The notes beneath the pieces were generated by a model that did no database searches, had not been told where the DNA came from, and was given only the letters and a program-made list of their open reading frames with translations. This document shows positions 1-63,863 of a stretch of DNA of 63,863 bases, in pieces (the stretch's first letter is position 1; every line of letters begins with the position of its first letter). Made by a program: the position numbers and the translations under genes. Source of the DNA: Candidatus Baltobacteraceae bacterium. Lineage in GTDB: Bacteria > Vulcanimicrobiota > Vulcanimicrobiia > Vulcanimicrobiales > Vulcanimicrobiaceae. The stretch covers positions 1 to 63,863 of the forward strand of contig DATJTX010000001.1 of NCBI GenBank assembly GCA_035502855.1, read 5' to 3'.

Positions 1-169
1 CCGCCGCTTCGTAGTTGAATGCGGCTTTTTGGGCCGCGATCGTTTGCTCGGCGAGAGCGTTCGCGGCGGCATCCGGGTCGGCGCCGCCTGCTGCGCCGGT
101 CGCGGCGTCGCCGGTGCTGGGTTGCGGCGCGCGTGGAGCACGCACCGCAACGTTTGGGACCGCGTACAT
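1..169 (-). CDS. Partial small protein, C-terminus beyond left edge
   Basis: An open frame starts with ATG at 169, directly after the TAG stop of the preceding gene, so the two are probably translationally coupled. It runs off the left edge. The visible 56 residues begin MYAVPNVAVRAPRAPQ, continue through an Ala/Gly/Pro/Asp-rich linker and end in an alanine-rich stretch (AEQTIAAQKAAFNYEAA) likely to be helical. I do not recognise a family. The position behind a transglycosylase gene and a glycine-rich protein gene suggests a shared secretion or envelope role; this is inference. Confidence 0.55.
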   Translation of the reverse strand, partial: MYAVPNVAVRAPRAPQPSTGDAATGAAGGADPDAAANALAEQTIAAQKAAFNYEAA

Positions 170-532
170 CTACTCGCCGATGCTTTCGATGAACTTTTTC
201 GTGATGCCGTCGTCGGCTTTGCGTTGCGCCATCTGCGCATCGCGAAGCGAGTTGATCTCCCGCATGTTCTCCGATTGTTGATCCATGGCCTCATCGAATG
301 CGGTGGCTTGAAGATCGAGTTGATCTTGCGCGCCCATCTCCTGACCCATGAGGCCGGTGTTGAAGGCGTCGTTGCCGGCGATCATCGTCGCCAGACTCGC
401 GTTCGAGCCGCCCATAGCGCCCGCGCCTACGCCGGATAGTCCGTTCCCGGTTGCGCTCGAGATCGCACCGCCTAAGAGCGCACCGCCGATGGTGGGCGCC
501 ATGTTCTCGAGCAGGCTGAGTCCTACACTCAT
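170..532 (-). CDS. Small glycine-rich protein with C-terminal amphipathic helix
   Basis: A 120-residue protein. AAGGAG lies about 9 nt before the ATG and the gene begins 12 nt after the upstream stop, so it is co-transcribed. Residues about 10-50 are rich in Gly/Ala/Ser with glycine-zipper spacing (GGALLGGAISSATG). Residues about 65-120 are charged and Gln/Met-rich and should form an amphipathic or coiled-coil helix. A hydrophobic small-residue head plus a helical tail resembles small secreted structural or translocator proteins, but no family motif is visible. Its start (MSVGLSLLE) resembles the internal MSINLIGALTGG segment of the upstream gene product, hinting at paralogous secreted components. 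Function unknown. Confidence 0.6.
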   Translation of the reverse strand: MSVGLSLLENMAPTIGGALLGGAISSATGNGLSGVGAGAMGGSNASLATMIAGNDAFNTGLMGQEMGAQDQLDLQATAFDEAMDQQSENMREINSLRDAQMAQRKADDGITKKFIESIGE

Positions 533-544
533 GGTTGTCGCTCC

Positions 545-1255
545 TTAGCTGTTGCTGTCGTCGCCGTCGATCAGGCTGGCGAGCAGGTTGTCGCTCTGCG
601 GTTGCGATTGCGCGTACGACGAGAGCGTGTTGATGTTGGTGAAGGCGCTCGACTGCTGGCTGAGCGCACTCTCCAGCGAGGTCGGGTCGATGCCGTCGGT
701 TGCGCTCGCGGCAGACGTGCTGCCGCCGAACAACCCGCTGACCAATCCTTCCACGCCGCCGGTAAGCGCGCCGATCAGGTTGATACTCATTCGTTGTGGT
801 CTCCCTTGGTGTGGCTCGAGTTGCTGGTAATGGCGCAGGACCGAGTCGGCGTAGTCGAGCGTTTGACCGTCGCCCCACGTCGTCTCGGTTCCCGCGCCGT
901 CCGGGCTGCCGGAATTGTACGCGCTGAGCGCTGCACGCACGTTGCCGCCGTAGCGGCGCAGCAGACCGGAGAGCATTCCCGCGGCATAGTCGGCGTTCGC
1001 GCTCGGATTCATCGCGGCACCGGTTTTCGCAAACTCGTGCCAGCGATCGTCGATCTGGAAGAGGCCGCGGCCATGGCCGCCGTCGCCCACGACGTTCCGC
1101 CCGCCGTTGGCACCTGGGCCGCCCGTCTCTTGGGCGGCGACCGCCGCCAGAAGGGCCGGATCGAGGCCGTGCTTGGCGGCGGCCTGGACGATCTCGGGGG
1201 CGTAATGTACGCCTTGGGCGGCCAATCGGCCGGTGAGGGCTCCGAGCGGATTCAT
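545..1255 (-). CDS. Lytic transglycosylase (SLT) domain protein, apparently fused to a second small protein
   Basis: 236 residues. Residues about 18-140 form a lysozyme-like SLT domain: catalytic Glu43 in AAQETGG, the GRGLFQID motif and ALSAYNSG. Such enzymes cleave peptidoglycan glycan strands and often open the wall for secretion systems, pili or phage. Residues about 156-236 (from MSINLIGALTGG) are a separate glycine/serine-rich segment. An AAGGGAG ribosome site lies 10 nt before the ATG at 790 within this frame, and another frame ends with a TGA overlapping that ATG. The native state may therefore be two genes joined by a one-base shift. There is no signal peptide, so export would use another route. 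Start at 1255 is the first ATG; no clear ribosome site precedes it. Confidence 0.7.
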   Translation of the reverse strand: MNPLGALTGRLAAQGVHYAPEIVQAAAKHGLDPALLAAVAAQETGGPGANGGRNVVGDGGHGRGLFQIDDRWHEFAKTGAAMNPSANADYAAGMLSGLLRRYGGNVRAALSAYNSGSPDGAGTETTWGDGQTLDYADSVLRHYQQLEPHQGRPQRMSINLIGALTGGVEGLVSGLFGGSTSAASATDGIDPTSLESALSQQSSAFTNINTLSSYAQSQPQSDNLLASLIDGDDSNS

Positions 1256-1430
1256 GCCCAGGCTTCGGGTGGGTTGGTCGGTGAGGTTTGCATCTCGCCG
1301 GTACTACTGCGCGTTCGGGTCGCGTCGGCTAGTGGTTCGGAAAAGCCGAGGCGGCGCGGCCCTAGGCGCGAAGCGAGCATCATGGGCGACCCACACGCCT
1401 GGGCCAGGTCACGCCGTGGCTATGTTGCCG

Positions 1431-1459
1431 TTGAGATGCCGTCAAATCCATGGTAAACT
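1431..1459 (+). promoter_or_regulatory. Candidate sigma-70 promoter giving a leaderless RHH transcript
   Basis: TTGAGA (1431-1436) and TAAACT (1454-1459) are separated by exactly 17 bp. The ATG of the RHH gene lies only 7 nt after the -10 box, so a normal transcription start would fall at about the first base of the start codon, giving a leaderless mRNA. No ribosome binding site precedes that ATG, which agrees. Confidence 0.5.
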
Positions 1460-1465
1460 CACGGC

Positions 1466-1639
1466 ATGAAGTACACGATTGAGTTTGGCCCGAGGGCTGC
1501 CGCCAGTCTAGACGCGCTAGCTACGCGCCTTGAGGTGAGCAAGGCGGATGTAATCCGCCGCGCCCTCGAGGAACTGGATCAGAAGGTCTTTGCGATGGAC
1601 GCCGCTCGGGAGCGCGAACTGCTCAGCGCCGGCCGATAG
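1466..1639 (+). CDS. Ribbon-helix-helix (CopG/Arc-like) regulator
   Basis: 57 residues beginning MKYTIEFGPRAAASLDALAT. A short beta strand (residues 2-8) is followed by two helices with the pattern LATRLEVSKADVIRRALEEL typical of CopG/RHH DNA-binding domains, which dimerise and insert a beta ribbon into the major groove. The C-terminus (residues 42-57) is a charged helix. The small membrane-protein gene follows 6 nt downstream, so the two form an operon. The target is unknown; autoregulation would be usual for the family. No toxin gene is adjacent, so an antitoxin role is not supported. Confidence 0.7.
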   Translation: MKYTIEFGPRAAASLDALATRLEVSKADVIRRALEELDQKVFAMDAARERELLSAGR

Positions 1640-1645
1640 GATCGT

Positions 1646-1876
1646 TTGAGCGACTACCGCGATATTCGAGAGCCGCGTCATCACCCCGATGACGTGAAGA
1701 CGTACCTGGCCTTTGGCGTTCTAAGCGTAATTGGCATTATTTTCCTGATCGAAGTGGTCGATGCCGTCAGGGGCGGTTGCGCGCTAGCTGGCATCCTAGA
1801 CGCGTGGGGTCTGTTCGACGCCGCCCTCATCGCTATAGCGTCAGCGATTATCACGTACTACTTCACGCGCACCTAG
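1646..1876 (+). CDS. Small two-helix membrane protein
   Basis: 76 residues from a TTG start; the frame is closed by a stop three codons upstream and has no other start. A charged N-terminal 18 residues (DYRDIREPRHHPDD) precede a hydrophobic helix at about 20-40 and a second at about 52-72, ending in the basic tail FTRT. Two membrane spans with both ends probably cytoplasmic are predicted. I do not recognise a family. It follows the RHH gene by 6 nt, so they are probably co-transcribed. Confidence 0.5.
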   Translation: MSDYRDIREPRHHPDDVKTYLAFGVLSVIGIIFLIEVVDAVRGGCALAGILDAWGLFDAALIAIASAIITYYFTRT

Positions 1877-1912
1877 GTGGGCCCAGTCGGGGGCCTCGGT
1901 TCACGGCGACGT

Positions 1913-1941
1913 TTGACAAGACCCTGGCGGGGTTCTACAAT
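1913..1941 (+). promoter_or_regulatory. Strong sigma-70 promoter for the DUF177-rpmF-fab operon
   Basis: TTGACA (1913-1918), a 17-bp spacer and TACAAT (1936-1941) form a near-consensus housekeeping promoter. Transcription would start near 1948, leaving a leader of about 94 nt before the DUF177 ATG at 2042. That leader is almost filled by the hairpin described next. Confidence 0.75.
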
Positions 1942-1953
1942 CGCGTAGTCGTT

Positions 1954-2020
1954 ATGGGGGCTCGCATGGGCTACCCAAAGTAAGCGGCGCTTACTTTGGG
2001 TAGCTCCGGTGGGCCCCCAT
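1954..2020 (+). promoter_or_regulatory. Long leader hairpin with embedded 9-codon uORF, before DUF177-rpmF
   Basis: A perfect 16-bp inverted repeat (1970-1985 and 1989-2004) with a 3-nt loop is flanked by a second 8-bp pairing (1954-1961 ATGGGGGC with 2013-2020 GCCCCCAT). Together they form a nested hairpin filling the 5' leader. ATG at 1954 opens a 9-codon frame (MGARMGYPK) that stops inside the left arm. There is no T-run after the hairpin, so simple intrinsic termination is unlikely. Possible roles are mRNA stabilisation, a protein-binding site, or translation-dependent refolding; none is proven. Confidence 0.6.
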
Positions 2021-2041
2021 CCTACGACGGTCGCAAACGCC

Positions 2042-2455
2042 ATGGCTCGTTCGCACAAGGTCGATATTACCGGGCTCCTCGCGGGCGGTCGGCAGCTCAT
2101 GCTGATCGACGACGAGGTGCCCATCGAGGAATTTGAGGGGATCGCGTTTCCTTCACCGGCCACCGTGCATCTGGAATTACGCTATGTCGACCGGCTGCTT
2201 CATATAGTAGGCACGGTCGATACGCAGGCTCGGGGCGCGTGCGACTCGTGCTTGGAAGAGGTCGACATTCCGGTGCATGCCGACGTCGACGAGCGAATCG
2301 ACCCGAATGCCGGTCGCGACGACGACCCCTTCGGTGAGGGCAACGTCCTAGTCGGGGGACGCGTCGACGTGGCGGATCTCGCGCAGCAGCTCGTGCTGAG
2401 CGAGATGCCGATGGGACTTCGCTGTAGCCGGGCGTGTCCGGGAATCGAATACTGA
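2042..2455 (+). CDS. DUF177/YceD family protein
   Basis: 137 residues from ATG 2042 (MARSHKVDITGLL). The family (YceD; related plant proteins act in 23S rRNA maturation) is almost always encoded directly before rpmF, as here (22-nt gap). The typical cysteine pairs are present: CDSC near residue 69 and CSRAC near the C-terminus, probably binding a metal. A longer reading from GTG 2009 would start inside the leader hairpin and is less likely. A role in large-subunit assembly is inferred from family and neighbour. Expressed from the 1913-1941 promoter. Confidence 0.85.
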   Translation: MARSHKVDITGLLAGGRQLMLIDDEVPIEEFEGIAFPSPATVHLELRYVDRLLHIVGTVDTQARGACDSCLEEVDIPVHADVDERIDPNAGRDDDPFGEGNVLVGGRVDVADLAQQLVLSEMPMGLRCSRACPGIEY

Positions 2456-2477
2456 CGGAGATAGAAAGACTTACAAA

Positions 2478-2684
2478 GTGGCAAATCTAAAGTGGAAGAC
2501 GCCGCGCAGTAAAACGCGCAGCCGTCGTGCGGCGAACTGGAAGCTGAACCCGGTCACGACCGTGGAATGCCCCCAGTGTCACCAGCCCAAACGGCCGCAC
2601 TTCGTGTGCGGACATTGCGGCACGTACGACGGCCGTCAGGTCGTTGAAGTCCGCGACGAACACGCCGGTCACGATCGCGATTAG
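2478..2684 (+). CDS. rpmF: 50S ribosomal protein L32
   Basis: 68 residues from a GTG start with GGAG upstream. The N-terminal part is strongly basic (KWKTPRSKTRSRRA). A zinc-ribbon follows, with CPQC at about residues 30-33 and CGHC at about 45-48, the C+ form of L32. Length is normal for the family. It sits between DUF177 and fabH, the order found in many bacteria, except that plsX, usually between rpmF and fabH, is absent. Component of the large ribosomal subunit. Confidence 0.93.
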   Translation: MANLKWKTPRSKTRSRRAANWKLNPVTTVECPQCHQPKRPHFVCGHCGTYDGRQVVEVRDEHAGHDRD

Positions 2685-2693
2685 ACAATCGTC

Positions 2694-3677
2694 TTGACCG
2701 GGGTTAAGATCGCCGGCGTGGGGCATTACGCGCCCGAGCGCATCGTGGACAACCACGATCTCGAGCAATGGCTCGACACGTCCGACGAGTGGATTACGAC
2801 GCGTACCGGAATGAAACGGCGGCACTGGACTTCCGAAAACGAAGCCACCAGTGATTTGGCGTTGGCGGCGGCGCGCAACGCGCTCGCAAACGCCCGCCTG
2901 AACGCGGACGACATCGACGCATTCATCGTCTGTACCGTCTACCCCGACTACCTCTTTCCCGCCACCGCCTGCATCGTTGCCGCCAAACTCGGCGCGCGCG
3001 ACAAAGCCGCCTTCGACATCGAGATCGCGTGCAGCGGCTTCATCTACGGTCTCACCGTCGCCTCGTCGCTCATCCGTGCCGGAGTCTACAACCGGATCGT
3101 GCTGATCGGTGCGGAGACACTCTCGAAACTGGTCAATCGTGACGATCGCGGAACCGCGATTCTCTTCGGCGACGGCGCGGGCGCGGTCGTCCTCGAATCG
3201 AACGAGCGCGATTCGTTCCTCGCCTCGGAGCTCGGCAGCGACGGCAGCCGCCCGGAGCTGTTGCGGGTCGAAACCGGCGGCTCGCGCTGCCCGACCACGC
3301 ATGCCACGCTCGATCGCAAAGCCGACCGCATCCACATGGAAGGCCGCGAAGTTTTCAAATTTGCCGTCACCAAGATGATTGCCGCGACCGATCGTGCGCT
3401 GGCCAAAGCTGCGCTCACCAAGGCCGACGTCGACGTGCTGATCCCGCATCAGGCAAACAAACGCATCATCGATGCGGCGATGAAATATCTCGAAATTCCG
3501 CCCGAGCGCTGCGTGGTCAACATTCAGGAGTACGGCAACACGTCGGCCGCCTCGATCCCGATCGCGCTCTCGGAGGCGGTGCGCGACGGCAAAATCAAGA
3601 CCGACGATGTGATCGTCTTCGTCGGCTTCGGCGGCGGCCTCTCGTGGGGCGCGGTCGTATGGAAATGGGTCGCCTGA
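2694..3677 (+). CDS. fabH: Beta-ketoacyl-ACP synthase III (KAS III)
   Basis: 327 residues. It condenses acetyl-CoA (or a branched acyl-CoA) with malonyl-ACP to start fatty acid synthesis. The catalytic triad is visible: Cys113 (IACSGF), His252 (IPHQANKR) and Asn282 (EYGNTSAAS). The start is TTG 2694, 9 nt after the rpmF stop, giving the family-typical MTGVKIAGVGHYAPE. The TGA stop overlaps the fabD ATG (TGATG), so translation is coupled. Length is normal. Confidence 0.94.
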   Translation: MTGVKIAGVGHYAPERIVDNHDLEQWLDTSDEWITTRTGMKRRHWTSENEATSDLALAAARNALANARLNADDIDAFIVCTVYPDYLFPATACIVAAKLGARDKAAFDIEIACSGFIYGLTVASSLIRAGVYNRIVLIGAETLSKLVNRDDRGTAILFGDGAGAVVLESNERDSFLASELGSDGSRPELLRVETGGSRCPTTHATLDRKADRIHMEGREVFKFAVTKMIAATDRALAKAALTKADVDVLIPHQANKRIIDAAMKYLEIPPERCVVNIQEYGNTSAASIPIALSEAVRDGKIKTDDVIVFVGFGGGLSWGAVVWKWVA

Positions 3678-4618
3678 TGCGGATCGCGGTGATTTTTCCC
3701 GGGCAAGGCTCGCAGACGCTGGGCATGGGCGTCGACGCGGCAGCCAACTCCGCCGCTGCGCGCGAACTCTTCGAACGCGCGATTCCGGTGCTTGGCTACG
3801 ATCTGCTCGCGCTGCAAAAGAACGGACCGGAAGAAAAGCTGCGTGAGACGCAGTACAGCCAGCCGGCGATCTTCGCCACGAATGTCGCGCTGTTCGCGGC
3901 GCTCGATCTTCCGCCGGAGAGCGTAGTGGTCAGCGCGGGTCATTCGTTCGCCGAATTCTGCAGTCTCTACGCGGCCGAAGCCATCGGCTTTGAAGACGCG
4001 CTGCGGGTCGTCAACGCGCGCGGCATCGCGATGCAACGTGCGGCGGATCGCGCGGCCGGCGGCATGTCGGCGATCTTGGGTTTGGAAGCCGAGATGATTC
4101 GCCGGGTCGTCGAGCAGACGCGCGAGCGTACGGGTGGGCGCGTGCAGCTGGCCAATTTCAACTCGCCGACGCAGATCGTGATCAGCGGCGACCTGGTTGC
4201 CGTGCAGACCGCGGGCGACGCGCTGCTGAATGCAGGCGCCAAGCGCGTGGTGCCGCTGAATGTTTCGGGTGCATGGCATTCGGCGCTGATGGAGCCGGCG
4301 ATCGAGCAGTTCGCCCCGGTCGTCGAGGCCGCGCCGTTCACGCTGCCGCGCTTCGACGTCATCTCCAACGTGGACGCGCAGCCGTACCGCGATGTTGCCA
4401 CCATCAAGAAAAATCTCATCCTCTCGATCACGCACGAAGTGCGCTGGCACGAGACGGCCGAACGGCTGGTGGAATACGATCTCGATTTGATCGTCGAATG
4501 CGGTGCGAGCCCGGTGCTGGGGCCGTTGATGAAACGGAGCATTCCCGCCGCGCCCGAAATTGTCGTCGTCAGCGATTATGGCGGCGTGAAGAAGTTGCGC
4601 GACACGGTGCTCGCATGA
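3677..4618 (+). CDS. fabD: Malonyl-CoA:ACP transacylase
   Basis: 313 residues from the ATG that overlaps the fabH stop. The earlier in-frame start at 3644 lies inside fabH and is rejected. FabD transfers malonyl from CoA to ACP. GQGSQ is at residues 9-13, the nucleophile Ser90 lies in GHSFAE (usual GHSLGE), and the catalytic His is His201 (GAWHSALM). The C-terminal [11 protein letters not shown]-like region is present as [11 protein letters not shown]. The end overlaps fabG by 4 nt (ATGA). Confidence 0.94.
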
Positions 4619-5370
4619 GCTTCGCGGGAAAGGCCGCACTCGTTACCGGGGCGAGCCGCGGTATCGGACGCGCGATCGCGGTGGAGATGTGCCGCGAAGG
4701 GGCCGACGTCGCGCTGATCGGCCGCGACCGCGCCGCCTTGGATGAAACGGCAGGCGAATGCGCGGCTGTGCGCCCGGGAGCGACGGCGGAAGTATTCATC
4801 GCCGACGTTGCCGATCAGGCGGCGGTCGAAGCAGCGGTGGGCGCGACGGTGCAGCGCTTCGGACGGCTCGACTACGCGATCGCCAACGCGGGGCAATCGC
4901 TCGATGCGCTGATCCTGCGCCTGAAGCCGGAAGTGATCGATCAGTTGCTTTCGGTCAATCTCAAATCGGCGTTCTATCTCTGCGGCGCGGTGGCAAAACC
5001 GATGATGAAGCAGCGCGGGGGGGCGATCGTGCTGGTCTCCAGCATCGTCGGCCTTACCGGCAATGCGGGCCAAGCCGCATACGCGGCCTCCAAGGCCGGG
5101 TTGCTCGCGCTCGGGAAGTCAGTTGCAAAGGAGTTGGGTTCGAGGAACATAAGAGTCAACGCCGTCGCGCCCGGCTTCATCGAGACGGCTATGACCGAGA
5201 AGCTGCCCGACGCCGCCAAGGCGGCGCTGCGGGCGCAAATCGAGCTATCCGCACTCGGGCGAGTCGGGACGCCACAAGACGTCGCCGGGGTCGTCGCCTT
5301 CCTGTGCTCGGATGCCGCCGCCTACGTCACCGGTCAGACCATCGTGGTCGACGGTGGCATGGTCATGTGA
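4615..5370 (+). CDS. fabG: 3-oxoacyl-ACP reductase
   Basis: 251 residues. A short-chain dehydrogenase reducing beta-ketoacyl-ACP with NADPH in fatty acid elongation. The nucleotide-binding TGASRGIG is near residue 12; the usual NNAG is ANAG here; the catalytic Ser lies in LVSSIVG and Tyr/Lys in YAASK; the C-terminus has the typical [14 protein letters not shown]. The start was set at the ATG overlapping the fabD stop; the longer frame upstream is a shadow of fabD. Position between fabD and acpP supports a true FabG over a generic SDR. Confidence 0.93.
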
Positions 5371-5411
5371 ATTCCCACCATGGGATACTCATCTACCGAT
5401 AAGGAGCCGTA

Positions 5412-5654
5412 ATGTCCACGTTCGACAAAGTCAAGAAGATCATCGTCGAGCAGCTCGGCGTCGACGAATCGGAAGTCACGCCCGAGGCCTCGATCACCGA
5501 TGACCTAGGCGCCGACTCGCTCGACCAGGTCGAGTTGGTCATGGCGTTCGAGACCGAGTTCAACATCGACATTCCCGACGAAGAGGCTGAAAAGATCAAG
5601 ACCGTCGGTGATGCCGTCGCACGCATCGATCAAGCGACCGCCGGAGCTACGTAA
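5412..5654 (+). CDS. acpP: Acyl carrier protein
   Basis: 80 residues, strongly acidic, preceded by AAGGAG 7 nt before ATG. Ser36 in GADSLDQVE is the attachment point for 4'-phosphopantetheine. The helix II recognition motif [13 protein letters not shown] and the acidic DEEAEKI segment are typical. It carries growing acyl chains for FabD, FabG and FabH. fabF and rnc, often next in this operon, are absent; a structured spacer and ffh follow. Confidence 0.96.
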
Positions 5655-5667
5655 TATGTGTTCTTTA

Positions 5668-5779
5668 GGGGTGCCCCAGGGGAGTGCTCTGCTTGGCAGT
5701 TAGGTGCAATGCACCCCATGGCATGGGGGCCCCGCATCGCGCAGCGATGTGGGGGGCGCGGAGCCTAGGGCGGAGCGCC
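5668..5779 (+). repeat. Array of consecutive inverted repeats between acpP and ffh
   Basis: The 131-nt spacer is made of successive dyads: GGGGTGCCCC (5668-5677); GGTGCA-A-TGCACC (5703-5715); CCCCATG-G-CATGGGG (5714-5728), overlapping the previous one; an 11-bp hairpin with one G-U pair (5730-5740 with 5744-5754, loop GCA); and GGCGC/GCGCC arms (5755-5759, 5775-5779). No reading frame explains it. It may terminate or process the fab message, or be a structured RNA. The ffh start codon lies 6 nt after the last arm. Confidence 0.55.
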
Positions 5780-5785
5780 TTCTAA

Positions 5786-7120
5786 ATGCTCGATCAACTC
5801 AGCGATCGGCTCGGCGCGATCTTCTCGCGCCTGACCGGGCGCGGCAAGCTCAGCGAGAGCGACGTCAGCGATGCGATGCGCGAAGTGCGCATCGCGTTGC
5901 TGGAGGCCGACGTCTCATTGGCGGCGGCGAAGCAATTCGTGGCACGCGTCAAAGACCAGGCGATCGGGCAGAACGTGCTCGAGTCGCTCACGCCAGCGCA
6001 AACGATCGTCAAGATCGTGCACGACGAGTTGGTCGAACTGCTTGGTCCTTCGACAGGCTCAGGACAGGCTCGATTGCAATTCAGCGACGCACCGCCCTCG
6101 GTGATCATGCTGGTCGGGTTGCAAGGTTCGGGAAAAACGACGCAGGCGGGTAAGCTCGCGCTGCGGCTCAAAGAGCAGGGGCGGCGCTCGCTGCTCGTGG
6201 CTGCCGACGTCTATCGTCCCGCCGCCATCGCGCAATTGCAAACGCTGGGCAAACAGGTCGATCTTCCCGTCTACGAAGCCGACGCCGGCGATCCGGTGAA
6301 GATCGCACGCGAGGGCGTAAACGAAGCGCGCCGGCTGGGGCTTTCCACGGTAATCATCGATACCGCCGGGCGGCTGCAGATCGACGACGCGCTGATGCGC
6401 GAACTCGAGCAGATCAAAGCCGCGACCGCTCCGAAAGAGATCCTCTTCGTTGCCGATGCGATGACCGGCCAAGAAGCGACCAACGTTGCCAAGGGCTTCA
6501 ACGATCGCCTCGGCATCACCGGCGTGATCTTGACGAAGATGGACGGCGATACGCGCGGCGGCGCCGCGCTTTCGATCTTCAACGAAACCGGGGCGCCGAT
6601 CAAGTTCGTCGGCGTCGGCGAGAAGCTCTCGGCGCTCGAGCCGTTCTATCCCGACCGTCTCGCCTCGCGCATCCTGGGCATGGGCGACGTGCTCACGCTC
6701 ATCGAGAAAACGCAGAGCATCTATTCCGAAACGCAGGCCAAGGCGCTCGAAGAGAAACTGCGCAAACGCAGCTTCACGCTCGATGATTTCCTCGAGCAGA
6801 TGCGTCAGATGAAAAAGCTTGGCTCGATGACCGAGATCATGAAGATGATCCCCGGTCTCTCGCGCGCGTTGCCCAAGGACTTTGACGTCCCGGAGAAAGA
6901 TTTGAAGCGCGTCGAAGCGATCATCTGCTCGATGACGCGCGGCGAACGCCGCAATCCCTCGATTCTCAACGGCTCGCGGCGTAAACGCATCGCGATCGGT
7001 TCGGGAACGCAGGTCAGCGAAGTGAACAAGCTGGTCAAGAACTTCGAGGGCGCGCAAAAGATGATGAAGCAGCTCGGCGGCAAGGGCCGCGGAAAGACAC
7101 GTACAGCTCTACCATGGTGA
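5786..7120 (+). CDS. ffh: Signal recognition particle GTPase Ffh (SRP54)
   Basis: 444 residues. The N domain (1-90) is followed by the G domain with P-loop [24 protein letters not shown] and the C-terminal M domain rich in Met ([21 protein letters not shown]) that binds SRP RNA and signal sequences. It targets membrane and secreted proteins co-translationally. An in-frame insertion PSTGSGQAR just before the P-loop region is encoded by a dispersed repeat (6047-6070). The C-terminal end overlaps rpsP by 7 nt. Confidence 0.95.
6047..6070 (+). repeat. Dispersed repeat copy inside ffh (PSTGSGQA type)
   Basis: CCTTCGACAGGCTCAGGACA and the next 4 nt form an imperfect tandem of TCGACAGGCTCAGGACAGGCT. 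It is read in frame as PSTGSGQA within Ffh. A close copy (CCTTCGACAAGCTCAGGA) follows serA at 57947-57964. The element type is a widespread short bacterial repeat that can be tolerated inside coding sequence at domain linkers; here it sits between the N and G domains. Confidence 0.7.
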
Positions 7121-7404
7121 AGATCAGACTGCGCCGCATGGGCGCACTAAAGCAGCCGACCTACCGATTCGTGGTCGCCGACTCACGCTCGCCGCGCGAC
7201 GGCCGGTTCATCGAGATCCTCGGTCACTACAACCCGCGCACCGAACCCAAGACGCTCGAAGTCAACGCGGAGAAGGCCAAGGAATGGCTGGCTAAGGGCG
7301 CGCAGCCGACCGAGACCGTGCGGCGTCTCTTTGCGGAGAAGGGCATCATGGAGCGCGGTCCGATTCCGACGACCAAGCGCGCTCCGCGTAAAGGCAAAGC
7401 GTAA
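7114..7404 (+). CDS. rpsP: 30S ribosomal protein S16
   Basis: 96 residues beginning [20 protein letters not shown], followed by [23 protein letters not shown], the family signature. The C-terminus ends in the basic tail [10 protein letters not shown]. It overlaps the 3' end of ffh by 7 nt and its TAA overlaps the next ATG (TAATG). The order ffh-rpsP-KH protein-rimM is the classic arrangement, usually continuing to trmD and rplS, which are absent here. Confidence 0.96.
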
Positions 7405-7934
7405 TGTCATCATTCGATGACGAGTTCGGTCTCTTCGGCGAAGACGTCGACGAGGCCGAGCGCCGTTCGACGCTTCCCGGGCGTAAGATCGCTACGAACG
7501 AAACGGTCATCGACGACGTCGAGCCGGAAGAGGAACGTCCGCCGCGCACCGAGCGCGCTCCGCGGCGCCGCAGCGGCGCGGGCGGCGGCGGGGGCGGCTA
7601 TCACGAACGTCGGGAGCGGCGCGACCGTCAACCTGGTGATCCGTGGGCTTCGCTGCGGCGCGCGACCGCGCTGCTCGATCTGCTCGCCAAGAAGCTCGTC
7701 GCGCATCCGGACGACGCGAGCGTCGAACTGTTCACCGATGAAGAGGGCAAACCGGTGATCGAACTGGTCGTCGACCCCGAGGATTTGGGCAAGGTCATCG
7801 GACGCAACGGGCGAGTCGCGCAAGCGCTGCGCACGATCGTGCGCGCGACCGCCGAGGGACGCGTCTCGGTCGATATTCTCGATGTGGAAGAAGCGGCGTC
7901 GTTTGACGAAGGTGCGAGCGACGAAACAGAGTGA
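7404..7934 (+). CDS. KH-domain RNA-binding protein (KhpA/YlqC-like) with long charged N-terminus
   Basis: 176 residues. The C-terminal about 85 residues form the KH domain seen in KhpA/YlqC (LLAKKLVAHPDD, VVDPEDLGKVIGRNGRVAQALRTIVRA; the GxxG loop is GRNG). KhpA proteins bind RNA and affect cell division and ribosome-related processes. Unusually, about 80 residues of disordered sequence precede it, first acidic, then Arg/Gly-rich (RRRSGAGGGGGGYHERRERRDR), like an RGG-type RNA-binding tail. The position between rpsP and rimM is typical. The 3' end overlaps the longest rimM reading frame. Confidence 0.85.
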   Translation: MSSFDDEFGLFGEDVDEAERRSTLPGRKIATNETVIDDVEPEEERPPRTERAPRRRSGAGGGGGGYHERRERRDRQPGDPWASLRRATALLDLLAKKLVAHPDDASVELFTDEEGKPVIELVVDPEDLGKVIGRNGRVAQALRTIVRATAEGRVSVDILDVEEAASFDEGASDETE

Positions 7935-8418
7935 ATTGCCGATCGGCCGGATCGCCGGCCTGTTCGGTATCCGCGGCGAGCTCAAGTGCGACCCGACATC
8001 GGCGGGTCGCGCCGTTTTTTCAGCCGGCGCGCAGCTGCGTTGCGTGGCCGGCGGCGAGAGCGAGCTCGTGACCCTCGAGCGCGTGCGCGAGCACAAGGGG
8101 CGCTTGCTCATCACGCTGGCGCAAGCGCACGATGCCACCAGCGCGCAGCGCTTCGTGGGCGCTACCTTCTTTGCGCCACGCGAGTCGCTCGTGCTCGAAC
8201 CGGGCGAATATCTCGATGCCGATTTGATCGGCTGCGCGGTGATCGGCGCCGACGGTAAGGGCTATGGAACGGTCGAGCGGGTCGAACACTACCCGAGCAG
8301 CGACATGCTCGTCACGCGCGCAGGGATGCTGCCGATGGTACGCGCGTTCGTCCGCGAGGTCGACCTGGAAAATCGGGAGATCGTCGTCGGCGATCTCCCG
8401 GAAGGTTTACTGGACTAG
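7882..8418 (+). CDS. rimM: 16S rRNA processing protein RimM
   Basis: 178 residues from ATG 7882. GTG 7912 (VRATKQSELPIGRI) is an alternative start that reduces the overlap with the KH gene to 23 nt and matches the usual N-terminus better. The N-terminal domain has PIGRIAGLFGIRGELK; the PRC-barrel follows with GEYLDADLIGCAVIGADG and ends LPEGLLD. RimM binds S19 and helps 30S maturation. trmD does not follow; the next gene is convergent. Confidence 0.92.
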   Translation: MWKKRRRLTKVRATKQSELPIGRIAGLFGIRGELKCDPTSAGRAVFSAGAQLRCVAGGESELVTLERVREHKGRLLITLAQAHDATSAQRFVGATFFAPRESLVLEPGEYLDADLIGCAVIGADGKGYGTVERVEHYPSSDMLVTRAGMLPMVRAFVREVDLENREIVVGDLPEGLLD

Positions 8419-8423
8419 CCGCA

Positions 8424-9440
8424 TCATCCGTCGTTTGCGGGATGATTGGTGTAGTACGCCTCGACCGCGTCGTGGATCGCGCGAGCGTAATTGTCGTTGG
8501 TCTGCGTGTCGGTGTAGAGCACCGCGCCGAAGCAGGCATAGACGTTGAGCGTGAACGTGTAGCTGTCGTGCGGGCGGAATCCGCCGACGTGCGTGACGTT
8601 GAGCACGCCCGATACGACGGTGTTGTCGCGATGCGTACCGCAAATGGAATCGGCGGCCTTGGCCACGTCCGTGCTGACGACACTGGTCATCGTCGTATTG
8701 AACCGTGCGTCGAGCGCCCGGTAGAGGTCGTCGGCCCCGGCGCTCAAGACCTTCGCCCCGGCATTACCGATCGGATGCACGATCAGCACGCCGCGCGGGG
8801 GCTTTGCGGGCTCCGGCGTCGCTGTCGGTCCCGCTTTGGCGACCTTTGGTTTTCCCTTGAACAGATCGGTCAGCACGCTGGTAATCGGAACGGAAGCACC
8901 GGCGGTCGAGGACGGTGTCGGTGTATCGGCGGGCCCGGTGTTGATTTCGGGACGGTCGATGCCTGCGGCCTGGAGGATGACCGTGCGTGCGGTGAGAGCT
9001 TGTGAGGCAACGTCTTGGACGTCGGAGATGTTCGTCGTGGCGGAGTATACGCTGATGTCGCTCGCTACGTCGACGACTTGCGCGACGATAGCCGCGCCCT
9101 GCCCGATCGGCTGAATGTAGCCGCTCACGTAGTAGTCCGCATGCTGCACGTGCGCGAACTTCTGATAATCCTCGCGCAGGATACCGGTCGGAATCTGCAG
9201 GACGGTCACGCCGCCCGTTTGCGCCATGACCTGCGCGTAGATCTGTGCGATCGCGGTCCCGTATTTCTGATTGAGATCCGGGGGCGCCTCGAATGGATAG
9301 ATCAGCACGACCGGCTTGTTCACGGCCGAAGGCGGCGGCGTGGCGCTGGGCATGGGCAACGGATGCAGCTTGGGAGTCGCCGCGATCAGCAGCGCGCTTG
9401 CAAACAGCGCAAAAAGAGCGAGGAGACGGCGCAACGGCAC
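8424..9440 (-). CDS. Secreted protein of unknown function with two similar halves
   Basis: 338 residues with an N-terminal signal peptide (RRLLALFALFASALLIAA). The first half (about 40-165) and second half (about 225-335) share a pattern: a hydrophobic strand with a PF/HP motif (VLIYPFEAP, VLIVHPIGN), an alpha region, then a VSG motif (YYVSGYIQP, TVVSGVLNV). This suggests duplicated domains of the periplasmic TolB-N-like kind. A Pro/Thr-rich linker joins them. The ORF starts at GTG 9440, but TTG 9434 lies at a better distance from AAAGGA. Function unknown; exported, probably periplasmic. Confidence 0.7.
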   Translation of the reverse strand: MPLRRLLALFALFASALLIAATPKLHPLPMPSATPPPSAVNKPVVLIYPFEAPPDLNQKYGTAIAQIYAQVMAQTGGVTVLQIPTGILREDYQKFAHVQHADYYVSGYIQPIGQGAAIVAQVVDVASDISVYSATTNISDVQDVASQALTARTVILQAAGIDRPEINTGPADTPTPSSTAGASVPITSVLTDLFKGKPKVAKAGPTATPEPAKPPRGVLIVHPIGNAGAKVLSAGADDLYRALDARFNTTMTSVVSTDVAKAADSICGTHRDNTVVSGVLNVTHVGGFRPHDSYTFTLNVYACFGAVLYTDTQTNDNYARAIHDAVEAYYTNHPANDG

Positions 9441-9448
9441 TTCCTTTG

Positions 9449-10138
9449 TTAGATCGCAGATTCTACGTGGTTAACGAACGCGCGAAGCGCGTCGTTCACA
9501 TCACCTGGGCGCTCAACCATCACAAGGTGCCCGGCACCGGGCACTATTCGCGCCCGAGCCTCCGGCACCCGGTCGGCGAGCGCTTGGGCGAACTTCGGCG
9601 GAGTGAGCACGTCGCGTTCGCCGGTGAGCGCGAGCAGCGGAAGGGCCACCTCCTGGAGGCGGCCGATGCAATCGAAGGCATCGCATGCGCGAAAGTCACG
9701 CAGCGTTTGCGCTTGGCCGACCGCCAGCATCGACGCGGCCGCCGCGGCGAGCCGCTCCGCGGTGGGCTCGGCGAAGAAGTAGCGCGGTATCTCGTGGGCG
9801 GCGCGTTCGAAGTCCTCTTCGAGTTGGGCAAAGATCGCGGGTCCGACGCGCAACTTCGCGCCCGATGCGAGCATCACGACGGCGCGTACGCCCCGGTGCT
9901 TGCGCAGCGCCAGCTCGAGTGCGATCGCGCCGCCCATCGAATGTCCGCAAAGGATCGCGTCGCGTACGTTGCGATCCCGCAGCTCGGCCGCAACGGAATC
10001 CGCGAACGCGTCGATGCTTGCCGCCTCTCCCGGCGTCGTATGCCCGGGAAGCGTCAAGGCGATTGCGTCCTGGAACGCAGCGGTTTGGGCGGCGAACACG
10101 TCGGCGGTGCATCCCGCGCCGTGAATGAAGACCAGCAC
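9449..10138 (-). CDS. Alpha/beta hydrolase
   Basis: 229 residues from GTG 10138. The fold begins directly with the oxyanion strand (MLVFIHGAG). The nucleophile Ser is in GHSMGGA, the acid is probably Asp in TGERDVLTPP and the His is in GAGHLVMVERP. All triad residues are present, so it is probably active. The cap segment between strands 6 and 7 is short. Substrate unknown; MhpC/esterase-type. It starts 8 nt after the stop of the YihY-like gene, so the two are co-transcribed. Confidence 0.85.
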   Translation of the reverse strand: MLVFIHGAGCTADVFAAQTAAFQDAIALTLPGHTTPGEAASIDAFADSVAAELRDRNVRDAILCGHSMGGAIALELALRKHRGVRAVVMLASGAKLRVGPAIFAQLEEDFERAAHEIPRYFFAEPTAERLAAAAASMLAVGQAQTLRDFRACDAFDCIGRLQEVALPLLALTGERDVLTPPKFAQALADRVPEARARIVPGAGHLVMVERPGDVNDALRAFVNHVESAI

Positions 10139-10146
10139 GAGATCGT

Positions 10147-11004
10147 CTAGCGTTTGACCCGCTGCTTTGCGGGCAGCGCGTCGAGCAAATCGTCAACCCG
10201 TGCTAGGCCCGCGGTGTCCTTCACGTGCCACGCCGCGGAGAACTCCGCACCGAAGAAAAAGACCGAGCCGATAACGTAAAACCAGAGCAAGAGCGCGAGC
10301 GGCACGGAAAGCGCGCCGTAGATCTGAGTGAAGTTGACGTGCAGCGTGTACTGTGTGAACGCAAATTGCACCAGCGGCCAAAGGATCGCGACGAGTACGC
10401 CGCCGGGAAGCGAAAATGACCACGAGATGCGGCGATTCGGGAGAAACCGGTAGAGCACCATGGTCACGACGAAGACGAGTGCCAACGAGATTCCGTAGGC
10501 GGAGAAATGGGTGAGGTTCTGACGGTCCGGCACCTGCGCGAGAAACATCGCGATCGAGATCACGATCGGCAGCGCCATCGCGATCATCAAAATCAAGCCG
10601 ATTACCGGAAGCATGACGATCGAAACGGCGACGTTGTGAAAAAACGGGCGGCCCGCCGGCACGTTCAGCGCTCGATCGAGCGCGAAGGCCAGCCCCATGA
10701 AAAGATTTTTCCCCGACCATACCAAGAAGATCAGCGCGATGATGCTGGTGATTCCGCGTCCGTAGATATATGTCTGGATGTTTGCGGCGACGAACTGGTG
10801 TAACGTGGGGCTGAACGTCCCCAAGAAATTCAGCACGCGCTCTTGCGCAAACGGAAAGATGATCGAAGCGGCGCTGAGGATCAGGACGACCAGCGGAAAG
10901 AGCGCGAAGATCGCGTTGAACGCGACGGCTTGCGCCAAGAACGCACATCCGTCTTTCGAGAAGCGCAGGCTTGCCAGGCGCAAGGTGTGGATGAGTCGTC
11001 CCAT
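10147..11004 (-). CDS. YihY/BrkB-family inner membrane protein
   Basis: 285 residues from ATG 11004 (MGRLIHTLRLASLRFSKDG); a longer start at 11043 overlaps the divergent gene. It has the family features FLAQAVAFNAIFALFPLVV near the N-terminus, then about six transmembrane helices, RFLPNRRISW and the C-terminal FGAEFSAAW. The family was once called ribonuclease BN; it is an integral membrane family of unclear transport role. Co-transcribed with the downstream alpha/beta hydrolase. Confidence 0.87.
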   Translation of the reverse strand: MGRLIHTLRLASLRFSKDGCAFLAQAVAFNAIFALFPLVVLILSAASIIFPFAQERVLNFLGTFSPTLHQFVAANIQTYIYGRGITSIIALIFLVWSGKNLFMGLAFALDRALNVPAGRPFFHNVAVSIVMLPVIGLILMIAMALPIVISIAMFLAQVPDRQNLTHFSAYGISLALVFVVTMVLYRFLPNRRISWSFSLPGGVLVAILWPLVQFAFTQYTLHVNFTQIYGALSVPLALLLWFYVIGSVFFFGAEFSAAWHVKDTAGLARVDDLLDALPAKQRVKR

Positions 11005-11027
11005 CGGATGCGGTATATCGCTATGCC

Positions 11028-11546
11028 GTGATGTTATTCCCACCGGCGGCCGTCGTAACCGTCGAGGTCAACGGGTGCCCCATCCGGGCATACCACCGGC
11101 CTTACGCGGCCGGCGGACACGTTTTTGCGCCGCTGCGCCCGTTCGTAACCCGCGTTGCGGATCGCATGTGGTATGAAGGCGATACGCTCGTGATCGCCCG
11201 CGAGGGACACGAGGTTCGGATCCGGCTGCGCCCGCGGACGCCGGATGCCCTCGATCGCACCTACGTCCCGCTCGCCGCGGTGCTGCGGGACTTGGGCGTA
11301 ACCGTGAGCTACGAGTCACGCCGCTTCCAGATTCATCTCGCGCGCACGGTGCTTGCGACGCCGTCGCCGTTCAACGCTGCGCTGCCGTCGGTTGCGCCGC
11401 GCGCGGTTTTTACGCCGGTGCCGGCGCAGACGCCGCGTCCGATCTGGACCGGGTCTGCGCTGCCGCGGCGTACGCCGCTTCCGGTGACCGTGCCGACGCC
11501 GACGCCGCATGGTAAGGTTAGGAAATGCTCGTCGCTCTGCTCCTGA
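11028..11546 (+). CDS. Copper-amine-oxidase-like stalk domain protein
   Basis: 172 residues. Residues 8-108 match the small beta-rich copper amine oxidase N-terminal-like (stalk) fold found repeatedly in envelope proteins: VTVEVNG, the HVFAPLRPFVTRVADRMWYEGDTLVI region, then TYVPLAAVLRDLGVTVSYES. A Pro/Thr-rich tail of about 60 residues follows. No clear signal peptide is seen, although the first 12 residues are hydrophobic. Divergent from the YihY-like gene; its 3' end overlaps the next gene by 22 nt. No catalytic residues; function unknown. Confidence 0.65.
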   Translation: MMLFPPAAVVTVEVNGCPIRAYHRPYAAGGHVFAPLRPFVTRVADRMWYEGDTLVIAREGHEVRIRLRPRTPDALDRTYVPLAAVLRDLGVTVSYESRRFQIHLARTVLATPSPFNAALPSVAPRAVFTPVPAQTPRPIWTGSALPRRTPLPVTVPTPTPHGKVRKCSSLCS

Positions 11547-12178
11547 GCACCGTCGTCGCGTTCCCGGCCGATGGCACATACACGTACCATCTTCAAACGC
11601 CGACCGCGCAATTCACGTCGGCAATCGTGATTACGTCGGCTCCGGGCGGCGGGACGATCACGCACGAAGCGTTTTCAGGTTCGGGCTTAGAGGCAACGAC
11701 CGATCAGCGTTTCGACGCGCAGCTTCATCCGGTTTCATACTCGGGAGGAAACATCGGCCGGCCGCTGGTTACGATCACCTTCTCAGCCGCGTCGGCCGTG
11801 TACGATTTCGACGGACACAGCGGGAGCGTCGCTCTGGACGATTCCGCGTGTGTGCTGGTAGAAGACAACGTCTTGACGTTCAGCGTTATGCTCCCGGCGG
11901 TGCTTCGCGCGACGGGCGCTACGCAGTGTATCCTTCTGCTAACCGCGCCGCGAGCACTTGCTGCAACCGTGAGCGATGCATCACCGCCGGTGCGTCCGCC
12001 GAGCGTGCCCGGCGGCGATGCGTCGGCAACGATTCATTTCGGCGCCGTGACGGAAACGATCTGGTATGATCCGCGGACGCTCATCCCCGACTACCTCGAT
12101 TTCGGTGCGGGCGCAACCGCAACGTTGACCGCTCGATCGACGAGCACGGTACTACCGGCGGCGTTGCCGTCACCGTAG
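11525..12178 (+). CDS. Secreted beta-rich protein of unknown function
   Basis: 217 residues from the ATG preceded by AGGTTAGGAA. A short signal peptide (MLVALLLSTVVAFPADG) is followed by a beta-rich body with repeated short strands and Gly/Ser turns, two cysteines (about residues 105 and 135) that could form a disulfide, and a Thr/Ser/Pro-rich end. I recognise no family. The overlap with the stalk-domain gene suggests coupled expression and a shared envelope location. Confidence 0.65.
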   Translation: MLVALLLSTVVAFPADGTYTYHLQTPTAQFTSAIVITSAPGGGTITHEAFSGSGLEATTDQRFDAQLHPVSYSGGNIGRPLVTITFSAASAVYDFDGHSGSVALDDSACVLVEDNVLTFSVMLPAVLRATGATQCILLLTAPRALAATVSDASPPVRPPSVPGGDASATIHFGAVTETIWYDPRTLIPDYLDFGAGATATLTARSTSTVLPAALPSP

Positions 12179-12181
12179 GGC

Positions 12182-12685
12182 CTACGTCGTCTGTTGCGGG
12201 GCCGAGCGCCGCACGAGCAGGTTGAGGGCGGCGAGCACGATCGCGGCGATCATCAGTACCGTCGCGGCTTGTGCCGACGAGAGATATGCGAAGCCGATAG
12301 CGCGATCGAACGAATACGCGCCGAAGCCGACGTACGCGATCTCGACCACCGCGGCGATGTAGATCGCGTTGAGTTCCCAGCCGCCGTTGGTGATGAAGAA
12401 CCCCTTGGTGATGTGGACGGTGAAGATCGCGACCAGCATGACCACCACGACCAGCGCCGGGCCGAGCGCGCCGCCCAGGCCGAGCGCGATCAGCGCCCCT
12501 CCGCCTGCCTCTCCGAGCCCGGCAAAGAACGCGAACACCCGCCCGGGCCGGAACCCCAGGCCCTCGAAGAAGCCGCCGGTTCCCGCTAGGCCGTATCCGC
12601 CGAACCAGCCGAAGAGCTTCTGAGCGCCGTGGGCCGCGATGGCTAGACCGACCACGAGGCGAACGAAGAGCAAAGCCGCATCCAT
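12182..12685 (-). CDS. DoxX-family membrane protein
   Basis: 167 residues with four transmembrane helices and the family pattern LLFVRLVVGLAIAAHGAQKLFGWFGGYG near the N-terminus. GGAGGA precedes the ATG by 9 nt. DoxX/DoxD relatives are quinone-linked or redox-stress membrane proteins, often next to and controlled by HxlR regulators. Here an HxlR gene is divergent across an 85-bp region with dyads. A redox or electrophile-stress role is inferred from that pairing. Confidence 0.87.
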   Translation of the reverse strand: MDAALLFVRLVVGLAIAAHGAQKLFGWFGGYGLAGTGGFFEGLGFRPGRVFAFFAGLGEAGGGALIALGLGGALGPALVVVVMLVAIFTVHITKGFFITNGGWELNAIYIAAVVEIAYVGFGAYSFDRAIGFAYLSSAQAATVLMIAAIVLAALNLLVRRSAPQQTT

Positions 12686-12702
12686 TTTTCGAACATCCTC
12701 CG

Positions 12703-12740
12703 CTACTTATGTTGTCTTGGCTACCTACTTATGGTAAGTT
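12703..12740. promoter_or_regulatory. Candidate HxlR operator and promoter region between doxX and hxlR
   Basis: The direct repeat CTACTTATG occurs at 12703-12711 and 12725-12733, 22 bp apart (two helical turns). The second copy overlaps the dyad ACTTA-TGG-TAAGT (12727-12739). A plausible promoter for hxlR is TTGTCT (12712-12717), 17 bp, TAAGTT (12735-12740), so the dyad lies on the -10 box. This suits control of both divergent genes by the HxlR protein. Confidence 0.5.
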
Positions 12741-12770
12741 ATAGCCAGACGGTATCACGAGCCACGACCA

Positions 12771-13160
12771 ATGTCAACGCAACGCACAACGCCACCGACG
12801 ATTTTGCCCGAAACCCAGGGCGCGCTCTGTCCACGCTTTCATCGCGCGGTCGAACTGATCGGCCGCCGCTGGACCGGAGCGATCATCCGCGTGTTGCTGG
12901 GCGGCCCCCGCCGCTTCAACGAGCTGCTTGCGGCCATTCCCGGAATCTCCGATCGGCTGCTCACGGAACGGCTGCGCGAACTCGAACATGAGGAGTTGAT
13001 CGTGCGCCGCGTCGAGCCGGGTTCGCCGGTCAAAGTGATTTACGAATTGACCTGCGCGGGCGCCGAATTGCAGGAATCGCTCGACGCGCTCGGCCGCTGG
13101 GCCGAACGGTGGCTCGGGCTGGAGTTCAATGCGTCAAGCTCTGAACGAGCACAAACCTAA
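12771..13160 (+). CDS. HxlR-family winged-helix transcriptional regulator
   Basis: 129 residues. The HxlR signature is clear: CPRFHRAVELIGRRWTGAIIRVLLGGPRRFNELLAAIPGISDRLLTERLRELE, then the wing IVRRVEPGSPVKVIYELT. The single Cys near residue 20 precedes the DNA-binding domain, as in the redox- or electrophile-sensing members of the family. Divergent from the DoxX gene; probably a local regulator acting on the repeats at 12703-12740. Its 3' end overlaps the convergent deacetylase-like gene by 35 nt. Confidence 0.9.
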   Translation: MSTQRTTPPTILPETQGALCPRFHRAVELIGRRWTGAIIRVLLGGPRRFNELLAAIPGISDRLLTERLRELEHEELIVRRVEPGSPVKVIYELTCAGAELQESLDALGRWAERWLGLEFNASSSERAQT

Positions 13161-14013
13161 TTCCCGCAGCCTGTAACTGAGGAATCATCGCGCGCACCGC
13201 TGCCAGCGTGGTTGCGCGCGGGTGACCGATCGCGATTGCGCTTCCGGTTCGTCTTGCGATGCCGGCGGCTTCGCGAAGCTGCGCTTCGGTATAGGCGACG
13301 TTCTCGCGATTATCGAGAAAGACGTCGCGCGACGCCGTCGGGATGCCGGCGGCCGCTGCCTGCTGTTCGCCGACGCTGGCGGCGCTGGTGCGTGAGTCGA
13401 TGAAGAAGAGGTGGCCGTGCCGTGCAAGCACCTCCATGACGTCGTGCATCACGCGCGCGTCGGCACTGGCCTTACTCCCCTCGTGATTGTTCACGCCCTG
13501 CGCGAGCGGAACTTGGGCCAAATCGGCCTGGACCTGTGCGATCACCTGGGCATCCGTCATCGCCGTCTTCACCTCGCCGGGACCGGGATAGATCTCGGAT
13601 TGCGGCTCCATCGGCAGATGCAGCATCACCCCTTTGCCGGCGTCGTGGGCTTCCTGCGCGATCTGGCGCGCCGCGTGAACGTACGGCAACACCGAGAGCG
13701 TGAGCGGAATGGGCAGCGCGATATACCCGCGTTCGATATCGACCCACTGTCCGCAATCATCGATGATCAGCGCGAGTTTTGGGCCGGCCGCATTCGGCGT
13801 GGGTGATGCACCCGGTGTCGGGCTTTCGGTCGGCGCTGCGGTTGCGATCGGCGTTGCGGTCAGTATGGGCAAAGGTGATGCGACGGCAAGGCTCGGCGGC
13901 GCAGCGTGACGCGGCCGCAGAAGGTACCAGCCGGCCGCAAAGGCGATGATGAAGAGGAGAACGAGTACGAGCCAGTCGCCGGGACGGCGGCGTCGGGAAC
14001 GGCGTTTCGACAC
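13126..14013 (-). CDS. Divergent polysaccharide deacetylase (YibQ/DUF610 family)
   Basis: 295 residues. An N-terminal membrane anchor (about 13-31, LVLVLLFIIAFAAGWYL) is followed by a Pro/Thr/Ala linker, then the domain starting LALIIDDCGQWVDI and containing VMLHLPMEP, NNHEGSKASAD, LFFIDSRTS and IGHPRATTLAAV. The family resembles NodB deacetylases and is common in diderms, usually near envelope genes. The Asp pair (IDD) and His residues that could bind metal are present. Activity is unproven for the family. It converges on hxlR. Confidence 0.87.
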   Translation of the reverse strand: MSKRRSRRRRPGDWLVLVLLFIIAFAAGWYLLRPRHAAPPSLAVASPLPILTATPIATAAPTESPTPGASPTPNAAGPKLALIIDDCGQWVDIERGYIALPIPLTLSVLPYVHAARQIAQEAHDAGKGVMLHLPMEPQSEIYPGPGEVKTAMTDAQVIAQVQADLAQVPLAQGVNNHEGSKASADARVMHDVMEVLARHGHLFFIDSRTSAASVGEQQAAAAGIPTASRDVFLDNRENVAYTEAQLREAAGIARRTGSAIAIGHPRATTLAAVRAMIPQLQAAGIRFVLVQSLTH

Positions 14014-14103
14014 GGAGATGGCTCGTTCGCATCACGGTACGTTAGACCTGCGGGGGATTCGCCCATGAGTGCTCGCATTCGGCCTGCTTCGCTTACCGTA
14101 TAG

Positions 14104-14925
14104 GTGCTCGAAGGCATACGCGTCGTCGCAATAGCGACGAATATTCCAGGCCCGGTTGCCGCGGCACGCCTGCATCAGCTTGGCGCGAGCGTCGTCAAAG
14201 TCGAGCCGCTGCGGGGCGATCCGCTGGCCCACGCATCACCGACCTGGTACGAAACGCTTACGCGCGGCATCGCGGTCGAACGGATCGATGTACGCGCCCC
14301 CGAATCCGCCGCCCGGATCGATGCGTACTTGCTCGACGCGGATCTCCTGCTCACCGCGATGCGCGCGCGTGCGCTGCGGAACGCCGGCCTCGATTGGCCG
14401 CGCCTGCACGCCCGTTACCCGCGGCTGTGCTGCGTATCGCTCACCGGCGAAGCCCCGCCCAACGACGACCGTGCCGGCCATGACCTGACCTATCAAGCGC
14501 GGGCGGGAACCATCGCGCCGCCGGCAATCCCGCGCGCGTTGATCGGCGACATGGCGGCCGCCGAGCGCGTCGTCAGCGTCGCCCTCGCGCTGCTCCTGCG
14601 GCGCGAACGAAACGGGGAGGCCGGTGCGGCGAACGTCGCGATCACCGATGCGGCAACCGATTTCGCGCAGCCCTATGCGCACGGCCTTACCCGCGAAAAC
14701 GGTGTGCTCGGCGGAGCGCTGCCTGCCTACAATATCTACCCCGCGCGCGAAGGGTGGGTCGCGGTTGCCGCGCTCGAACCGCATTTCGTCCAGCGGCTGC
14801 TGGCGATGCTCGAAGTCGAAGCGGTAGACGCCGGCGCGTTGCGCGCCGCCTTTGCGCTACGCAGCGCGCAGGAGTGGGAGCAGCTCGCGCAGCACCACGA
14901 CGTGCCGCTGGCCGCAATTCGTTGA
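14104..14925 (+). CDS. CaiB/BaiF (family III) CoA-transferase, short form
   Basis: 273 residues from GTG 14104. The N-terminus is typical ([41 protein letters not shown]), and the candidate catalytic Asp lies in [11 protein letters not shown]. Full family members have about 380-420 residues, so the C-terminal part of the second lobe is missing and the N-terminal DL(S)R-type region is shortened. It may still dimerise or be a degenerate form. The SDR gene starts 28 nt downstream and resembles a 3-hydroxyacyl-CoA dehydrogenase, so an acyl-CoA pathway is inferred. Confidence 0.8.
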
Positions 14926-14953
14926 CGCCGCGAGCGTAAGGAGATCGATCCAC

Positions 14954-15718
14954 TTGGAAATTGCCGGAAAAACCATCCTCGTCACCGGGGGCAGCTCGGG
15001 ACTGGGCGCCGCCTGCGTTCGCGAATTCGCAAGCGCCGGTGCGAACGTCGTGATCGCCGATATCGGTGAGCACGGTGCACGGCTCGCGCAGGAACTCGGC
15101 GCGCCGGTACGCTTTGCCAAGACCGACGTCACCGACGAAAATCAGGTGGGCGCCGCGATTGCGCTTTCACTCCGCGAGTTCGGCGCGCTGCACGGCGCGA
15201 TCAATTGTGCCGGCATCGCGACCGCGGAGCGCGCCGTGGGCAAGGACGGTCCGCAACCGCTCGCGCATTTCAGTAAAGTGATCGCGGTGAATTTGATCGG
15301 GACGTTCAACGTGGTGCGCCTGGTTGCGGCGGAGATGATGAAACGGCCGGTCGAAAGCGCGCAAGACCGCGGCGTCATCGTCTGCACCGCGTCGGTGGCG
15401 GCGTTCGACGGCCAGATCGGTCAAGCAGCGTACTCGGCATCGAAAGGCGGAATCGTCGGGCTCACGCTTCCGCTCGCACGCGAATTCGCGCAAGCGCAGA
15501 TCCGCGTGTGCAGCATCGCTCCGGGCATTTTCGATACGCCGATGCTCGCCGGTTTACCCGAGCCGGCACGCGAGTCGCTGGGAAAACAGACGCCATTCCC
15601 GGCGCGGCTAGGGCGGCCGGGCGAATATGCGGCGCTCGCGCGTCACATCTTCGAAAACCAGATGCTCAACGGCGAGACGATCCGGCTTGACGGCGCCATC
15701 CGCCTCGCCCCCAGGTAA
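14954..15718 (+). CDS. SDR, 3-hydroxyacyl-CoA dehydrogenase type II-like
   Basis: 254 residues. The start is TTG 14954, preceded by AAGGAG at 10 nt; the longer frame begins inside the CoA-transferase gene. It has TGGSSGLG for NAD binding, DVTDE, INCAGIA, the catalytic Ser in [13 protein letters not shown] and YSASK. The sequence [25 protein letters not shown] follows the pattern of type II 3-hydroxyacyl-CoA dehydrogenases (HSD17B10-like), which oxidise hydroxyacyl-CoA in beta-oxidation or isoleucine breakdown. Operon with the CoA-transferase. Confidence 0.88.
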
Positions 15719-15724
15719 CGACCT

Positions 15725-16366
15725 CTAGTTCTTAGCGATGACCCGGATTGGGGCGGCGTTCTCGTTCACCAACTCGGGGAAACGCGCGCGCAGCGCGCGC
15801 AGTTTCGGCAGGTCGTTGTAGACGATATAGTCGTTGTCCGGATTGTGGACGAGGAAATCCTGATGGTAGGCTTCGGCCGGATAGAAGCCGCGTAGCGGAG
15901 CCACGATCGTCACGATCGGGTCGGGAAAAACGTGTCGCTTCTCGAGCGAGGCGATCGCGAGCGTTGCCTGCGCCTGCTGCTGCGGGGTCGTGAAGAAGAT
16001 CTCGGAGCGATATTGCGTGCCGTCGTCGGGGCCCTGACGGTTGAGTTCGGTGGGATCGTGCGCGACCAGGAAATAGACCGCGAGCAGTTGGTCGAAGGAA
16101 ATTTTCGACGGATCGTAGGTGACGTCGACCGACTCGGCGTGGCCGGTCGTTCCGGTCGAGACCATATCGTAGTGCGCCGTGTCGGCGGCACCACCCGAGA
16201 AGCCGGCGACAACGCGCGTCACTCCCCGCAGCGATTCGAACACGGCTTGCATACCCCAAAAGCATCCGCCCGCCAAGACGACGTGCTGGGTGGCCGCGGG
16301 CGCCGGCGTGGTTGCGGCGACGAAGAGCGTCAGTGTCGCCAGCGTCAAGGCACGAAAACGATTCAT
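15725..16366 (-). CDS. msrA: Exported peptide methionine sulfoxide reductase A
   Basis: 213 residues. A signal peptide (MNRFRALTLATLTLFVAATTPAPA) indicates periplasmic location. The catalytic Cys is in LAGGCFWGMQAVFE, followed by GVTRVVAGFSGG and the typical HAESVDVTYDPSKISFDQLL. It reduces methionine-S-sulfoxide in oxidised proteins. The C-terminal tail lacks a clear resolving Cys motif. Only 21 nt separate its start from the divergent gene at 16388. Confidence 0.93.
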   Translation of the reverse strand: MNRFRALTLATLTLFVAATTPAPAATQHVVLAGGCFWGMQAVFESLRGVTRVVAGFSGGAADTAHYDMVSTGTTGHAESVDVTYDPSKISFDQLLAVYFLVAHDPTELNRQGPDDGTQYRSEIFFTTPQQQAQATLAIASLEKRHVFPDPIVTIVAPLRGFYPAEAYHQDFLVHNPDNDYIVYNDLPKLRALRARFPELVNENAAPIRVIAKN

Positions 16367-16387
16367 ATATGGAGAACGCTTCGCGCC

Positions 16388-17308
16388 ATGGCCCGGATCA
16401 CTTCCCAGATATTCTCGAAAGGCGCGCCGTTCGTGCTTGCGGCGCTGGCGTTCGCTAGCGTTGCGCTCACGGGCAAGGCACCGGCCGCCGTGGCGGCGGC
16501 GAAACCGGAGACGGCGGCGGCAGCGGCGCCGACACCGCTCCCGTCACCCGACGATCTGCTCGCGGACATCCGCGATAGGTTTCGCTCGCACCGGCCTCCG
16601 CCGCCGTATGAAACCTACGAGATCATTCGCAAGCAATCGACCAATTACGGCTATCCCGACTACGCCAACAGTTATACCGACTTCGTCTGGTACCGCTCGC
16701 AGGATCATGATGCGTTGCGACGGCGGATCAGCGAGCTTGGCGACGTCGGGCCGATGACCTTCGACCGCCCGATCTTCAACGCCGCGACCGATCCGGGACC
16801 GCCGACGGCCGACGTCTTCGAACCGGCTCCGCTGCACACGTATCCGCCCTCGTTCGTCCCGACGCCGGAGGCATCGCAGCCGCCGATCATCGTCACCGTG
16901 AAGGTTCATGCGGAATTCGACTATCGCGTGACGAGCGTGCAGCGGGAGGGCGACGAGCTGCACCTCACCTTGGTGCCGCGCCGCGACCCGCAGCGCAATC
17001 GCCTACGCGAACTCTGGGTCGACGCGAAAACGCTCGAGCTGCGTAAGCTCGTCGCGACCGATACGCTTTTCGTCGAGGGAGGGCCGGAGTATCCGGTGCT
17101 CTTTACCATCGATTTCACGATGTACGAGGGCATTCCGATCATCACCCACATCCACGGCGTGGTCTACGGCGGCTACGACGGTGACGGAAAGATCGTCGAT
17201 TACGACTACAAAGATTTGGTCTTCCCGGCAAGCCTTCCGGCGTGGTATTTCAACGCGCGCGAATACGCGCAGCATTTGAGTGAGGCGCCGGACCCGCCCG
17301 GATACTAG
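16388..17308 (+). CDS. Secreted protein of unknown function
   Basis: 306 residues from ATG 16388, the only sensible start after the divergent msrA. A signal peptide spans about residues 10-35 (FVLAALAFASVALTG, then Ala-rich). The mature part has an N-terminal helix (DDLLADIRDRFRSH), a Tyr-rich middle and a beta-rich C-terminal half (VHAEFDYRVTSVQREGDELHLTLVPRRD, LWVDAKTLELRKLVATDTL), which resembles LolA/LppX-type lipoprotein carrier folds in strand pattern. Function unknown. Confidence 0.6.
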   Translation: MARITSQIFSKGAPFVLAALAFASVALTGKAPAAVAAAKPETAAAAAPTPLPSPDDLLADIRDRFRSHRPPPPYETYEIIRKQSTNYGYPDYANSYTDFVWYRSQDHDALRRRISELGDVGPMTFDRPIFNAATDPGPPTADVFEPAPLHTYPPSFVPTPEASQPPIIVTVKVHAEFDYRVTSVQREGDELHLTLVPRRDPQRNRLRELWVDAKTLELRKLVATDTLFVEGGPEYPVLFTIDFTMYEGIPIITHIHGVVYGGYDGDGKIVDYDYKDLVFPASLPAWYFNAREYAQHLSEAPDPPGY

Positions 17309-17314
17309 GGAGAT

Positions 17315-18835
17315 TCATTCGGTTTCTTTGCGCGCGTCGAGGGCCCGGATCGCGTCTTCGAGCAGCGCCCGTACCGCTTTGGGATCTTCGATCCCGTCGA
17401 CGTCGAGATAGAACTCGAGGCCGCCGCCGCGTTCGCTAAAGACCGTCGCAGCCGCGGGCCCGTCGATGTACCCCTCGATGACGTACGGGATGACCTCGCG
17501 CGAAATGCCTTTGACGCGGATCGGAGCCAGCGCGTGCGCGTGCACGGCTCCGCGAACGAGCGCGTAGGTCTCGTAGCTGACGACGATCGTGCCGGGTTCC
17601 GCGATGGACTCCAGACGTGCGGCAAGGTTTGCTTCGGCGCCGATGATCGTATAATCCATGCGTTCCAGCGATCCGAAATTTCCGACGCTGCAGTAGCCGG
17701 TGTTGATGCCCATGCGAACGCGGAACGGATCTTCGATCCCTTGGCTGCGCCAGCGCGCGTTCAATTCGGTCAAGCGCGCCTGCATCGCGATCGCCATAAA
17801 GACGCAGGCGAGCGCGTCTTCGGACTCGCCGCGGCTCTCCGGATCGCCAAAGAAAACCAAAATCGCGTCGCCCACGAATTTGTCGATCGTTCCGCCGTAC
17901 CCGAGCGCGATCGCGGACATCTCCGTGAAATACTCGTTGAGCAGCGCGGTGAGCGTCTCGGGCTGCAGCCGCTCGCTGGTCGACGTGAAATCCTTGATAT
18001 CGGAGAAGAAGATCGTGAGCTTCTTGCGCGTGGTCGCGATCTCGGTGCCGGTGCGCCCGCTGAAGATACTCTGGTAGATCTGCGGTGAGATGTACTTCGA
18101 GATCTTCTGGGAGATCGAGGAGACGAAGGCGTATGCCGCTCGCGTTTCACGCGATTGCCGGCGCTGGAGTGCGATCGCTCCGAAGCCGATGATCGCGAGA
18201 AAAACGAAATAGAGCAGGAGATAGCGGAAACCGCTCACGTTGTAGGCCGCGCGCTCGGTGACGATCAGCTCCTGAATTCCGCCGACCTGACCGACGCTCC
18301 AATCGCGCTTCGGGCTATCGGGGCTGGCGTTGTGACACGCGACGCATCCGGCCTCCATCATGATCGGCGTGGCGTAGCTCACCTGCGAGGTCATGCCGTT
18401 CCACGCAACGTTCGTCAGCGTTTGACGGGGGTTGCGCTCGAGCGAGGCAAGCGCCGCCTCTTCGAACGCGTCGAACGGATGCGCCGCGGTCCCGCGGAAC
18501 GGGTAGTGCGAGATGAAACGGTAGCGGTAGGTCGCCTGGCCGTTGCCGATCACGTGGGCGAGTTCGAGCGAGAACTTCGATGGTATCGGGATGCCGCCGG
18601 GATGCTCGAGGTAGTGCGCGGTGACGAACGCATGGCCGTCGGCCGCGAGCACGCGGTCGACGACGTTGCTGGCATAGAAGTCGCGGATGCCGCTGATCAC
18701 GGTCGAGAGGTTCGTCGCCTGCCGCTCGAGCGATGAGCTCGTGAGGTCCCGCAAATCGAGCCAAACCGCGAAAGGGAGACCGATCAGGACCATGGCCACG
18801 AGTAGCGCCATCAGGGCGGGAAGCGCACGCCCCAT
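17315..18835 (-). CDS. Membrane-bound heme-sensing (DUF3365) class III nucleotide cyclase
   Basis: 506 residues from ATG 18835, with GAAGGAG 9 nt upstream. TM1 (about 5-25) and TM2 (about 205-225) frame a periplasmic DUF3365/Tll0287-like domain whose CVACH motif should bind c-type heme. The cytoplasmic cyclase domain has both metal Asp residues (FFSDIKDFT and DKFVGDAILVFF) and IIGAEANLAARLE near the C-terminal side, where GDxVN is usual, so nucleotide specificity is uncertain. It probably makes cAMP or cGMP in response to redox state or a small ligand. Divergent from the second cyclase. Confidence 0.88.
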   Translation of the reverse strand: MGRALPALMALLVAMVLIGLPFAVWLDLRDLTSSSLERQATNLSTVISGIRDFYASNVVDRVLAADGHAFVTAHYLEHPGGIPIPSKFSLELAHVIGNGQATYRYRFISHYPFRGTAAHPFDAFEEAALASLERNPRQTLTNVAWNGMTSQVSYATPIMMEAGCVACHNASPDSPKRDWSVGQVGGIQELIVTERAAYNVSGFRYLLLYFVFLAIIGFGAIALQRRQSRETRAAYAFVSSISQKISKYISPQIYQSIFSGRTGTEIATTRKKLTIFFSDIKDFTSTSERLQPETLTALLNEYFTEMSAIALGYGGTIDKFVGDAILVFFGDPESRGESEDALACVFMAIAMQARLTELNARWRSQGIEDPFRVRMGINTGYCSVGNFGSLERMDYTIIGAEANLAARLESIAEPGTIVVSYETYALVRGAVHAHALAPIRVKGISREVIPYVIEGYIDGPAAATVFSERGGGLEFYLDVDGIEDPKAVRALLEDAIRALDARKETE

Positions 18836-18881
18836 CCGGCCCGGCTCCTTCAGAATTGTAAAGCTCCTGTAAGCAGGCACC

Positions 18882-18890
18882 TGGTATATT
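18882..18890 (+). promoter_or_regulatory. Extended -10 promoter element for the pseudo-receiver cyclase
   Basis: TGGTATATT is an extended -10 (TGn plus TATATT). No good -35 lies 17 bp upstream. Transcription would start near 18897, 64 nt before the GTG start at 18961. Confidence 0.4.
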
Positions 18891-18960
18891 GGTATGGGTC
18901 CAAAACGACGAGGGAAAGCTTCTTCGTTGTCAGCGAACCTACGACCCCGGAGGTGTAGGG

Positions 18961-20280
18961 GTGCAGTCGGCACGGATTCTTCGCGTGGGCGGCAGCGCCG
19001 GCGACAATCAAACGTTGGAGGGGCTGCTGCGCGGCGCAGGTCAATCCGACGTTCGTTTCAGCGGCGTGGCTGAAGCGCTGGACGCGATTGCGTCTCGGAG
19101 CGTCGATCTCTTGCTGCTCGATTTGATGCAGCCGAGCAACGACGTGTTCAACTTGCTTCGCGCCGCACAGCCGGCCAACGGCAAAACCAGCCGTGTGCCC
19201 GTCATCGTGACCGCGCCCACCACGGCGAACGACCGCGTTCAAGCTTGTCTCCAGCGCGGCGCCGAAGATTACGTCGTCACGCCGTTCGATGCAAACAACG
19301 CGCTCGTCCTCACCCGCCGGATCGAGCTCTGCCTGCATCGTAAACACTTGCGTGAGTTCACCATTCGGTTGCGCGCCGCAAAATCCGACGACAACGCGGT
19401 AATGGAACTCTACTCGAGCGCATCGAACAAATTCGTCCCTCGCGAGTTCCTCGAGCATCTGAACCGCAAAACGATCACGGACGTCCGGTTAGGCGATCAC
19501 GTGCAGCGTGAGATGGCCGTATTCTTCTCCGATATCCGCGACTTCACGCGGCTTTCGGAAGGCATGACGCCGCAGGAGAATTTCAACTTTCTCAATTCTT
19601 ACCTCAAGCGGGCGACGCCGATCATTCGTTCCAATCACGGATTCATCGACAAATATATCGGCGATGCGATCATGGCGCTGTTCCCCCGCGAGCCGATCGA
19701 CGCGCTGCGGACCGGCGTGGAGCTGCAGCGGGCGTTGGTCAAATATAACCAGGGGCGCAAGATCGCCGGCTACGAGCCGGTTCGCATCGGCATCGGGCTC
19801 CACAGCGGCGAGCTGATCCTGGGTACGATCGGCGAGGAAGAGCGCATGCAGACGACGGTTATCGCCGACGCCGTGAACGTCGCGGCGCGAATCGAGGGGC
19901 TCACGAAGGTCTTCGGGGTTTCGCTGCTGCTGGGTAAATCGATCGTCGACAGACTTCCGCCGGATCACGGATTCCATTTACGCCATCTGGGCGCGGTGAG
20001 GGCGAAAGGCAAGATGCGCAGCGTCGAGATCTACGAGTGCTTCGACAACGACCCGCCCGAGCTTATGCAGCACAAGATCAACACCGCGGATCTGTTTGGC
20101 AACGCGATCAACCAATTCCGTGAGGCGTTATTTCTGAGCGCCGGCAACGCGTTCGCGCGCGTTTCGCAAATGAACGCGCAGGATACGGTGGCGGCGCACT
20201 ACCGGGATAGCTGCTCGCTTGCTGTCCTGAAAGGCGGCGGTCCCGCTTGGGACGGTGCGGAACGGATCGAAACGAAGTAG
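18961..20280 (+). CDS. Pseudo-receiver class III adenylate/guanylate cyclase
   Basis: 439 residues from GTG 18961, with GGAGG 7 nt upstream. Residues 1-125 resemble a response-regulator receiver: VDLLLLDLMQP holds the phosphoacceptor-like Asp and VPVIVTAPTT the Thr strand. The N-terminal acidic pair is missing and the conserved Lys is replaced (DYVVTPFDAN), so phosphorylation is doubtful. A linker helix is followed by the cyclase domain (about 180-350) with metal ligands in VFFSDIRDFT and DKYIGDAIMALFP, and ADAVNVAARIEG. The last 80 residues are a helical tail. Divergent from the heme-linked cyclase. Confidence 0.86.
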   Translation: MQSARILRVGGSAGDNQTLEGLLRGAGQSDVRFSGVAEALDAIASRSVDLLLLDLMQPSNDVFNLLRAAQPANGKTSRVPVIVTAPTTANDRVQACLQRGAEDYVVTPFDANNALVLTRRIELCLHRKHLREFTIRLRAAKSDDNAVMELYSSASNKFVPREFLEHLNRKTITDVRLGDHVQREMAVFFSDIRDFTRLSEGMTPQENFNFLNSYLKRATPIIRSNHGFIDKYIGDAIMALFPREPIDALRTGVELQRALVKYNQGRKIAGYEPVRIGIGLHSGELILGTIGEEERMQTTVIADAVNVAARIEGLTKVFGVSLLLGKSIVDRLPPDHGFHLRHLGAVRAKGKMRSVEIYECFDNDPPELMQHKINTADLFGNAINQFREALFLSAGNAFARVSQMNAQDTVAAHYRDSCSLAVLKGGGPAWDGAERIETK

Positions 20281-20393
20281 ATCAACTCGTTCTCAAAGTT
20301 TAGGATCAGATTAGAGGTCGTCGCAGCCGGAATTTTGTGAAAGGTCTGTGGCGTTGACGCGAGGCATTTCCACTGGCACAGAGGGCCCCTACC

Positions 20394-22028
20394 ATGATCC
20401 ACTCGTCGATTAAGCGAGCGCCGTTTGCGCTCATTTTATCCGCCACGCTGGCGGCAGCTTATGTGGGTGCAATACCCGCATACGCGCAAGATTACGGGCA
20501 ATACGACGCCGAAGCAGGCGCAAACGCGCCGCCGGTTGCGCGCCTGGCCATTGTCGAAGGACAGGTCGCTCTCAAGCACGGCGATCGAGGCGATCAAGCG
20601 ACCGCCATTGCCAACGCGCCGATCGAAGCCGGCGATTATATTACGACGGGCGACGACGGGCGCGCCGAGGTTCAACTCGACGCCGATACGATCATTCGGG
20701 CCGGCGCCGATACGCAGCTGCGGTTCACCCAGCTCGACGATTCCGGCGAAACCGCGCAGATCGCACAGGGCACGATTCAATTGCGCGTTTTCGCGACCGG
20801 TCAATCAAACGTGCAAGTGCAAACGCCTTCGGTGAACGTGGAGCCGTCGGAAGCGGGCGCATACCTGATTACGGTTACCGCAGACGGTACGACGCAGCTG
20901 ACCGCCCGCAGCGGTAGCCTCGCCGTCACGACGCCGCAGGGGTCACAAGAAGTCGATCCGGGTCAAACGATGGTGGTGGCCGGTAGCGCGACGAATCCGC
21001 GCTATCAGTATATCGGCGAGGTCGCGCAGACGGACCTCGAGCAGTGGGGGGACACGCGCGATCAGCAGATCGCCGCGGCTGAGAGCACGCAGTCGCAATA
21101 CGTCGGCGATGACATGGTCGGAAGCTCGGACCTGAGCCAGTACGGTCAGTGGGTCGACATTCCGGGTTACGGCGATGCCTGGGTGCCAAACGGAGTCGCT
21201 CCGGATTGGACGCCGTACAGCGCGGGTAGCTGGGTTTCGTTGAACTATTACGGCCCCACATGGGTCGGCGCCGAACCCTGGGGTTGGGCGCCGTATCACT
21301 ACGGCCGCTGGTTCTATGCGCCGACGGTCGGCTGGGCGTGGTCGCCCGGGCCGCCCTACGCGCGTGCGGTGTGGTCGCCCGCGCTGGTGGCGTTCTTCGG
21401 CTTCGGCGGAGGCACGCACATCGGGATCGGCTTCGGCAACGTGGGTTGGGTCCCGCTCGCGCCCGGTGAGTTCTATCGCCCGTGGTGGGGACGCGGCGCG
21501 AGCCTTTCGTTCGGCCTCGATTTCACCCGCTACCGCAACTACGCGCACGGATACAGCAGCGTCTCGTATGCGGCATGGCAGCACGGATCGCCCGGCGGCG
21601 TGCGCCCGAGCTACTCCGGTCGCGGGGGAAGTCCGGGTTGGCAGCGCTTCGGCGGCGGCGGCGTGTCGCAGTACGCGCGCCCGGCCGCGTCCGCCGGCGG
21701 CTGGCAGCGCTTCGGGGGCGTGTCCTCATACGCTCGGCCGTCATACGCTCGGCAGTCGTACGCGCGGCCATCGTACGCGCGGCCATCGTATGCCCGCGCG
21801 TCGTACCAGCAGCGCGCTTACCAGGGCTCGTACCAACGGCAATACGCGCAGCGTTCGTACGCGCCGCGTTCGTACGCTCAACGTTCCTATCAACCGTCGT
21901 ATCAACGCCAATACGCGGCGCAGCGTCAGTACGCGCCGCAATATCGCGCGCAAGGTGCCTATCGGAGTGGGCCTTCGCGCTCGAGTACCTACCGCGGAAG
22001 CCGTCCAGGTGGACGAGGGAGACCATAA
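20394..22028 (+). CDS. FecR-domain/DUF6600 secreted protein with SYARP repeat tail
   Basis: 544 residues. Signal peptide about 1-31 (cleavage near AYAQD). Residues about 45-190 form a FecR-like beta domain (GQVALKHGDRG, AGDYITTGDDGRAEVQLDADT). The middle has the Trp/Tyr-rich repeats of DUF6600 (QWVDIPGYGDAWVPNG, PTWVGAEPWGWAPYHYGRW). The C-terminal 130 residues are low complexity with SYARP/YQRQY repeats ending GRPGGRGRP. Likely an exported surface or envelope protein; FecR here does not imply sigma-factor control because no ECF gene is adjacent. Confidence 0.8.
   Translation: MIHSSIKRAPFALILSATLAAAYVGAIPAYAQDYGQYDAEAGANAPPVARLAIVEGQVALKHGDRGDQATAIANAPIEAGDYITTGDDGRAEVQLDADTIIRAGADTQLRFTQLDDSGETAQIAQGTIQLRVFATGQSNVQVQTPSVNVEPSEAGAYLITVTADGTTQLTARSGSLAVTTPQGSQEVDPGQTMVVAGSATNPRYQYIGEVAQTDLEQWGDTRDQQIAAAESTQSQYVGDDMVGSSDLSQYGQWVDIPGYGDAWVPNGVAPDWTPYSAGSWVSLNYYGPTWVGAEPWGWAPYHYGRWFYAPTVGWAWSPGPPYARAVWSPALVAFFGFGGGTHIGIGFGNVGWVPLAPGEFYRPWWGRGASLSFGLDFTRYRNYAHGYSSVSYAAWQHGSPGGVRPSYSGRGGSPGWQRFGGGGVSQYARPAASAGGWQRFGGVSSYARPSYARQSYARPSYARPSYARASYQQRAYQGSYQRQYAQRSYAPRSYAQRSYQPSYQRQYAAQRQYAPQYRAQGAYRSGPSRSSTYRGSRPGGRGRP
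21723..21960 (+). repeat. Coding low-complexity repeat (SYARP / SYQRQYA units)
   Basis: Short units of 15 to 18 nt encoding SYARP, then variants SYAQR, SYAPR and YQRQY, are repeated about 14 times. The DNA units (TCGTACGCGCGGCCA-like) are similar but not identical. They probably arose by slippage and may vary in number between strains. Confidence 0.7.
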
Positions 22029-22048
22029 GCACCACTTATAACGCACGG

Positions 22049-22078
22049 GGCGCCGTCTTTTAGAGACGGCGCCTCTTT
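22049..22078 (+). terminator. Rho-independent terminator after the FecR-domain gene
   Basis: A perfect 10-bp stem (22049-22058 GGCGCCGTCT with 22064-22073 AGACGGCGCC) with a 5-nt loop is followed by TCTTT. It lies 20 nt after the stop codon and before the start of the next gene at 22101. Confidence 0.75.
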
Positions 22079-22100
22079 CCACACAACTGAGGGCACCCAT

Positions 22101-22622
22101 ATGCGCACCTTGATCGGCCTGTTGGCCGTCATGCTCTTCGCCGGCGTTCCGTTTGTAGCGCCGGCTGCTTCCAATTCCGGACCTGCCCCCGCCGATGAAT
22201 ACTTTGGACCGCATCACCAGAGCATTCTCGAGATTCGCAATCGGCTCGATAACATGGACAGCAAGACCGATCGCGAGCTCATCGACAGCAACGCGGTCGT
22301 CGAACTGGACGACGTCGCGGCATCGATCAGCGACTGGCACCAACAATATCCGAACGATCCGTGGCTGCCGCGCATGTACGCTCGCTTGCTGCGCGATTAT
22401 CATCGGGCCGGCGCCGCTTCGAGCCCTCGCGCAGTCGCGATGCTCGACGAAATGAAGAACGCCTATCCCGACGCACCGGAGACCAGCGACACGGTGGCGA
22501 TGATCTACGGCGGCGGACCGGGCGTCACGTTCGCTTCGATCCCGCCGCCGCAGCCGATGGACGCGTGGGCGCGGTTCGACGCGATGCGCTCGGGAACGTC
22601 GCCGGGCGACGGCGGTCCTTAA
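22101..22622 (+). CDS. Secreted alpha-helical protein of unknown function
   Basis: 173 residues with a signal peptide (MRTLIGLLAVMLFAGVPFVAPAAS). The mature part is mainly helical: an acidic helix (ILEIRNRLDNMDSKTDRELIDSNAVVELDDV), then a TPR-like segment (WHQQYPNDPWLPRMYARLLRDYHRAG, RAVAMLDEMKNAYPDAPETSD). The end is Gly/Pro-rich. No family recognised. It is separated from the FecR-domain gene by a terminator, so it probably has its own promoter. Confidence 0.6.
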   Translation: MRTLIGLLAVMLFAGVPFVAPAASNSGPAPADEYFGPHHQSILEIRNRLDNMDSKTDRELIDSNAVVELDDVAASISDWHQQYPNDPWLPRMYARLLRDYHRAGAASSPRAVAMLDEMKNAYPDAPETSDTVAMIYGGGPGVTFASIPPPQPMDAWARFDAMRSGTSPGDGGP

Positions 22623-22626
22623 GCGG

Positions 22627-23568
22627 CTAGCTTTGGGGGAGCGCGCCGCGTAAGGCGGACGCGGCCGCTCCCAAGGCGCGTCGTGCTTCGGGCACGATGC
22701 GCGGGAAATTCACGAAACCGTGTGCGAGGGTCGGGCGCACGTCGTAGACGACCGGAACGCCGGCGCTGCGTAAGCGGTCCGCGTAGTAGCGGCCCTCGTC
22801 GACGAGCGCGTCGTAGCCGGCGGCCAGGAGATAGGTCGGCGGCAACAGCCCTGGATCGGGTGCGTCGATCTGTCGCAGCCAGGGGTTCGACGCGTCTGCC
22901 TTCGAGCGAAAGAAGTTCTGCATAAACCACGTGCGCAGCTGCGGCGTCAGCATCGCCCCTTTGTCGAATGCGCGTCGCGAGGGAAAGCGTTCGGTCGCGT
23001 CGAGCGGTGGATAGATCAGCAGTTGATAAGCTGGGCGCGCGAGCCCGCCGGCGACCGCGAACGCGCTCAGCGTTGCGGCAATCCCGCCGCCGGCGGAATC
23101 ACCGCCCACCGCGATGCGCCGCGGGTCCAGCCCGAGAGCCGGCGCTTCGCGTTGCAGCCACCCCAGCGCGTCGAAACCGTCCTCGAACGCGACTGGAAAG
23201 CGATGCTCCGGACCCAGACGATATTCAACCGAGATCACGGCGAGTCGGGCGGCATGCGCGAAATAGCGCGTGAGGTGATCGTAGCTCGGAACGTCGCCGA
23301 TGACCCAACCGCCGCCGTGGAAGAAGAGCAGCACGGACGAGGGCGTCGCAAGACCGTCGGGACGGTGCAGGTGCGCGCTGAGCCTGGCGCCGTCTCGTGC
23401 CGGAAACGTCAGCACGCTGGTTTGAACCTGCGCGACCGGCGGCATGCCGAAACGGCGGTTGAGTTCAGCGTAGCCTGCCCGCACTTGCGCGACGCTCGCT
23501 CCCGGACGAAATTGCCGGCCCCGCGCAACGGTGATCCAGTGCAGTAGCGTGATACGCCAGTCAAGCAT
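22627..23568 (-). CDS. Alpha/beta hydrolase fold-3 esterase/lipase (HSL family)
   Basis: 313 residues. The hormone-sensitive lipase signature is present: oxyanion motif FFHGGGW near residue 85, nucleophile in VGGDSAGGGIAA, acid probably in LAAGYDALVDEG and His near LAHGFVNFP. Typical substrates are short acyl esters. No signal peptide, so cytoplasmic. It follows the S9 peptidase gene with a 3-nt gap, so the two form an operon. Confidence 0.9.
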   Translation of the reverse strand: MLDWRITLLHWITVARGRQFRPGASVAQVRAGYAELNRRFGMPPVAQVQTSVLTFPARDGARLSAHLHRPDGLATPSSVLLFFHGGGWVIGDVPSYDHLTRYFAHAARLAVISVEYRLGPEHRFPVAFEDGFDALGWLQREAPALGLDPRRIAVGGDSAGGGIAATLSAFAVAGGLARPAYQLLIYPPLDATERFPSRRAFDKGAMLTPQLRTWFMQNFFRSKADASNPWLRQIDAPDPGLLPPTYLLAAGYDALVDEGRYYADRLRSAGVPVVYDVRPTLAHGFVNFPRIVPEARRALGAAASALRGALPQS

Positions 23569-23571
23569 GAT

Positions 23572-25734
23572 TCATGGCTCGAGATACTTGGCGAACCAGC
23601 TCGCGAAGATATGCAGCCGCTCGACGCGATGGATCGGGCTTCCGACGCGGTTGAGGTCGTGATTCTCGCTCGGCACCTCGACGAAACGCACGACGCGCCC
23701 GAGCTGTTTGAGCGCCGAGAATTCATCCAACGTCTGATCGAGCGGTGTCTCGGTGTCCTGCGTCGAGTGGAGCAGCAGCAACGGAGTGTGGACGTTCTCA
23801 ACGTCGTTCAGCGGTGAATCGACGTAGTTTTTGCTCGCGGCATCCCACGGTTTTCCCCACGCGTACTCGCCGCCCAGGCCGTTGGAACTTGCGAAAAACG
23901 CGTCGAGCGACTCGGTGGCGAGATCGCTCGCGGGCCGCTCGCTGATCGCGGCCTTGAAGCGGTCGGTGTGTGAAATGACCCACAGCGTCGCATAGCCGCC
24001 GTAGCTGCCGCCCAGCACGCCGAAACGATTGGGATCGACGTTCGGCCGTTTTGCCACCTCGTCCATCACGCGCATCACGTCATCGAACATCGGCGGACCC
24101 CAATTACCCTCGAGTGCATGTTCGAACGCCCAGCCGTAGCCGATGCTCCCCTCGGGGTTGACGAAAACCACGTTGTATCCCAACCCGCACCAATATTGCA
24201 ACTCGTGGAAAAACGTCGACCCGAATTCGGCCTGGGGTCCTCCGTGGATATCGAGCAGCGTCGGCCGCTTGCCGTGCGCTCGCGGACCGACGGCGGGCAT
24301 GAACCAGGCTTGCACGCGATAACCGGCCGCATCCGTAATCCAAAAGCTTTGCGGCGTGGAAAGCAGGACGCTCGCAAGATAGCCTGCGTTGAGCGCGGTC
24401 AGCGCGCGGCTGCGGCGCGTTCGACGATCCAGCACGCACACTTCCGCGGGATGCCGGAAGTCTGCGCACGTGTACGCGATCGTCGATCCATCGGCGCTCA
24501 TCGTGCAGTCGGCGACTTCGCCGCGTCCGTCGGTGAGTTTGGTGACCAGGCCCGTCCGGCGATCGATCGCGATCAGCGTGCTCGAGCCCGGCGTCGAAAT
24601 GTCGGTGACGATCGTACGATCGCTCGGGGTGAAGAGCGGGCCGCAGATCGCACCGGGCATCTTCAAGTCGGCTAGGACCCAGTCGCCCCACTGATAGCTG
24701 TTCGAGGGGACCAGCGCCGTCGGCGCACGTTCGTTGGGTGCAATCGAGACGAACGCCGGATATTCGGCGCTGTCCTCGACGTTGCCGGAGAAGAAGTAGA
24801 GGCGATTGGTGTGATGCGTGTAGGCAGGCTGCACATTCGCTTCCTGCGGCGAGGACACGCGCCGCATCGCTCCGCCCGTGGAGGGAATCGTATACACGTC
24901 GGAGAGGCCCACCCGCGGCGAGTCGCGGCGAATCGACGTGAACGCGATACGCGCGTCGTCCGGCGACCATGCAAATTGATCCTCCGACCAGCGATGTCCG
25001 CGGGTGAGCGCGATCGCATGGCTGCCATCGGCCCGCATCACCCACAGATGCTGGTGCTTATCGTAGGTATAGCCGAGGCCGTTGACTTCGTAGCGCTCGA
25101 CGTCGATTTGCCGGATGTCGCTCGTGCGCTGCGCCGGTGAGGGCGTAAAGCCCGCCGCGGCAAAGTCGATCTGTGCCGGCGGCTGCCTGTCGACCGTTAC
25201 CGACGCGAAGGCGATCCGCTTGCCGTCGTGCGACCAGATCGGATCGTAGGCGCCCGCGGCCAGATGCGTGAGCTGCGCGGTCGTTCGCTTGGAGGGATCG
25301 TAGGCGAAGATTTGCGGTACGCCGTTGACGGATCGCACGAAGGCCAGACGATCGTCCGGCGCCCAGACCGGCGAATCCGATACACCGTCGCGCGTGATCG
25401 GGTAGGACGCGCCCCCGCTCGTCGAAACCAGCCACACGTTGCGATCGTAGCGGTCCTTCGGTCCGTTCATCCGTGCGACGACGAAGGCGACGAGCCGGCC
25501 GTTGGGTGAGATGGCCGGCGCCGAGACGAGCGAGAGCGCGAAGAGGTCCTCGGCGCGCACCGGCCGCAGCACGGCACCCGGCGATGCGATCGGAGCGAGC
25601 AGGGCGCTCGCCAGGGCCAGCGCGAGAAGCCGCTTCAGCGGCCGTAAAAGGCCGGCCCGCGAAGAATTGAGCGGTGAAGAATAGGAATCGGCAGCTTGCC
25701 CGGAGGCAGACGTGAGAAGTCGCGGCGTGCTCAT
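23572..25734 (-). CDS. S9 family prolyl oligopeptidase / acylaminoacyl-peptidase, exported
   Basis: 720 residues. The N-terminus has a signal-like stretch at about 35-55 (LLALALASALLAPIASPG). A beta-propeller of WD40/TolB-like repeats (about 60-450; SPNGRLVAF, SPDDARIAF) is followed by the alpha/beta hydrolase domain: nucleophile in GGSYGGYATLW, Asp in STQDTETPL and His in ENHDLNRVG. It cleaves short peptides, probably in the periplasm. Upstream in an operon with the esterase gene; divergent from glcD with a 56-nt spacer. Confidence 0.92.
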   Translation of the reverse strand: MSTPRLLTSASGQAADSYSSPLNSSRAGLLRPLKRLLALALASALLAPIASPGAVLRPVRAEDLFALSLVSAPAISPNGRLVAFVVARMNGPKDRYDRNVWLVSTSGGASYPITRDGVSDSPVWAPDDRLAFVRSVNGVPQIFAYDPSKRTTAQLTHLAAGAYDPIWSHDGKRIAFASVTVDRQPPAQIDFAAAGFTPSPAQRTSDIRQIDVERYEVNGLGYTYDKHQHLWVMRADGSHAIALTRGHRWSEDQFAWSPDDARIAFTSIRRDSPRVGLSDVYTIPSTGGAMRRVSSPQEANVQPAYTHHTNRLYFFSGNVEDSAEYPAFVSIAPNERAPTALVPSNSYQWGDWVLADLKMPGAICGPLFTPSDRTIVTDISTPGSSTLIAIDRRTGLVTKLTDGRGEVADCTMSADGSTIAYTCADFRHPAEVCVLDRRTRRSRALTALNAGYLASVLLSTPQSFWITDAAGYRVQAWFMPAVGPRAHGKRPTLLDIHGGPQAEFGSTFFHELQYWCGLGYNVVFVNPEGSIGYGWAFEHALEGNWGPPMFDDVMRVMDEVAKRPNVDPNRFGVLGGSYGGYATLWVISHTDRFKAAISERPASDLATESLDAFFASSNGLGGEYAWGKPWDAASKNYVDSPLNDVENVHTPLLLLHSTQDTETPLDQTLDEFSALKQLGRVVRFVEVPSENHDLNRVGSPIHRVERLHIFASWFAKYLEP

Positions 25735-25790
25735 GAGAACTGCTAGTTAACGCCGACGGGCGTTGCGCCTGCTTTGGCGAAAGCCGCAGC

Positions 25791-27179
25791 ATGTTCGCGG
25801 ATATCGTCGGCCCCGAAAACTACATCAGCGATGCAGCCGGGCTGCGCGTCTACGAATGTGACGGCCTGACCGGAACGCGCGTGCGCCCCGCGGGCGTCGT
25901 TCTGCCGGGCAGCACCGCCGAGGTGGCGCGGTGCATCCGCCGCGCCCGCGAGCTTGGCATGCCGATCGTGCCGCGCGGCTCGGGTACGGGTCTCTCCGGC
26001 GGCGCGCTGCCGGTCGAAGGCGCCCTGGTCATCGGCACGGCGCGTATGCGTTCGATCCTCGCCGTCGATCTCGAAAACCAACGCATGCGGGTGCAGCCCG
26101 GCGTGATCAATCTCGACATCAGCAAACATTTGGCGCCGCTGGGCTTTTACTACGCGCCCGATCCGAGCTCGCAGAGCGTCTGCTCGATCGGCGGAAACGT
26201 TGCCGAGAATTCGGGCGGCGCTCACTGTTTGAAGTACGGCTTCACCGTCAACCACGTCGTCGCGCTCACGCTGGTGCTCGTGACCGGCGAGGTGGTAGAA
26301 ATCGGCAGCGCGGTTGCCGATCCGCTCGGATACGACCTCATGAGTGCGGTGATCGGCAGCGAGGGCCTCCTCGGCATCGTGACCGAAGTCGTCGTGCGGT
26401 TTTTGCGCAAGCCGCAGGCGACACGCACCGTTTTTGCCACCTTTCCGTCGACCGATGAGGCGGGGGAGGCGGTCTCGCGCATCATTTCGGCCGGGATCGT
26501 TCCCGCCGCGATCGAGATGATGGATGCGCTGGCGATCGAAGCGATCGTTGCCGCAACGCACGTCGACTGGCCGCTCGACGTCGGCGCCGCACTTCTCATG
26601 GACGTCGACGGTGTCAGTGCCGAAGTCGAGGAGACCGCGCAGGCCGCGATCGCCATCCTGCAAGAGAGCGGGGCGCTCGAAATTCGCAGCCCGCACGACG
26701 AGAAGGAACGGCAGTTGATGTGGATCGGACGCAAGGGTGCGTTCGCGGCGATGGGGCGGATCAGTCCGAACTACTACGTGCAAGACGGCGTGATTCCGCG
26801 TTCCGATATCGCGCGGGTGTTGCGCGAGATCGCCGAGCTTTCCAGCCGCTCGGGTTTCCGGATTGCCAACGTCTTTCATGCCGGCGACGGCAATCTACAC
26901 CCGCTGGTGCTCTACGACGCGCGCGCCGGCGATGAATCGGAACGAGCGGAACACGTGGCCTCCGAGATCCTGCACATCTGCGTGAAGTACGGCGGTTCGA
27001 TCACGGGCGAACATGGCGTCGGCGCCGATAAAGCGGCGTACCTCGGCGAGATGTTCGGCGAGGACGATTTGGAGACGATGCAGTACGTGCGCTGCGCGTT
27101 CGATGCCACGCAGTCGTTCAATCCGACCAAGGTCTTTCCGGCACCGCGGCTTTGCGGCGATCGCGCGGGCGCGCGCTGA
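25791..27179 (+). CDS. glcD: Glycolate oxidase subunit GlcD (FAD-binding)
   Basis: 462 residues. The FAD PCMH domain shows VPRGSGTGLSGGALP, the region DPSSQSVCSIGGNVAENSGGAHCLKYG and GSEGLLGIVTEVVVRFL. The C-terminal oxidase domain has FHAGDGNLHPLV and the final GSITGEHGVGADK, which is the conserved substrate and flavin contact. It oxidises glycolate (or D-lactate) to glyoxylate (pyruvate), passing electrons to the quinone pool with GlcE and GlcF. The stop overlaps the glcE ATG. Confidence 0.92.
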   Translation: MFADIVGPENYISDAAGLRVYECDGLTGTRVRPAGVVLPGSTAEVARCIRRARELGMPIVPRGSGTGLSGGALPVEGALVIGTARMRSILAVDLENQRMRVQPGVINLDISKHLAPLGFYYAPDPSSQSVCSIGGNVAENSGGAHCLKYGFTVNHVVALTLVLVTGEVVEIGSAVADPLGYDLMSAVIGSEGLLGIVTEVVVRFLRKPQATRTVFATFPSTDEAGEAVSRIISAGIVPAAIEMMDALAIEAIVAATHVDWPLDVGAALLMDVDGVSAEVEETAQAAIAILQESGALEIRSPHDEKERQLMWIGRKGAFAAMGRISPNYYVQDGVIPRSDIARVLREIAELSSRSGFRIANVFHAGDGNLHPLVLYDARAGDESERAEHVASEILHICVKYGGSITGEHGVGADKAAYLGEMFGEDDLETMQYVRCAFDATQSFNPTKVFPAPRLCGDRAGAR

Positions 27180-28318
27180 TGCACGCGCCGGCGTCACTCG
27201 ACGAGGCTTCGGCGCTGTTGCGCGAATTGGCGGCGCGCCGGAAGACGGTCGGTATCACCGGCGGCGCCTCGCTGCGTGGTCCGAGCGCGGTTCCGGTCGA
27301 CGAGGTCGTCTCGACGCGCGTACTCGATCGGATCGTGGACTACGTGCCGGCCGACCAGATCGTCACGGCTCAGGCGGGGATGACGATCGCCGGTTTGCAG
27401 GCGGTGTTACGTGAATCGAAACAACGCCTTGCGCTCGATCCCCCGGCGCCGGACCGTACGACGGTCGGCGGCGCGGTCGCGGCCGCGAGCTACGGGCCGC
27501 TGCGCACGCGCTACGGCACCGCCAAGGACGTGATCGTGGGAATGACGATCGTTCGCGCCGACGGAACGCTCGCACGCGGCGGCGGGAAGGTGGTCAAGAA
27601 CGTCGCGGGCTTTGATATTCCGAAGTTGATGGTCGGCACCTACGGAACGCTCGCGATGATCGGCACGGTGACGTTTCGCTTGCATCCGCTGCCCGAAGCG
27701 CAGAAGGACATCGTGTTCGTCGGCTGCGACGCGAGCGCGCTGCGGCGACTCTGCGCCGCGATGACGCAGGCGCAGCTCGAGCCGAGCGCCGTGTACGCGG
27801 TCTACGACGGCGAACGCTACGCGGCGTGCGTGCGGTTCGAAGGCTTTCCGGCGGGTGTTGCGGCGCAGTGCAGCGCGGCGCTCGCGCTCCACCCGGGCGA
27901 CGTGCGCGAAGGCGCATCGCTGCGCGCGGTGCATGACCTGGCGCGTACCTCGGGCGACGTTCAGCTCAAAGTAACCGCGCCGCCGTCGATGGTGGAAGAC
28001 CTGCATGCGCGCGCAATTGCTCCGCTCCACGCGGCACTGCTTCACGCCCGTTCGGTGATCTATCCGGTGACCGGCGCCGGCTTCCTGGGCGGCGATTGTT
28101 CGGATCTGCCGCGGGTGCTCGATGCGCTTACACAAGCGCGGGCGTGGGCCGAGAGTGTCGGCGGCACGCTGGTCGTGGATGAAGCGCCGCCGCGATTGCG
28201 CGCCGCGTTCGATTCCTGGGGAACGCCTCCGCCCGCGTTCGCATTGATGCGGGCGCTCAAGGAGCGTTTCGATCCGGATCGACGCTTGAATCCGGGCGGA
28301 TTCGTGGGCGGATTGTGA
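27179..28318 (+). CDS. glcE: Glycolate oxidase subunit GlcE (FAD-binding)
   Basis: 379 residues from the ATG that overlaps the glcD stop (TGATG). The FAD-binding type 4 domain has TGGASLRG, VGGAVAAASYGPLRTRYGTAKD and the GlcE hallmark GGGKVVKNVAGFDIPKLMVGTYGTLAMIG. The C-terminus lies shorter than in GlcD, ending FDPDRRLNPGGFVGGL. GTGA overlaps the glcF start, so the three subunits are coupled. Confidence 0.9.
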   Translation: MHAPASLDEASALLRELAARRKTVGITGGASLRGPSAVPVDEVVSTRVLDRIVDYVPADQIVTAQAGMTIAGLQAVLRESKQRLALDPPAPDRTTVGGAVAAASYGPLRTRYGTAKDVIVGMTIVRADGTLARGGGKVVKNVAGFDIPKLMVGTYGTLAMIGTVTFRLHPLPEAQKDIVFVGCDASALRRLCAAMTQAQLEPSAVYAVYDGERYAACVRFEGFPAGVAAQCSAALALHPGDVREGASLRAVHDLARTSGDVQLKVTAPPSMVEDLHARAIAPLHAALLHARSVIYPVTGAGFLGGDCSDLPRVLDALTQARAWAESVGGTLVVDEAPPRLRAAFDSWGTPPPAFALMRALKERFDPDRRLNPGGFVGGL

Positions 28319-29544
28319 TCGATCTCATCTCGGAATGCGTGCACTGCGGCTTTTGCCTGCCGGCGTGTCCGACGTATCGCTCGTGGGGAGTGGAAGCCGA
28401 TTCGCCGCGCGGCCGGATCGATTTGATGAAGGGCGTCGTGGAAGGCACGCTCGCGCTGGATCAATCGGTGGTCGAGCACTTCGATCGCTGTTTGGGATGT
28501 ATGGCGTGCGTCACCGCGTGTCCGTCGGGCGTTCGCTACGATCTGCTGATCGAGGCGACGCGCGCTAAGGTCGAGACGCAGGTGAGGCGATCGCCGTTCG
28601 AACGCTGGTACCGCGCGCTGATCTTTGCGGTCTTTCCGTATCCGCAGCGCATGCTGCGGCTGGCGCCGCTCATGAATCTCGCCGCGCGGCTTGGGATCCA
28701 GCGCTTCGTACGAGGGGGCGCGCTGCTTCCAACGATCGACGTCGCGGCGGCGGCGGCGCCGTTGCCCGAGCGTCATGCGGCGCGGGGGCCGATGCGGGCA
28801 CGGGTGGGCCTACTGGCGGGATGCGTACAACGGGTGATGTTTCCGCACGTCAACGCCGCGACGATTCGCGTGCTCTGCGCCGAGGGATGCGAGGTGATCG
28901 TACCGCCGGCAGCGGGTTGCTGCGGCGCGCTCTCGCTGCACAGCGGACGTGCGCAGGAAGCGAAGCGATTCGCGCGCACGCTGATCGAGCGCTTCGAAGA
29001 AGCGCATGTCGACGCGGTGATCGTGAACGTCGCCGGCTGCGGTTCGGCAATGAAGCAGTACGGCGAGCTCTTGGCGGACGATCCGGCGTGGTCAGCGCGA
29101 GCGCAGGCGTTTGCCGGCAAGGTCCGCGACGTCAGCGAATTCTTGGCCGAACTCGAGCCGCGGGCGGTACGCCGGCCGATGGACGCCGTCGTCGCCTACC
29201 ATGATGCCTGTCACTTGGCGCACGCGCAGCGGGTGCGCGAGCAGCCGCGCGCACTCTTGTGCACTATTCCAGGCCTGAAGCTGGTCGAGATTCCGAACGG
29301 CGACCAGTGCTGCGGCAGCGCCGGGACCTACAATCTTTTCGAGCCGGCGAGTTCGCGGGAGATCGGCCTGCGCAAGATCGAGAACGTTCTCGCGACCGGC
29401 GCGCCGATCGTCGCGAGCGGGAATCCCGGCTGTACGCTGCAGATGCAGGCGCTGCTGCGTGAGCGTGGCGTGGAGCTGAAGATCGTTCACCCGGTCGAGA
29501 TCCTGGATGCAGCGCTCGATGGGCGTCGAATGGACGAAGCATGA
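28315..29544 (+). CDS. glcF: Glycolate oxidase iron-sulfur subunit GlcF
   Basis: 409 residues from GTG 28315. Two 4Fe-4S motifs are intact (CVHCGFCLPACPTY and CLGCMACVTACPSG). Two cysteine-rich CCG repeats follow (AAGCCGALSLHSG and GDQCCGSAGTYN), with VNVAGCGSAMK and SGNPGCTLQM. It transfers electrons from the flavin subunits to the membrane quinone pool. The stop overlaps the next ATG, so a secreted protein gene is part of the same transcript. Confidence 0.92.
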   Translation: MIDLISECVHCGFCLPACPTYRSWGVEADSPRGRIDLMKGVVEGTLALDQSVVEHFDRCLGCMACVTACPSGVRYDLLIEATRAKVETQVRRSPFERWYRALIFAVFPYPQRMLRLAPLMNLAARLGIQRFVRGGALLPTIDVAAAAAPLPERHAARGPMRARVGLLAGCVQRVMFPHVNAATIRVLCAEGCEVIVPPAAGCCGALSLHSGRAQEAKRFARTLIERFEEAHVDAVIVNVAGCGSAMKQYGELLADDPAWSARAQAFAGKVRDVSEFLAELEPRAVRRPMDAVVAYHDACHLAHAQRVREQPRALLCTIPGLKLVEIPNGDQCCGSAGTYNLFEPASSREIGLRKIENVLATGAPIVASGNPGCTLQMQALLRERGVELKIVHPVEILDAALDGRRMDEA

Positions 29545-30200
29545 CCGTTCGCCATGCCTATCTCGTTTTCGTACTCGCGTCGATCGCCGCGGCGCCGGCG
29601 GCGTCGCCGCCTCCGAATCCCATTACGCTTGCTACCGCTACGAAGAGCACGGGCACGGCGACGTGTTACGCGGCCGATGGTTCGTCCGCGCTTGGCACGT
29701 GGGAGCGAGTGAGTAGCCTTGGCAAAACCACGGAGCCGTCGGTGCTCGACGCGCCCGCCGAGGCAACCGCGCCGCCTGACGCGATGCTGTACTGCCGCGG
29801 AGCCGCCGGCCCCGGCCGCATCGAGGCAAAACCCGCCGACCTGGTCTACCCGCCGGGAACGATGGTGGAGCCGGTCTACAAAGTGACGATCTTGCATCCT
29901 GCCGCCGACGGACAGCCGCCATTCGACGTCGCACTCGGACCCGGCGGAGAGATCAGCAAGGCACCGTTCGGCGAGGCGATCATCTTCGACAGGCATTCGA
30001 TGCTGATCGTGCCCGCGACGTGGAAGATTGCGCGGGCGGCAATTGCCATCGAGCCCACGCGTCCGAAGACCTATTCTTCGACACTGGACGAAGGCGGCTG
30101 TGAAGTAAACCGGATGGACGACGAAGACGAATATCCGCGCTACATCGGCACCTCGGCCTCGGATTGCTCGATCAAAGTCGATCTGAATACGTTGCAGTGA
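29541..30200 (+). CDS. Secreted protein of unknown function in the glcDEF operon
   Basis: 219 residues. The ATG overlaps the glcF stop by 4 nt. The N-terminus is a signal peptide (AYLVFVLASIAAAPAAS). Four cysteines (about residues 42, 85, 191 and 209) could form two disulfides. The sequence is Pro/Thr-rich and beta-like with motifs PPGTMVEPVYKVTILHP and EGGCEVNRMDDEDE. No recognised family and no link to glycolate metabolism beyond position. Confidence 0.6.
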   Translation: MTVRHAYLVFVLASIAAAPAASPPPNPITLATATKSTGTATCYAADGSSALGTWERVSSLGKTTEPSVLDAPAEATAPPDAMLYCRGAAGPGRIEAKPADLVYPPGTMVEPVYKVTILHPAADGQPPFDVALGPGGEISKAPFGEAIIFDRHSMLIVPATWKIARAAIAIEPTRPKTYSSTLDEGGCEVNRMDDEDEYPRYIGTSASDCSIKVDLNTLQ

Positions 30201-30204
30201 CACG

Positions 30205-30738
30205 ATGATCTATCTGGCACTGCTGCGCGGCGTGAACGTTTCCGGGAAGACGGCGCCGATGGCGGAGGTGCGCAAGCACGTGGAGGCGCTGGGTTTTGCG
30301 GACGTGCGCACGCTGCTGCAAAGCGGAAATCTGATTTTCGAAGCGCCCAAGCGCGCACCGACCACGATCGAGACGGAGATCGAACGCATACTCTTACTGG
30401 AGATGAGTCTTGCGACGACCGCGATGGTGCGGACCGCTCAGGAACTGGACGAGATCATAACGGGCAACCCGTTCGAGGAAGAGGCGGAGCGCGATCCGAG
30501 TCACGTCGTCGCGGTCTTCTTGAAAGAAGCGCCCGCAGCGGCGAAAGGCAAGGAGCTGCAAGCGTCGCTCGTGGGCGCCGAGCAGACCGCGCTGCGCTGG
30601 AATACGCTCTACGCGGTCTATCCCGACGGCATCGGTGAGTCCAAGCTGACACCCGCGCTGATCGAGCGCAAGCTCGGCACGCAAGCGACCGCGCGCAACT
30701 GGAATACGATCCGGAAATTACGCGAGGCTATGGCCTAG
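30205..30738 (+). CDS. DUF1697 family protein
   Basis: 177 residues. The N-terminus is the family signature IYLALLRGVNVSGKTAPMAEVRKHVEALGFADVRTLLQSGNLIFEA. The C-terminus has the usual KLTPALIERKLGTQATARNWNTIRKL. The family is a small alpha/beta protein with no established function. The start is 4 nt after the preceding stop, so it may be the last gene of the glc operon. Its end overlaps the convergent receptor gene by 11 nt. Confidence 0.9.
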   Translation: MIYLALLRGVNVSGKTAPMAEVRKHVEALGFADVRTLLQSGNLIFEAPKRAPTTIETEIERILLLEMSLATTAMVRTAQELDEIITGNPFEEEAERDPSHVVAVFLKEAPAAAKGKELQASLVGAEQTALRWNTLYAVYPDGIGESKLTPALIERKLGTQATARNWNTIRKLREAMA

Positions 30739-33541
30739 CGACGTGCCAGCGCAGCTGAAACCGGATGGTGCGCGGGAGCGTCGGGATCAGCGTAGACGGC
30801 TCGGTCGTCTGATAGTACTGGGCCGGTCCGCCCGCCGTGAGCGGGCCGTACTGGCCGAGCGTGGTGGTCACGCCGGCGTTCGGCTGCGGCAAATAATAGA
30901 AGTCGTTGGTGTTGAGTAGGTTCTCGACGCTGAACTGCGCTTCGAGCGTGGGCGTGATCGTCTTCTTCGCGGTCAAGTCGAACTGGAGGAACGGCGGCTG
31001 AAAATACGTGTTGTTCTTCCCTTCGAAATCCGCGCCGAGGCCGACATACGATCGGTCTTTGAACGTATAATTCAGCTGGTAGTATCCCTTCATGTACGGA
31101 ATGCACGTGACGCTGCCGGGAATGGTCAGACCGAAGCCGCACGTTTGTTGGCCGTTTGCGGGTAGTGACGGGCCGAGCCCGTAGAAGACCAGCGGAATAC
31201 CGTTGACGATCGAACGTTCAAAAGCCATCGAGGCGAAATAGCCGAGGCCGAAGCGCGGCGCGTAGGTGTAGCTCAGCGTGGCTGTCTGCACGCTCAGAAG
31301 CGCAGCGTTCGTGGGTTGCACGGTGCTCACTCCGGTGAGGACCGTGCCATTATAGGGCCACGAAATCGCGGTTGGAGTCGTGAGTTCCTCAAAGACGTTG
31401 TGGACCTGCGTATTTTGCAGGTCAATTCGGAAGATTCCGTTGGGCTGCGCGCGCCAGTCCATGCCGAGACTCTCTTCCGTCGCGTTCTCGGGGTTGAGAT
31501 AGGGCGCTTTGAAGGTTACGAAGCCATTGGGTGCCACCGTGCCTGATGTAGCCGACGGCGGCGTGTAGAACGGCGCGCCGCTCAAGTATCCCGAGAACGG
31601 GAACGTTTCCGACGTTCCAACCGCCGCGCGGTAGGAGACGTTGCCGGTTGGCTGATACGTCAGCGCGACGTGCGGATCGAACCGCGAGGCGCTGCGCTGC
31701 AACGGGATTTGAGGCACCAAGTAGGTGGTCGGATTCGGCGTCGCATACGGCGTCACGTTTTGGGAGCCGTCCACGCTCCACGTCGAATCATAAATACCCG
31801 CCTTTACACCGACGGTGCGCGATACCCGGATGTCACCGACGAGCGAAAGCGTCGTATAGTGCATGAGCGTTTCGGGAACGGTAACGTCTTGCGGAATGTT
31901 AGCGTTGTAGTAGCCGTAGCTGTTATCCCCATGGAAATCGTAGGTAAATGTGAAAAGATTATCGCCAACTGGGTGGAGATAGCTTAGCGTGCTTCCGTAG
32001 AGCTTGTCCTGTTCGAGCTCGCTGAATTGCGATTGGTTACACTCGCCCGTCCCATCGGCTGAGATGTTTCCGGCAAAATAGCCGTCGTAATTCGACTCGT
32101 TGTTGCATGCGTTGATGAAGTTAGCGCAATTCGTTCCGCTCGTGCCGCCATTCGCCGCGCTGCACGCGCCGGGCAGAGAGTAGAAGTATGGGAACTCGTT
32201 CTCGTCGGCTCCGTCGAGGATCCATTCGATGTTTCCGGCATACGGGCGAATGAGCAAGGTATCGTTTCCGATGGACTGGCGAAACTCCGCGGTGAAAATC
32301 GGTTGGTTGTAATAGACGTTCGAACCGGGATACCAGGCGTATGCCGGGATAGACTTGCCGACCAGATTGCCGTAGCCGGGGTTGGTGCACGCCGAGTTTG
32401 CCGTGTACCCGGCGTTCACAAGGCACGGCTCGATCGTCGTCATGCCGAGGTATTGACCGTACGAGGTGCCCTGCGGAAGATAGCCGCCGTACGCGCCGAT
32501 GAAGCCGACTTCGAACGATGTCGCCGGCGAAAAAGAGTAGCGCAGTTTGAAGATCAAGCCCTTGTTGAAGAGCGAACCACTGGAGTTTCCGCAGAACTGA
32601 ATGATCCCCGTATTCCCCGGCAGGTTATCGCCGCTGGAGTAATTGTCGGGCGAGACCACGCAGTGCGTCTGATTGAAGAACGGTCCGTTATTGCTGCCGT
32701 ACCCGGCGCCGGCGACATACGCGAACTTACCGAACGATCCGGTAAGCAGAAGGCTGGAATATTGAGAGTTGTAGTTGTCGCTGCCGATGACGAAGTTCGT
32801 CGTCGGCTTCACCGTATATCCCGGCGTCACCAGGTTGGTGGTTCCGCCGACAGCTGTTGAGGCAAATGCAGTCGTGTTGCCCGGACCAACCTCGGTTTCA
32901 ACGCCGGAAAGCAGATACGACGGGAAATACTCGGTCAACCACACGCCAAACTCTCCGAGCGAAATCGGGTGGCCGTCGATCAGTACCTGGGTTTCGTAGG
33001 GCTGCACGCCGCCGAGCACGATCGTGGTATCGGGTTGGCTTCCCTGGCGCTGGATCACGACGTCCGGGATGCGTTGGATGACGTCGTTGATCTGCGGATT
33101 CGCGAGATTGCTCACCTCCGTACCCGGCAGATACGTGCTCGATGCCGCGCCGGTATTGATCGAACTGGCGCGCGCCGACGTCGAGACGGTGGCGATCGTG
33201 CGCAGCGAGGTGAGGTCGGCCAGTGTCATCGTCACCTCGACCGACTGCGTCGAGCCGGCGAGAACCGCAATGTCGGACAGCGAGGCCGGCACATACCCGC
33301 CCTTGGTCACGGTGAGCCGATACACTCCAGGCGTGAGTGCGAGTTTGAAATCGCCGCGTGCATCGGAGGGGACGGACGCGTGCGTCGGGCCGTCCGCCGT
33401 GACGAGTGCTCCCGGGACCGCGACGCCGGCGCTCGTCCTCACCGAGCCGGCGATCGCGCCGGACGGAGCGCCCTGTGCATAAGCAGCGAGAGGCGAAAGA
33501 GTAAGGAGCAACGCAAGACCGAAAAGACGGCGGATATACAT
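30728..33541 (-). CDS. TonB-dependent receptor with carboxypeptidase-regulatory-like N-domain
   Basis: 937 residues. Signal peptide about 1-22 (LALLLTLSPLAAYAQG). Residues about 26-110 are a CarboxypepD_reg-like beta sandwich (GAIAGSVRTSAGVAVPGALVTADG). The plug follows (NPQINDVIQRIPDVVIQRQG, QVLIDGHPISLGEFG). The beta barrel has many Tyr/Phe/Asn strands and ends with FQLRWHV. It is an outer-membrane importer of an unknown large substrate. TATAAT (33575-33580, minus strand) and GAGGGGGG before the ATG suggest its own promoter. No TonB or substrate genes are nearby. Confidence 0.9.
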   Translation of the reverse strand: MYIRRLFGLALLLTLSPLAAYAQGAPSGAIAGSVRTSAGVAVPGALVTADGPTHASVPSDARGDFKLALTPGVYRLTVTKGGYVPASLSDIAVLAGSTQSVEVTMTLADLTSLRTIATVSTSARASSINTGAASSTYLPGTEVSNLANPQINDVIQRIPDVVIQRQGSQPDTTIVLGGVQPYETQVLIDGHPISLGEFGVWLTEYFPSYLLSGVETEVGPGNTTAFASTAVGGTTNLVTPGYTVKPTTNFVIGSDNYNSQYSSLLLTGSFGKFAYVAGAGYGSNNGPFFNQTHCVVSPDNYSSGDNLPGNTGIIQFCGNSSGSLFNKGLIFKLRYSFSPATSFEVGFIGAYGGYLPQGTSYGQYLGMTTIEPCLVNAGYTANSACTNPGYGNLVGKSIPAYAWYPGSNVYYNQPIFTAEFRQSIGNDTLLIRPYAGNIEWILDGADENEFPYFYSLPGACSAANGGTSGTNCANFINACNNESNYDGYFAGNISADGTGECNQSQFSELEQDKLYGSTLSYLHPVGDNLFTFTYDFHGDNSYGYYNANIPQDVTVPETLMHYTTLSLVGDIRVSRTVGVKAGIYDSTWSVDGSQNVTPYATPNPTTYLVPQIPLQRSASRFDPHVALTYQPTGNVSYRAAVGTSETFPFSGYLSGAPFYTPPSATSGTVAPNGFVTFKAPYLNPENATEESLGMDWRAQPNGIFRIDLQNTQVHNVFEELTTPTAISWPYNGTVLTGVSTVQPTNAALLSVQTATLSYTYAPRFGLGYFASMAFERSIVNGIPLVFYGLGPSLPANGQQTCGFGLTIPGSVTCIPYMKGYYQLNYTFKDRSYVGLGADFEGKNNTYFQPPFLQFDLTAKKTITPTLEAQFSVENLLNTNDFYYLPQPNAGVTTTLGQYGPLTAGGPAQYYQTTEPSTLIPTLPRTIRFQLRWHVARP

Positions 33542-33600
33542 CTGGCCCCCCTCGAAACGATATTAAGCCTGGATTATATTCAATACGATTGGACAAAGCA

Positions 33601-34407
33601 ATGGACTACGGGCTAAAGGGACGATCGGTTATCGTGACGGGCGCGAGCAAGGGCATCGGCCGCGCGACCGGTCTCGCGTTCGCGCGCGAGGGCGCGAACG
33701 TCGTCCTCTTCGCGCGCGGCGCGCACGAGGTCGAGAGGGCGGCTGGGGACGCGAAAGACTTGCCGGGTACGGCGCTTGCGATCGCGGGTGACGTGACCAA
33801 AGCCGAGGACCGCGAGCGCTTGGTGAAAACGACCGTCGATCGCTTCGGCGGAATCGATGTACTGGTCAACAACGCCGGCTCGATCGGAGCGTTTGCACCG
33901 TTCGAAGATCTCACGCTCGAAAACTGGCGCGCGCTCTTCGAGCTGAATCTGTTTTCGGTGGTGGGATTGATTCAGCTCGTGCTCCCGCACATGCGCAAAG
34001 TCAGGCGCGGGCGGATCATCAACATCTCATCGGAATCGGCGGTACAGCCCGATCCCGTCATGAACCACTACAATGCCTCGAAAGCCGCGCTCAACAATTT
34101 GACGAAGTCCCTCTCGAAGGCGGTCGGCGCGGACGGAATCCTCGTGAACGCGGTCGCACCCGCCTTCATCAAGACGCCGCTGGTGGAGGAGATGCTCGCA
34201 AATCTCGCGCGCGAGCACGGCACCACGCCGGCGCAGGCCGAGCAGGCATTTCTCAAAGAGAACCGGCCAAACATCGTGCTGGGCCGTGCCGGCACGTCCG
34301 AAGAATCGGCCGAAGCGGTGCTCTTTCTCGCCTCGGACCAGGCCTCGTTCATTACCGGCAGCGTGCTGCGCGTCGACGGCGGCTCCGTCGCAACCGTCTC
34401 GATCTGA
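33601..34407 (+). CDS. Short-chain dehydrogenase/reductase
   Basis: 268 residues from ATG 33601 (MDYGLKGRSVIVTGASKGIG). It has the GxxxGxG motif TGASKGIG, NNAG, the catalytic Ser in ISSESAVQ and YNASK, and ends FITGSVLRVDGGSVATVSI. The segment KTPLVEEMLANLAREHGTTPAQAEQAFLKENRPN is an insertion typical of one SDR subgroup. Substrate unknown. Divergent from the receptor gene; the next gene follows closely. Confidence 0.88.
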   Translation: MDYGLKGRSVIVTGASKGIGRATGLAFAREGANVVLFARGAHEVERAAGDAKDLPGTALAIAGDVTKAEDRERLVKTTVDRFGGIDVLVNNAGSIGAFAPFEDLTLENWRALFELNLFSVVGLIQLVLPHMRKVRRGRIINISSESAVQPDPVMNHYNASKAALNNLTKSLSKAVGADGILVNAVAPAFIKTPLVEEMLANLAREHGTTPAQAEQAFLKENRPNIVLGRAGTSEESAEAVLFLASDQASFITGSVLRVDGGSVATVSI

Positions 34408-34418
34408 TCGGGTTCGGC

Positions 34419-35087
34419 GTGCGCTGGTACCGGCATCCGGTCCTTGTCGTCGCGATGGCCATCTTGGGGTCCGGCAGTGCTTCCCTCGCGCAGACGCAAG
34501 CGCCACTGAGCGTCGGCGAAATCCTCGATCGAATGGTCGCGAATACGAAGGGGTTGACGTCGTATGTCGTGCCCGTACAGATCGAAGCCCATGTCTTCGA
34601 GGGCCCGATCTCGCTTCCGGTACGCATGGACGGGACGCGATATTTCGAGCTTCCCGACCGATCCGCACTGCGGATGAGCAGCGTTCCATCACTGGCAAAG
34701 GAATTTAGCGATGTGTACTCGTCGCTCGGCACGCCGCTCACGTGGCCGCAAACCTTCGATATCACGATCGAAGGAACCGGCTCGCGCAACGGTCACAGCG
34801 TCGTGACGCTACAGGGGCGATACAAGCACCCATCGACCGTCGATCATGTCGATCTCGACGTCGACACCGGCACGTTCGACCCGGTGGAGGCGCGCTGGTT
34901 CTATCGCAACGGTGCGACGATCGTGATGGACATTCAAGAGAGCGTTGTCGCCGGTGCGTACCGCCTGCCGGAGGAGGAGACGATCAGCGTCAGCTTCCCG
35001 GCGTACAAAGGCAACGCGACGGTCTCGTATGGAACCTATCAAACCAACGTAGCGATTCCCGACTCGGTTTTTGGTGGAGGTTCATAG
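34419..35087 (+). CDS. LolA-like secreted protein
   Basis: 222 residues from GTG 34419. The signal peptide is about 8-25 (VLVVAMAILGSGSASLAQ). The mature part starts with a helix (VGEILDRMVANTKGLTSYVVPVQIEAHV), followed by antiparallel strands, which fits LolA/LolB-like outer-membrane lipoprotein-sorting folds, but no family-specific motif is seen. It starts 11 nt after the SDR gene and lies 1 nt before the DoxX gene, so all three may be one operon. Confidence 0.6.
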   Translation: MRWYRHPVLVVAMAILGSGSASLAQTQAPLSVGEILDRMVANTKGLTSYVVPVQIEAHVFEGPISLPVRMDGTRYFELPDRSALRMSSVPSLAKEFSDVYSSLGTPLTWPQTFDITIEGTGSRNGHSVVTLQGRYKHPSTVDHVDLDVDTGTFDPVEARWFYRNGATIVMDIQESVVAGAYRLPEEETISVSFPAYKGNATVSYGTYQTNVAIPDSVFGGGS

Positions 35088-35088
35088 T

Positions 35089-35472
35089 ATGTTTCATCTC
35101 GAGCATTTCACCGATTATGGTCTGGTGCTCATGCGGTTGATGGCCGGCGCGATCTACGCGGACAGCGGCTTCGACGACCTCAAGGACCCGGACGCGCGCA
35201 GCAAGAGCATCGGGATGCCGAAGGGGTTCGTCGTTTTTCTAGCAGTGGCCGAGATCGCCGGCGGCGCGGGAGTGATCTTGGGTGTACTGCAGCAGCTCGC
35301 GGCGATCGGATTGATTTTCATCATGCTCGGCGCGATCCAGAAGAAGATCTTCGTCTGGAAGACCGGCTTCTGGGGCAAAGAGGGCTATGGCTGGTACTAC
35401 GACCTCACGCTGATCTCGGTGCTGCTGGTGATTCTCTTCACCGACGGCGGCCGCTTCGTGATCTTGCGTTAG
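35089..35472 (+). CDS. DoxX-family membrane protein
   Basis: 127 residues from ATG 35089, preceded by GGAGG at 8 nt inside the end of the upstream gene. Four transmembrane helices are visible, with the family pattern LVLMRLMAGAIYADSGFDDL and KSIGMPKGFVVFLAVAEIAGGAGVILGVLQQLAAIGLIF. DoxX proteins are membrane components of redox or thiosulfate metabolism; the role here is unknown. No HxlR gene is adjacent, unlike the copy at 12182. Confidence 0.85.
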   Translation: MFHLEHFTDYGLVLMRLMAGAIYADSGFDDLKDPDARSKSIGMPKGFVVFLAVAEIAGGAGVILGVLQQLAAIGLIFIMLGAIQKKIFVWKTGFWGKEGYGWYYDLTLISVLLVILFTDGGRFVILR

Positions 35473-35523
35473 CTGTCGGGAATCTGCGCCATGATCTCGT
35501 GGGCGAGGGCGTTCGGATCTTCG

Positions 35524-36048
35524 CTAATTAGTGTACTGTTCGCCGGTGGCAGTCTCGTAGAGGAACCAGATGCGCCGTTCGGTCTCGTCGATGAAGACCT
35601 CGAGCAATGAAGCGGTGGCGACGTCGCCGAGGTCATCCACGGTTCCGTGCAGCGCGCGCATGCGGCTGAGCAGATCCTTGTTGTCTTCGACGAGCGCGCG
35701 CAACATCGCGTGCGGCTCCACGTACTCCCGGTCGTCGTCATCGACGCGCGTGACCTTCGCCACCTGGCCGACGCTGCGAAGCGTCGGCTGACCGAGCTTA
35801 CGCGAGCGTTCGGCGAGCACGTCGATCATCGCAAAGATCTGCGTGGCGTGCTCGTCGAGGAGTTCGTGATATTCCTTGTAGTGGCTGCCGGAGACGTGCC
35901 AATGGTAATTCTTCGTTTTTAGAAAGAGCGCCATGACGTCGGCCGTGAGCGGAAGCAGCGCCTTGTTGATCTCGGCACGGGCGTCCTCTGAAAGATCGGA
36001 CGGGGTGCCCAGGCGCGCTTGGAATTGGGAGAGTGTTGTCGTTTCCAT
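35524..36048 (-). CDS. dps: Dps-like ferritin (DNA protection during starvation)
   Basis: 174 residues. The ferroxidase ligands of Dps are visible in NYHWHVSGSHYKEYHELLDEHATQIFAMIDVLAER (two His, then Asp and Glu). The four-helix bundle is complete and ends LLEVFIDETERRIWFLYETA. It oxidises and stores iron with peroxide, protecting DNA. The annotated product ends EQYTN, but a different frame continues downstream with a protein-like tail (see findings). It starts 45 nt after the DUF2891 gene on the same strand. Confidence 0.9.
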   Translation of the reverse strand: METTTLSQFQARLGTPSDLSEDARAEINKALLPLTADVMALFLKTKNYHWHVSGSHYKEYHELLDEHATQIFAMIDVLAERSRKLGQPTLRSVGQVAKVTRVDDDDREYVEPHAMLRALVEDNKDLLSRMRALHGTVDDLGDVATASLLEVFIDETERRIWFLYETATGEQYTN

Positions 36049-36093
36049 TTGGCGTAGACCCCTTTGCTGGTGTGCGGGTTGCGGGGTGCGGGA

Positions 36094-37077
36094 CTACGAG
36101 GCGCGGTCGATGCTCGTGGCGGCATCCCAGGCGAAGGTCGCGAGCCAATGCGTGGTCAGGTAGTCACCGGAAATCGCGTGCTCGACGCCGGCGCGGTAGA
36201 GCCGGCGCGCATGATCCAATAGCGCTGGTTCTCCGAGCGCCTTTGCGATACGCGAAAGCATTCCTGCGCGCGAAAGATTCAGGCCGTGCAGATGTACGAT
36301 CTGACCATCGCTGACGTTGGGCACGTCGACGACCGCGAGGATTCGCGACTCGCGCGAGAGACCGGGTAAGAACGCGCTCCACCAGCGCGCGAACGCGTCG
36401 GGGGCGAGCAGACGGCGCATCAGATCGGCTTGCGCCAACCCGGGCGAGAGAAAGTCGTTCCCGCTGCGTTCCCAATGCTCGGGCCACGCGCAGTCGTTCG
36501 CAAACCAGGCTTGCGCGCGCTCGGCGATCGTGCGTTCCAACGTTTCCAGCCGGAGCACGCGCGCCGAATCGAGCATGAGACCGAGCGCGAACGCGGTGTT
36601 GGCGTGCACACCGTGACGGACCGGCTCCGGCAAGACGCGCAGCCACAAGACGGCGGCTTCCGCCACGCGTTTGGCCATGTCGTGAAGCGCTTCACTCGGT
36701 GCCGCAGATGCAAGAAGGAGGGCCCAGGCCCGGCCATACGGGCGTTCGTACCACGGATACGCAACGAGATACGCGGTTTCGATCGCGACGCAGGCGCCAT
36801 CGAGATTTTCATCGACGGCGGCGCGCAATGCGGCGCGTTCCGGCACATCTGCATGCGTTGCGGTGAAATGATCGAGCAATTGTACGGCGGTCCAATGTGA
36901 GTGGACGCTCGAGTGCCAGTCGAAGGAGTTGCCGAAGGCGGGATGTGCCTGCGTCGGATCGTGCGGCTGCTCGCCCGCACGCACGAGATGCGTGTCGTGA
37001 TAGGGATAGCGGGTCGTGAGGTTGGCGAGCACGACCGGCGCGATCCGCGGCGCGAGCTCCTCGTGCAGCGTACTCAT
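36094..37077 (-). CDS. DUF2891 family protein
   Basis: 327 residues. Typical features are YPYHDTHLVRAGEQPHDP near the N-terminus, then HPAFGNSFDWHSSVHSHW and a mostly alpha-helical body like an (alpha/alpha) barrel. The C-terminus ends THWLATFAWDAATSIDRAS. The family function is not established. The His and Trp-rich motif SFDWHSSVHSHW could be an active site. Its ATG overlaps the DUF979 stop (ATGA), so it is coupled to a permease pair. Confidence 0.87.
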   Translation of the reverse strand: MSTLHEELAPRIAPVVLANLTTRYPYHDTHLVRAGEQPHDPTQAHPAFGNSFDWHSSVHSHWTAVQLLDHFTATHADVPERAALRAAVDENLDGACVAIETAYLVAYPWYERPYGRAWALLLASAAPSEALHDMAKRVAEAAVLWLRVLPEPVRHGVHANTAFALGLMLDSARVLRLETLERTIAERAQAWFANDCAWPEHWERSGNDFLSPGLAQADLMRRLLAPDAFARWWSAFLPGLSRESRILAVVDVPNVSDGQIVHLHGLNLSRAGMLSRIAKALGEPALLDHARRLYRAGVEHAISGDYLTTHWLATFAWDAATSIDRAS

Positions 37078-38030
37078 CGGAACGGAACGAGCAGCATGAG
37101 ACAGAGGTTTACCACGAAGAGCGCGATCGCGGTCGGAATCTGCACTTTGATCTGCCCGTACTTATCGCGCATCTCGAGCAGCGCCGGCGGTACGAGATTG
37201 AAGTTGGCCGCCATCGGCGTGCAGAGCGTGCCGCAGAATCCGGCGAGCATGCCGATCGCAAACATCGGCGCCGGATGCGCCCCGAGCTGCACCACCAGGA
37301 TCGGCCATCCGACCGCTGCGGTCATGATCGGAAAGGCGGCGAACGCATTGCCCATGATCATCGTGAACGCGGCCATGCCGACCGCGTAGACGATCACGGC
37401 GAACAGACGCGAGTGTTCGGGGACGACGTGTTGCGCGATCAAGCCGACTTGCGTTCCGACACCGGCTTGGGTGAAGAGGAGTCCCAAAGTCGCGAGCATT
37501 TGCGGAAGCAGCGCTGCCCATCCGATTGCTTCGAGCAGCCGTCTGCCCTCGACGAACGCGACGCCCGGATTCCGCGGCCGCAGGAGCATCCATCCGACCG
37601 CGAGCGCCGCGATCGTCGCGACGCCGAGCCCGATCAGCGTTTGCGAACCGGGAGCCAGCAGCGGCTTTGCGCCGATCGTGACGTGCCCGCCGCCGAGCGC
37701 GACGAGCACGGTGACGAACGGAATGGTCAGCGCGGGAACGAGGAGTAGGTTGCGCTTGCGCGCGGCGCTCGCTTCGCGTTCGGTTTCGCTCGTGGTGCGG
37801 ACCGTGCCGCGCCCGGTCAATCCGAAGCCCGCGAGCAGCGCGGCGAGAATCACGACGGCCCCGAGAAGCCACGACGGGACGTGATCCCCCGCGCAGATCG
37901 ACGCGCCGAACAGGCACCAAAATGCGGCGGTCGGCCAGCGCTTGGGATGCGCGCGATCGAACGCGATTTGCACGCCGACGACGAAGAAGAAGCCGCCGAG
38001 CAGCCAGTAGATCCACTCGGGGCCGATCAT
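37074..38030 (-). CDS. DUF979 family membrane protein
   Basis: 318 residues from ATG 38030 (MIGPEWIYWLLGGFFFVVG), the start that overlaps the DUF969 stop by 4 nt; the longer frame lies inside DUF969. About nine transmembrane helices are visible. The family has the signature NAFAAFPIMTAAVGWPILV and GFCGTLCTPMAANFNLVPPALLEM. DUF979 and DUF969 usually occur as a pair and are thought to form a two-part permease; the substrate is unknown. Operon with DUF969 upstream and DUF2891 downstream. Confidence 0.88.
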   Translation of the reverse strand: MIGPEWIYWLLGGFFFVVGVQIAFDRAHPKRWPTAAFWCLFGASICAGDHVPSWLLGAVVILAALLAGFGLTGRGTVRTTSETEREASAARKRNLLLVPALTIPFVTVLVALGGGHVTIGAKPLLAPGSQTLIGLGVATIAALAVGWMLLRPRNPGVAFVEGRRLLEAIGWAALLPQMLATLGLLFTQAGVGTQVGLIAQHVVPEHSRLFAVIVYAVGMAAFTMIMGNAFAAFPIMTAAVGWPILVVQLGAHPAPMFAIGMLAGFCGTLCTPMAANFNLVPPALLEMRDKYGQIKVQIPTAIALFVVNLCLMLLVPFR

Positions 38031-38704
38031 TGCAAATCGGACGCCATCGCAGCCAGACGCGCATCGAGCCGCAGCAACCGGAATCCGTGAATCAGAAACG
38101 CCGCGATCGCCGTCGGCACGGCCCAGAGCGCAATCTGTAGCGGGTCGAGTTTGAGATGGTAGCTCGCGTTGACGTAGGCGGTGATCAGCAGCACCGAGCC
38201 GATGGCAACAAAGCAATCTTCGCCGAAGAAGTCGCCGATGGTATCAGCCGCGGCGGCATTGGCTTTGATGGCCTCGGTTACGCTCTCCGGGACCTCCCCA
38301 AACGAACGCATAGCGGCGCCTTCGGCCATCGGGTAGATGACCGGGCGCACCATCTGCGGCGTGCCGCCGAGGCTGGTCAGGCCGAAAGCCGCCGTCAACT
38401 GGCGCAACGCGAGGTAGAGCAGCAGCAAGCGACCCGCCGTAAGCGCCGAGGCTTGCGCGATCAGCGCTCGCGCGCGTTGCTGCAACCCGTAGCGCTCCAG
38501 GAGTCCGATGACCGGGAGGACGAGGAACGCGAGCGTGACGGAACGGCTGGCAGCGAATCCCGTGCCGAACGCTTCGAGGATATGGACCGGACTCAAGCCG
38601 GCGAGCAACGCGGAGACGATGCCGGCGACGGTTACGACGAGCAGCGGATTGATGCGCAGCGCGAATCCGACGACGACCAGCGCAACGCCCAGTAGAACGA
38701 TCAT
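38027..38704 (-). CDS. DUF969 family membrane protein
   Basis: 225 residues with about six transmembrane helices. The family motif FGLTSLGGTPQMVRPVIYPMAEGAA and FFGEDCFVAIGSVLLI are present. It is the partner of DUF979 in a predicted permease. As first gene of the DUF969-DUF979-DUF2891 operon it begins at ATG 38704. The gene upstream on the same strand ends at 38743, so read-through from the dienelactone hydrolase gene is possible. Confidence 0.88.
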   Translation of the reverse strand: MIVLLGVALVVVGFALRINPLLVVTVAGIVSALLAGLSPVHILEAFGTGFAASRSVTLAFLVLPVIGLLERYGLQQRARALIAQASALTAGRLLLLYLALRQLTAAFGLTSLGGTPQMVRPVIYPMAEGAAMRSFGEVPESVTEAIKANAAAADTIGDFFGEDCFVAIGSVLLITAYVNASYHLKLDPLQIALWAVPTAIAAFLIHGFRLLRLDARLAAMASDLQ

Positions 38705-38742
38705 GGCGTGGTCTTAGGACTGGCGGTTCCGAGGGCCTTCGG

Positions 38743-39486
38743 CTAATCGAGGCAGCGACGAAAGAGCGAGAATAGCCGTTCCCAGTGCCGTTCCGCGGCG
38801 GCTTTATCGTACACCGGTCGTTTGGGAAACGCGAAACCGTGCTCGGTTCCCGGATAGCGTTCGACCTCGAAAACCGCGCTCGTTGCCGCCAGCGTGCGTT
38901 CGAGTTCGACGACGACCTCGGGCGGCGCGTAGCTGTCGACCTCGGCACAGCCGAAGTACATTTCGGCCGCGATGCGATCCGCACGCAGGTGCGGGCTATC
39001 GGGCCGGTCGGTCACGAGCCCCACGCCGTAGAGTGAGGCCATCGCGGCGATGCGATCGGGGAACTCCGCCGCGGCCGTAAAAACGAATTGGCCGCTCATG
39101 CAGTAGCCGACGCAGCCGATGCGGGCCGTGCGCGCGTACGGTTGCTCATCGATAAAATCGAAGAGCGCTCGCGTGTCGTCCATGACGAGCGCGTTGGTGA
39201 GGCTGTACATGAGTTGCCACATCCGCTCGCGCTCGGGTCCTCCTTCGTCGCGCACGGTGGATTGATCCAGCGTCGTTCCGGTCCCGGCGCGATAGTAGAG
39301 GTTCGGGAGCACGACCACGTAGCCGACGCTCGCGAGGCGGCGAGCCATGTCGCGCAACTCCTCGCGAATGCCGGGCGCATCCATGTAAAAGAAGATGACC
39401 GGAAAGGGCCCGTCGCGTTCGGGGTGCGTGACGAACGTGTCCATGCGCCCCGCGGACGTGACGATCTCGACTTGGCGTTCGATCAT
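38743..39486 (-). CDS. Dienelactone hydrolase family protein
   Basis: 247 residues from ATG 39486 (MIERQVEIVTSAGRMDTFV). The nucleophile is Cys in GCVGYCMSGQF, as in dienelactone hydrolases, with the acid in GCAEVDSYAPPE and His in PGTEHGFAFPK. The segment FYMDAPGIREELRDMARRLASVGYVVVLPNLYYR is typical of the family, which hydrolyses lactone or ester bonds. Divergent from the MetE-like gene with only 39 nt between the two starts, so their promoters must overlap. Confidence 0.9.
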   Translation of the reverse strand: MIERQVEIVTSAGRMDTFVTHPERDGPFPVIFFYMDAPGIREELRDMARRLASVGYVVVLPNLYYRAGTGTTLDQSTVRDEGGPERERMWQLMYSLTNALVMDDTRALFDFIDEQPYARTARIGCVGYCMSGQFVFTAAAEFPDRIAAMASLYGVGLVTDRPDSPHLRADRIAAEMYFGCAEVDSYAPPEVVVELERTLAATSAVFEVERYPGTEHGFAFPKRPVYDKAAAERHWERLFSLFRRCLD

Positions 39487-39525
39487 GGGAGTCGTTTGCC
39501 GGTGGCGAGTCGAAATTCCCGCGTT

Positions 39526-40566
39526 ATGCTTTTCCCGACCACGATTGCCGGCAGCCTCCCGAAGCCATCCTGGCTCGCCGAAACCGAACGCCTCTGGCCG
39601 CAGTGGCGCCAGAGCGGAGACGCGCTCGCCGAAGCGATGCGCGACGCAACACGGATCGCGCTCTTCGAGCAGGCGCGCGCGGGGATCGACGTGGTGACCG
39701 ACGGCGAACAGTCCCGCGACCACTTCGTGCATGGCTTCGTCGCCGGTCTGGAAGGTGTCGACTTTTCGAAGAAGGTGCGGCGCGGTATCCGCGCCGATCG
39801 CTATGAAGCCGATTGCCCGAGCGTCGTCGCCCCGATTCGCCGCCCGGCGAGCGTGCACGCGATGGAGGTGGGCTTCGCTCGCAGCGTGACCGATCGTTCG
39901 CTGAAGATCACGATTCCCGGGCCGATGACGATCGTGGATACGCTGTACGACAGCTTCTACGGCTCGCGGCGCGATCTCGCGTTCGCCTTCGCCGAGGTGA
40001 TCCACGACGAGATCCTCGATCTGTGCGCGCTCGGCGTCGACGTCGTTCAGCTCGACGAACCCGCCTTCAACGTGTATTTCGAAGAGGTCGACGAGTGGGG
40101 CATCGACGCGCTCAATGCCGCCGTTCGCGACGTATCGTGCAAGACGGCGGTCCACGTCTGCTACGGCTACGGGATTCAGGCGAACAACGACTGGAAGCGT
40201 TCGCTCGGGGCGAAGTGGGATCAGTACGACATCGTGCTTCCGATGCTGGCGCGCAGCAACGTCGACCAGGTCGCGATCGAGCTCGCGGGTTCGCGCGTCC
40301 CGCCGCACGTGCTTGCGCATCTGAAGGCGAAGTCGGTCGCGGTCGGCTGCATCGACGTCGCTTCCGACGAGATCGAGACGCCGGAAGACGTCGTGCGAAC
40401 GATGGAAACGGCACTCGAATATCTGCCGGCGGAAGCCATCAGCCCGACTACGAACTGCGGCATGGCCCCGATGTCACGTGACGTCGCCTACGCAAAGCTG
40501 CGCGCCCTGGGCGAAGGAGCGCGTTCGATGCGAGCGCGCTACGTTTCGGCTCCCGCGCGAGGATGA
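39526..40566 (+). CDS. MetE C-terminal-like methionine synthase (core-MetE type)
   Basis: 346 residues from ATG 39526 (MLFPTTIAGSLPKPSWL). Only the zinc-binding half of MetE is present. Likely zinc ligands are His in AVHVCYGYG, the nearby Cys, Glu in QLDEPAF and Cys in TTNCGMAPM. Core-MetE proteins of this length lack the N-terminal folate domain and take methyl groups from other donors, such as corrinoid proteins. Which donor is used is unknown; B12 genes elsewhere in the window make a corrinoid donor reasonable. The stop overlaps the acetyltransferase start. Confidence 0.85.
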   Translation: MLFPTTIAGSLPKPSWLAETERLWPQWRQSGDALAEAMRDATRIALFEQARAGIDVVTDGEQSRDHFVHGFVAGLEGVDFSKKVRRGIRADRYEADCPSVVAPIRRPASVHAMEVGFARSVTDRSLKITIPGPMTIVDTLYDSFYGSRRDLAFAFAEVIHDEILDLCALGVDVVQLDEPAFNVYFEEVDEWGIDALNAAVRDVSCKTAVHVCYGYGIQANNDWKRSLGAKWDQYDIVLPMLARSNVDQVAIELAGSRVPPHVLAHLKAKSVAVGCIDVASDEIETPEDVVRTMETALEYLPAEAISPTTNCGMAPMSRDVAYAKLRALGEGARSMRARYVSAPARG

Positions 40567-41120
40567 CGCCGCGCGCGCAGATTCGTCCGGCACGACAAGC
40601 AGATGCCGTGGAGCTGCAGCGCCTGATCGAGACGTCCGTCCGAGGATTGCAGGCGGGAGATTATTCCGCCGCTCAGATCGAAGCGGCTATCGTCGAAGTG
40701 TATGGCGTCGACACCACGCTGATCGCTGACGGCACGTATTTCGTAGCCGAGATTCCGGCGGACGAGACGCGGCAGCGGAACATCGTGGGTTGCGGCGGTT
40801 GGAGCCGGCGCAAGACGCTCTTCGGCGGCGATCAGTGGCATGGACACGACGAGTTGCTGCTCGATCCGGTGCGCGAGGCCGCAAAGATCCGAGCGTTCTT
40901 CGTGCATCCGTCATGGGCGCGGCGCGGCATTGGGACGCTCATTCTTGACGCTTGCGAGCGCGCCGCGCTTGCCGAGGGTTTTCGACGGCTCGAGATGGCT
41001 GCAACGCTCACCGGTGTGAAGTTTTACGAGGCTCGGGGATACGCGCGGCGTGAAACGTTCGATGTGCAGCTGGGCGTCGGACGAGCAATCGAAGTGGTGC
41101 GAATGGAGAAATGCATGTAA
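40563..41120 (+). CDS. GNAT family N-acetyltransferase
   Basis: 185 residues; the ATG overlaps the preceding stop by 4 nt. The N-terminal IRPARQADAVELQRLIETSV and the acetyl-CoA loop FFVHPSWARRGIGTLILDACERAA are standard GNAT motifs, and GVKFYEARGYARRETF follows in the usual place. Substrate unknown. Coupling to the methionine synthase gene may be only organisational. Confidence 0.88.
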   Translation: MTPRAQIRPARQADAVELQRLIETSVRGLQAGDYSAAQIEAAIVEVYGVDTTLIADGTYFVAEIPADETRQRNIVGCGGWSRRKTLFGGDQWHGHDELLLDPVREAAKIRAFFVHPSWARRGIGTLILDACERAALAEGFRRLEMAATLTGVKFYEARGYARRETFDVQLGVGRAIEVVRMEKCM

Positions 41121-41133
41121 CCATCCATCCAGA

Positions 41134-41372
41134 TTATTTCACTGCCTTGTTGATTTCTTCCAGGGCCTGTCGCATGTCGAATTCTAACCGATCCGTTCGT
41201 TCGAGTGCCCTTTGCGTCGCTTCGCGGATTGCCCGCGCCAATTTCGCTCGAGCGATGCTGTTGCATCGTTCAGATCGTTGCGAACGCGTTCCAAATCTCT
41301 TTCGGCTCTTTCAATGTCTGCTTTCGCTCTCGTTGAACTCTGGGCTGCACCCGGACTGATGCCGGAGGTATT
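41134..41372 (-). pseudogene. Coiled-coil coding remnant with a frameshift
   Basis: No intact gene is present between 41121 and 41413. On the minus strand one frame reads ADIERAERDLERVRNDLNDA (upstream part), and after a one-base shift near 41242 another reads LARAIREATQRALERTDR and then MRQALEEINKAVK before TAA (41134-41136). Both have a heptad pattern of charged and hydrophobic residues and would join into one coiled coil. This looks like a decayed small gene. No start codon survives. Confidence 0.35.
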
Positions 41373-41413
41373 TCACGTCGCCCGTCCGTTCCAGCGCGAG
41401 TGCGCAGGTTTCC

Positions 41414-41719
41414 CTAGCGGTGAGGGCAGCCGGGCCAGCAGCACGGACGGCGCATGCCCTTGCGCATCTTGTCGAGCCCGACGGTTATGCGCTTTTGCCT
41501 GGTTTCGTCTTTCTTCGCGGACGTAACCCAGCAGATCCACTCGTTGCGGGCCAGCGGCGTGATGTCGGCCCACACTTCCTTCGCGATCGCGTCGGACTCG
41601 ATTGCTTTGCGGAAGTCGGCGGGCAGGTTGTGAACCGGGCCGCCCCGCTGCTTTGCCATGGCCATCAGGGCCCTAGTTCGTAGGGCGCTGGGTACTTTCC
41701 GGTCGTGTGGTGGCGGCAT
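41414..41719 (-). CDS. YdeI/OmpD-associated family protein, short
   Basis: 101 residues from ATG 41719; GTG 41758 is an alternative. The C-terminus is the hallmark of the family: DITPLARNEWICWVTSAKKDETR then KRITVGLDKMRKGMRRPCCWPGCPHR. The N-terminal part (VHNLPADFRKAIESD) is the usual helix. Proteins of this family are linked to bacteriocin protection or Yde-type stress but have no clear biochemical role. It follows the beta-propeller gene on the same strand, at the end of the nrdJ transcript. Confidence 0.82.
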   Translation of the reverse strand: MPPPHDRKVPSALRTRALMAMAKQRGGPVHNLPADFRKAIESDAIAKEVWADITPLARNEWICWVTSAKKDETRQKRITVGLDKMRKGMRRPCCWPGCPHR

Positions 41720-41772
41720 TCGCTGCCCGGCGCGTATGCTGCCGCTGATGACGTGCACCCACGCCCGCTAGG

Positions 41773-42426
41773 TCAGGTACTTGGCGCAAACGACACGATC
41801 GCGTGGTTATTGCGATCGGCGACCCAGAACCGCGCTCCATCGAATACAACGCTGCGCGGTTTGAAGGGAAACGAGCGAAGCGCTTGTATCGATGACGCAT
41901 CATCGCCGATGCCGAGTCGCTCGAAGCGTCCGTCGCCCCACTCGTCGTCGACGGTCGCGAGGTAGAAGGCGCCGTCGACGATCGTCATGCCGACCGGGCG
42001 GCGCTCCAATTGCACTTCGCGCACGGCGGCGCCGTGTTTGTCGAGTTCGATGAGTTTCTTATCCCAGGCCTGCGAGAGATACAAGCTTCCGTTTCCATAG
42101 GCCAGGAACGAGCCTGAGTTATCCGGACAAACGAAACACTCGGCAAATCCGGCGTCAGGCGAAAATGCATAGACGTAGCGGTGATCGCGCTCGAGGTCCG
42201 GTTCGTCGATCGCCGGCGCCAGGATCAACCGGAAATCGGAGCCGGTAAATGTGATGCCCAATGACGCGGACGGCGAAACGAACTCGCGCTGGACCGTCCA
42301 CATCTGAGGATCGATCGCATACAAGTGGCCATCTGCGGCGCTCGTCACCCACATAGTCGTACCGTCCCATGCAAGGCCTTGCGGACCTGGCACGGGGGAA
42401 GGATGTCGCGTGAGTTCTGTCACCAC
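41773..42426 (-). CDS. Beta-propeller protein (SMP-30/YncE-like)
   Basis: 217 residues from GTG 42426. Repeats with Trp/Tyr-rich blades occur: GPQGLAWDGTTMWVTSAADGHLYAIDP, FLAYGNGSLYLSQAWDKKLIELD and VVFDGARFWVADRNNHAIVSF. The pattern fits a five- or six-bladed propeller of the SMP-30/NHL/glutamine-cyclotransferase type. No signal peptide is seen. It lies 15 nt after the nrdJ stop, so it is probably co-transcribed, but a link with nucleotide reduction is not known. Confidence 0.72.
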   Translation of the reverse strand: MVTELTRHPSPVPGPQGLAWDGTTMWVTSAADGHLYAIDPQMWTVQREFVSPSASLGITFTGSDFRLILAPAIDEPDLERDHRYVYAFSPDAGFAECFVCPDNSGSFLAYGNGSLYLSQAWDKKLIELDKHGAAVREVQLERRPVGMTIVDGAFYLATVDDEWGDGRFERLGIGDDASSIQALRSFPFKPRSVVFDGARFWVADRNNHAIVSFAPST

Positions 42427-42441
42427 ACCTGCTGCACCGGT

Positions 42442-45400
42442 TTAGCTACATCCGCTCGTCGCTCCGCAGTTGTCGCACTTCTCGCAGGCGCCGTTGCGGA
42501 CCATGGTGAGTTGCCCGCATTCGCCGCAGGCGTTCCCCGTGTAGCCTTTCGCCTTGGAAGCATTGACCGCTTCGACTTTCGACATGACCGCGGTTGACGT
42601 GGCAGCGTGCGGCAACGGCTTCGGTGTATCGTGCATCGCCGGCGCGTGCATGCCGCCGCCGGGGTCGCCGTGATCGCCCTCGTCCTTGCCGGGGCGCAGA
42701 TGTGTCGAGACGGGGTGGAATTTCTCGGCGACGCCGGCCGGGCGCACGCGCGTCGGACCGGCTTCTTCGGCGATGTACTCCTCGCCGGATCCGCCCACGT
42801 CCATCGCATCCATCTCCATCGACGGCTGCACGTGGGCGAGATCGTAACGCCCGAGATAACTCACCGCCAGCTCGCGGAAGATGTAGTCGAGTAGCGAGGT
42901 CGCCATCTTGATGTTCTGATGACCGACCACCGGACCATTGGGCTCGAAGCGCGTGAAGGTGAAGGCCTCCACGTATTCCTCGAGCGGCACGCCGTGCTGC
43001 AGACCTAGGCTCACCGCGATCGCGAAGTTGTTCATCAGCGATCGGAACGCGGCGCCTTCCTTATGCATGTCGATGAAGATCTCACCGAGCTGCCCGTTGT
43101 CGTACTCGCCGGTGCGCAGGTAGACTTTGTGTCCCCCGATCACCGCTTTCTGCGTGTAACCGCTGCGGCGCGCCGGCATGCTGCGGCGCTTTGCGATATA
43201 GCGGTAGACGATCTTCTCGGCCACTTGCAGCGGCTGCTGGAACGGCTGCGCCTGTGGAACTTCTTCGCCAATCGATGCATCGCCGCCGAAATCGAAACTT
43301 GCGGCTAACGGCTGCGAGAGCTTCGAGCCGTCGCGGTAGAGCGCGACCGCCTTGATCATGCGCTCCCAGCTATACCGGTACGCCTCTTTGATATCGGCGA
43401 TTGTTGCAGTGGACGGAAAATTAATCGTGTTATGGTTCACAATGCCATTGCCGACAAAGGCGTGGGTTACGGGCACGGAAATGTCGTAGACGAGGCGCTC
43501 GCCGGCGTCGGCGACGCATTCGACCGGGCTGAAGTGAAGATTCCGGTTCACAATCTCGTCCAGCCACTCGGGAAGTTCAATCTCCTTGGAGAGGCGCTGT
43601 AGCGTTTCCCAGGAGACATGTTTTGTACGCGAATCAAGCAGGTTGGTGTAACGGCTGCGTACGCCTCCCGTACCTGCTCCGCTCCGGCCGGAGGTACCGC
43701 GCGGCAGCAAATCGTACAGCGCGCGGCCGCTGACACCAGGAACAACGTCTGCCGCGCTCTGCGCGAAGCTATCGGTAAGGATCGACCAGGTGCGAGCGAG
43801 TTTCGCGGGCTCCGGGAACTGAACCATGGCGAGCAGCTTTTGCGCCTGACGGCCCGCTGCATGGACCTCACCGTACGTCTTTCCGTTCTGCCGGTTGAGC
43901 TTCTCGATGCGGCTGTGAACGATGCCAAGGTTGGTGAGGACGGCTTGAAGATCGTCGAGCAGTGCAGGCGAGTCGAGACAAAGCGCCCACTTGCTCAATC
44001 CTTCTGTCGTAACGTAGGCGTCGAGGAAAAGGCCGGTGAGAAACGCCAGTACGTGTTCGCGCGGTGACCGCAGAACTGCATCCGGGATCCGCTTCGCGCG
44101 TGCGCGCGAGCCACATCCAAGATATTCCAGAAACTCGACGAGTGTCTTCGAGGCGAAGACGATGCTCGAGCAACGATCGGCCGGGTGAAGAATCTTTCCT
44201 TCAATCCCAAATGCCGATCGCGCAGCGTCCTGCACGCGAAGGAGCACCGTTTCCACCGAATTCGTTATGTTGACGGTGTAGTTGGAACGCGAGGTATGTC
44301 CCTCAGCCGCGTAGGCGCCTAGGAAGAACGCGAGATCCGATGTCATCTGCTCAGGAACGCTTACGTTCTTTTGTGAGCCGTAGCTCGGAGACGCGATAAA
44401 GTCGTCGAACCGGGCAGCCTCGCTCGACCAAAGGTCATCGCCATATTGCGTGGCAACGTACTCGCCCGGTTGGATGTCCGAGAGGTAACGCCATGCTAAC
44501 CCTTGATCGCCGCACGTCAAAACACGGTGATTCGGGGTTCCGACCACGCGGTGGCCCGAGCGCAGGCGAATCTCGCGGACCTGGCGCTTGCCGCCGAAGT
44601 AGAATGCGTCGGTATTGCGAGAACCGTTGAGCGAGGCGACGCGCATTTCGTGCAAACGGAATGAGTCATCACGTTCACCCTGGTGCAGAGATTCGATGCG
44701 AACGAGCCCATTTTCGGTTGTCAACAGTGTCTCACCCACGACGCACTTCGAAATTGCGCCGGAAACGAACGGCTGCGCGGCCGCCATCATGTCGACATGG
44801 GCGAGGGGGCGGATGTACCGCGTGCCGTACTTGCCGCAGGGCGTAGCGCAATCGAAGACCGGCAAATGCTCGTCCTTGAGGTGCGGTGCGCCTTCCAACG
44901 TCATACGTCCGCAGATATGTGCCGAGGCTTCTTCGATCTGTTGCGTCGTAAAACCGAGGCCGTCGCGCAGGAGCGAGAAGTTCCAGTCGTTGAGCTGCTC
45001 GTCGCTCAGCCCGAGCTTGTCCTTGCAGAATTCCTCGCCGAGGACGAATTTGTTGAAGACGAACGGCAGCTCAAACGCGCCTGGAAGCGCCGCCTCGATG
45101 CGCGCGATCGCCTCGTCGTCGAAACCCTTGGCTTTGAGCGTTGCGCGGTTGACGTGCGGCGCCTCGAAGAGCGTGCCGGTACCCTTGGCGTAAGCTTCGA
45201 TCTCTTCGATCTGCTCTTGCGAATAGCCGAGGCGATGCAACGCCGCATCGACGGATTGATTGACGATCTTGAAATAGCCGCCGCCGGCGAGCTTTTTGAA
45301 CTTCACCAACGCAAAGTCGGGCTCGATACCGGTCGTATCGCAATCCATGACCAGCCCGATGGTGTTGTGCGAAATGAAGCCGTTTGCGATGTACGTGACG

Positions 45401-48400
45401 TTCGCAGGCACGGAGAGATCGTACGTCAATTGCTCGCCGCCGTCTTCGTTGCTCGTAACATGGTCGTAGTAGAAGTCAAGCGAGCATGCTAGTTCCTCGT
45501 TACCGGTCCGGGCAACGATCTGCGTCGCAAGGTGGCGCGAAATCGCGCCGCGGTAGCGTCTGTTGGAGTTGTAGAGAACGGCCTTCGAGACGCTGCCCGT
45601 CGAGACGAGCTCGCGGAACGCGGTCTCGCCGATGTAGACGTTATCCTTCTTACGACCCTGCCACGAATCGTTGTGCGCCACCGCCGTTGCTTTGCGTGCG
45701 CCGATGAAGCCCGCCACACTCACAAAGACTTTGTTGTATGAAACGTTCCGTACCCGCGTACAATAGGTCTCTGACTGGCCCCAGCCGGAGATATTGGTTG
45801 TCGTCGTCGTCGGGATGCCCAGAAGCAGGAGTAGAGTCTTCACTTCGCCCGAGAATTCACGGCATGCGGTCGTCCAACACGGTACCCCGCTCGTTACGGT
45901 GCCGTCGGCTTCGTAAAGGCCGCGCACGAACGCACCGTAGATCACCGGATCGTTCGTCGCAAGCAATGCATCGGGGATCCGCGGCACGTATCCCTTCCCG
46001 CTGTGGCCTTCGGTTGGTGGTAGCTTCTTGAAACCACAGGCCTCCCACCAGAGGGTCAATGGTACCGAATTGATCGCGACCTCGGTGTAGCCGGTCTTCT
46101 TTGTACATACGGCATCGAGATTGAAGAGAGATTTCGCGAGTTTGCAGAGCCGTTCGGCAACGTCCGTGTCGGCGTTTGCGACGCAGAAACGCAGGCCCTT
46201 GCTGTGGAAGGACCCATCGCCCATGAAGTAGCCGACGAGCTCTGCGAGATCAGCATCCATCGTGCGCGGTACGCGCGTGGTGTAATCGCCGGTCCAGTAT
46301 TCCTCGCTGATGTCCGGTAGCGCGACGGTCTTCGGCGTCCCGATGAGCTTGCCCATGGAAAGCGCGACGACATCGTCCGGCGCAACGTCGGCCATGCGCT
46401 TCCACTGGAGATCGCCGCTTGCCGGATCAACGACCTTGATCCGGTGCGTCGGCGTACCCTGAATAACGTAGCCGCTCTTGGTGACAATGCGCCGCGTATG
46501 CTCGACACCGTTGACGAAGAATTTTGTTGCCTTCTGCTCGCCGTCGTCGGTTAGAACGCGGAAATCGACGTCTTGCCACTTCGCGCCATCTCCATTGCCA
46601 AGGCGATTGAGCCGCATCAGGCCGCGATCGGTAATAACCATCGAATCGCCGGTGAGACAACCCGTGGGCGCGATCACGACCGTCTGAGCATTGCGGAAAC
46701 CCGAGACTTCGCCGATAGCGAGCGCGTCATCCCACATCTTGCGCGCGAGTGCCCACGTCTCTTGCGTGAACAGCGTCGGGGCATAGGTGACGGGTTTGAT
46801 GCTGAGCCCTTCGTACTCTCCGAGATTGGCATCGTAGGCTGCGTTACGATGATTGCGGATCACGCGGAGCATTGGCTCGCGATTAGCTTCGTAGCGTTCG
46901 AACGCGCCAAGCTGCTGCGCCATTTCGGCCGACGTACGATAGGCCGAACCGGTCATCAGCGCATTGATCGCCGCGCACCAGCCAAATGCTTCCTCGGAAT
47001 CATAAGGTAGACCCATGCGCATGAGCAGCGTGCCGAGGTTGGCATAGCCAAGGCCGAGCGTACGATACTTGTGGTTCTTCGCGGCAATCGTCTTGGACGG
47101 CATTTGTCCCATTGCGACGGAAATTTCCAGCGTGGTCGTCCAGACGCGCGCTGCTTCGGCAAAACGCTTTGCATCAAAGCTTCCGCGTTCGTCCTCGAAC
47201 TTCACGAGATTCAAGGATGCCAAGTTACAGGCACTGTCATCTATGAATACGTATTCCGAACAATTATGTATTCGCAAACCGTTACCAACGAAGTGCTCAG
47301 TGTCGTGCTCGGTTAAATCGTATACATCAGCTCGGCCGATAGGGGTCAATCTTTCGAACTTGTCGGCTAAATGATCGCGATAACACGTAACGGAATTGTT
47401 TAGACGCCTCAATGCCGAAGCTTTATGCGAGCCAACGTGGAAACCTATCTCGCGTTCGAAGGCAAGACGGGACGTGCGGGAAATGCGAAGTGAGTGCATC
47501 TGGACGACGTCGTACTTCGAAAGACCGCCTTTCCCATCCGGACACATGGAAGAAGAAGACGTGCGGCGATCCGTGTAGAGCTTTGCTTTGATTCCGAAGG
47601 AAAGCAGCATATATTGAACTTGCTGCAAAAGCTCCAACGAACAAGAGTCGAGCGAGATATATTGCGACTTCTCACCATAATTCGCGACTGTTCCGTCGGC
47701 AGTAAAGAGGCCGCGCAGTAGTGCCGCTGTCGAATTTTTATCGAGACGGTAGACAGCGTCGGTAAACCGCTTCTTGGCGCTCCCGTGATTTAGTACGGCG
47801 AAGCGAGAGAAGAGTTCGATGACGCGCTTGTTCCCAATCGAGATTCGTGTTCCCGATGCGGACTGAGGCGCGGTGACCATTGTGGCTCGTCGGCTGCGAC
47901 CGTCGTCGAGCATCGCGGCCTTTAATATGTTAATGCCATCTGCGATATCTTGAAGCACTGGCCTTTCGTCGTCGTGCATGGTTAGGATGAGGCTATTGCT
48001 GTCGCCATTGGTCACACAGCCATCGCCGACAGCTACGCCAATGCCGACGGCGATCTTTTCATCCAATGGCTCGCTACCGAAGCCAGAACCGGATAGAAGA
48101 ATTCGATCACCTTCCCGCAGTTGGGAAGCCGCGACATCGCCACGGTTCTCAGTGAGGACCTTGTGGTCGGCGGTCAGGTCCAGCGTATAGCCCGCCTTTG
48201 TCACAAGCCGGTAGACGGGTTTGTGGCCAGTCGAGAAGATCTTGTTAACAAAGTGCGGCTTGCCATCGGAGCCAATGACAAACGCAGCCTTACCGACGAG
48301 CTCGGCTATGCGCTGAGGGCCATCGGCCGTGGCAATCAGCGTGTCGCCGGTGACGCACGGGTTCGTTGCGTTGATGCGCTCGTCGTTCGAACACGTGTGC

Positions 48401-50823
48401 CACTCCTGAATCGTGTCGTCGAATTGCAATCCGGGATCGGCGCATTGCCAGGCGGCAAGACCGATTTGTTCCCACAGATCCGCGGCTTTGATCGTCTTGA
48501 CCGTGTTGCCGTTGGTGCGCGAGGTCAGCGCCCAATCCTCGTTTTTATCGAGCGTATCGAAGAACGCGTTCGTCAAGCGAACCGAGTTGTTCGAATTCTG
48601 ACCGGAGACCGTGTTATATGCCTCGGAATCCCAACCGGTGTCGTACTGCTCGATCTCCAAGCTCTTGTAGCCCTGACGCGCGTAATCCAACGCCTGCTGC
48701 GTCGCGCCGCTGGGCACGCCCATCGCGAGTGCTTTGCGCAGCGCTTCACGCAGATGCGGGTTGAACGCGACGTCGAGGCGCGAACTTTCCGGAATGCGTG
48801 TGTCGTGCGCGGCAGCCATGACTGCGTTGAGTTGCTCTTGTAGAATGCGCGATCCGATCACCAGATCCGCGACCTTGCGCTCCTCGCGAACCTTCCATGT
48901 CACGAACTGTTCGATGTCGGGATGATCGGCGTTGAGCACGACCATCTTGGCGGCGCGGCGCGTGGTGCCGCCGGATTTGATCGCACCCGCGGCGCGATCG
49001 AAGACCTTGAGGAACGACATCAAGCCGCTCGACGTGCCGCCGCCGGTGAGCTTTTCGCCTTCGGCGCGAAGCTTGGAGAAGTTGGCACCGGAACCCGAGC
49101 CTCCTTTGAAGATGCGCGCTTCGCGAATCAATCCGTCGAAAATGCCGCCTTCGTTGACCAGATCGTCTTCAATGGAGAGGATAAAACAGTTATGGACGAC
49201 GACGTTGCGCGTCAGGAAACTGCCGCTAGTCGTTTGTATATCGTAGACGGGCATGACGCCAACCGGCGTTACCGACAACACACTGAGCAAGCGTTCCCTG
49301 CGTGAGTACTTTCCGGGCCGCAGAAACGTTTGCATCAACTTGTGCGATTTTTCGTCGTCGACGAAGCCAACGTGCTCGCTAAACCGCAAGCGATCGCATT
49401 CGCGTGCGATCTGTACTTTGGTAAACGGCCTCCGCACGTCATCGTATGGGCCATACGTCCGTACGATGTTGCCGATCCCGAGATTGCGCAGAAGTGCAGA
49501 AACGTCATCTGCGAATTCTCGAGAGACCGTGCCAAATTCAACTTTACCCTGGCTCGTTACACACCCGTCGGCTTGGAAAAGGGAGCGCAGGTATTCACAA
49601 ACGGCGTCCCGGCCGAGGCGCATAATTGCCTTCGGTACGCGGAGTTCTTCGCTTCGTTTTTCGAGTTCATACTGCTCGACGAATGAGCGGAGCACTTCGC
49701 CATAATAACGGCGGCGTGTCACTTGCACGCCCCCGATCGGCGTTGGGCGCGTCGACTCGTTGTAATGTAAGCCGGCGAGCGCGATTTCTGAAATGGCGCT
49801 CACATGGGCGCGCTCGTCACCGTTTACGGCCAGAGCTTCAAGGGTCAGGCTCTTGTTCGTTCCCGTGCGATACTTCCCGACGAAGCCGTCGCCCTGGACC
49901 CAGCCGGCAAGTGAAGCCTCGGCAATGTCAGCTAGTGAAGCTGAACGCTTGAGAATAGCAGTATTCGTTCTCTCGATGAGGCGATCGCCGGGTTGCAACT
50001 CGTCGATTCGCTTCCATGCAGCCGTTCGCGACTTAGATGTTCTCACACGAACGCGGTGATCGGCGGTAGCCTCGATGAAATTGCCGTTGGAAAGGTTGAC
50101 GCGCACGACCGGTTTGGTTCCGTTCGGCATAACGGCAACGACCTGAGTGAGACCATGCTCGTCGTAGACCCATTGACCGATCAGCTTAGCATCGACAATA
50201 TCACCGATCGAAATTGGTCCATCCGGCGTGGAAACAAGCGCGTGATGCGGTAAGCACGCGGAAACTTGCGGCCTTTCGAATGCCGAGGTCGATTTGACCG
50301 CTTCGCCGCTGTGCGGATCGACGTAGTAATGCCCTTGCGCCGGGCCCGAAATGCCGTACGCCCAATGCAAGCCGGTGTTGAACCACTGCGGACTATTCGC
50401 CGCGCCGACTTGACGCGCGAGCATCGCCGACATTTCGTCGTAATAGACGCGCGCGTCGTCCTCGGAATCGAAATAGTTGTACTTCCAGCCCCAATAGGTC
50501 CAGCAGCCGGCGAGCCGGTTGAAGACCTGGCGCGAGTCGCGTTCCGCCCCGAACGTGGCATCCGAGGCCGCCTCCGAGCGCCACAGCCACTCCGGCACGC
50601 CCTCTTCGGGCACGCGCACCGTCGAGCTCGGGACGCCGGCCTTGCGGCAATATTTCTGGGCCAGGACGTCGACCGCGACCTGGCTCCAGCCGGTCGGGAC
50701 CATGACGTCCTTGGCTTCGAAAATCACCGAGCCGTCGGGGTTGACGATGCGTGAGGTACGCGGTTCGAATTCGAGGCCCGCGTAGGGGTCGCCGAGGGTG
50801 GAATAGAGGCGGCGAAACTTCAT
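42442..50823 (-). CDS. nrdJ: Adenosylcobalamin-dependent (class II) ribonucleotide reductase with four inteins
   Basis: A single uninterrupted frame of 2793 codons. After removal of four inteins the host protein has 1201 residues, a normal length for NrdJ with its extra C-terminal region. Exteins are precursor residues 1-189, 546-822, 1188-1388, 1821-2026 and 2466-2793. Key motifs rebuilt after splicing are ACFILS (redox Cys), NPCSE (thiyl-radical Cys and Glu), APTGTIG and SKTINFP. The C-terminus has a Cys-rich zinc-like end ([14 protein letters not shown]). It reduces ribonucleoside di- or triphosphates to deoxy forms with AdoCbl; no oxygen is needed. An upstream promoter with dyads and a LexA-type box suggest regulated expression. 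Confidence 0.97.
43429..44745 (-). mobile_element. Intein 4 of NrdJ (439 residues), at SKTINFP, with a decaying endonuclease
   Basis: Precursor residues 2027-2465. It begins [17 protein letters not shown]. Block B is [13 protein letters not shown]. The first endonuclease motif is [10 protein letters not shown] (Glu instead of Asp) and the second is [10 protein letters not shown], which has lost the expected DG, so the endonuclease may be inactive. It ends [18 protein letters not shown] and NHN, with Thr as +1 residue (TINFPS). The C-terminal block resembles intein 3, so the two may be related. Confidence 0.93.
45364..46659 (-). mobile_element. Intein 3 of NrdJ (432 residues), at the APTGTIG loop
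   Basis: Precursor residues 1389-1820. It begins [17 protein letters not shown]. Block B is [22 protein letters not shown] motifs are [10 protein letters not shown] and [10 protein letters not shown]. It ends [17 protein letters not shown] and FISHN, with Thr as +1 residue (TIGLVMD). The site lies in the conserved PTGT loop near the substrate phosphate site. About 70 residues longer than intein 1, mostly near the C-terminus of the endonuclease part. Confidence 0.95.
47263..48357 (-). mobile_element. Intein 2 of NrdJ (365 residues), at the thiyl-radical motif NPCSE
   Basis: Precursor residues 823-1187. It begins [17 protein letters not shown]. Block B is [22 protein letters not shown] motifs are GVAVGDGCV and [10 protein letters not shown]. 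It ends [18 protein letters not shown] and IHN, and the +1 residue is Cys of CSEYVF. That Cys is the catalytic thiyl-radical cysteine, so the enzyme cannot work without splicing. Confidence 0.95.
49189..50256 (-). mobile_element. Intein 1 of NrdJ (356 residues), at the redox Cys motif ACFILS
   Basis: Precursor residues 190-545. The N-terminal splice residue is Cys190 ([10 protein letters not shown]). Block B is [12 protein letters not shown] (Thr and His present). LAGLIDADG endonuclease motifs are [10 protein letters not shown] and [10 protein letters not shown], both with the acidic residue. The C-terminal end is [13 protein letters not shown] through VVVHN, and the +1 residue is Cys of CFILS. 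Splicing and homing activities both look intact. The +1 Cys is the conserved redox-active cysteine of the reductase. Confidence 0.95.
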
Positions 50824-50880
50824 GGAAGAGCTGCTCCTTGCTCGTTTTGGGGGAATGAGAAGACTTCGCGGCTAGCTATG

Positions 50881-50894
50881 CGAACACCTGTTCG
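50881..50894. promoter_or_regulatory. LexA-type SOS box (Gram-positive pattern) in the nrdJ leader
   Basis: CGAACACCTGTTCG has perfect CGAAC/GTTCG half-sites and matches the Bacillus/actinobacterial LexA consensus (CGAAC, four bases, GTTYG) at nearly all positions. It lies 57 nt before the nrdJ start codon and about 27 nt downstream of the predicted transcription start, where LexA could block elongation. Binding is not shown. Confidence 0.55.
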
Positions 50895-50926
50895 TATCGG
50901 GTGCGTCGGAGGGCTGTCGGGACACC

Positions 50927-50963
50927 TATTGTGTCACAATACCCGCATTGGCACAAGATATTG
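50927..50963 (-). promoter_or_regulatory. nrdJ promoter overlapped by two dyads (NrdR-like operator candidate)
   Basis: On the minus strand TTGTGC (50951-50956) and CACAAT (50928-50933) are 17 bp apart. A perfect 15-bp palindrome, TATTGTG-T-CACAATA (50927-50941), covers the -10 box. A second dyad, CAA-GATA-TTG (50954-50963), overlaps the -35 box and resembles the NrdR consensus core (ACACwATATaTwGTGT) in part. Both are in the right place for a repressor, most likely NrdR; the centres are about 24 bp apart. Confidence 0.5.
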
Positions 50964-51108
50964 GGGTCGGGCCGGTTGTCTTCCTTGTGGTTGCCGTGTG
51001 GAGAACGGCAAAAAGCTGCGGAGAAAGCGGGGATGGCCCTCGCGCCGCGAGGAGAGGCTGTGGAGCCTTCCGAGGATACCGGGGATAAGCCGTCGGAACG
51101 CAGCGCAA

Positions 51109-51594
51109 ATGTTCGGTCCGGACCGCTACGTCTCGCGCCTGGCCGGGGTCAGCGTGGACACCCTCTACGAGCACGGCTTTCGCGGTCTGATCATCGACCT
51201 CGACAACACCCTGATGGGCTTCCGCCAGACCGAACTCGAGGCCGATCACGTCGCTTGGGTCGAGCAAGCGCGGCTGCGCGGCTTCGCGATGGTGATGGTC
51301 TCCAACAATTTTACCGTGCGCGTGACGTCGATCGCGGAGCAGCTGAAGATCCCGTGTATTCCGAACGCGCTCAAACCGCTGCCGTTCGGGGTGATGCGGG
51401 CCGTTCGCATGCTCAGCCTTCCGCGCAAGCAGATCGCCGTCGTCGGCGATCAGCTCTTCACCGACGTGCTCTCGGGCAAACTCTGCGGGCTCTACACCAT
51501 TCTTACCGAGCCGATCGAGCGCAAGGATTTTCCGATCACGAAGATCTTCCGGTTTTTCGAGCGCTTGATGTTGCCCGATCGTCCGACCGAGTGA
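51109..51594 (+). CDS. yqeG: YqeG-family HAD phosphatase (subfamily IIIA)
   Basis: 161 residues from ATG 51109 (MFGPDRYVSRLAGVSVDTL); the longer frame upstream overlaps the nrdJ regulatory region. HAD motif I is IIDLDNTLMGF, with catalytic Asp, motif II MVSNNFTVRV, and motif III/IV PFGVMRAVRMLSL, IAVVGDQLFTDVLSG. YqeG-type phosphatases are often encoded with yqeH and aroE; here aroE follows by 7 nt. Substrate unknown, probably a small phosphorylated metabolite. Confidence 0.9.
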   Translation: MFGPDRYVSRLAGVSVDTLYEHGFRGLIIDLDNTLMGFRQTELEADHVAWVEQARLRGFAMVMVSNNFTVRVTSIAEQLKIPCIPNALKPLPFGVMRAVRMLSLPRKQIAVVGDQLFTDVLSGKLCGLYTILTEPIERKDFPITKIFRFFERLMLPDRPTE

Positions 51595-51601
51595 GGAAAG
51601 C

Positions 51602-52348
51602 ATGAAACTCGCGGTCATCGGCGATCCCGTCGCGCACAGCCGCAGCCCCGAGATCCATCGGCACCTTCTGCGCGAAGCCGAGATCGAGGACGGGAGTTAC
51701 GTCGCCATCCGGGTGCCCGCGGTCAACGCGGTCGCGGTGATTCGGCGCATGCGGATGGACGGCTACACCGGCGCCAACGTCACCACGCCGCTCAAAGAAG
51801 AAGCGCTGCACGCGTGCGACGTGCTGACCGAAGAAGCGCAGCGCGCGCAGGCGGTGAACACGCTGTTTTTCGGGCCGCAGATCATCGGGCACAATACCGA
51901 CGGCATCGGCGCGCGCAGCGCGCTCGAAGTGCTGCTGGAAGAGCCCGTCGCGCTCAAGCGCGTCGGCGTTCTCGGCTACGGCCCGACCGCTCGGGCGATC
52001 CTCGGCCATTTCTCGGAAAACGACGCGTATATGTTCGTCTGGGGACGCAACCAAGAGAAAGTACAGGCGGCCTGCGAACGCTACGATGCGCAGCCCTGGC
52101 CCAGTGAAAACCCGCCGGAAATCATCATCAGCACCTTGCCGCCGAAAGTCCGCTTCGAGCCCGACATGCTGGATGCGCTGATGCGCGCCGACATCCTGAT
52201 GGACGCAAATTACGGAGGACGCTCGACGTTGCACCATCAGCTCGAACGCGAAATCGTGACCGGTGACGCGATGCTGGAAGAACAGGCGCGCGCGTCATTC
52301 GATTTTTGGCTTGCGCACGTGGAGGGTGTCGCGCCCGAGGGCAGCTAA
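51602..52348 (+). CDS. aroE: Shikimate dehydrogenase
   Basis: 248 residues, AGGAAAGC before the ATG. The shikimate-binding SRSPEIHRHLL and catalytic Lys in NVTTPLKEEA are present, as are VNTLFF, HNTDGIG and the NADP site VGVLGYGPTARA. It reduces 3-dehydroshikimate in aromatic amino acid synthesis. Slightly short for AroE (usually 270-290), which fits the compact YdiB/AroE subgroup. The end overlaps the convergent gene by 4 nt. Operon with yqeG. Confidence 0.92.
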   Translation: MKLAVIGDPVAHSRSPEIHRHLLREAEIEDGSYVAIRVPAVNAVAVIRRMRMDGYTGANVTTPLKEEALHACDVLTEEAQRAQAVNTLFFGPQIIGHNTDGIGARSALEVLLEEPVALKRVGVLGYGPTARAILGHFSENDAYMFVWGRNQEKVQAACERYDAQPWPSENPPEIIISTLPPKVRFEPDMLDALMRADILMDANYGGRSTLHHQLEREIVTGDAMLEEQARASFDFWLAHVEGVAPEGS

Positions 52349-53190
52349 GCCGCCGGTGTGAGCCAGCGTGCGATGTTGCGCACGTACTCTTTGAAGGTTT
52401 CGAGCCGCTGCGGATCGCGCTTCATCTCATCGCCCGGTTTGTCGGTGACGAACGATGGGCAACCGCGATCGACGTCCCAGTTCAGATCGCAGAAATGATG
52501 GAACGTGGATTCCGCGACCGCGCGGCCCGGCTCACCATCGATGACGACCGCGATGTTGAACGAGCGCCCGCTCTGCGTGCTGCGCCCGCGCGCGACGACC
52601 CGCGCCCGCGACTCGCTCGCCGGTGCGCCGACCGCCCCTTCGTGCGGATGCGCGGGGAAGAATTCGATCGCGCCGTTCGGTGCGCGATCGGAGCGAAAGA
52701 TCTCGTGCACCGGTTCGATCAGTTCGACGCGCTGATAATTGCCGTTCGATCCCGAGTGATAGTTGGGCCACGGAATGTCGGGGTCGTCCTGATCGTCCTG
52801 CGCGCGGCGCGCCGGCTCTTCCTCGGGGTTGAAGTTGTGAAAGTGATTGACCACCCCGAGCAGACCGAGTTTGCGGATCGAGGCGCCCAGGTCGGCATGA
52901 TCGCGCGCGGTCAACACGCCGCCGCCGGCATCGCGAAATGCGATGATGCCGGCGACGTCGTTGTCGCTCAGGCCGTCGCCCGTGTCGACGCCCATCAACC
53001 AGAGTTGATCGAACGAGGCGCGCGCGAGCGTCGAAAGCACCGGATCGTCGCTGCCGGCGTCGGGCTCGCGATTGCGGGCGGTGACCGCATGGCCGGCGCG
53101 CGCCAGCTCATCGCGCAGGAGCGAGAAGCGGCCGACGTGCCAATCGTCCGCGGCGTAGGGAATCGTGGTCTGTAGCAGTATGCGGGCCAT
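52345..53190 (-). CDS. Protein of unknown function with a glutamine-amidotransferase-like fold
   Basis: 281 residues from ATG 53190 (MARILLQTTIPYAADDWHV). The Rossmann-like pattern IPYAADDWHVGRFSLLRDEL, then VLSTLARASFDQLWLMGVDTGDGL and IIAFRDAGGGVLTARDHADL fits the class I amidotransferase/ThuA-like superfamily, but no nucleophile Cys motif is seen. His/Asp-rich stretches (HFHNFNPEEEP, FHHFCDLNWDVDRG) may bind metal. No known partner. Convergent with aroE. Confidence 0.55.
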   Translation of the reverse strand: MARILLQTTIPYAADDWHVGRFSLLRDELARAGHAVTARNREPDAGSDDPVLSTLARASFDQLWLMGVDTGDGLSDNDVAGIIAFRDAGGGVLTARDHADLGASIRKLGLLGVVNHFHNFNPEEEPARRAQDDQDDPDIPWPNYHSGSNGNYQRVELIEPVHEIFRSDRAPNGAIEFFPAHPHEGAVGAPASESRARVVARGRSTQSGRSFNIAVVIDGEPGRAVAESTFHHFCDLNWDVDRGCPSFVTDKPGDEMKRDPQRLETFKEYVRNIARWLTPAA

Positions 53191-53243
53191 ACCACGAACG
53201 CTACGCCGCGCTGCGCCTTTGCGCAAGCCTCGGAGGTTTCCGC

Positions 53244-53546
53244 ATGCCCGTTCCGATGGAAGTTCAGTCGACGATCGCGCAGCGCTACGCGCAGCTCGGC
53301 AACGCCGTCACGCACGATCCGACGCAAGAGGCAAGCGTGCTCGCTCCGCACTTCAAAGATCGCGCGCGCATGAAGCTCGCGACGTTCGAATACGATCCGC
53401 TCACTGTCTTGGTGCGCAAGATCGTTCTGCACGGCAACCGCCTCGAGGTCTATGCCGAGTATGTCGGCATCCATGGCCACAGCACGAACACGATCGACCG
53501 CTGGATAAAAATCGCCGGCGAATGGCGATTACTCGACCGCAATTAG
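53244..53546 (+). CDS. NTF2-like small protein
   Basis: 100 residues; GGAGG stands 7 nt before ATG 53244. The pattern of one helix (VQSTIAQRYAQLGNAV) followed by strands and WIKIAGEWRLLDRN at the C-terminus is the SnoaL/NTF2-like cone fold. Such proteins are small ligand-binding or enzymatic domains; function unknown. It is the first gene right of the convergent gene at 52345 and before the repeat region. Confidence 0.68.
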   Translation: MPVPMEVQSTIAQRYAQLGNAVTHDPTQEASVLAPHFKDRARMKLATFEYDPLTVLVRKIVLHGNRLEVYAEYVGIHGHSTNTIDRWIKIAGEWRLLDRN

Positions 53547-53554
53547 TAACGCAG

Positions 53555-53675
53555 ACGACAAAGCTTCAGCCTTACTATTAAGCCCGTGCGGGGGTGCATC
53601 GAACGTCACAGCGTGAGCGAAGCGAGCCCAGGGGGCGAGCGCAGCCACGACGGCTTTAAACGACAAAGCTTCAGC
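53555..53675. repeat. Pair of 16-nt direct repeats (ACGACAAAGCTTCAGC) left of tRNA-Ser
   Basis: An identical 16-mer occurs at 53555-53570 and 53660-53675, 105 bp apart. The 11-mer GCGAAGCGAGC (53617-53627) between them also occurs at 1368-1378. The interval holds no gene. It may be a repeat-rich spacer that gives the right copy its hairpin. Confidence 0.55.
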
Positions 53676-53679
53676 TTTG
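53664..53679 (-). terminator. Small hairpin after tRNA-Ser (candidate terminator)
   Basis: CAAAGC-TTCA-GCTTTG (53664-53679) gives a 6-bp stem with a 4-nt loop 15 nt after the tRNA 3' end when read on the minus strand, and is followed by TCGTTTAAA. Short stem and weak T-run make it a modest candidate. Confidence 0.4.
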
Positions 53680-53693
53680 GCGGATAAAGCCCG

Positions 53694-53781
53694 CGGAGGG
53701 GGAGGGATTCGAACCCTCGAGACGCTTATCACGTCTGCTCGCTTTCCAAGCGAGTGCCTTCAACCGCTCGACCACCCCTCC
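53694..53781 (-). tRNA. tRNA-Ser (anticodon GGA)
   Basis: 88 nt. The acceptor arms GGAGGGG (5') and CCCCTCC (3') pair fully, with discriminator G. The D arm contains GGTCGAGCGGTTGA, the anticodon stem CTCGC/GCGAG encloses CTTGGAAAG with anticodon GGA (reads UCC/UCU), a long class II variable arm (AGACG..CGTCT) follows, and the T arm has GGTTCGAATCC. CCA is not encoded. The anticodon loop is read on the minus strand; tRNA-Ser is a class II tRNA, as the variable arm shows. Confidence 0.96.
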
Positions 53782-53788
53782 GTAAAGC

Positions 53789-53812
53789 GAGAGGCTCCTT
53801 TCGGAGCCTCTC
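53789..53812 (-). terminator. Terminator hairpin between the lipoprotein gene and tRNA-Ser
   Basis: A perfect 10-bp stem, GAGAGGCTCC (53789-53798) with GGAGCCTCTC (53803-53812), closes a 4-nt loop (TTTC, or GAAA on the minus strand). On the minus strand it lies 38 nt after the lipoprotein stop and 7 nt before the tRNA 5' end, followed by GCTTTACGG. Confidence 0.65.
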
Positions 53813-53850
53813 GTCGATTGGCATCGGCCGAACCAGAGTCCTGGTGTTTC

Positions 53851-54573
53851 TTAGAACGAGGCTGAGGTCGGCGTAGGCGTCGGCGATGGCGATGCCGTCG
53901 GCGCGCTGCCCGCGTTCCACTGTGCCACGAAGAACGCGTAGAAATGTCCGAACTGGAAGTTTGTCGTGGATTCGTCGGGATAGAATGTCCACTCGCCGTT
54001 CGCCGTCGTCGCCGGGCCGCTGAGTGTGTCCACGCTCAGGTCTAAGAAGCCGATATCGATTTTGACGATGTACAGGCCGGCCGCCTGCGACGAAGACGCG
54101 CGCGTGACGCTGAAGGAACTCGAAACCGGTTCCGGCGTGACAGTCGGCGTCGGTGTCGGGCTGGGCGTGGCGGTCGCGGAACTCGACGAGCACACCGCAA
54201 GCGTCGTGGTGGGAACCGTCAGCGAGAGATTCCGGAGCGAGACGTACCACGGCGCGCGAAAGATATCGGGATCGCAGCGGCTCGTCCATTCGCTGAAATC
54301 AAGCTTGTCGTTGGTAGTCAGCGATGTGACGAGCGTGTAGTAACCGGGCTTGCCGCGCGAGTCGGTTGCGGGAACACGGCTGCCGACCGAAAGCGATGGG
54401 CGGACCTCGCCCTTCTCCGCGCTGGTCGCGGCGCGGAAGTTCGTCAATTGGCCGGGGTCGCTGCCGGAGCCGAGCGACGGGGTCGGTGACTGGCCGGAGC
54501 CGCCTGAGCAGGCGTACACGAGGGCCGTCAGGGCAATCAGCGCTCCGAACGCGCGAGAGGCACGAACAGACAT
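53851..54573 (-). CDS. Predicted lipoprotein of unknown function
   Basis: 240 residues. The lipobox is LVYAC (Cys22), after a hydrophobic signal (ALIALTALV). The mature N-terminus is Ser/Gly/Pro-rich and flexible. Two Thr/Pro-rich blocks (ATPSPTPTPTVTPEP in the middle, SPTPTPTSASF at the end) separate beta-rich segments such as YYTLVTSLTTNDKLDFSEW and LYIVKIDIGFLDLSVDTLSG. No known family. Likely anchored to the outer or inner membrane. Confidence 0.7.
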   Translation of the reverse strand: MSVRASRAFGALIALTALVYACSGGSGQSPTPSLGSGSDPGQLTNFRAATSAEKGEVRPSLSVGSRVPATDSRGKPGYYTLVTSLTTNDKLDFSEWTSRCDPDIFRAPWYVSLRNLSLTVPTTTLAVCSSSSATATPSPTPTPTVTPEPVSSSFSVTRASSSQAAGLYIVKIDIGFLDLSVDTLSGPATTANGEWTFYPDESTTNFQFGHFYAFFVAQWNAGSAPTASPSPTPTPTSASF

Positions 54574-54623
54574 AGATAAACCCCCCGAGAAAGTAGCAGT
54601 CGACCGTTAAATTATGGCTCTTT

Positions 54624-55400
54624 TTAGCGCCCGCCTGCCAAGAGGGCTGTGAATTCACCGGCGGGCAGCGCGCGCCCGAACAAGAAGCCTTGAGCGAACT
54701 CACATCCGCAGTCGGCGAGGAAGTCCGCCTGGTCCTGGGTCTCGACGCCCTCCGCCTGAACCGAGAGGCCGAGCGCGTGCGCCATCGCGATGATCGCGGA
54801 AACGATCGCGACGTCGTTGGTATCGTCGGGGATGTCGCGCACGAACGACTTGTCGATTTTGAGCTTGTCGATCGGAAAGCGCTTGAGGTAGGAGAGCGAG
54901 GAGTACCCCGTCCCAAAATCGTCGAGCGCAAGCGCAAGACCGAGCCCTTTGAGTTGACGCATGATCCCGATCGAATCCTCGGCGTTGTGCATGGCAACGC
55001 TTTCGGTGATTTCGAACTCGAGTGTGTTGTGACGCAAGTGCGCGCTGCGTACCGCTTCCTCAATGCTCTTGGCCAAGTTGTGATGGAGAAATTGGCGGCC
55101 CGAGAGATTCACGGCCAAGTGAAGATCGCGCGCGTGTTCGCCCTGCCAGCGGCTGACTTGATCGATCGCGGTGCGCATCACCCACTCGCCGAGCTGCACG
55201 ATGAATCCCGAGGTTTCGGCCTGCGTGATGAAGGTTTCGGGCGATGCAAAGGTCGCGTCGCGCTGCGGCCACCGGCACAGCGCTTCCATCCCATGGATCG
55301 CCCCGTCAGCCAAGCGAACAACCGGTTGGTAGAAGATCTGGAACTCCCCATAGCTCAGCGCGTTGGAGAGGCGCTGGTGCATCGGGAGTCGGTAGCTCAC
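54624..55400 (-). CDS. EAL-domain cyclic-di-GMP phosphodiesterase
   Basis: 258 residues from GTG 55400; a later ATG 55382 is also possible. All motifs needed for activity are seen: MEALCRW (EAL), NLSGRQF, EITES, DDFGTGYSSLSYL (loop 6), KIDKSFVRDI, AEGVET and QGFLFG. There is no attached sensor or GGDEF domain, so it is a stand-alone phosphodiesterase that breaks down c-di-GMP. It lies 4 nt after the aldehyde-dehydrogenase gene and may be co-transcribed with it. Confidence 0.9.
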   Translation of the reverse strand: MSYRLPMHQRLSNALSYGEFQIFYQPVVRLADGAIHGMEALCRWPQRDATFASPETFITQAETSGFIVQLGEWVMRTAIDQVSRWQGEHARDLHLAVNLSGRQFLHHNLAKSIEEAVRSAHLRHNTLEFEITESVAMHNAEDSIGIMRQLKGLGLALALDDFGTGYSSLSYLKRFPIDKLKIDKSFVRDIPDDTNDVAIVSAIIAMAHALGLSVQAEGVETQDQADFLADCGCEFAQGFLFGRALPAGEFTALLAGGR

Positions 55401-55404
55401 CGGC

Positions 55405-56289
55405 TCAGACCCCCGCGGGATGCCAGATCGTCTTGATTTCGCAGAAGTCGCCGATGTCGCCCAGACTCTGGGCGCTCGAGGCAAACCATTCGTCGCGCGA
55501 ACGCATCGGATAGAGCCGTACGCGTTTCACGTTTTCCGCCGATTCCCGTTCGACCGTGTCGCGCAGCTGCGGATCGCCGCGCGGCACGACGATCGCGTTC
55601 ACGTCCATGTGCTTGGCCATGACCGGGGCGATCTCGTTCCGATAGCCGGTAAGCACGTTGACCACGCCCGCCGGAAGATCGCTGGTCGCAAGTGCCTCGG
55701 CGAAGACGACCGCCGTGCGCGGATCGAATTCCGAGGCGAGAGCGACGACCGCGTTGCCGGCGACGACCGGCGGCAGCAGCACCGAGATCAGACCCAGCAG
55801 AGCGGGACGGTCCGGTGCGCACACGACCACCACGCCCATCGGTTCCGCGGTCGAGAAATTGAAATGCGGGCCGGCGACCGGGTTGCGCGTCGAGAGCAGA
55901 GCTGCGTACTTATCGCACCAACCGGCGTACCACACGGTACGGTCGATCGCCGCGGTGACTTCGCGTTCGGCCTCGGCTTCCGAGCACTCCGCGCCTTCCC
56001 GCACGCGCTCGGTCAGCTCGTCGCGGCGCGCTTCCATCATCTCGGCCAAGCGATAGAGAACCAGTCCGCGCGTACTCGGCGCGGTTTTCCACCACCCCGG
56101 CTGCGCAGCGCGCGCGGCAACGACCGCGTCGCGCGCGTCCTTGCGCGATGCGCGCGCAATGTTCGCACCAAATTCTTTTCCGTCCCACAACGGATCGCTG
56201 CGGCCGGATTCCGAGCGTACAAACGCGCCATTGATGTAGAGTTTGTACATTTTGCGGACAGAGAGCCGCACGTCGCCGTTCTTGGACAT
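55405..56289 (-). CDS. Half-length aldehyde dehydrogenase-like protein without catalytic Cys
   Basis: 294 residues from ATG 56289 (MSKNGDVRLSVRKMYKLYING). The N-terminal Rossmann part of ALDH is recognisable (WWKTAPSTRGLVLYRLAEMM, AEPMGVVVVCAPDRPALLGLISVLLPPVVAGNAVVALAS, LPAGVVNVLTG). The second lobe with the catalytic Glu and Cys is missing; after DTVERESAENVKRVRLYPM the protein ends, with a short unrelated tail. A full ALDH has about 480 residues. It resembles the Cys-less module of two-part ALDHs (ALDH16-like). The partner is not in the window. Divergent from serA. Confidence 0.75.
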   Translation of the reverse strand: MSKNGDVRLSVRKMYKLYINGAFVRSESGRSDPLWDGKEFGANIARASRKDARDAVVAARAAQPGWWKTAPSTRGLVLYRLAEMMEARRDELTERVREGAECSEAEAEREVTAAIDRTVWYAGWCDKYAALLSTRNPVAGPHFNFSTAEPMGVVVVCAPDRPALLGLISVLLPPVVAGNAVVALASEFDPRTAVVFAEALATSDLPAGVVNVLTGYRNEIAPVMAKHMDVNAIVVPRGDPQLRDTVERESAENVKRVRLYPMRSRDEWFASSAQSLGDIGDFCEIKTIWHPAGV

Positions 56290-56346
56290 TGCGAAGGACC
56301 GGGTACGACGCAAGGGAGGGCGAGCCCTCGGGCGAAGCTGCGGCCC

Positions 56347-57945
56347 ATGGTCTCCCCCAGTTCCCTTGGACGCGTCGTCGTCGCCGAACCGTTTGACGAA
56401 CGCGGTCTTGCAGTCTTGCGCGAGGCCGGCGCGGAGGTAATTTCCCTCGTCGGCAGACCGCGTGAGGCCCTCTTTGAAGCGCTTCACGAAGCGCGCGGGC
56501 TGATCGTGCGCTCGGAAACACGCGTCGATGCGGCGTTGCTCGATTCGGCGCCGCGCCTCGAGGTCGTCGCGCGCGCGGGCGTGGGCGTCGATGCGATCGA
56601 CGTGGAGGCCGCCACCGCCGCCGGCATCGTCGTGGTCAATACGCCAAGCGCGAACACGCTCGCCGCGACCGAACACACCTTCGCGCTCTTGCTCGCCGCG
56701 ATGCGTCACGTGCCGCAGGCACACGCGGGCGTCCACGCGGGGCGCTGGGAACGCAAACCCTTCGTGGGGCATGAGCTGCACGGTAAGATGCTCGGTATCA
56801 TCGGGCTCGGCCGCATCGGCAGCAACGTCGCTTCGCGTGCCGCGGCATTCGGGATGCGCGTAGTCGCGCACGATCCGTATCTCACCGCATCGCGCGCCCG
56901 CGCGTTGAACGTGGAGCTGTGCGCGCTCGACGATCTCCTCGAACGCTCGCAGGTGATCACGTTGCACGTTCCACTGACCGCGCAGACGCGCGGCATGATC
57001 GACCGGCGCGCGCTTTCGCGCATGCGCGACGACGCCGTGCTGGTGAACTGTGCCCGGGGCGGCGTGATCGACGCCGATGCATTGCTCGAAGCGCTCGAGC
57101 GTGGGCGGTTACGCGCGGTTGCGATCGACGTAGTTCCGCAAGAACCGCCGCCGCCGGACTCCGCTTCGGCGCGTTTGCTTACCCACGACCGCGTGGTCGC
57201 GACGCCGCATCTGGGCGGATCGACCTACGAAGCTCTCGAGCGGATCGCGCTCGAACTCGCCGTCGACGTCGTGCGCGTGCTAGGGGGCCGTCCGGCCAGC
57301 GGCGCGGTCAACGCCCCGATTCTCCACGGGGCCGACGCGGAACGCGCGAGCGCCTTCGTCGATCTCGCGCACCGGCTGGGCGCAGCCGTGCCGCAGCTCT
57401 TCGACGATCCGCTGCGACACGAAATCGCGCTAGTCTTGCAAGGCGAACTCGAATCGGTGGAGGCCGAACCCTTTGCCGGTGCGCTGTTGGCCGGTGCGCT
57501 GCCGCTCATAACCGACCGGCGCGTCACGCTGGTCAACGCTGCGGCAATCGCGCGCGAGATCGGCGTAAGCACGGTGATATCGCGCGAACCGGACGCATCG
57601 CCGTTCCGGGCCGCGTTGGTCGTGGCGGCCGGCGATCACCGCATCGTGGGCACCGTATTGCCGCACGGCCCGCGCATCGTCGAGATCGACGGATTCGAGA
57701 TCGACGCGGTGGCCGACGGAACGATGCTGGTCACGCATCATCGCGACGTACCGGGCATGGTCGGCCGCATCGGTACGATTTTAGGCGAGGAGAACGTGAA
57801 TATTTCCACCATGCAGGTGGCGCGCACCACGCGCGGCGGCGGCGCGATGATGGTACTGGAAGTCGACCGCGAAATCGATCGGGCAGTGCTCGAACGAATC
57901 GCGCAGGTCGAAGGCATGGCGTCGGTGCGCCTCGTTCGTCTGTGA
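56347..57945 (+). CDS. serA: D-3-phosphoglycerate dehydrogenase
   Basis: 532 residues from ATG 56347; the longer frame upstream is a shadow of the divergent gene. The catalytic and NAD domains show IVRSETRVDAALLD, VVARAGVGVDAIDV, the nucleotide fold MLGIIGLGRIGSNVA, catalytic Arg in CARGGVID, Glu region VPQEPPPPDS and His in TPHLGGST. The ASB domain and the C-terminal ACT domain (THHRDVPGMVGRIGTILGEENVNISTMQVAR) allow serine feedback. First step of serine synthesis. A dispersed repeat follows the stop. Confidence 0.93.
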   Translation: MVSPSSLGRVVVAEPFDERGLAVLREAGAEVISLVGRPREALFEALHEARGLIVRSETRVDAALLDSAPRLEVVARAGVGVDAIDVEAATAAGIVVVNTPSANTLAATEHTFALLLAAMRHVPQAHAGVHAGRWERKPFVGHELHGKMLGIIGLGRIGSNVASRAAAFGMRVVAHDPYLTASRARALNVELCALDDLLERSQVITLHVPLTAQTRGMIDRRALSRMRDDAVLVNCARGGVIDADALLEALERGRLRAVAIDVVPQEPPPPDSASARLLTHDRVVATPHLGGSTYEALERIALELAVDVVRVLGGRPASGAVNAPILHGADAERASAFVDLAHRLGAAVPQLFDDPLRHEIALVLQGELESVEAEPFAGALLAGALPLITDRRVTLVNAAAIAREIGVSTVISREPDASPFRAALVVAAGDHRIVGTVLPHGPRIVEIDGFEIDAVADGTMLVTHHRDVPGMVGRIGTILGEENVNISTMQVARTTRGGGAMMVLEVDREIDRAVLERIAQVEGMASVRLVRL

Positions 57946-57946
57946 T

Positions 57947-57964
57947 CCTTCGACAAGCTCAGGA
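57947..57964 (+). repeat. Second copy of the CCTTCGACAAGCTCAGGA repeat, between serA and the phosphatase gene
   Basis: It matches the repeat inside ffh (6047-6070) with one change in the first 18 nt. It is part of the inverted repeat GATCCT-TCGACAAGCTC-AGGATC (57944-57966), a 6-bp hairpin that follows the serA stop. The next gene starts 8 nt after the second arm. Confidence 0.65.
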
Positions 57965-57973
57965 TCATAAGGA

Positions 57974-58594
57974 ATGATCTACATTGCGCGGCACGGTGAG
58001 TCCGATTGGAATCGCGAGGGGCGCTATCAAGGCCAGCGTGAGTCGCATCTGACGGAAGTTGGGATCGCACAAGCGCGCGCACTCGCGGACGCGCTCGCGG
58101 ATTCCGAAATCACGCGTATCATTGCAAGCCCGCTCGCTCGCTGCGTCGATACGGCACGGCCTCTGACCGAGAGACTCGGCCTTTCGCTCGAGCAGGATCG
58201 CGATCTGATCGAGATCGCGCACGGCGCGTGGGAGGGACGGCTGCGGGCCGACATCGTTCGCGAGGATCCCGAGGCATTGCGGACGTGGCGCGAACATCCC
58301 GAACGCGCGCGCTTCGAGGGCGGCGAGACTCTTGCCGACGTGGAGCGCCGCTGGCTCGCGTTCGTCGCGCGGCTCGGACGCGCGGACAACGTCGCGATCG
58401 TCACCCACGACGTGCTGGTTCGCGTGGCGATTCTCACCGCGATGCATCGACCGCTCGCGCGGTTATGGGAGCCGCGTGTGCTCAACGGCGGTTACGCCGC
58501 CTTTCGCGGCGGCGGCTCGTGGGAGCTGCTCGAGGAATGCGCCGACGAGCATTTACGTGGTCTCGCCGTGGACACTGCGACGCAAGCGCTGTAA
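57974..58594 (+). CDS. Histidine phosphatase, possible metal-independent phosphoserine phosphatase
   Basis: 206 residues. The phosphohistidine motif is IARHGESDWNREGRYQGQ, with phosphatase Arg and second His in ASPLARCVDTARPL and VTHDVLVR. It belongs to the phosphoglycerate-mutase-like branch 1. Directly behind serA it may be the phosphoserine phosphatase, as metal-independent enzymes of this fold (iPSP of Hydrogenobacter) do that step; serB is not visible. A second related gene follows. Assignment of substrate is inference. Confidence 0.82.
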   Translation: MIYIARHGESDWNREGRYQGQRESHLTEVGIAQARALADALADSEITRIIASPLARCVDTARPLTERLGLSLEQDRDLIEIAHGAWEGRLRADIVREDPEALRTWREHPERARFEGGETLADVERRWLAFVARLGRADNVAIVTHDVLVRVAILTAMHRPLARLWEPRVLNGGYAAFRGGGSWELLEECADEHLRGLAVDTATQAL

Positions 58595-58602
58595 GTAACC
58601 TC

Positions 58603-59181
58603 ATGGAACTGATTCTCGTGCGCCACGGCCAGACCGAATGGAACGCATCGCACCGTTTTCAAGGACATACCGACGTGCCGCTCTCGGCCAGGGGACGCGG
58701 ACAAGCGAGCGCGCTGGCCGATGCACTGCGCAATATGCCGTTCACGCATGTGTACGCGAGCGACCTCGTGCGCGCACTGGAAACGGCGCGCGCGATCGCG
58801 GCGCCGCACGGGCTCCGCGTGGCGACCGATGCACGGCTGCGCGAATTCGATTTCGGCGCGTGGGAAGGGCTGACGTGGGCGCAGATCGTCGCGCGCGAGC
58901 CGGAACTCGGCGAGCGTGCTCCAACCCAGGCACGGCTCTACGCGCCGACCGGCGGCGAGCGCTTCGATCAGGTGGTCGAACGCGTGCGTTTCTTCTTTGA
59001 CGAGATGCTGCCGGGCGTTGGGCCGCGCGCCTATGTGCTGATCGTGATGCACGCGGGCACGCTGCACGCCGCGATCGAGGTGTTGCGGCCGCAGGGTGTC
59101 GATCCGCTGGGAATTTCTTTCGCGCCCGCCGGCATCACGCGCCTGACGATGGAAGAGGGGCGCTGGCGGATAATCACCTGA
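58603..59181 (+). CDS. Histidine phosphatase, CobC-like (alpha-ribazole phosphatase)
   Basis: 192 residues from ATG 58603. Motifs VRHGQTEWNASHRFQGHTDVPLS, YASDLVRALETA and FDFGAWEGLTW are those of CobC/GpmB-type phosphatases; the second His is in MHAGTLHAA. It starts 8 nt after the first phosphatase gene and lies 3 nt before cobT. CobC removes phosphate from alpha-ribazole phosphate in B12 nucleotide-loop assembly; the position beside cobT and cobS supports this. Confidence 0.83.
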   Translation: MELILVRHGQTEWNASHRFQGHTDVPLSARGRGQASALADALRNMPFTHVYASDLVRALETARAIAAPHGLRVATDARLREFDFGAWEGLTWAQIVAREPELGERAPTQARLYAPTGGERFDQVVERVRFFFDEMLPGVGPRAYVLIVMHAGTLHAAIEVLRPQGVDPLGISFAPAGITRLTMEEGRWRIIT

Positions 59182-59184
59182 ACG

Positions 59185-60237
59185 ATGTCGACCATATCGA
59201 TTCCCCCGCTTGACGGCAACGCGGCTCGGGCCGCGCGCGAGCGTATCGATCAACTCACCAAGCCGATCGGCAGCCTCGGACGCATCGAGGAACTCGCCGA
59301 GCGGCTCGCCGCGATTCACGGCGATCAGCCGCCGGTCTACCAGCGCCGCGCGGTTCTGGTCGGCGCCGGCGACCACGGCGTAACCGCGGAAGGCGTGAGC
59401 GCGTACCCGAGCGAGGTGACGCCGCAGATGATCGGCGCCTTCCTGGGCGGCTTCGCGGCGATCAATGCCTTTGCTCGGGTTGCGAAAGCCGAGGTGTTCG
59501 TCGTGAATTTCGGCGTCGCCGGCGATTTGCCCGAACACGAGCGGTTGCTCGGCGTCGCGATCGGGCGCGGCACGCGCAATTTTGCGCGCGAAGCGGCAAT
59601 GGATTCGCTCGACGTCGATCGCGCGCTGCAAGCCGGCGCGCGGGCGTTGGAAACCGTGATTGCGCGCGTCGACCCGCAGATCGTCGCGCTCGGCGAGATG
59701 GGCATCGGCAACACGACCAGCGCGGCCGCGATCATTTGCGCGATCACGGGCGTTGCGCCCGAGGACGTCGTGGGACGCGGCACCGGGCTCGATGACGAGG
59801 GACTGCGGCGCAAGATCGCCGTCGTCGCGTCGGCGCTGGCGCGCCTGCGCTCGAAACAGTGGCGAACGATCGCAAGCGAAGTGGGCGGATTCGAGATCGT
59901 CGGGCTGGCGGGCGTGCTGCTGGCCGCGGCGCAGCGCCGGATCCCGGTTCTGCTCGACGGGTTTATCGTGGCGGCGGCTGCGCTGCTTGCGCAGGCGATC
60001 GCCCCCGAGGCAATCGGCTATTGCATCGCGGCGCACCGTTCGCGCGAACTCGGGCACGCGGTCGCGCTGCGCCATCTCGGTCTGGTTCCGCTGCTCGATC
60101 TCGATCTGCGTTTAGGTGAAGGCAGCGGTGCGGCACTTGCGATGCCGCTGTGCGAAGCGGCGGCGCGGATGGTGCGCGAGATGAAAACCTTCGCGCAAGC
60201 GGGCGTTGCAACAGCGACCGAACCGATCGAAGCTTGA
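59185..60237 (+). CDS. cobT: Nicotinate-nucleotide--dimethylbenzimidazole phosphoribosyltransferase
   Basis: 350 residues. The family pattern is clear: LTKPIGSLGRIEELAERLA at the N-terminus, GAGDHGVTAEGVSAYPSEVT, GEMGIGNTTSAAAII, the DGFIVAAAALLA segment and the C-terminal LRLGEGSGAALAMPL, in which the Glu is the proposed catalytic base. It makes alpha-ribazole phosphate for the lower ligand of cobalamin. Its TGA overlaps the cobS start, so the pair is coupled. Confidence 0.94.
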   Translation: MSTISIPPLDGNAARAARERIDQLTKPIGSLGRIEELAERLAAIHGDQPPVYQRRAVLVGAGDHGVTAEGVSAYPSEVTPQMIGAFLGGFAAINAFARVAKAEVFVVNFGVAGDLPEHERLLGVAIGRGTRNFAREAAMDSLDVDRALQAGARALETVIARVDPQIVALGEMGIGNTTSAAAIICAITGVAPEDVVGRGTGLDDEGLRRKIAVVASALARLRSKQWRTIASEVGGFEIVGLAGVLLAAAQRRIPVLLDGFIVAAAALLAQAIAPEAIGYCIAAHRSRELGHAVALRHLGLVPLLDLDLRLGEGSGAALAMPLCEAAARMVREMKTFAQAGVATATEPIEA

Positions 60238-60932
60238 GACTGTTGCGCGCCTTCGGCGCGGCGTTTTCGTATTTTTCGATCCTGCCCGGCCCGTCGTACG
60301 ACGGCGCAGCGGACGACGATGCGATCGCATTCTTGCCGTTTGTCGGTCTTCTCATCGGCGCGCTCGCCGGATTGGGCGGGTACGGCTCCGCGCAGTTGAC
60401 CCACTCGCCGATTGCCGCGGCGATCGCGGCCTGGCTGCTCACGATTGCGCTGAGCGGGGCGATTCACCTGGACGGGTTTCTCGATTGCGCCGACGGGTTG
60501 TTCGCGATGCGTTCGGCGGAGCGGCGGCTGGAGATCATGCACGATCCCCGTCACGGCACCTACGCGATCGTCGGGATGGCGATGCTCAGCGTCGTGTGGC
60601 TGTACGCGCTGGCGCAAATCCCGGCGCCGATGCTGCCGGTTACGCTTGCCCTCACCGGGTTCTTCGCGCGCTGGAGCGCGGTCGGCCCGCGCACGATCGG
60701 TGCAATGCTGCCCGGAGCGGTGCTGGCGGTCGCACTGCTGGTGCTGCTGCACAACCATCGGGCGGCCGTACTGATCGGCGTCGTCATTGCTCTGGCCACC
60801 TCGTTCGTCGTCGAACTCTTCGCGCGGCGCCGGTTGAGCGGCGTCATTTCCGGCGACTGCTACGGTGCTGCGATCGTCGTCAGCGAGGTCGCGCTGCTGC
60901 TCTCGTTTCCGTATCTAGTAGCGCTGCGATGA
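60234..60932 (+). CDS. cobS: Adenosylcobinamide-GDP ribazoletransferase (cobalamin synthase)
   Basis: 232 residues from TTG 60234, overlapping the cobT stop by 4 nt. Membrane-integral with about six helices. Motifs FSYFSILPGP, IHLDGFLDCADGLFA and MHDPRHGTYAIVGM are those of CobS, which joins adenosylcobinamide-GDP to alpha-ribazole phosphate. Its end overlaps the convergent BtuF-like gene by 53 nt. CobU, CobA and the upstream corrin genes are not in the window. Confidence 0.93.
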   Translation: MRLLRAFGAAFSYFSILPGPSYDGAADDDAIAFLPFVGLLIGALAGLGGYGSAQLTHSPIAAAIAAWLLTIALSGAIHLDGFLDCADGLFAMRSAERRLEIMHDPRHGTYAIVGMAMLSVVWLYALAQIPAPMLPVTLALTGFFARWSAVGPRTIGAMLPGAVLAVALLVLLHNHRAAVLIGVVIALATSFVVELFARRRLSGVISGDCYGAAIVVSEVALLLSFPYLVALR

Positions 60933-61779
60933 TCTCGGCGGTATCGACCAGGCGCGGACCCGGGCGATTGAGGTAGGCGTTGCCGTCGATCGGATACACG
61001 CGGTCCTCGCGTACGGCGCGCAGCGACCGCCAGATCGCGTTTCGATCGAGCTGCGCGATCGCCGCGCGCGTGCGTTCCAGATCGAACCCGCACGGGCCGA
61101 CCACGATCGCATCGGGATCCTCGCGCGCAATCGCCGTCCATTCCAGCACCTGCGAATTCGCTCCCGGATTACCGAGAACGGGCTGCGCTCCGGCCAGCTC
61201 CACCAGTCCCGGCGTCCAGTGGCCGCCGCTCATCGGCGGATCGGTCCACTCGAGCACGAGCACGCGCGGACGCGGCGCGCGCGTACCGGTGCGCTCGCGC
61301 AAGGCATCGACGCGTGTTCGAAGGGCATCTACCAGCGCGTCGGCACCGTCACGATGTCCGGTAAGCGGGCCGAGATACGCGATCGTCGCGAAGACGTCGT
61401 CGAGCGACGAGGGTTCGAGCGAGATCAGGCGCGGATCGCCGCGCAGGCGCCGCACCGCGCGTTCGACGATCTCGTAGGAGACGGCGCACACCGCGCAGAG
61501 CTCCTGCGTCACGATCAGATCCGGCGCGAGCCGTTCGAGCAAATCCGCGTCGAGATGGTAGAGACTCGAGCCTTCGTGCAAACTGCGCCGCACGTGGCGG
61601 TCGATCTCGGCCGGCGAGCCGGCCTGCGGCAGCGCGGACGCGGTCAGTTTCGGCAGGGTCGTTGCGCCCGAGGGATAGTCGCACTCGTGCGTCACGCCGA
61701 CGACCTGCGGACCGGCACCGATATCGAAGAGAATCTCGGTTGCGCTCGGCAGCAGGCTGACGATGCGCACCGGGCTCAT
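60880..61779 (-). CDS. BtuF-like cobalamin-binding protein without signal peptide
   Basis: 299 residues from ATG 61779 (MSPVRIVSLLPSATEILFDIG). The periplasmic-binding fold of BtuF/FecB type is seen in LLPSATEILFDIGAG, GVTHECDYPSGA, RLAPDLIVTQELCAVCAVSY and GNAYLNRPGPRLVDTAEII. Family members near cob genes bind corrinoids. No signal peptide precedes the domain, so export is unclear; it may be cytoplasmic or need a different start. The start overlaps the DUF5069 stop (ATGA). Converges with cobS. Confidence 0.82.
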   Translation of the reverse strand: MSPVRIVSLLPSATEILFDIGAGPQVVGVTHECDYPSGATTLPKLTASALPQAGSPAEIDRHVRRSLHEGSSLYHLDADLLERLAPDLIVTQELCAVCAVSYEIVERAVRRLRGDPRLISLEPSSLDDVFATIAYLGPLTGHRDGADALVDALRTRVDALRERTGTRAPRPRVLVLEWTDPPMSGGHWTPGLVELAGAQPVLGNPGANSQVLEWTAIAREDPDAIVVGPCGFDLERTRAAIAQLDRNAIWRSLRAVREDRVYPIDGNAYLNRPGPRLVDTAEIIAALLDTETRAAARPR

Positions 61780-62207
61780 CCCTTCGCGAAGACGAGTTCG
61801 TCGTCGATCGGCAGCATATCGACGATGGGCATGTCGAGCGGCAGCGAAACCGCGTGCGGATATCGCTTGCGAAAATCGGCATCGCCGATGCGGTCGCGCA
61901 CCAGCCGCGCAGCGATGATTCGATTGACCTCCGCGAACTGGCTCGGGCTGCAGACCTCGCGCAGCCAATCGGCGATCTCGATGTCGTTGGCGGCACGGGC
62001 GACGGCATCGCGGAATTCCTCTTCGCCGAGCCCGAGCGTCTCGAGCATCCGCATGGTGAAACCGGTTATCGCGTAATCGCCGAGTTTTCCGCCGGGAAGG
62101 GTGGCGCGGAATTTATCGACGCTGCGCGCCGCCATGAGCAGATCGAGCCCCGCCAATTTCGTCCGCGGCGGCCGCGGCGGAGCCTTGGTCAAATCGAGAG
62201 CGTCCAT
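61776..62207 (-). CDS. DUF5069 family protein
   Basis: 143 residues. It contains the family region LTKAPPRPPRTKLAGLDLLMAARSVDKFRATLPG, then LGDYAITGFTMRMLETLGL and a helical end. The family has no known function. ATGA overlap with the BtuF-like gene suggests operon expression, so a B12-related role is possible but not shown. Confidence 0.8.
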   Translation of the reverse strand: MDALDLTKAPPRPPRTKLAGLDLLMAARSVDKFRATLPGGKLGDYAITGFTMRMLETLGLGEEEFRDAVARAANDIEIADWLREVCSPSQFAEVNRIIAARLVRDRIGDADFRKRYPHAVSLPLDMPIVDMLPIDDELVFAKG

Positions 62208-62273
62208 GAGCCGAGCTTTCAGCCCGCGCTCGACCGCACCCTCGCAGAGCAGCGCGCCGGATCGTGGTGAGGC

Positions 62274-63000
62274 TCAACGGTCTCGTGAAAGCACCGCCGT
62301 GAGTGTCGCTTCGAAGGCGTTCGGGCGATCGAACATCACGAAATGCCGTGAGGGCGCAATCATGACGACACGGCCGAAGCGAGTGTGCGCGACCCAGCGC
62401 TGGTAGACCGCACGCTTGGCGGATTCGTTCGGATAGCCGCGATAGGAATCGATCGCGGGATCGTACGGGACGATCACCGTGAACGGCACGACGATGTCGG
62501 CGAGATTCGGCGTGAGGTCGAGCATGAGCGCGGCGCGCATCTATGCGACGATGGCGCGCGGATCGCTTTGCGCGGCGAGCCGCTCGACCGCGCCCACGTC
62601 GGCCGGCCTGGTGATCAGGTACTGGAGCTGGCGCTCGCGCATCACGGTGCCGAGTGCGGCGCGGGTGACGTGTTCGAACGGCGCGGTGGCCGCCGCGACG
62701 CGCTGCGCGCGCAGCGCGACAGTGGGCGCGACCGGGTAGCCGCCTTCGACGCTGATCAGCGCGCCGAGATCGTGCGGATGGGTTTCGGCGTAGAGCACGG
62801 CAAGCGTCCCGCCCAAACTGTGGCCCACCAGGATCGCACGGCGCAGATGCCGCTCGCGGATAAGCAGATGCAGTCCGCGTATCGCGCGTGCATCGAGATC
62901 CCCGCCCGCGACCATCACTCTTCCGGCGAACCCCGGCAGCGTGACGACGTAGAGATCGTACCGCGACGAGAGCGCGTTGATCTGCGCATTCCATTGGAGC
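62274..63000 (-). pseudogene. Broken alpha/beta hydrolase (in-frame stop, N-terminus lost)
   Basis: On the minus strand, from the end of the window inward, the hydrolase reads WNAQINALSSRYDLYVVTLPGF, GHSLGGTLAVLYA (nucleophile Ser) and VEGGYPVAPTV to a TAG stop (62541-62543). The same frame continues with ATG directly after the stop: MRAALMLDLTPN, VPFTVIVPYDPAID and His in SRHFVMFDRPNAF. The stop cuts the nucleophile part from the Asp and His part. The N-terminal part (before WNAQ) is missing and replaced by a tnpB element. So the gene has two lesions and is very probably inactive. Confidence 0.75.
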
Positions 63001-63863
63001 GCCAGGACGGCGTGTAACCGCCTGCACGAGCTCAGTGAGTTGTGGTGGTAAGGCGGAGCCGTGAAGCCACGAACGGGCCGAACCTGCAACGCGGTGACTG
63101 CCAGGCGTATGGCATTGATAGTCGCTAGACTTGAGGAAGCGTGAAACGCATCGAACGCGTGCGGCTTTATCCCACGTTCCGTCAGGCGGAGCGCCTTCGC
63201 TTTGCGCTGGACGTCACGCGCGAACTGTACAACGCGCTGCTCCAAGAGCGTCGCGACGCATACCGTCTGCGTAAGGTGAAGATTTCTGCCAGGATGCAGT
63301 ACGCGGAAATCACGGCACTGCGCAAGCCGATTGACCGTCTTGACGGCCGCCTTGCGGCAGTCTACCGGGAATGCGAAGACGCCGTACTGCATCGCCTCGA
63401 CCTGGCGATGCAGGCGTTCTTCCGACGCATCGAGCGAGGCAAGACCCCGGGCTTTCCGCGCTTCAAGCCGGCGGCCCGCTGGAAGCAGCTGGCATTTCCA
63501 CACGGCAATCGCGCGCTCACGTTCGATGCGGTGCAACGCTCGGTGAGGATCCCCGGCATCGGCCGCGTGAGGCTGCGTAAAGGCCGATCGGTCCCACCGT
63601 TCGGGCGGGCATGGATCCTGGAACGTAACGGCCGCTGGTACGCCTGTTTCGAATGCGAACGAGCCGAGGTGCAAGGACCGGTCGATCTGCGGCGGATCGT
63701 CGGTGTCGACCGCGGCATTCACGTATTGGCGGCAACCAGCGAAGGCCGATTACACGATAATCCCGCGCACGCCGAGCGCAATCGGCAGCGTATCGCTCAT
63801 CATCAACGCGCGCTCGAGGCAATCACGCAGCGCGATTCACGCGGCCGCGCTCTGAATCGGCAC
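63001..63863 (+). mobile_element. IS200/IS605-family element, left part with tnpB
   Basis: The hydrolase sequence stops near 63000, and the tnpB reading frame begins at 63141. The sequence 63001-63140 has no coding function and holds the GGCG/CGCC hairpin (63010-63023 region), as expected at an IS605-type left end. The right end lies beyond the window. No tnpA is seen in the visible part. Exact boundary not determined. Confidence 0.6.
63141..63863 (+). CDS. tnpB: TnpB RNA-guided nuclease (OrfB), partial
   Basis: 241 residues are open from GTG 63141 to the edge of the window. The N-terminus is typical (VKRIERVRLYPTFRQAERLRFALDVTRELYNALL), followed by GKTPGFPRFKPA and FPHGNRALTF. The first RuvC Asp lies in RIVGVDRGIHVLAA. 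The remaining RuvC motifs and the zinc ribbon (Cys residues) lie beyond the edge. TnpB is the IS200/IS605-encoded nuclease that cuts DNA guided by an omega RNA. Confidence 0.88.
   Translation, partial: MKRIERVRLYPTFRQAERLRFALDVTRELYNALLQERRDAYRLRKVKISARMQYAEITALRKPIDRLDGRLAAVYRECEDAVLHRLDLAMQAFFRRIERGKTPGFPRFKPAARWKQLAFPHGNRALTFDAVQRSVRIPGIGRVRLRKGRSVPPFGRAWILERNGRWYACFECERAEVQGPVDLRRIVGVDRGIHVLAATSEGRLHDNPAHAERNRQRIAHHQRALEAITQRDSRGRALNRH

Follow-up and report, generated by a model that had tools for sequence, protein, structure and literature searches.

The locus and its promoter

The window analysed here, the whole 63,863-nt stretch of contig DATJTX010000001.1 (assembly GCA_035502855.1), comes from a member of Candidatus Eremiobacterota, soil bacteria of a phylum that has been studied almost only from metagenomes. 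Near one end it carries an operon in which a DUF177/YceD gene is followed by rpmF, by fabH and, on reading the ORFs further downstream, by fabD-, fabG- and acpP-like genes. A promoter and a structured leader precede DUF177, and the features are as follows:

1913–1941, plus strand: near-consensus sigma-70-type promoter, TTGACAAG...TACAAT
1948–1952, plus strand: basal helix, 5′ strand GUCGU, at the predicted transcription start, pairing with 2024–2028; same position in the tabulated clade A leaders
1954–1965, plus strand: left arm of the ancestral GC hairpin; homologous hairpin in the sister species and about 30 genera
1954–1983, plus strand: short frame MGARMGYPK (uORF), probably not translated; AUG in a stem, ~6 nt past the predicted start; not conserved
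1968–2006, plus strand: species-specific apical extension, an 18-bp stem (16 bp perfect) with loop GGC; missing in the sister species G001
2009–2020, plus strand: right arm of the ancestral GC hairpin, pairing with 1954–1965
2024–2028, plus strand: basal helix, 3′ strand ACGAC; GCGAC, ACGAC, GCAAC or GCAGU in relatives
2042–2455, plus strand: DUF177/YceD gene (Pfam YceD, E 1.3e-10)
2478–2684, plus strand: rpmF, ribosomal protein L32 (Pfam Ribosomal_L32p, E 2.8e-20)
2694–3677, plus strand: fabH, 3-oxoacyl-ACP synthase III (Pfam ACP_syn_III_C, E 1.7e-40)

The promoter, which the initial annotation had already recognized as near-consensus, consists of TTGACA (1913–1918), a 17-nt spacer and TACAAT (1936–1941), with 11 of 12 consensus matches. 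Only two sites of the form TTGACA-N16-18-TANAAT occur in the 3.33-Mb genome, one being that of the DUF177 leader and the other lying before a tRNA gene. Within the family, TTGACAAG-TANAAT is present in 70 of 99 genomes, usually one or two times per genome and mostly at the DUF177 operon, and the reversed control pattern gave a single match in the 99 genomes. We conclude that the promoter of the DUF177 operon is real and that it is of a strong housekeeping type, near-unique in each genome and fixed at the DUF177-rpmF-fab operon. Judging from the position of the −10 box, transcription most likely starts at about 1948 (+7).

Two further observations concern the surroundings of such promoters. In the window, some 600 bp (1290–1895) separate a lytic-transglycosylase-like gene (545–1255, minus strand) from the promoter; this stretch, which is missing in G001, contains an ORF for a ribbon-helix-helix (RHH) protein (1466–1636, Pfam RHH_1) and, after it, a small ORF (1646–1876) that is membrane-like and has no Pfam match; it looks like a small inserted module. 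In genus g36, a second strong promoter, TTGACAAGTTACTGTCACCACCATATAAT, is conserved from genome to genome (e.g. G066:C101:12512–12540).

Structure and conservation of the leader

The 261-nt region has a predicted folding energy of −136.8 kcal/mol (z −6.7, with none of 200 shuffles as stable), and the leader alone reaches a folding z of −7.6 against shuffles. It can be divided into two layers, an old one comprising the promoter, a near-fixed start and a 5′-proximal GC hairpin, and a new one, the apical stem. An outer stem of 8 bp had been described before and is present at 1954–1961/2013–2020, but that description was incomplete: the stem grows to 12 pairs, two of them G–U (1954–1965/2009–2020), and a basal 5-bp helix (1948–1952/2024–2028) had been overlooked. 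The apical stem pairs 1968–1985 with 1989–2006, and the 16-bp perfect stem reported for it was seen at 1970–1985/1989–2004, closed by the loop GGC. Rfam gave no leader match at the gathering or at a relaxed threshold, ribosomal-protein leader models included, in agreement with the earlier remark that the leader matches no familiar class; the sole candidates, eukaryotic miRNA models scoring below threshold, were rejected, as such models respond to any long hairpin.

DUF177 leaders were gathered from about 90 genomes of the same family as the window genome. The old layer is found in most genera of the family and, with other sequences, in the sister family of the class; a GC-rich hairpin of 8–14 bp, a few bases past the expected start, occurs in about 30 genera. 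In every tabulated leader of clade A, to which the window belongs, the basal helix GUCGU/RCGAC stands 7 bases past the −10 box, where the first transcribed base is expected. A search of 14 genomes from another family of the class showed that most have, before DUF177, a perfect TTGACA-17-TATAAT and a hairpin of different sequence, for example GCCCGTC/GACGGGC followed by CUUUCG. Hairpins of different sequence in the sister family indicate that the hairpin is maintained with free sequence; arms and loops vary widely, and no invariant loop resembling a protein site was seen. Many relatives, those of clade B and the sister family, have an unpaired 5′ end, with several unpaired bases ahead of the hairpin. 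A conserved-looking segment, UYRU...CUGCG or CUAUG, follows the inner stem. Since genera g4, g17, g31, g15 and g19 keep the promoter with a weak or absent hairpin, the hairpin is not essential to the operon. The promoter of genus g19 (G019, G106, G108, G109 and G110; e.g. locus L013) lies only ~11 bases before the aligned DUF177 start, which suggests near-leaderless translation, possibly from a TTG start, and loss of the hairpin.

Base-pairing in the old layer was examined across these leaders. For the inner hairpin, 96% of cells pair in an alignment of 27 leaders that was model-guided, i.e. fitted to the structure (A6), and double changes occur at three of nine pairs (four cells against a shuffled mean of 0.9, a count reached in 1 of 500 shuffles); slid controls were worse or equal. 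In genus g9, arms of differing length change together, one pair being gained or lost on both arms (columns 19 and 34 of alignment A3), with weak column statistics (35/500). The basal helix shows a C–G to U–A double change in two genera (G077 and G103); this was counted by hand, because the MAFFT alignments (A1, A2 and A4) did not align the helix, and on leaders chosen for showing it. An arm-swap test favoured the native arms (0/5000), which is supporting evidence only, because pairing itself had been used to define the arms. There is thus moderate support for a predicted helix kept in relatives with compensatory change; the modest covariation reflects the GC-rich arms. A further helix at the outer 5′ end, seen in the sister family (GATGC/GCATC and similar), seemed to covary as well, but its GATGC strand falls in the interval separating the −10 box from the expected start; this helix is therefore probably not in the RNA, and it was dropped.

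When the window's own genome was searched with the leader model, the matches outside the DUF177 locus were an ilv attenuator, a site next to an flhB-like gene and a hairpin preceding the rplJ region, none of them a clear further copy of the DUF177 leader element. A long perfect hairpin, CCCCATGGTTCGGCCGGC-TGAAA-GCCGGCCGAACCATGGGG, has an MFS-like gene on one side and, on the other, the region that precedes an L10-like (rplJ) ORF (L140, 1630–1680; G000:C29, ~63,890).

Possible roles of the leader

We tentatively suggest that the leader may serve as a 5′-terminal protective stem-loop on the strongly promoted yceD-rpmF-fab mRNA of Ca. Eremiobacterota. The RNA would begin at about 1948 directly with the basal helix and the GC-rich hairpin, as sequence, conservation and folding together predict, the exact start being inferred. 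Such a stem-loop could hide the 5′ end from 5′-end-dependent decay of the RppH, RNase E or RNase J type, and the long polycistronic mRNA would thereby be kept stable. In E. coli and B. subtilis, 5′ hairpins impede conversion by RppH and can stabilise mRNA (PMC3997798). A protective stem-loop would agree with the predicted position at the very 5′ end, with the freedom of sequence and with a large apical insert being tolerated, as well as with the hairpin lying a few bases from the predicted 5′ end and helices that persist despite sequence change. On the other hand, the unpaired 5′ bases in clade B and the sister family weaken protection of the end itself, some lineages keep the promoter without a hairpin, and the conserved-looking stretch behind the inner stem hints that more than stability alone is involved. 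The stem-loops of ompA and papA in E. coli and aprE in B. subtilis resemble the arrangement predicted for the DUF177 leader in that they stand at or within a few bases of the 5′ end of a well-expressed mRNA with no U tract after them. They differ in gene and phylum, and many relatives of the DUF177 leader have several unpaired bases before the stem.

It could also be, although we consider it unlikely, that L32 or YceD binds the hairpin together with the bulge next to it and represses the operon, acting on its translation or its stability. The content of the operon would suit such autogenous control, and YceD is needed for normal 23S rRNA levels (PMC5049393). The helices are conserved, and the hairpin lies 8–25 nt before the start codon; together with the conserved-looking segment, the lack of a Shine-Dalgarno core at −17 to −4 of DUF177 in 39 of the 41 leaders tested leaves room for protein-mediated control by YceD or L32. 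However, arms and loop are highly variable, with no invariant loop of the kind bound by a protein, and the hairpin has been lost in several lineages that keep the promoter. Structured leaders are known before operons with ribosomal protein genes (L10, L20, S15 and others), but the DUF177 leader has no match among them in Rfam, and no L32 leader class was found in Rfam or the literature searched. That the leader represents the first yceD-rpmF(L32) leader class, a lineage-specific RNA of Eremiobacterota by which putative self-control by L32 or YceD would couple ribosome and membrane-lipid synthesis, with UYRU...CUG in the binding site, is a more doubtful proposal again.

Another possibility is that the hairpin is an intrinsic terminator tuning read-through into the operon. 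This we regard as improbable. The GC-rich stem does resemble the hairpin of the ilv attenuator in the same genome, and CUUUC or UUUUCUCG follows the stem in some relatives, but neither the window (CCAUCCUACG after the hairpin) nor most relatives have a U tract, and there is no conserved antiterminator or leader peptide. Among the relatives, T content after the hairpin averages 3 of 8, and at least five T in eight were found in 3 of 33. Terminators of the same genome, namely a tRNA terminator and the ilv-type attenuator, do have clear U tracts, so that termination is unlikely at the DUF177 leader of the window species. The ilv-type attenuator itself (L137, 1397–1545; G000:C31, ~2700–2870) is genuine-looking: it lies before an acetolactate-synthase-like gene and encodes the peptide MLLTALLIVVLVLISRSSPNRLGLTTA (leader peptide MLLTALLIVVLVLIS...), followed by a GC hairpin and then TTTTCTTT.

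With a protective stem-loop as the preferred reading, the DUF177 leader is ordinary in kind, yet it is a new conserved leader and testable. It combines a strong housekeeping promoter and a 5′ hairpin that has been maintained, on an operon that joins ribosome and fatty-acid synthesis. As the resources searched yielded no L32 leader, mRNA stability or autoregulation could readily be studied on this element.

The apical stem and the short frame

The 16-bp stem is the longest perfect hairpin of the window, the runner-up having 11 bp, and Markov sequences with the same dinucleotide content produced no perfect hairpin of 13 bp or more. The stem is absent from G001 and from every other relative examined. 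G001 (...GTCGTTATGGGGGCTCGCCGCAGGGTGGGCCCCCATCCTACGAC...) shares the base and the hairpin, but its tip is a 4-base loop; at this point the window species carries an extra stem of about 40 bases. The apical stem is best read as an expansion of the tip, specific to the lineage, that left the basal helices intact. Its sudden presence relative to the sister species might point to insertion of a mobile or repeat palindrome of the REP or MITE kind into the leader, but this is very improbable: apart from its own two arms there is no exact or one-mismatch copy in its own genome, where matches with up to three mismatches stayed below the control, and the 98 relatives yielded two single one-mismatch matches, no excess over control. 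A repeat-element origin was rejected, no family having been found in the genome or its relatives. Lacking both a second copy and a family, the apical stem would rather have arisen as a local palindrome expansion, a one-off event such as template switching being likelier.

The short frame (ATG GGG GCT CGC ATG GGC TAC CCA AAG TAA) does end inside the left arm as annotated, but its stop codon is supplied by the 16-bp apical stem alone. In G001 the frame opened by this ATG meets no stop in the leader and reads on into DUF177, and the other relatives examined have no ATG there or unrelated frames. Although ATG and stop frame the stem as described, the proposal that translation of MGARMGYPK opens the hairpin and so controls the operon has the least probability of all, since the frame is confined to the window species and its AUG is base-paired and ~6 nt from the predicted 5′ end, with no room for a Shine-Dalgarno site. 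Leader-peptide attenuators (ilv, his, trp) likewise have a short frame before a hairpin, but the frame considered here is not conserved, has no run of regulatory codons and is followed by no U-tract terminator. Like the expanded tip, it is probably accidental, a by-product of that expansion and not a regulator. Of the control element that the initial annotation had proposed, a leader evolutionarily maintained at DUF177-rpmF-fab thus stands, without support for a uORF mechanism, and the case shows that a giant hairpin with a uORF, however conspicuous, can be a decoration that one species has added to a modest conserved element. Elsewhere in the window, an 11-bp perfect hairpin, CGAGAGGCTCC-TTTC-GGAGCCTCTCG (53788–53813), is situated just upstream of a minus-strand tRNA (53694–53781).
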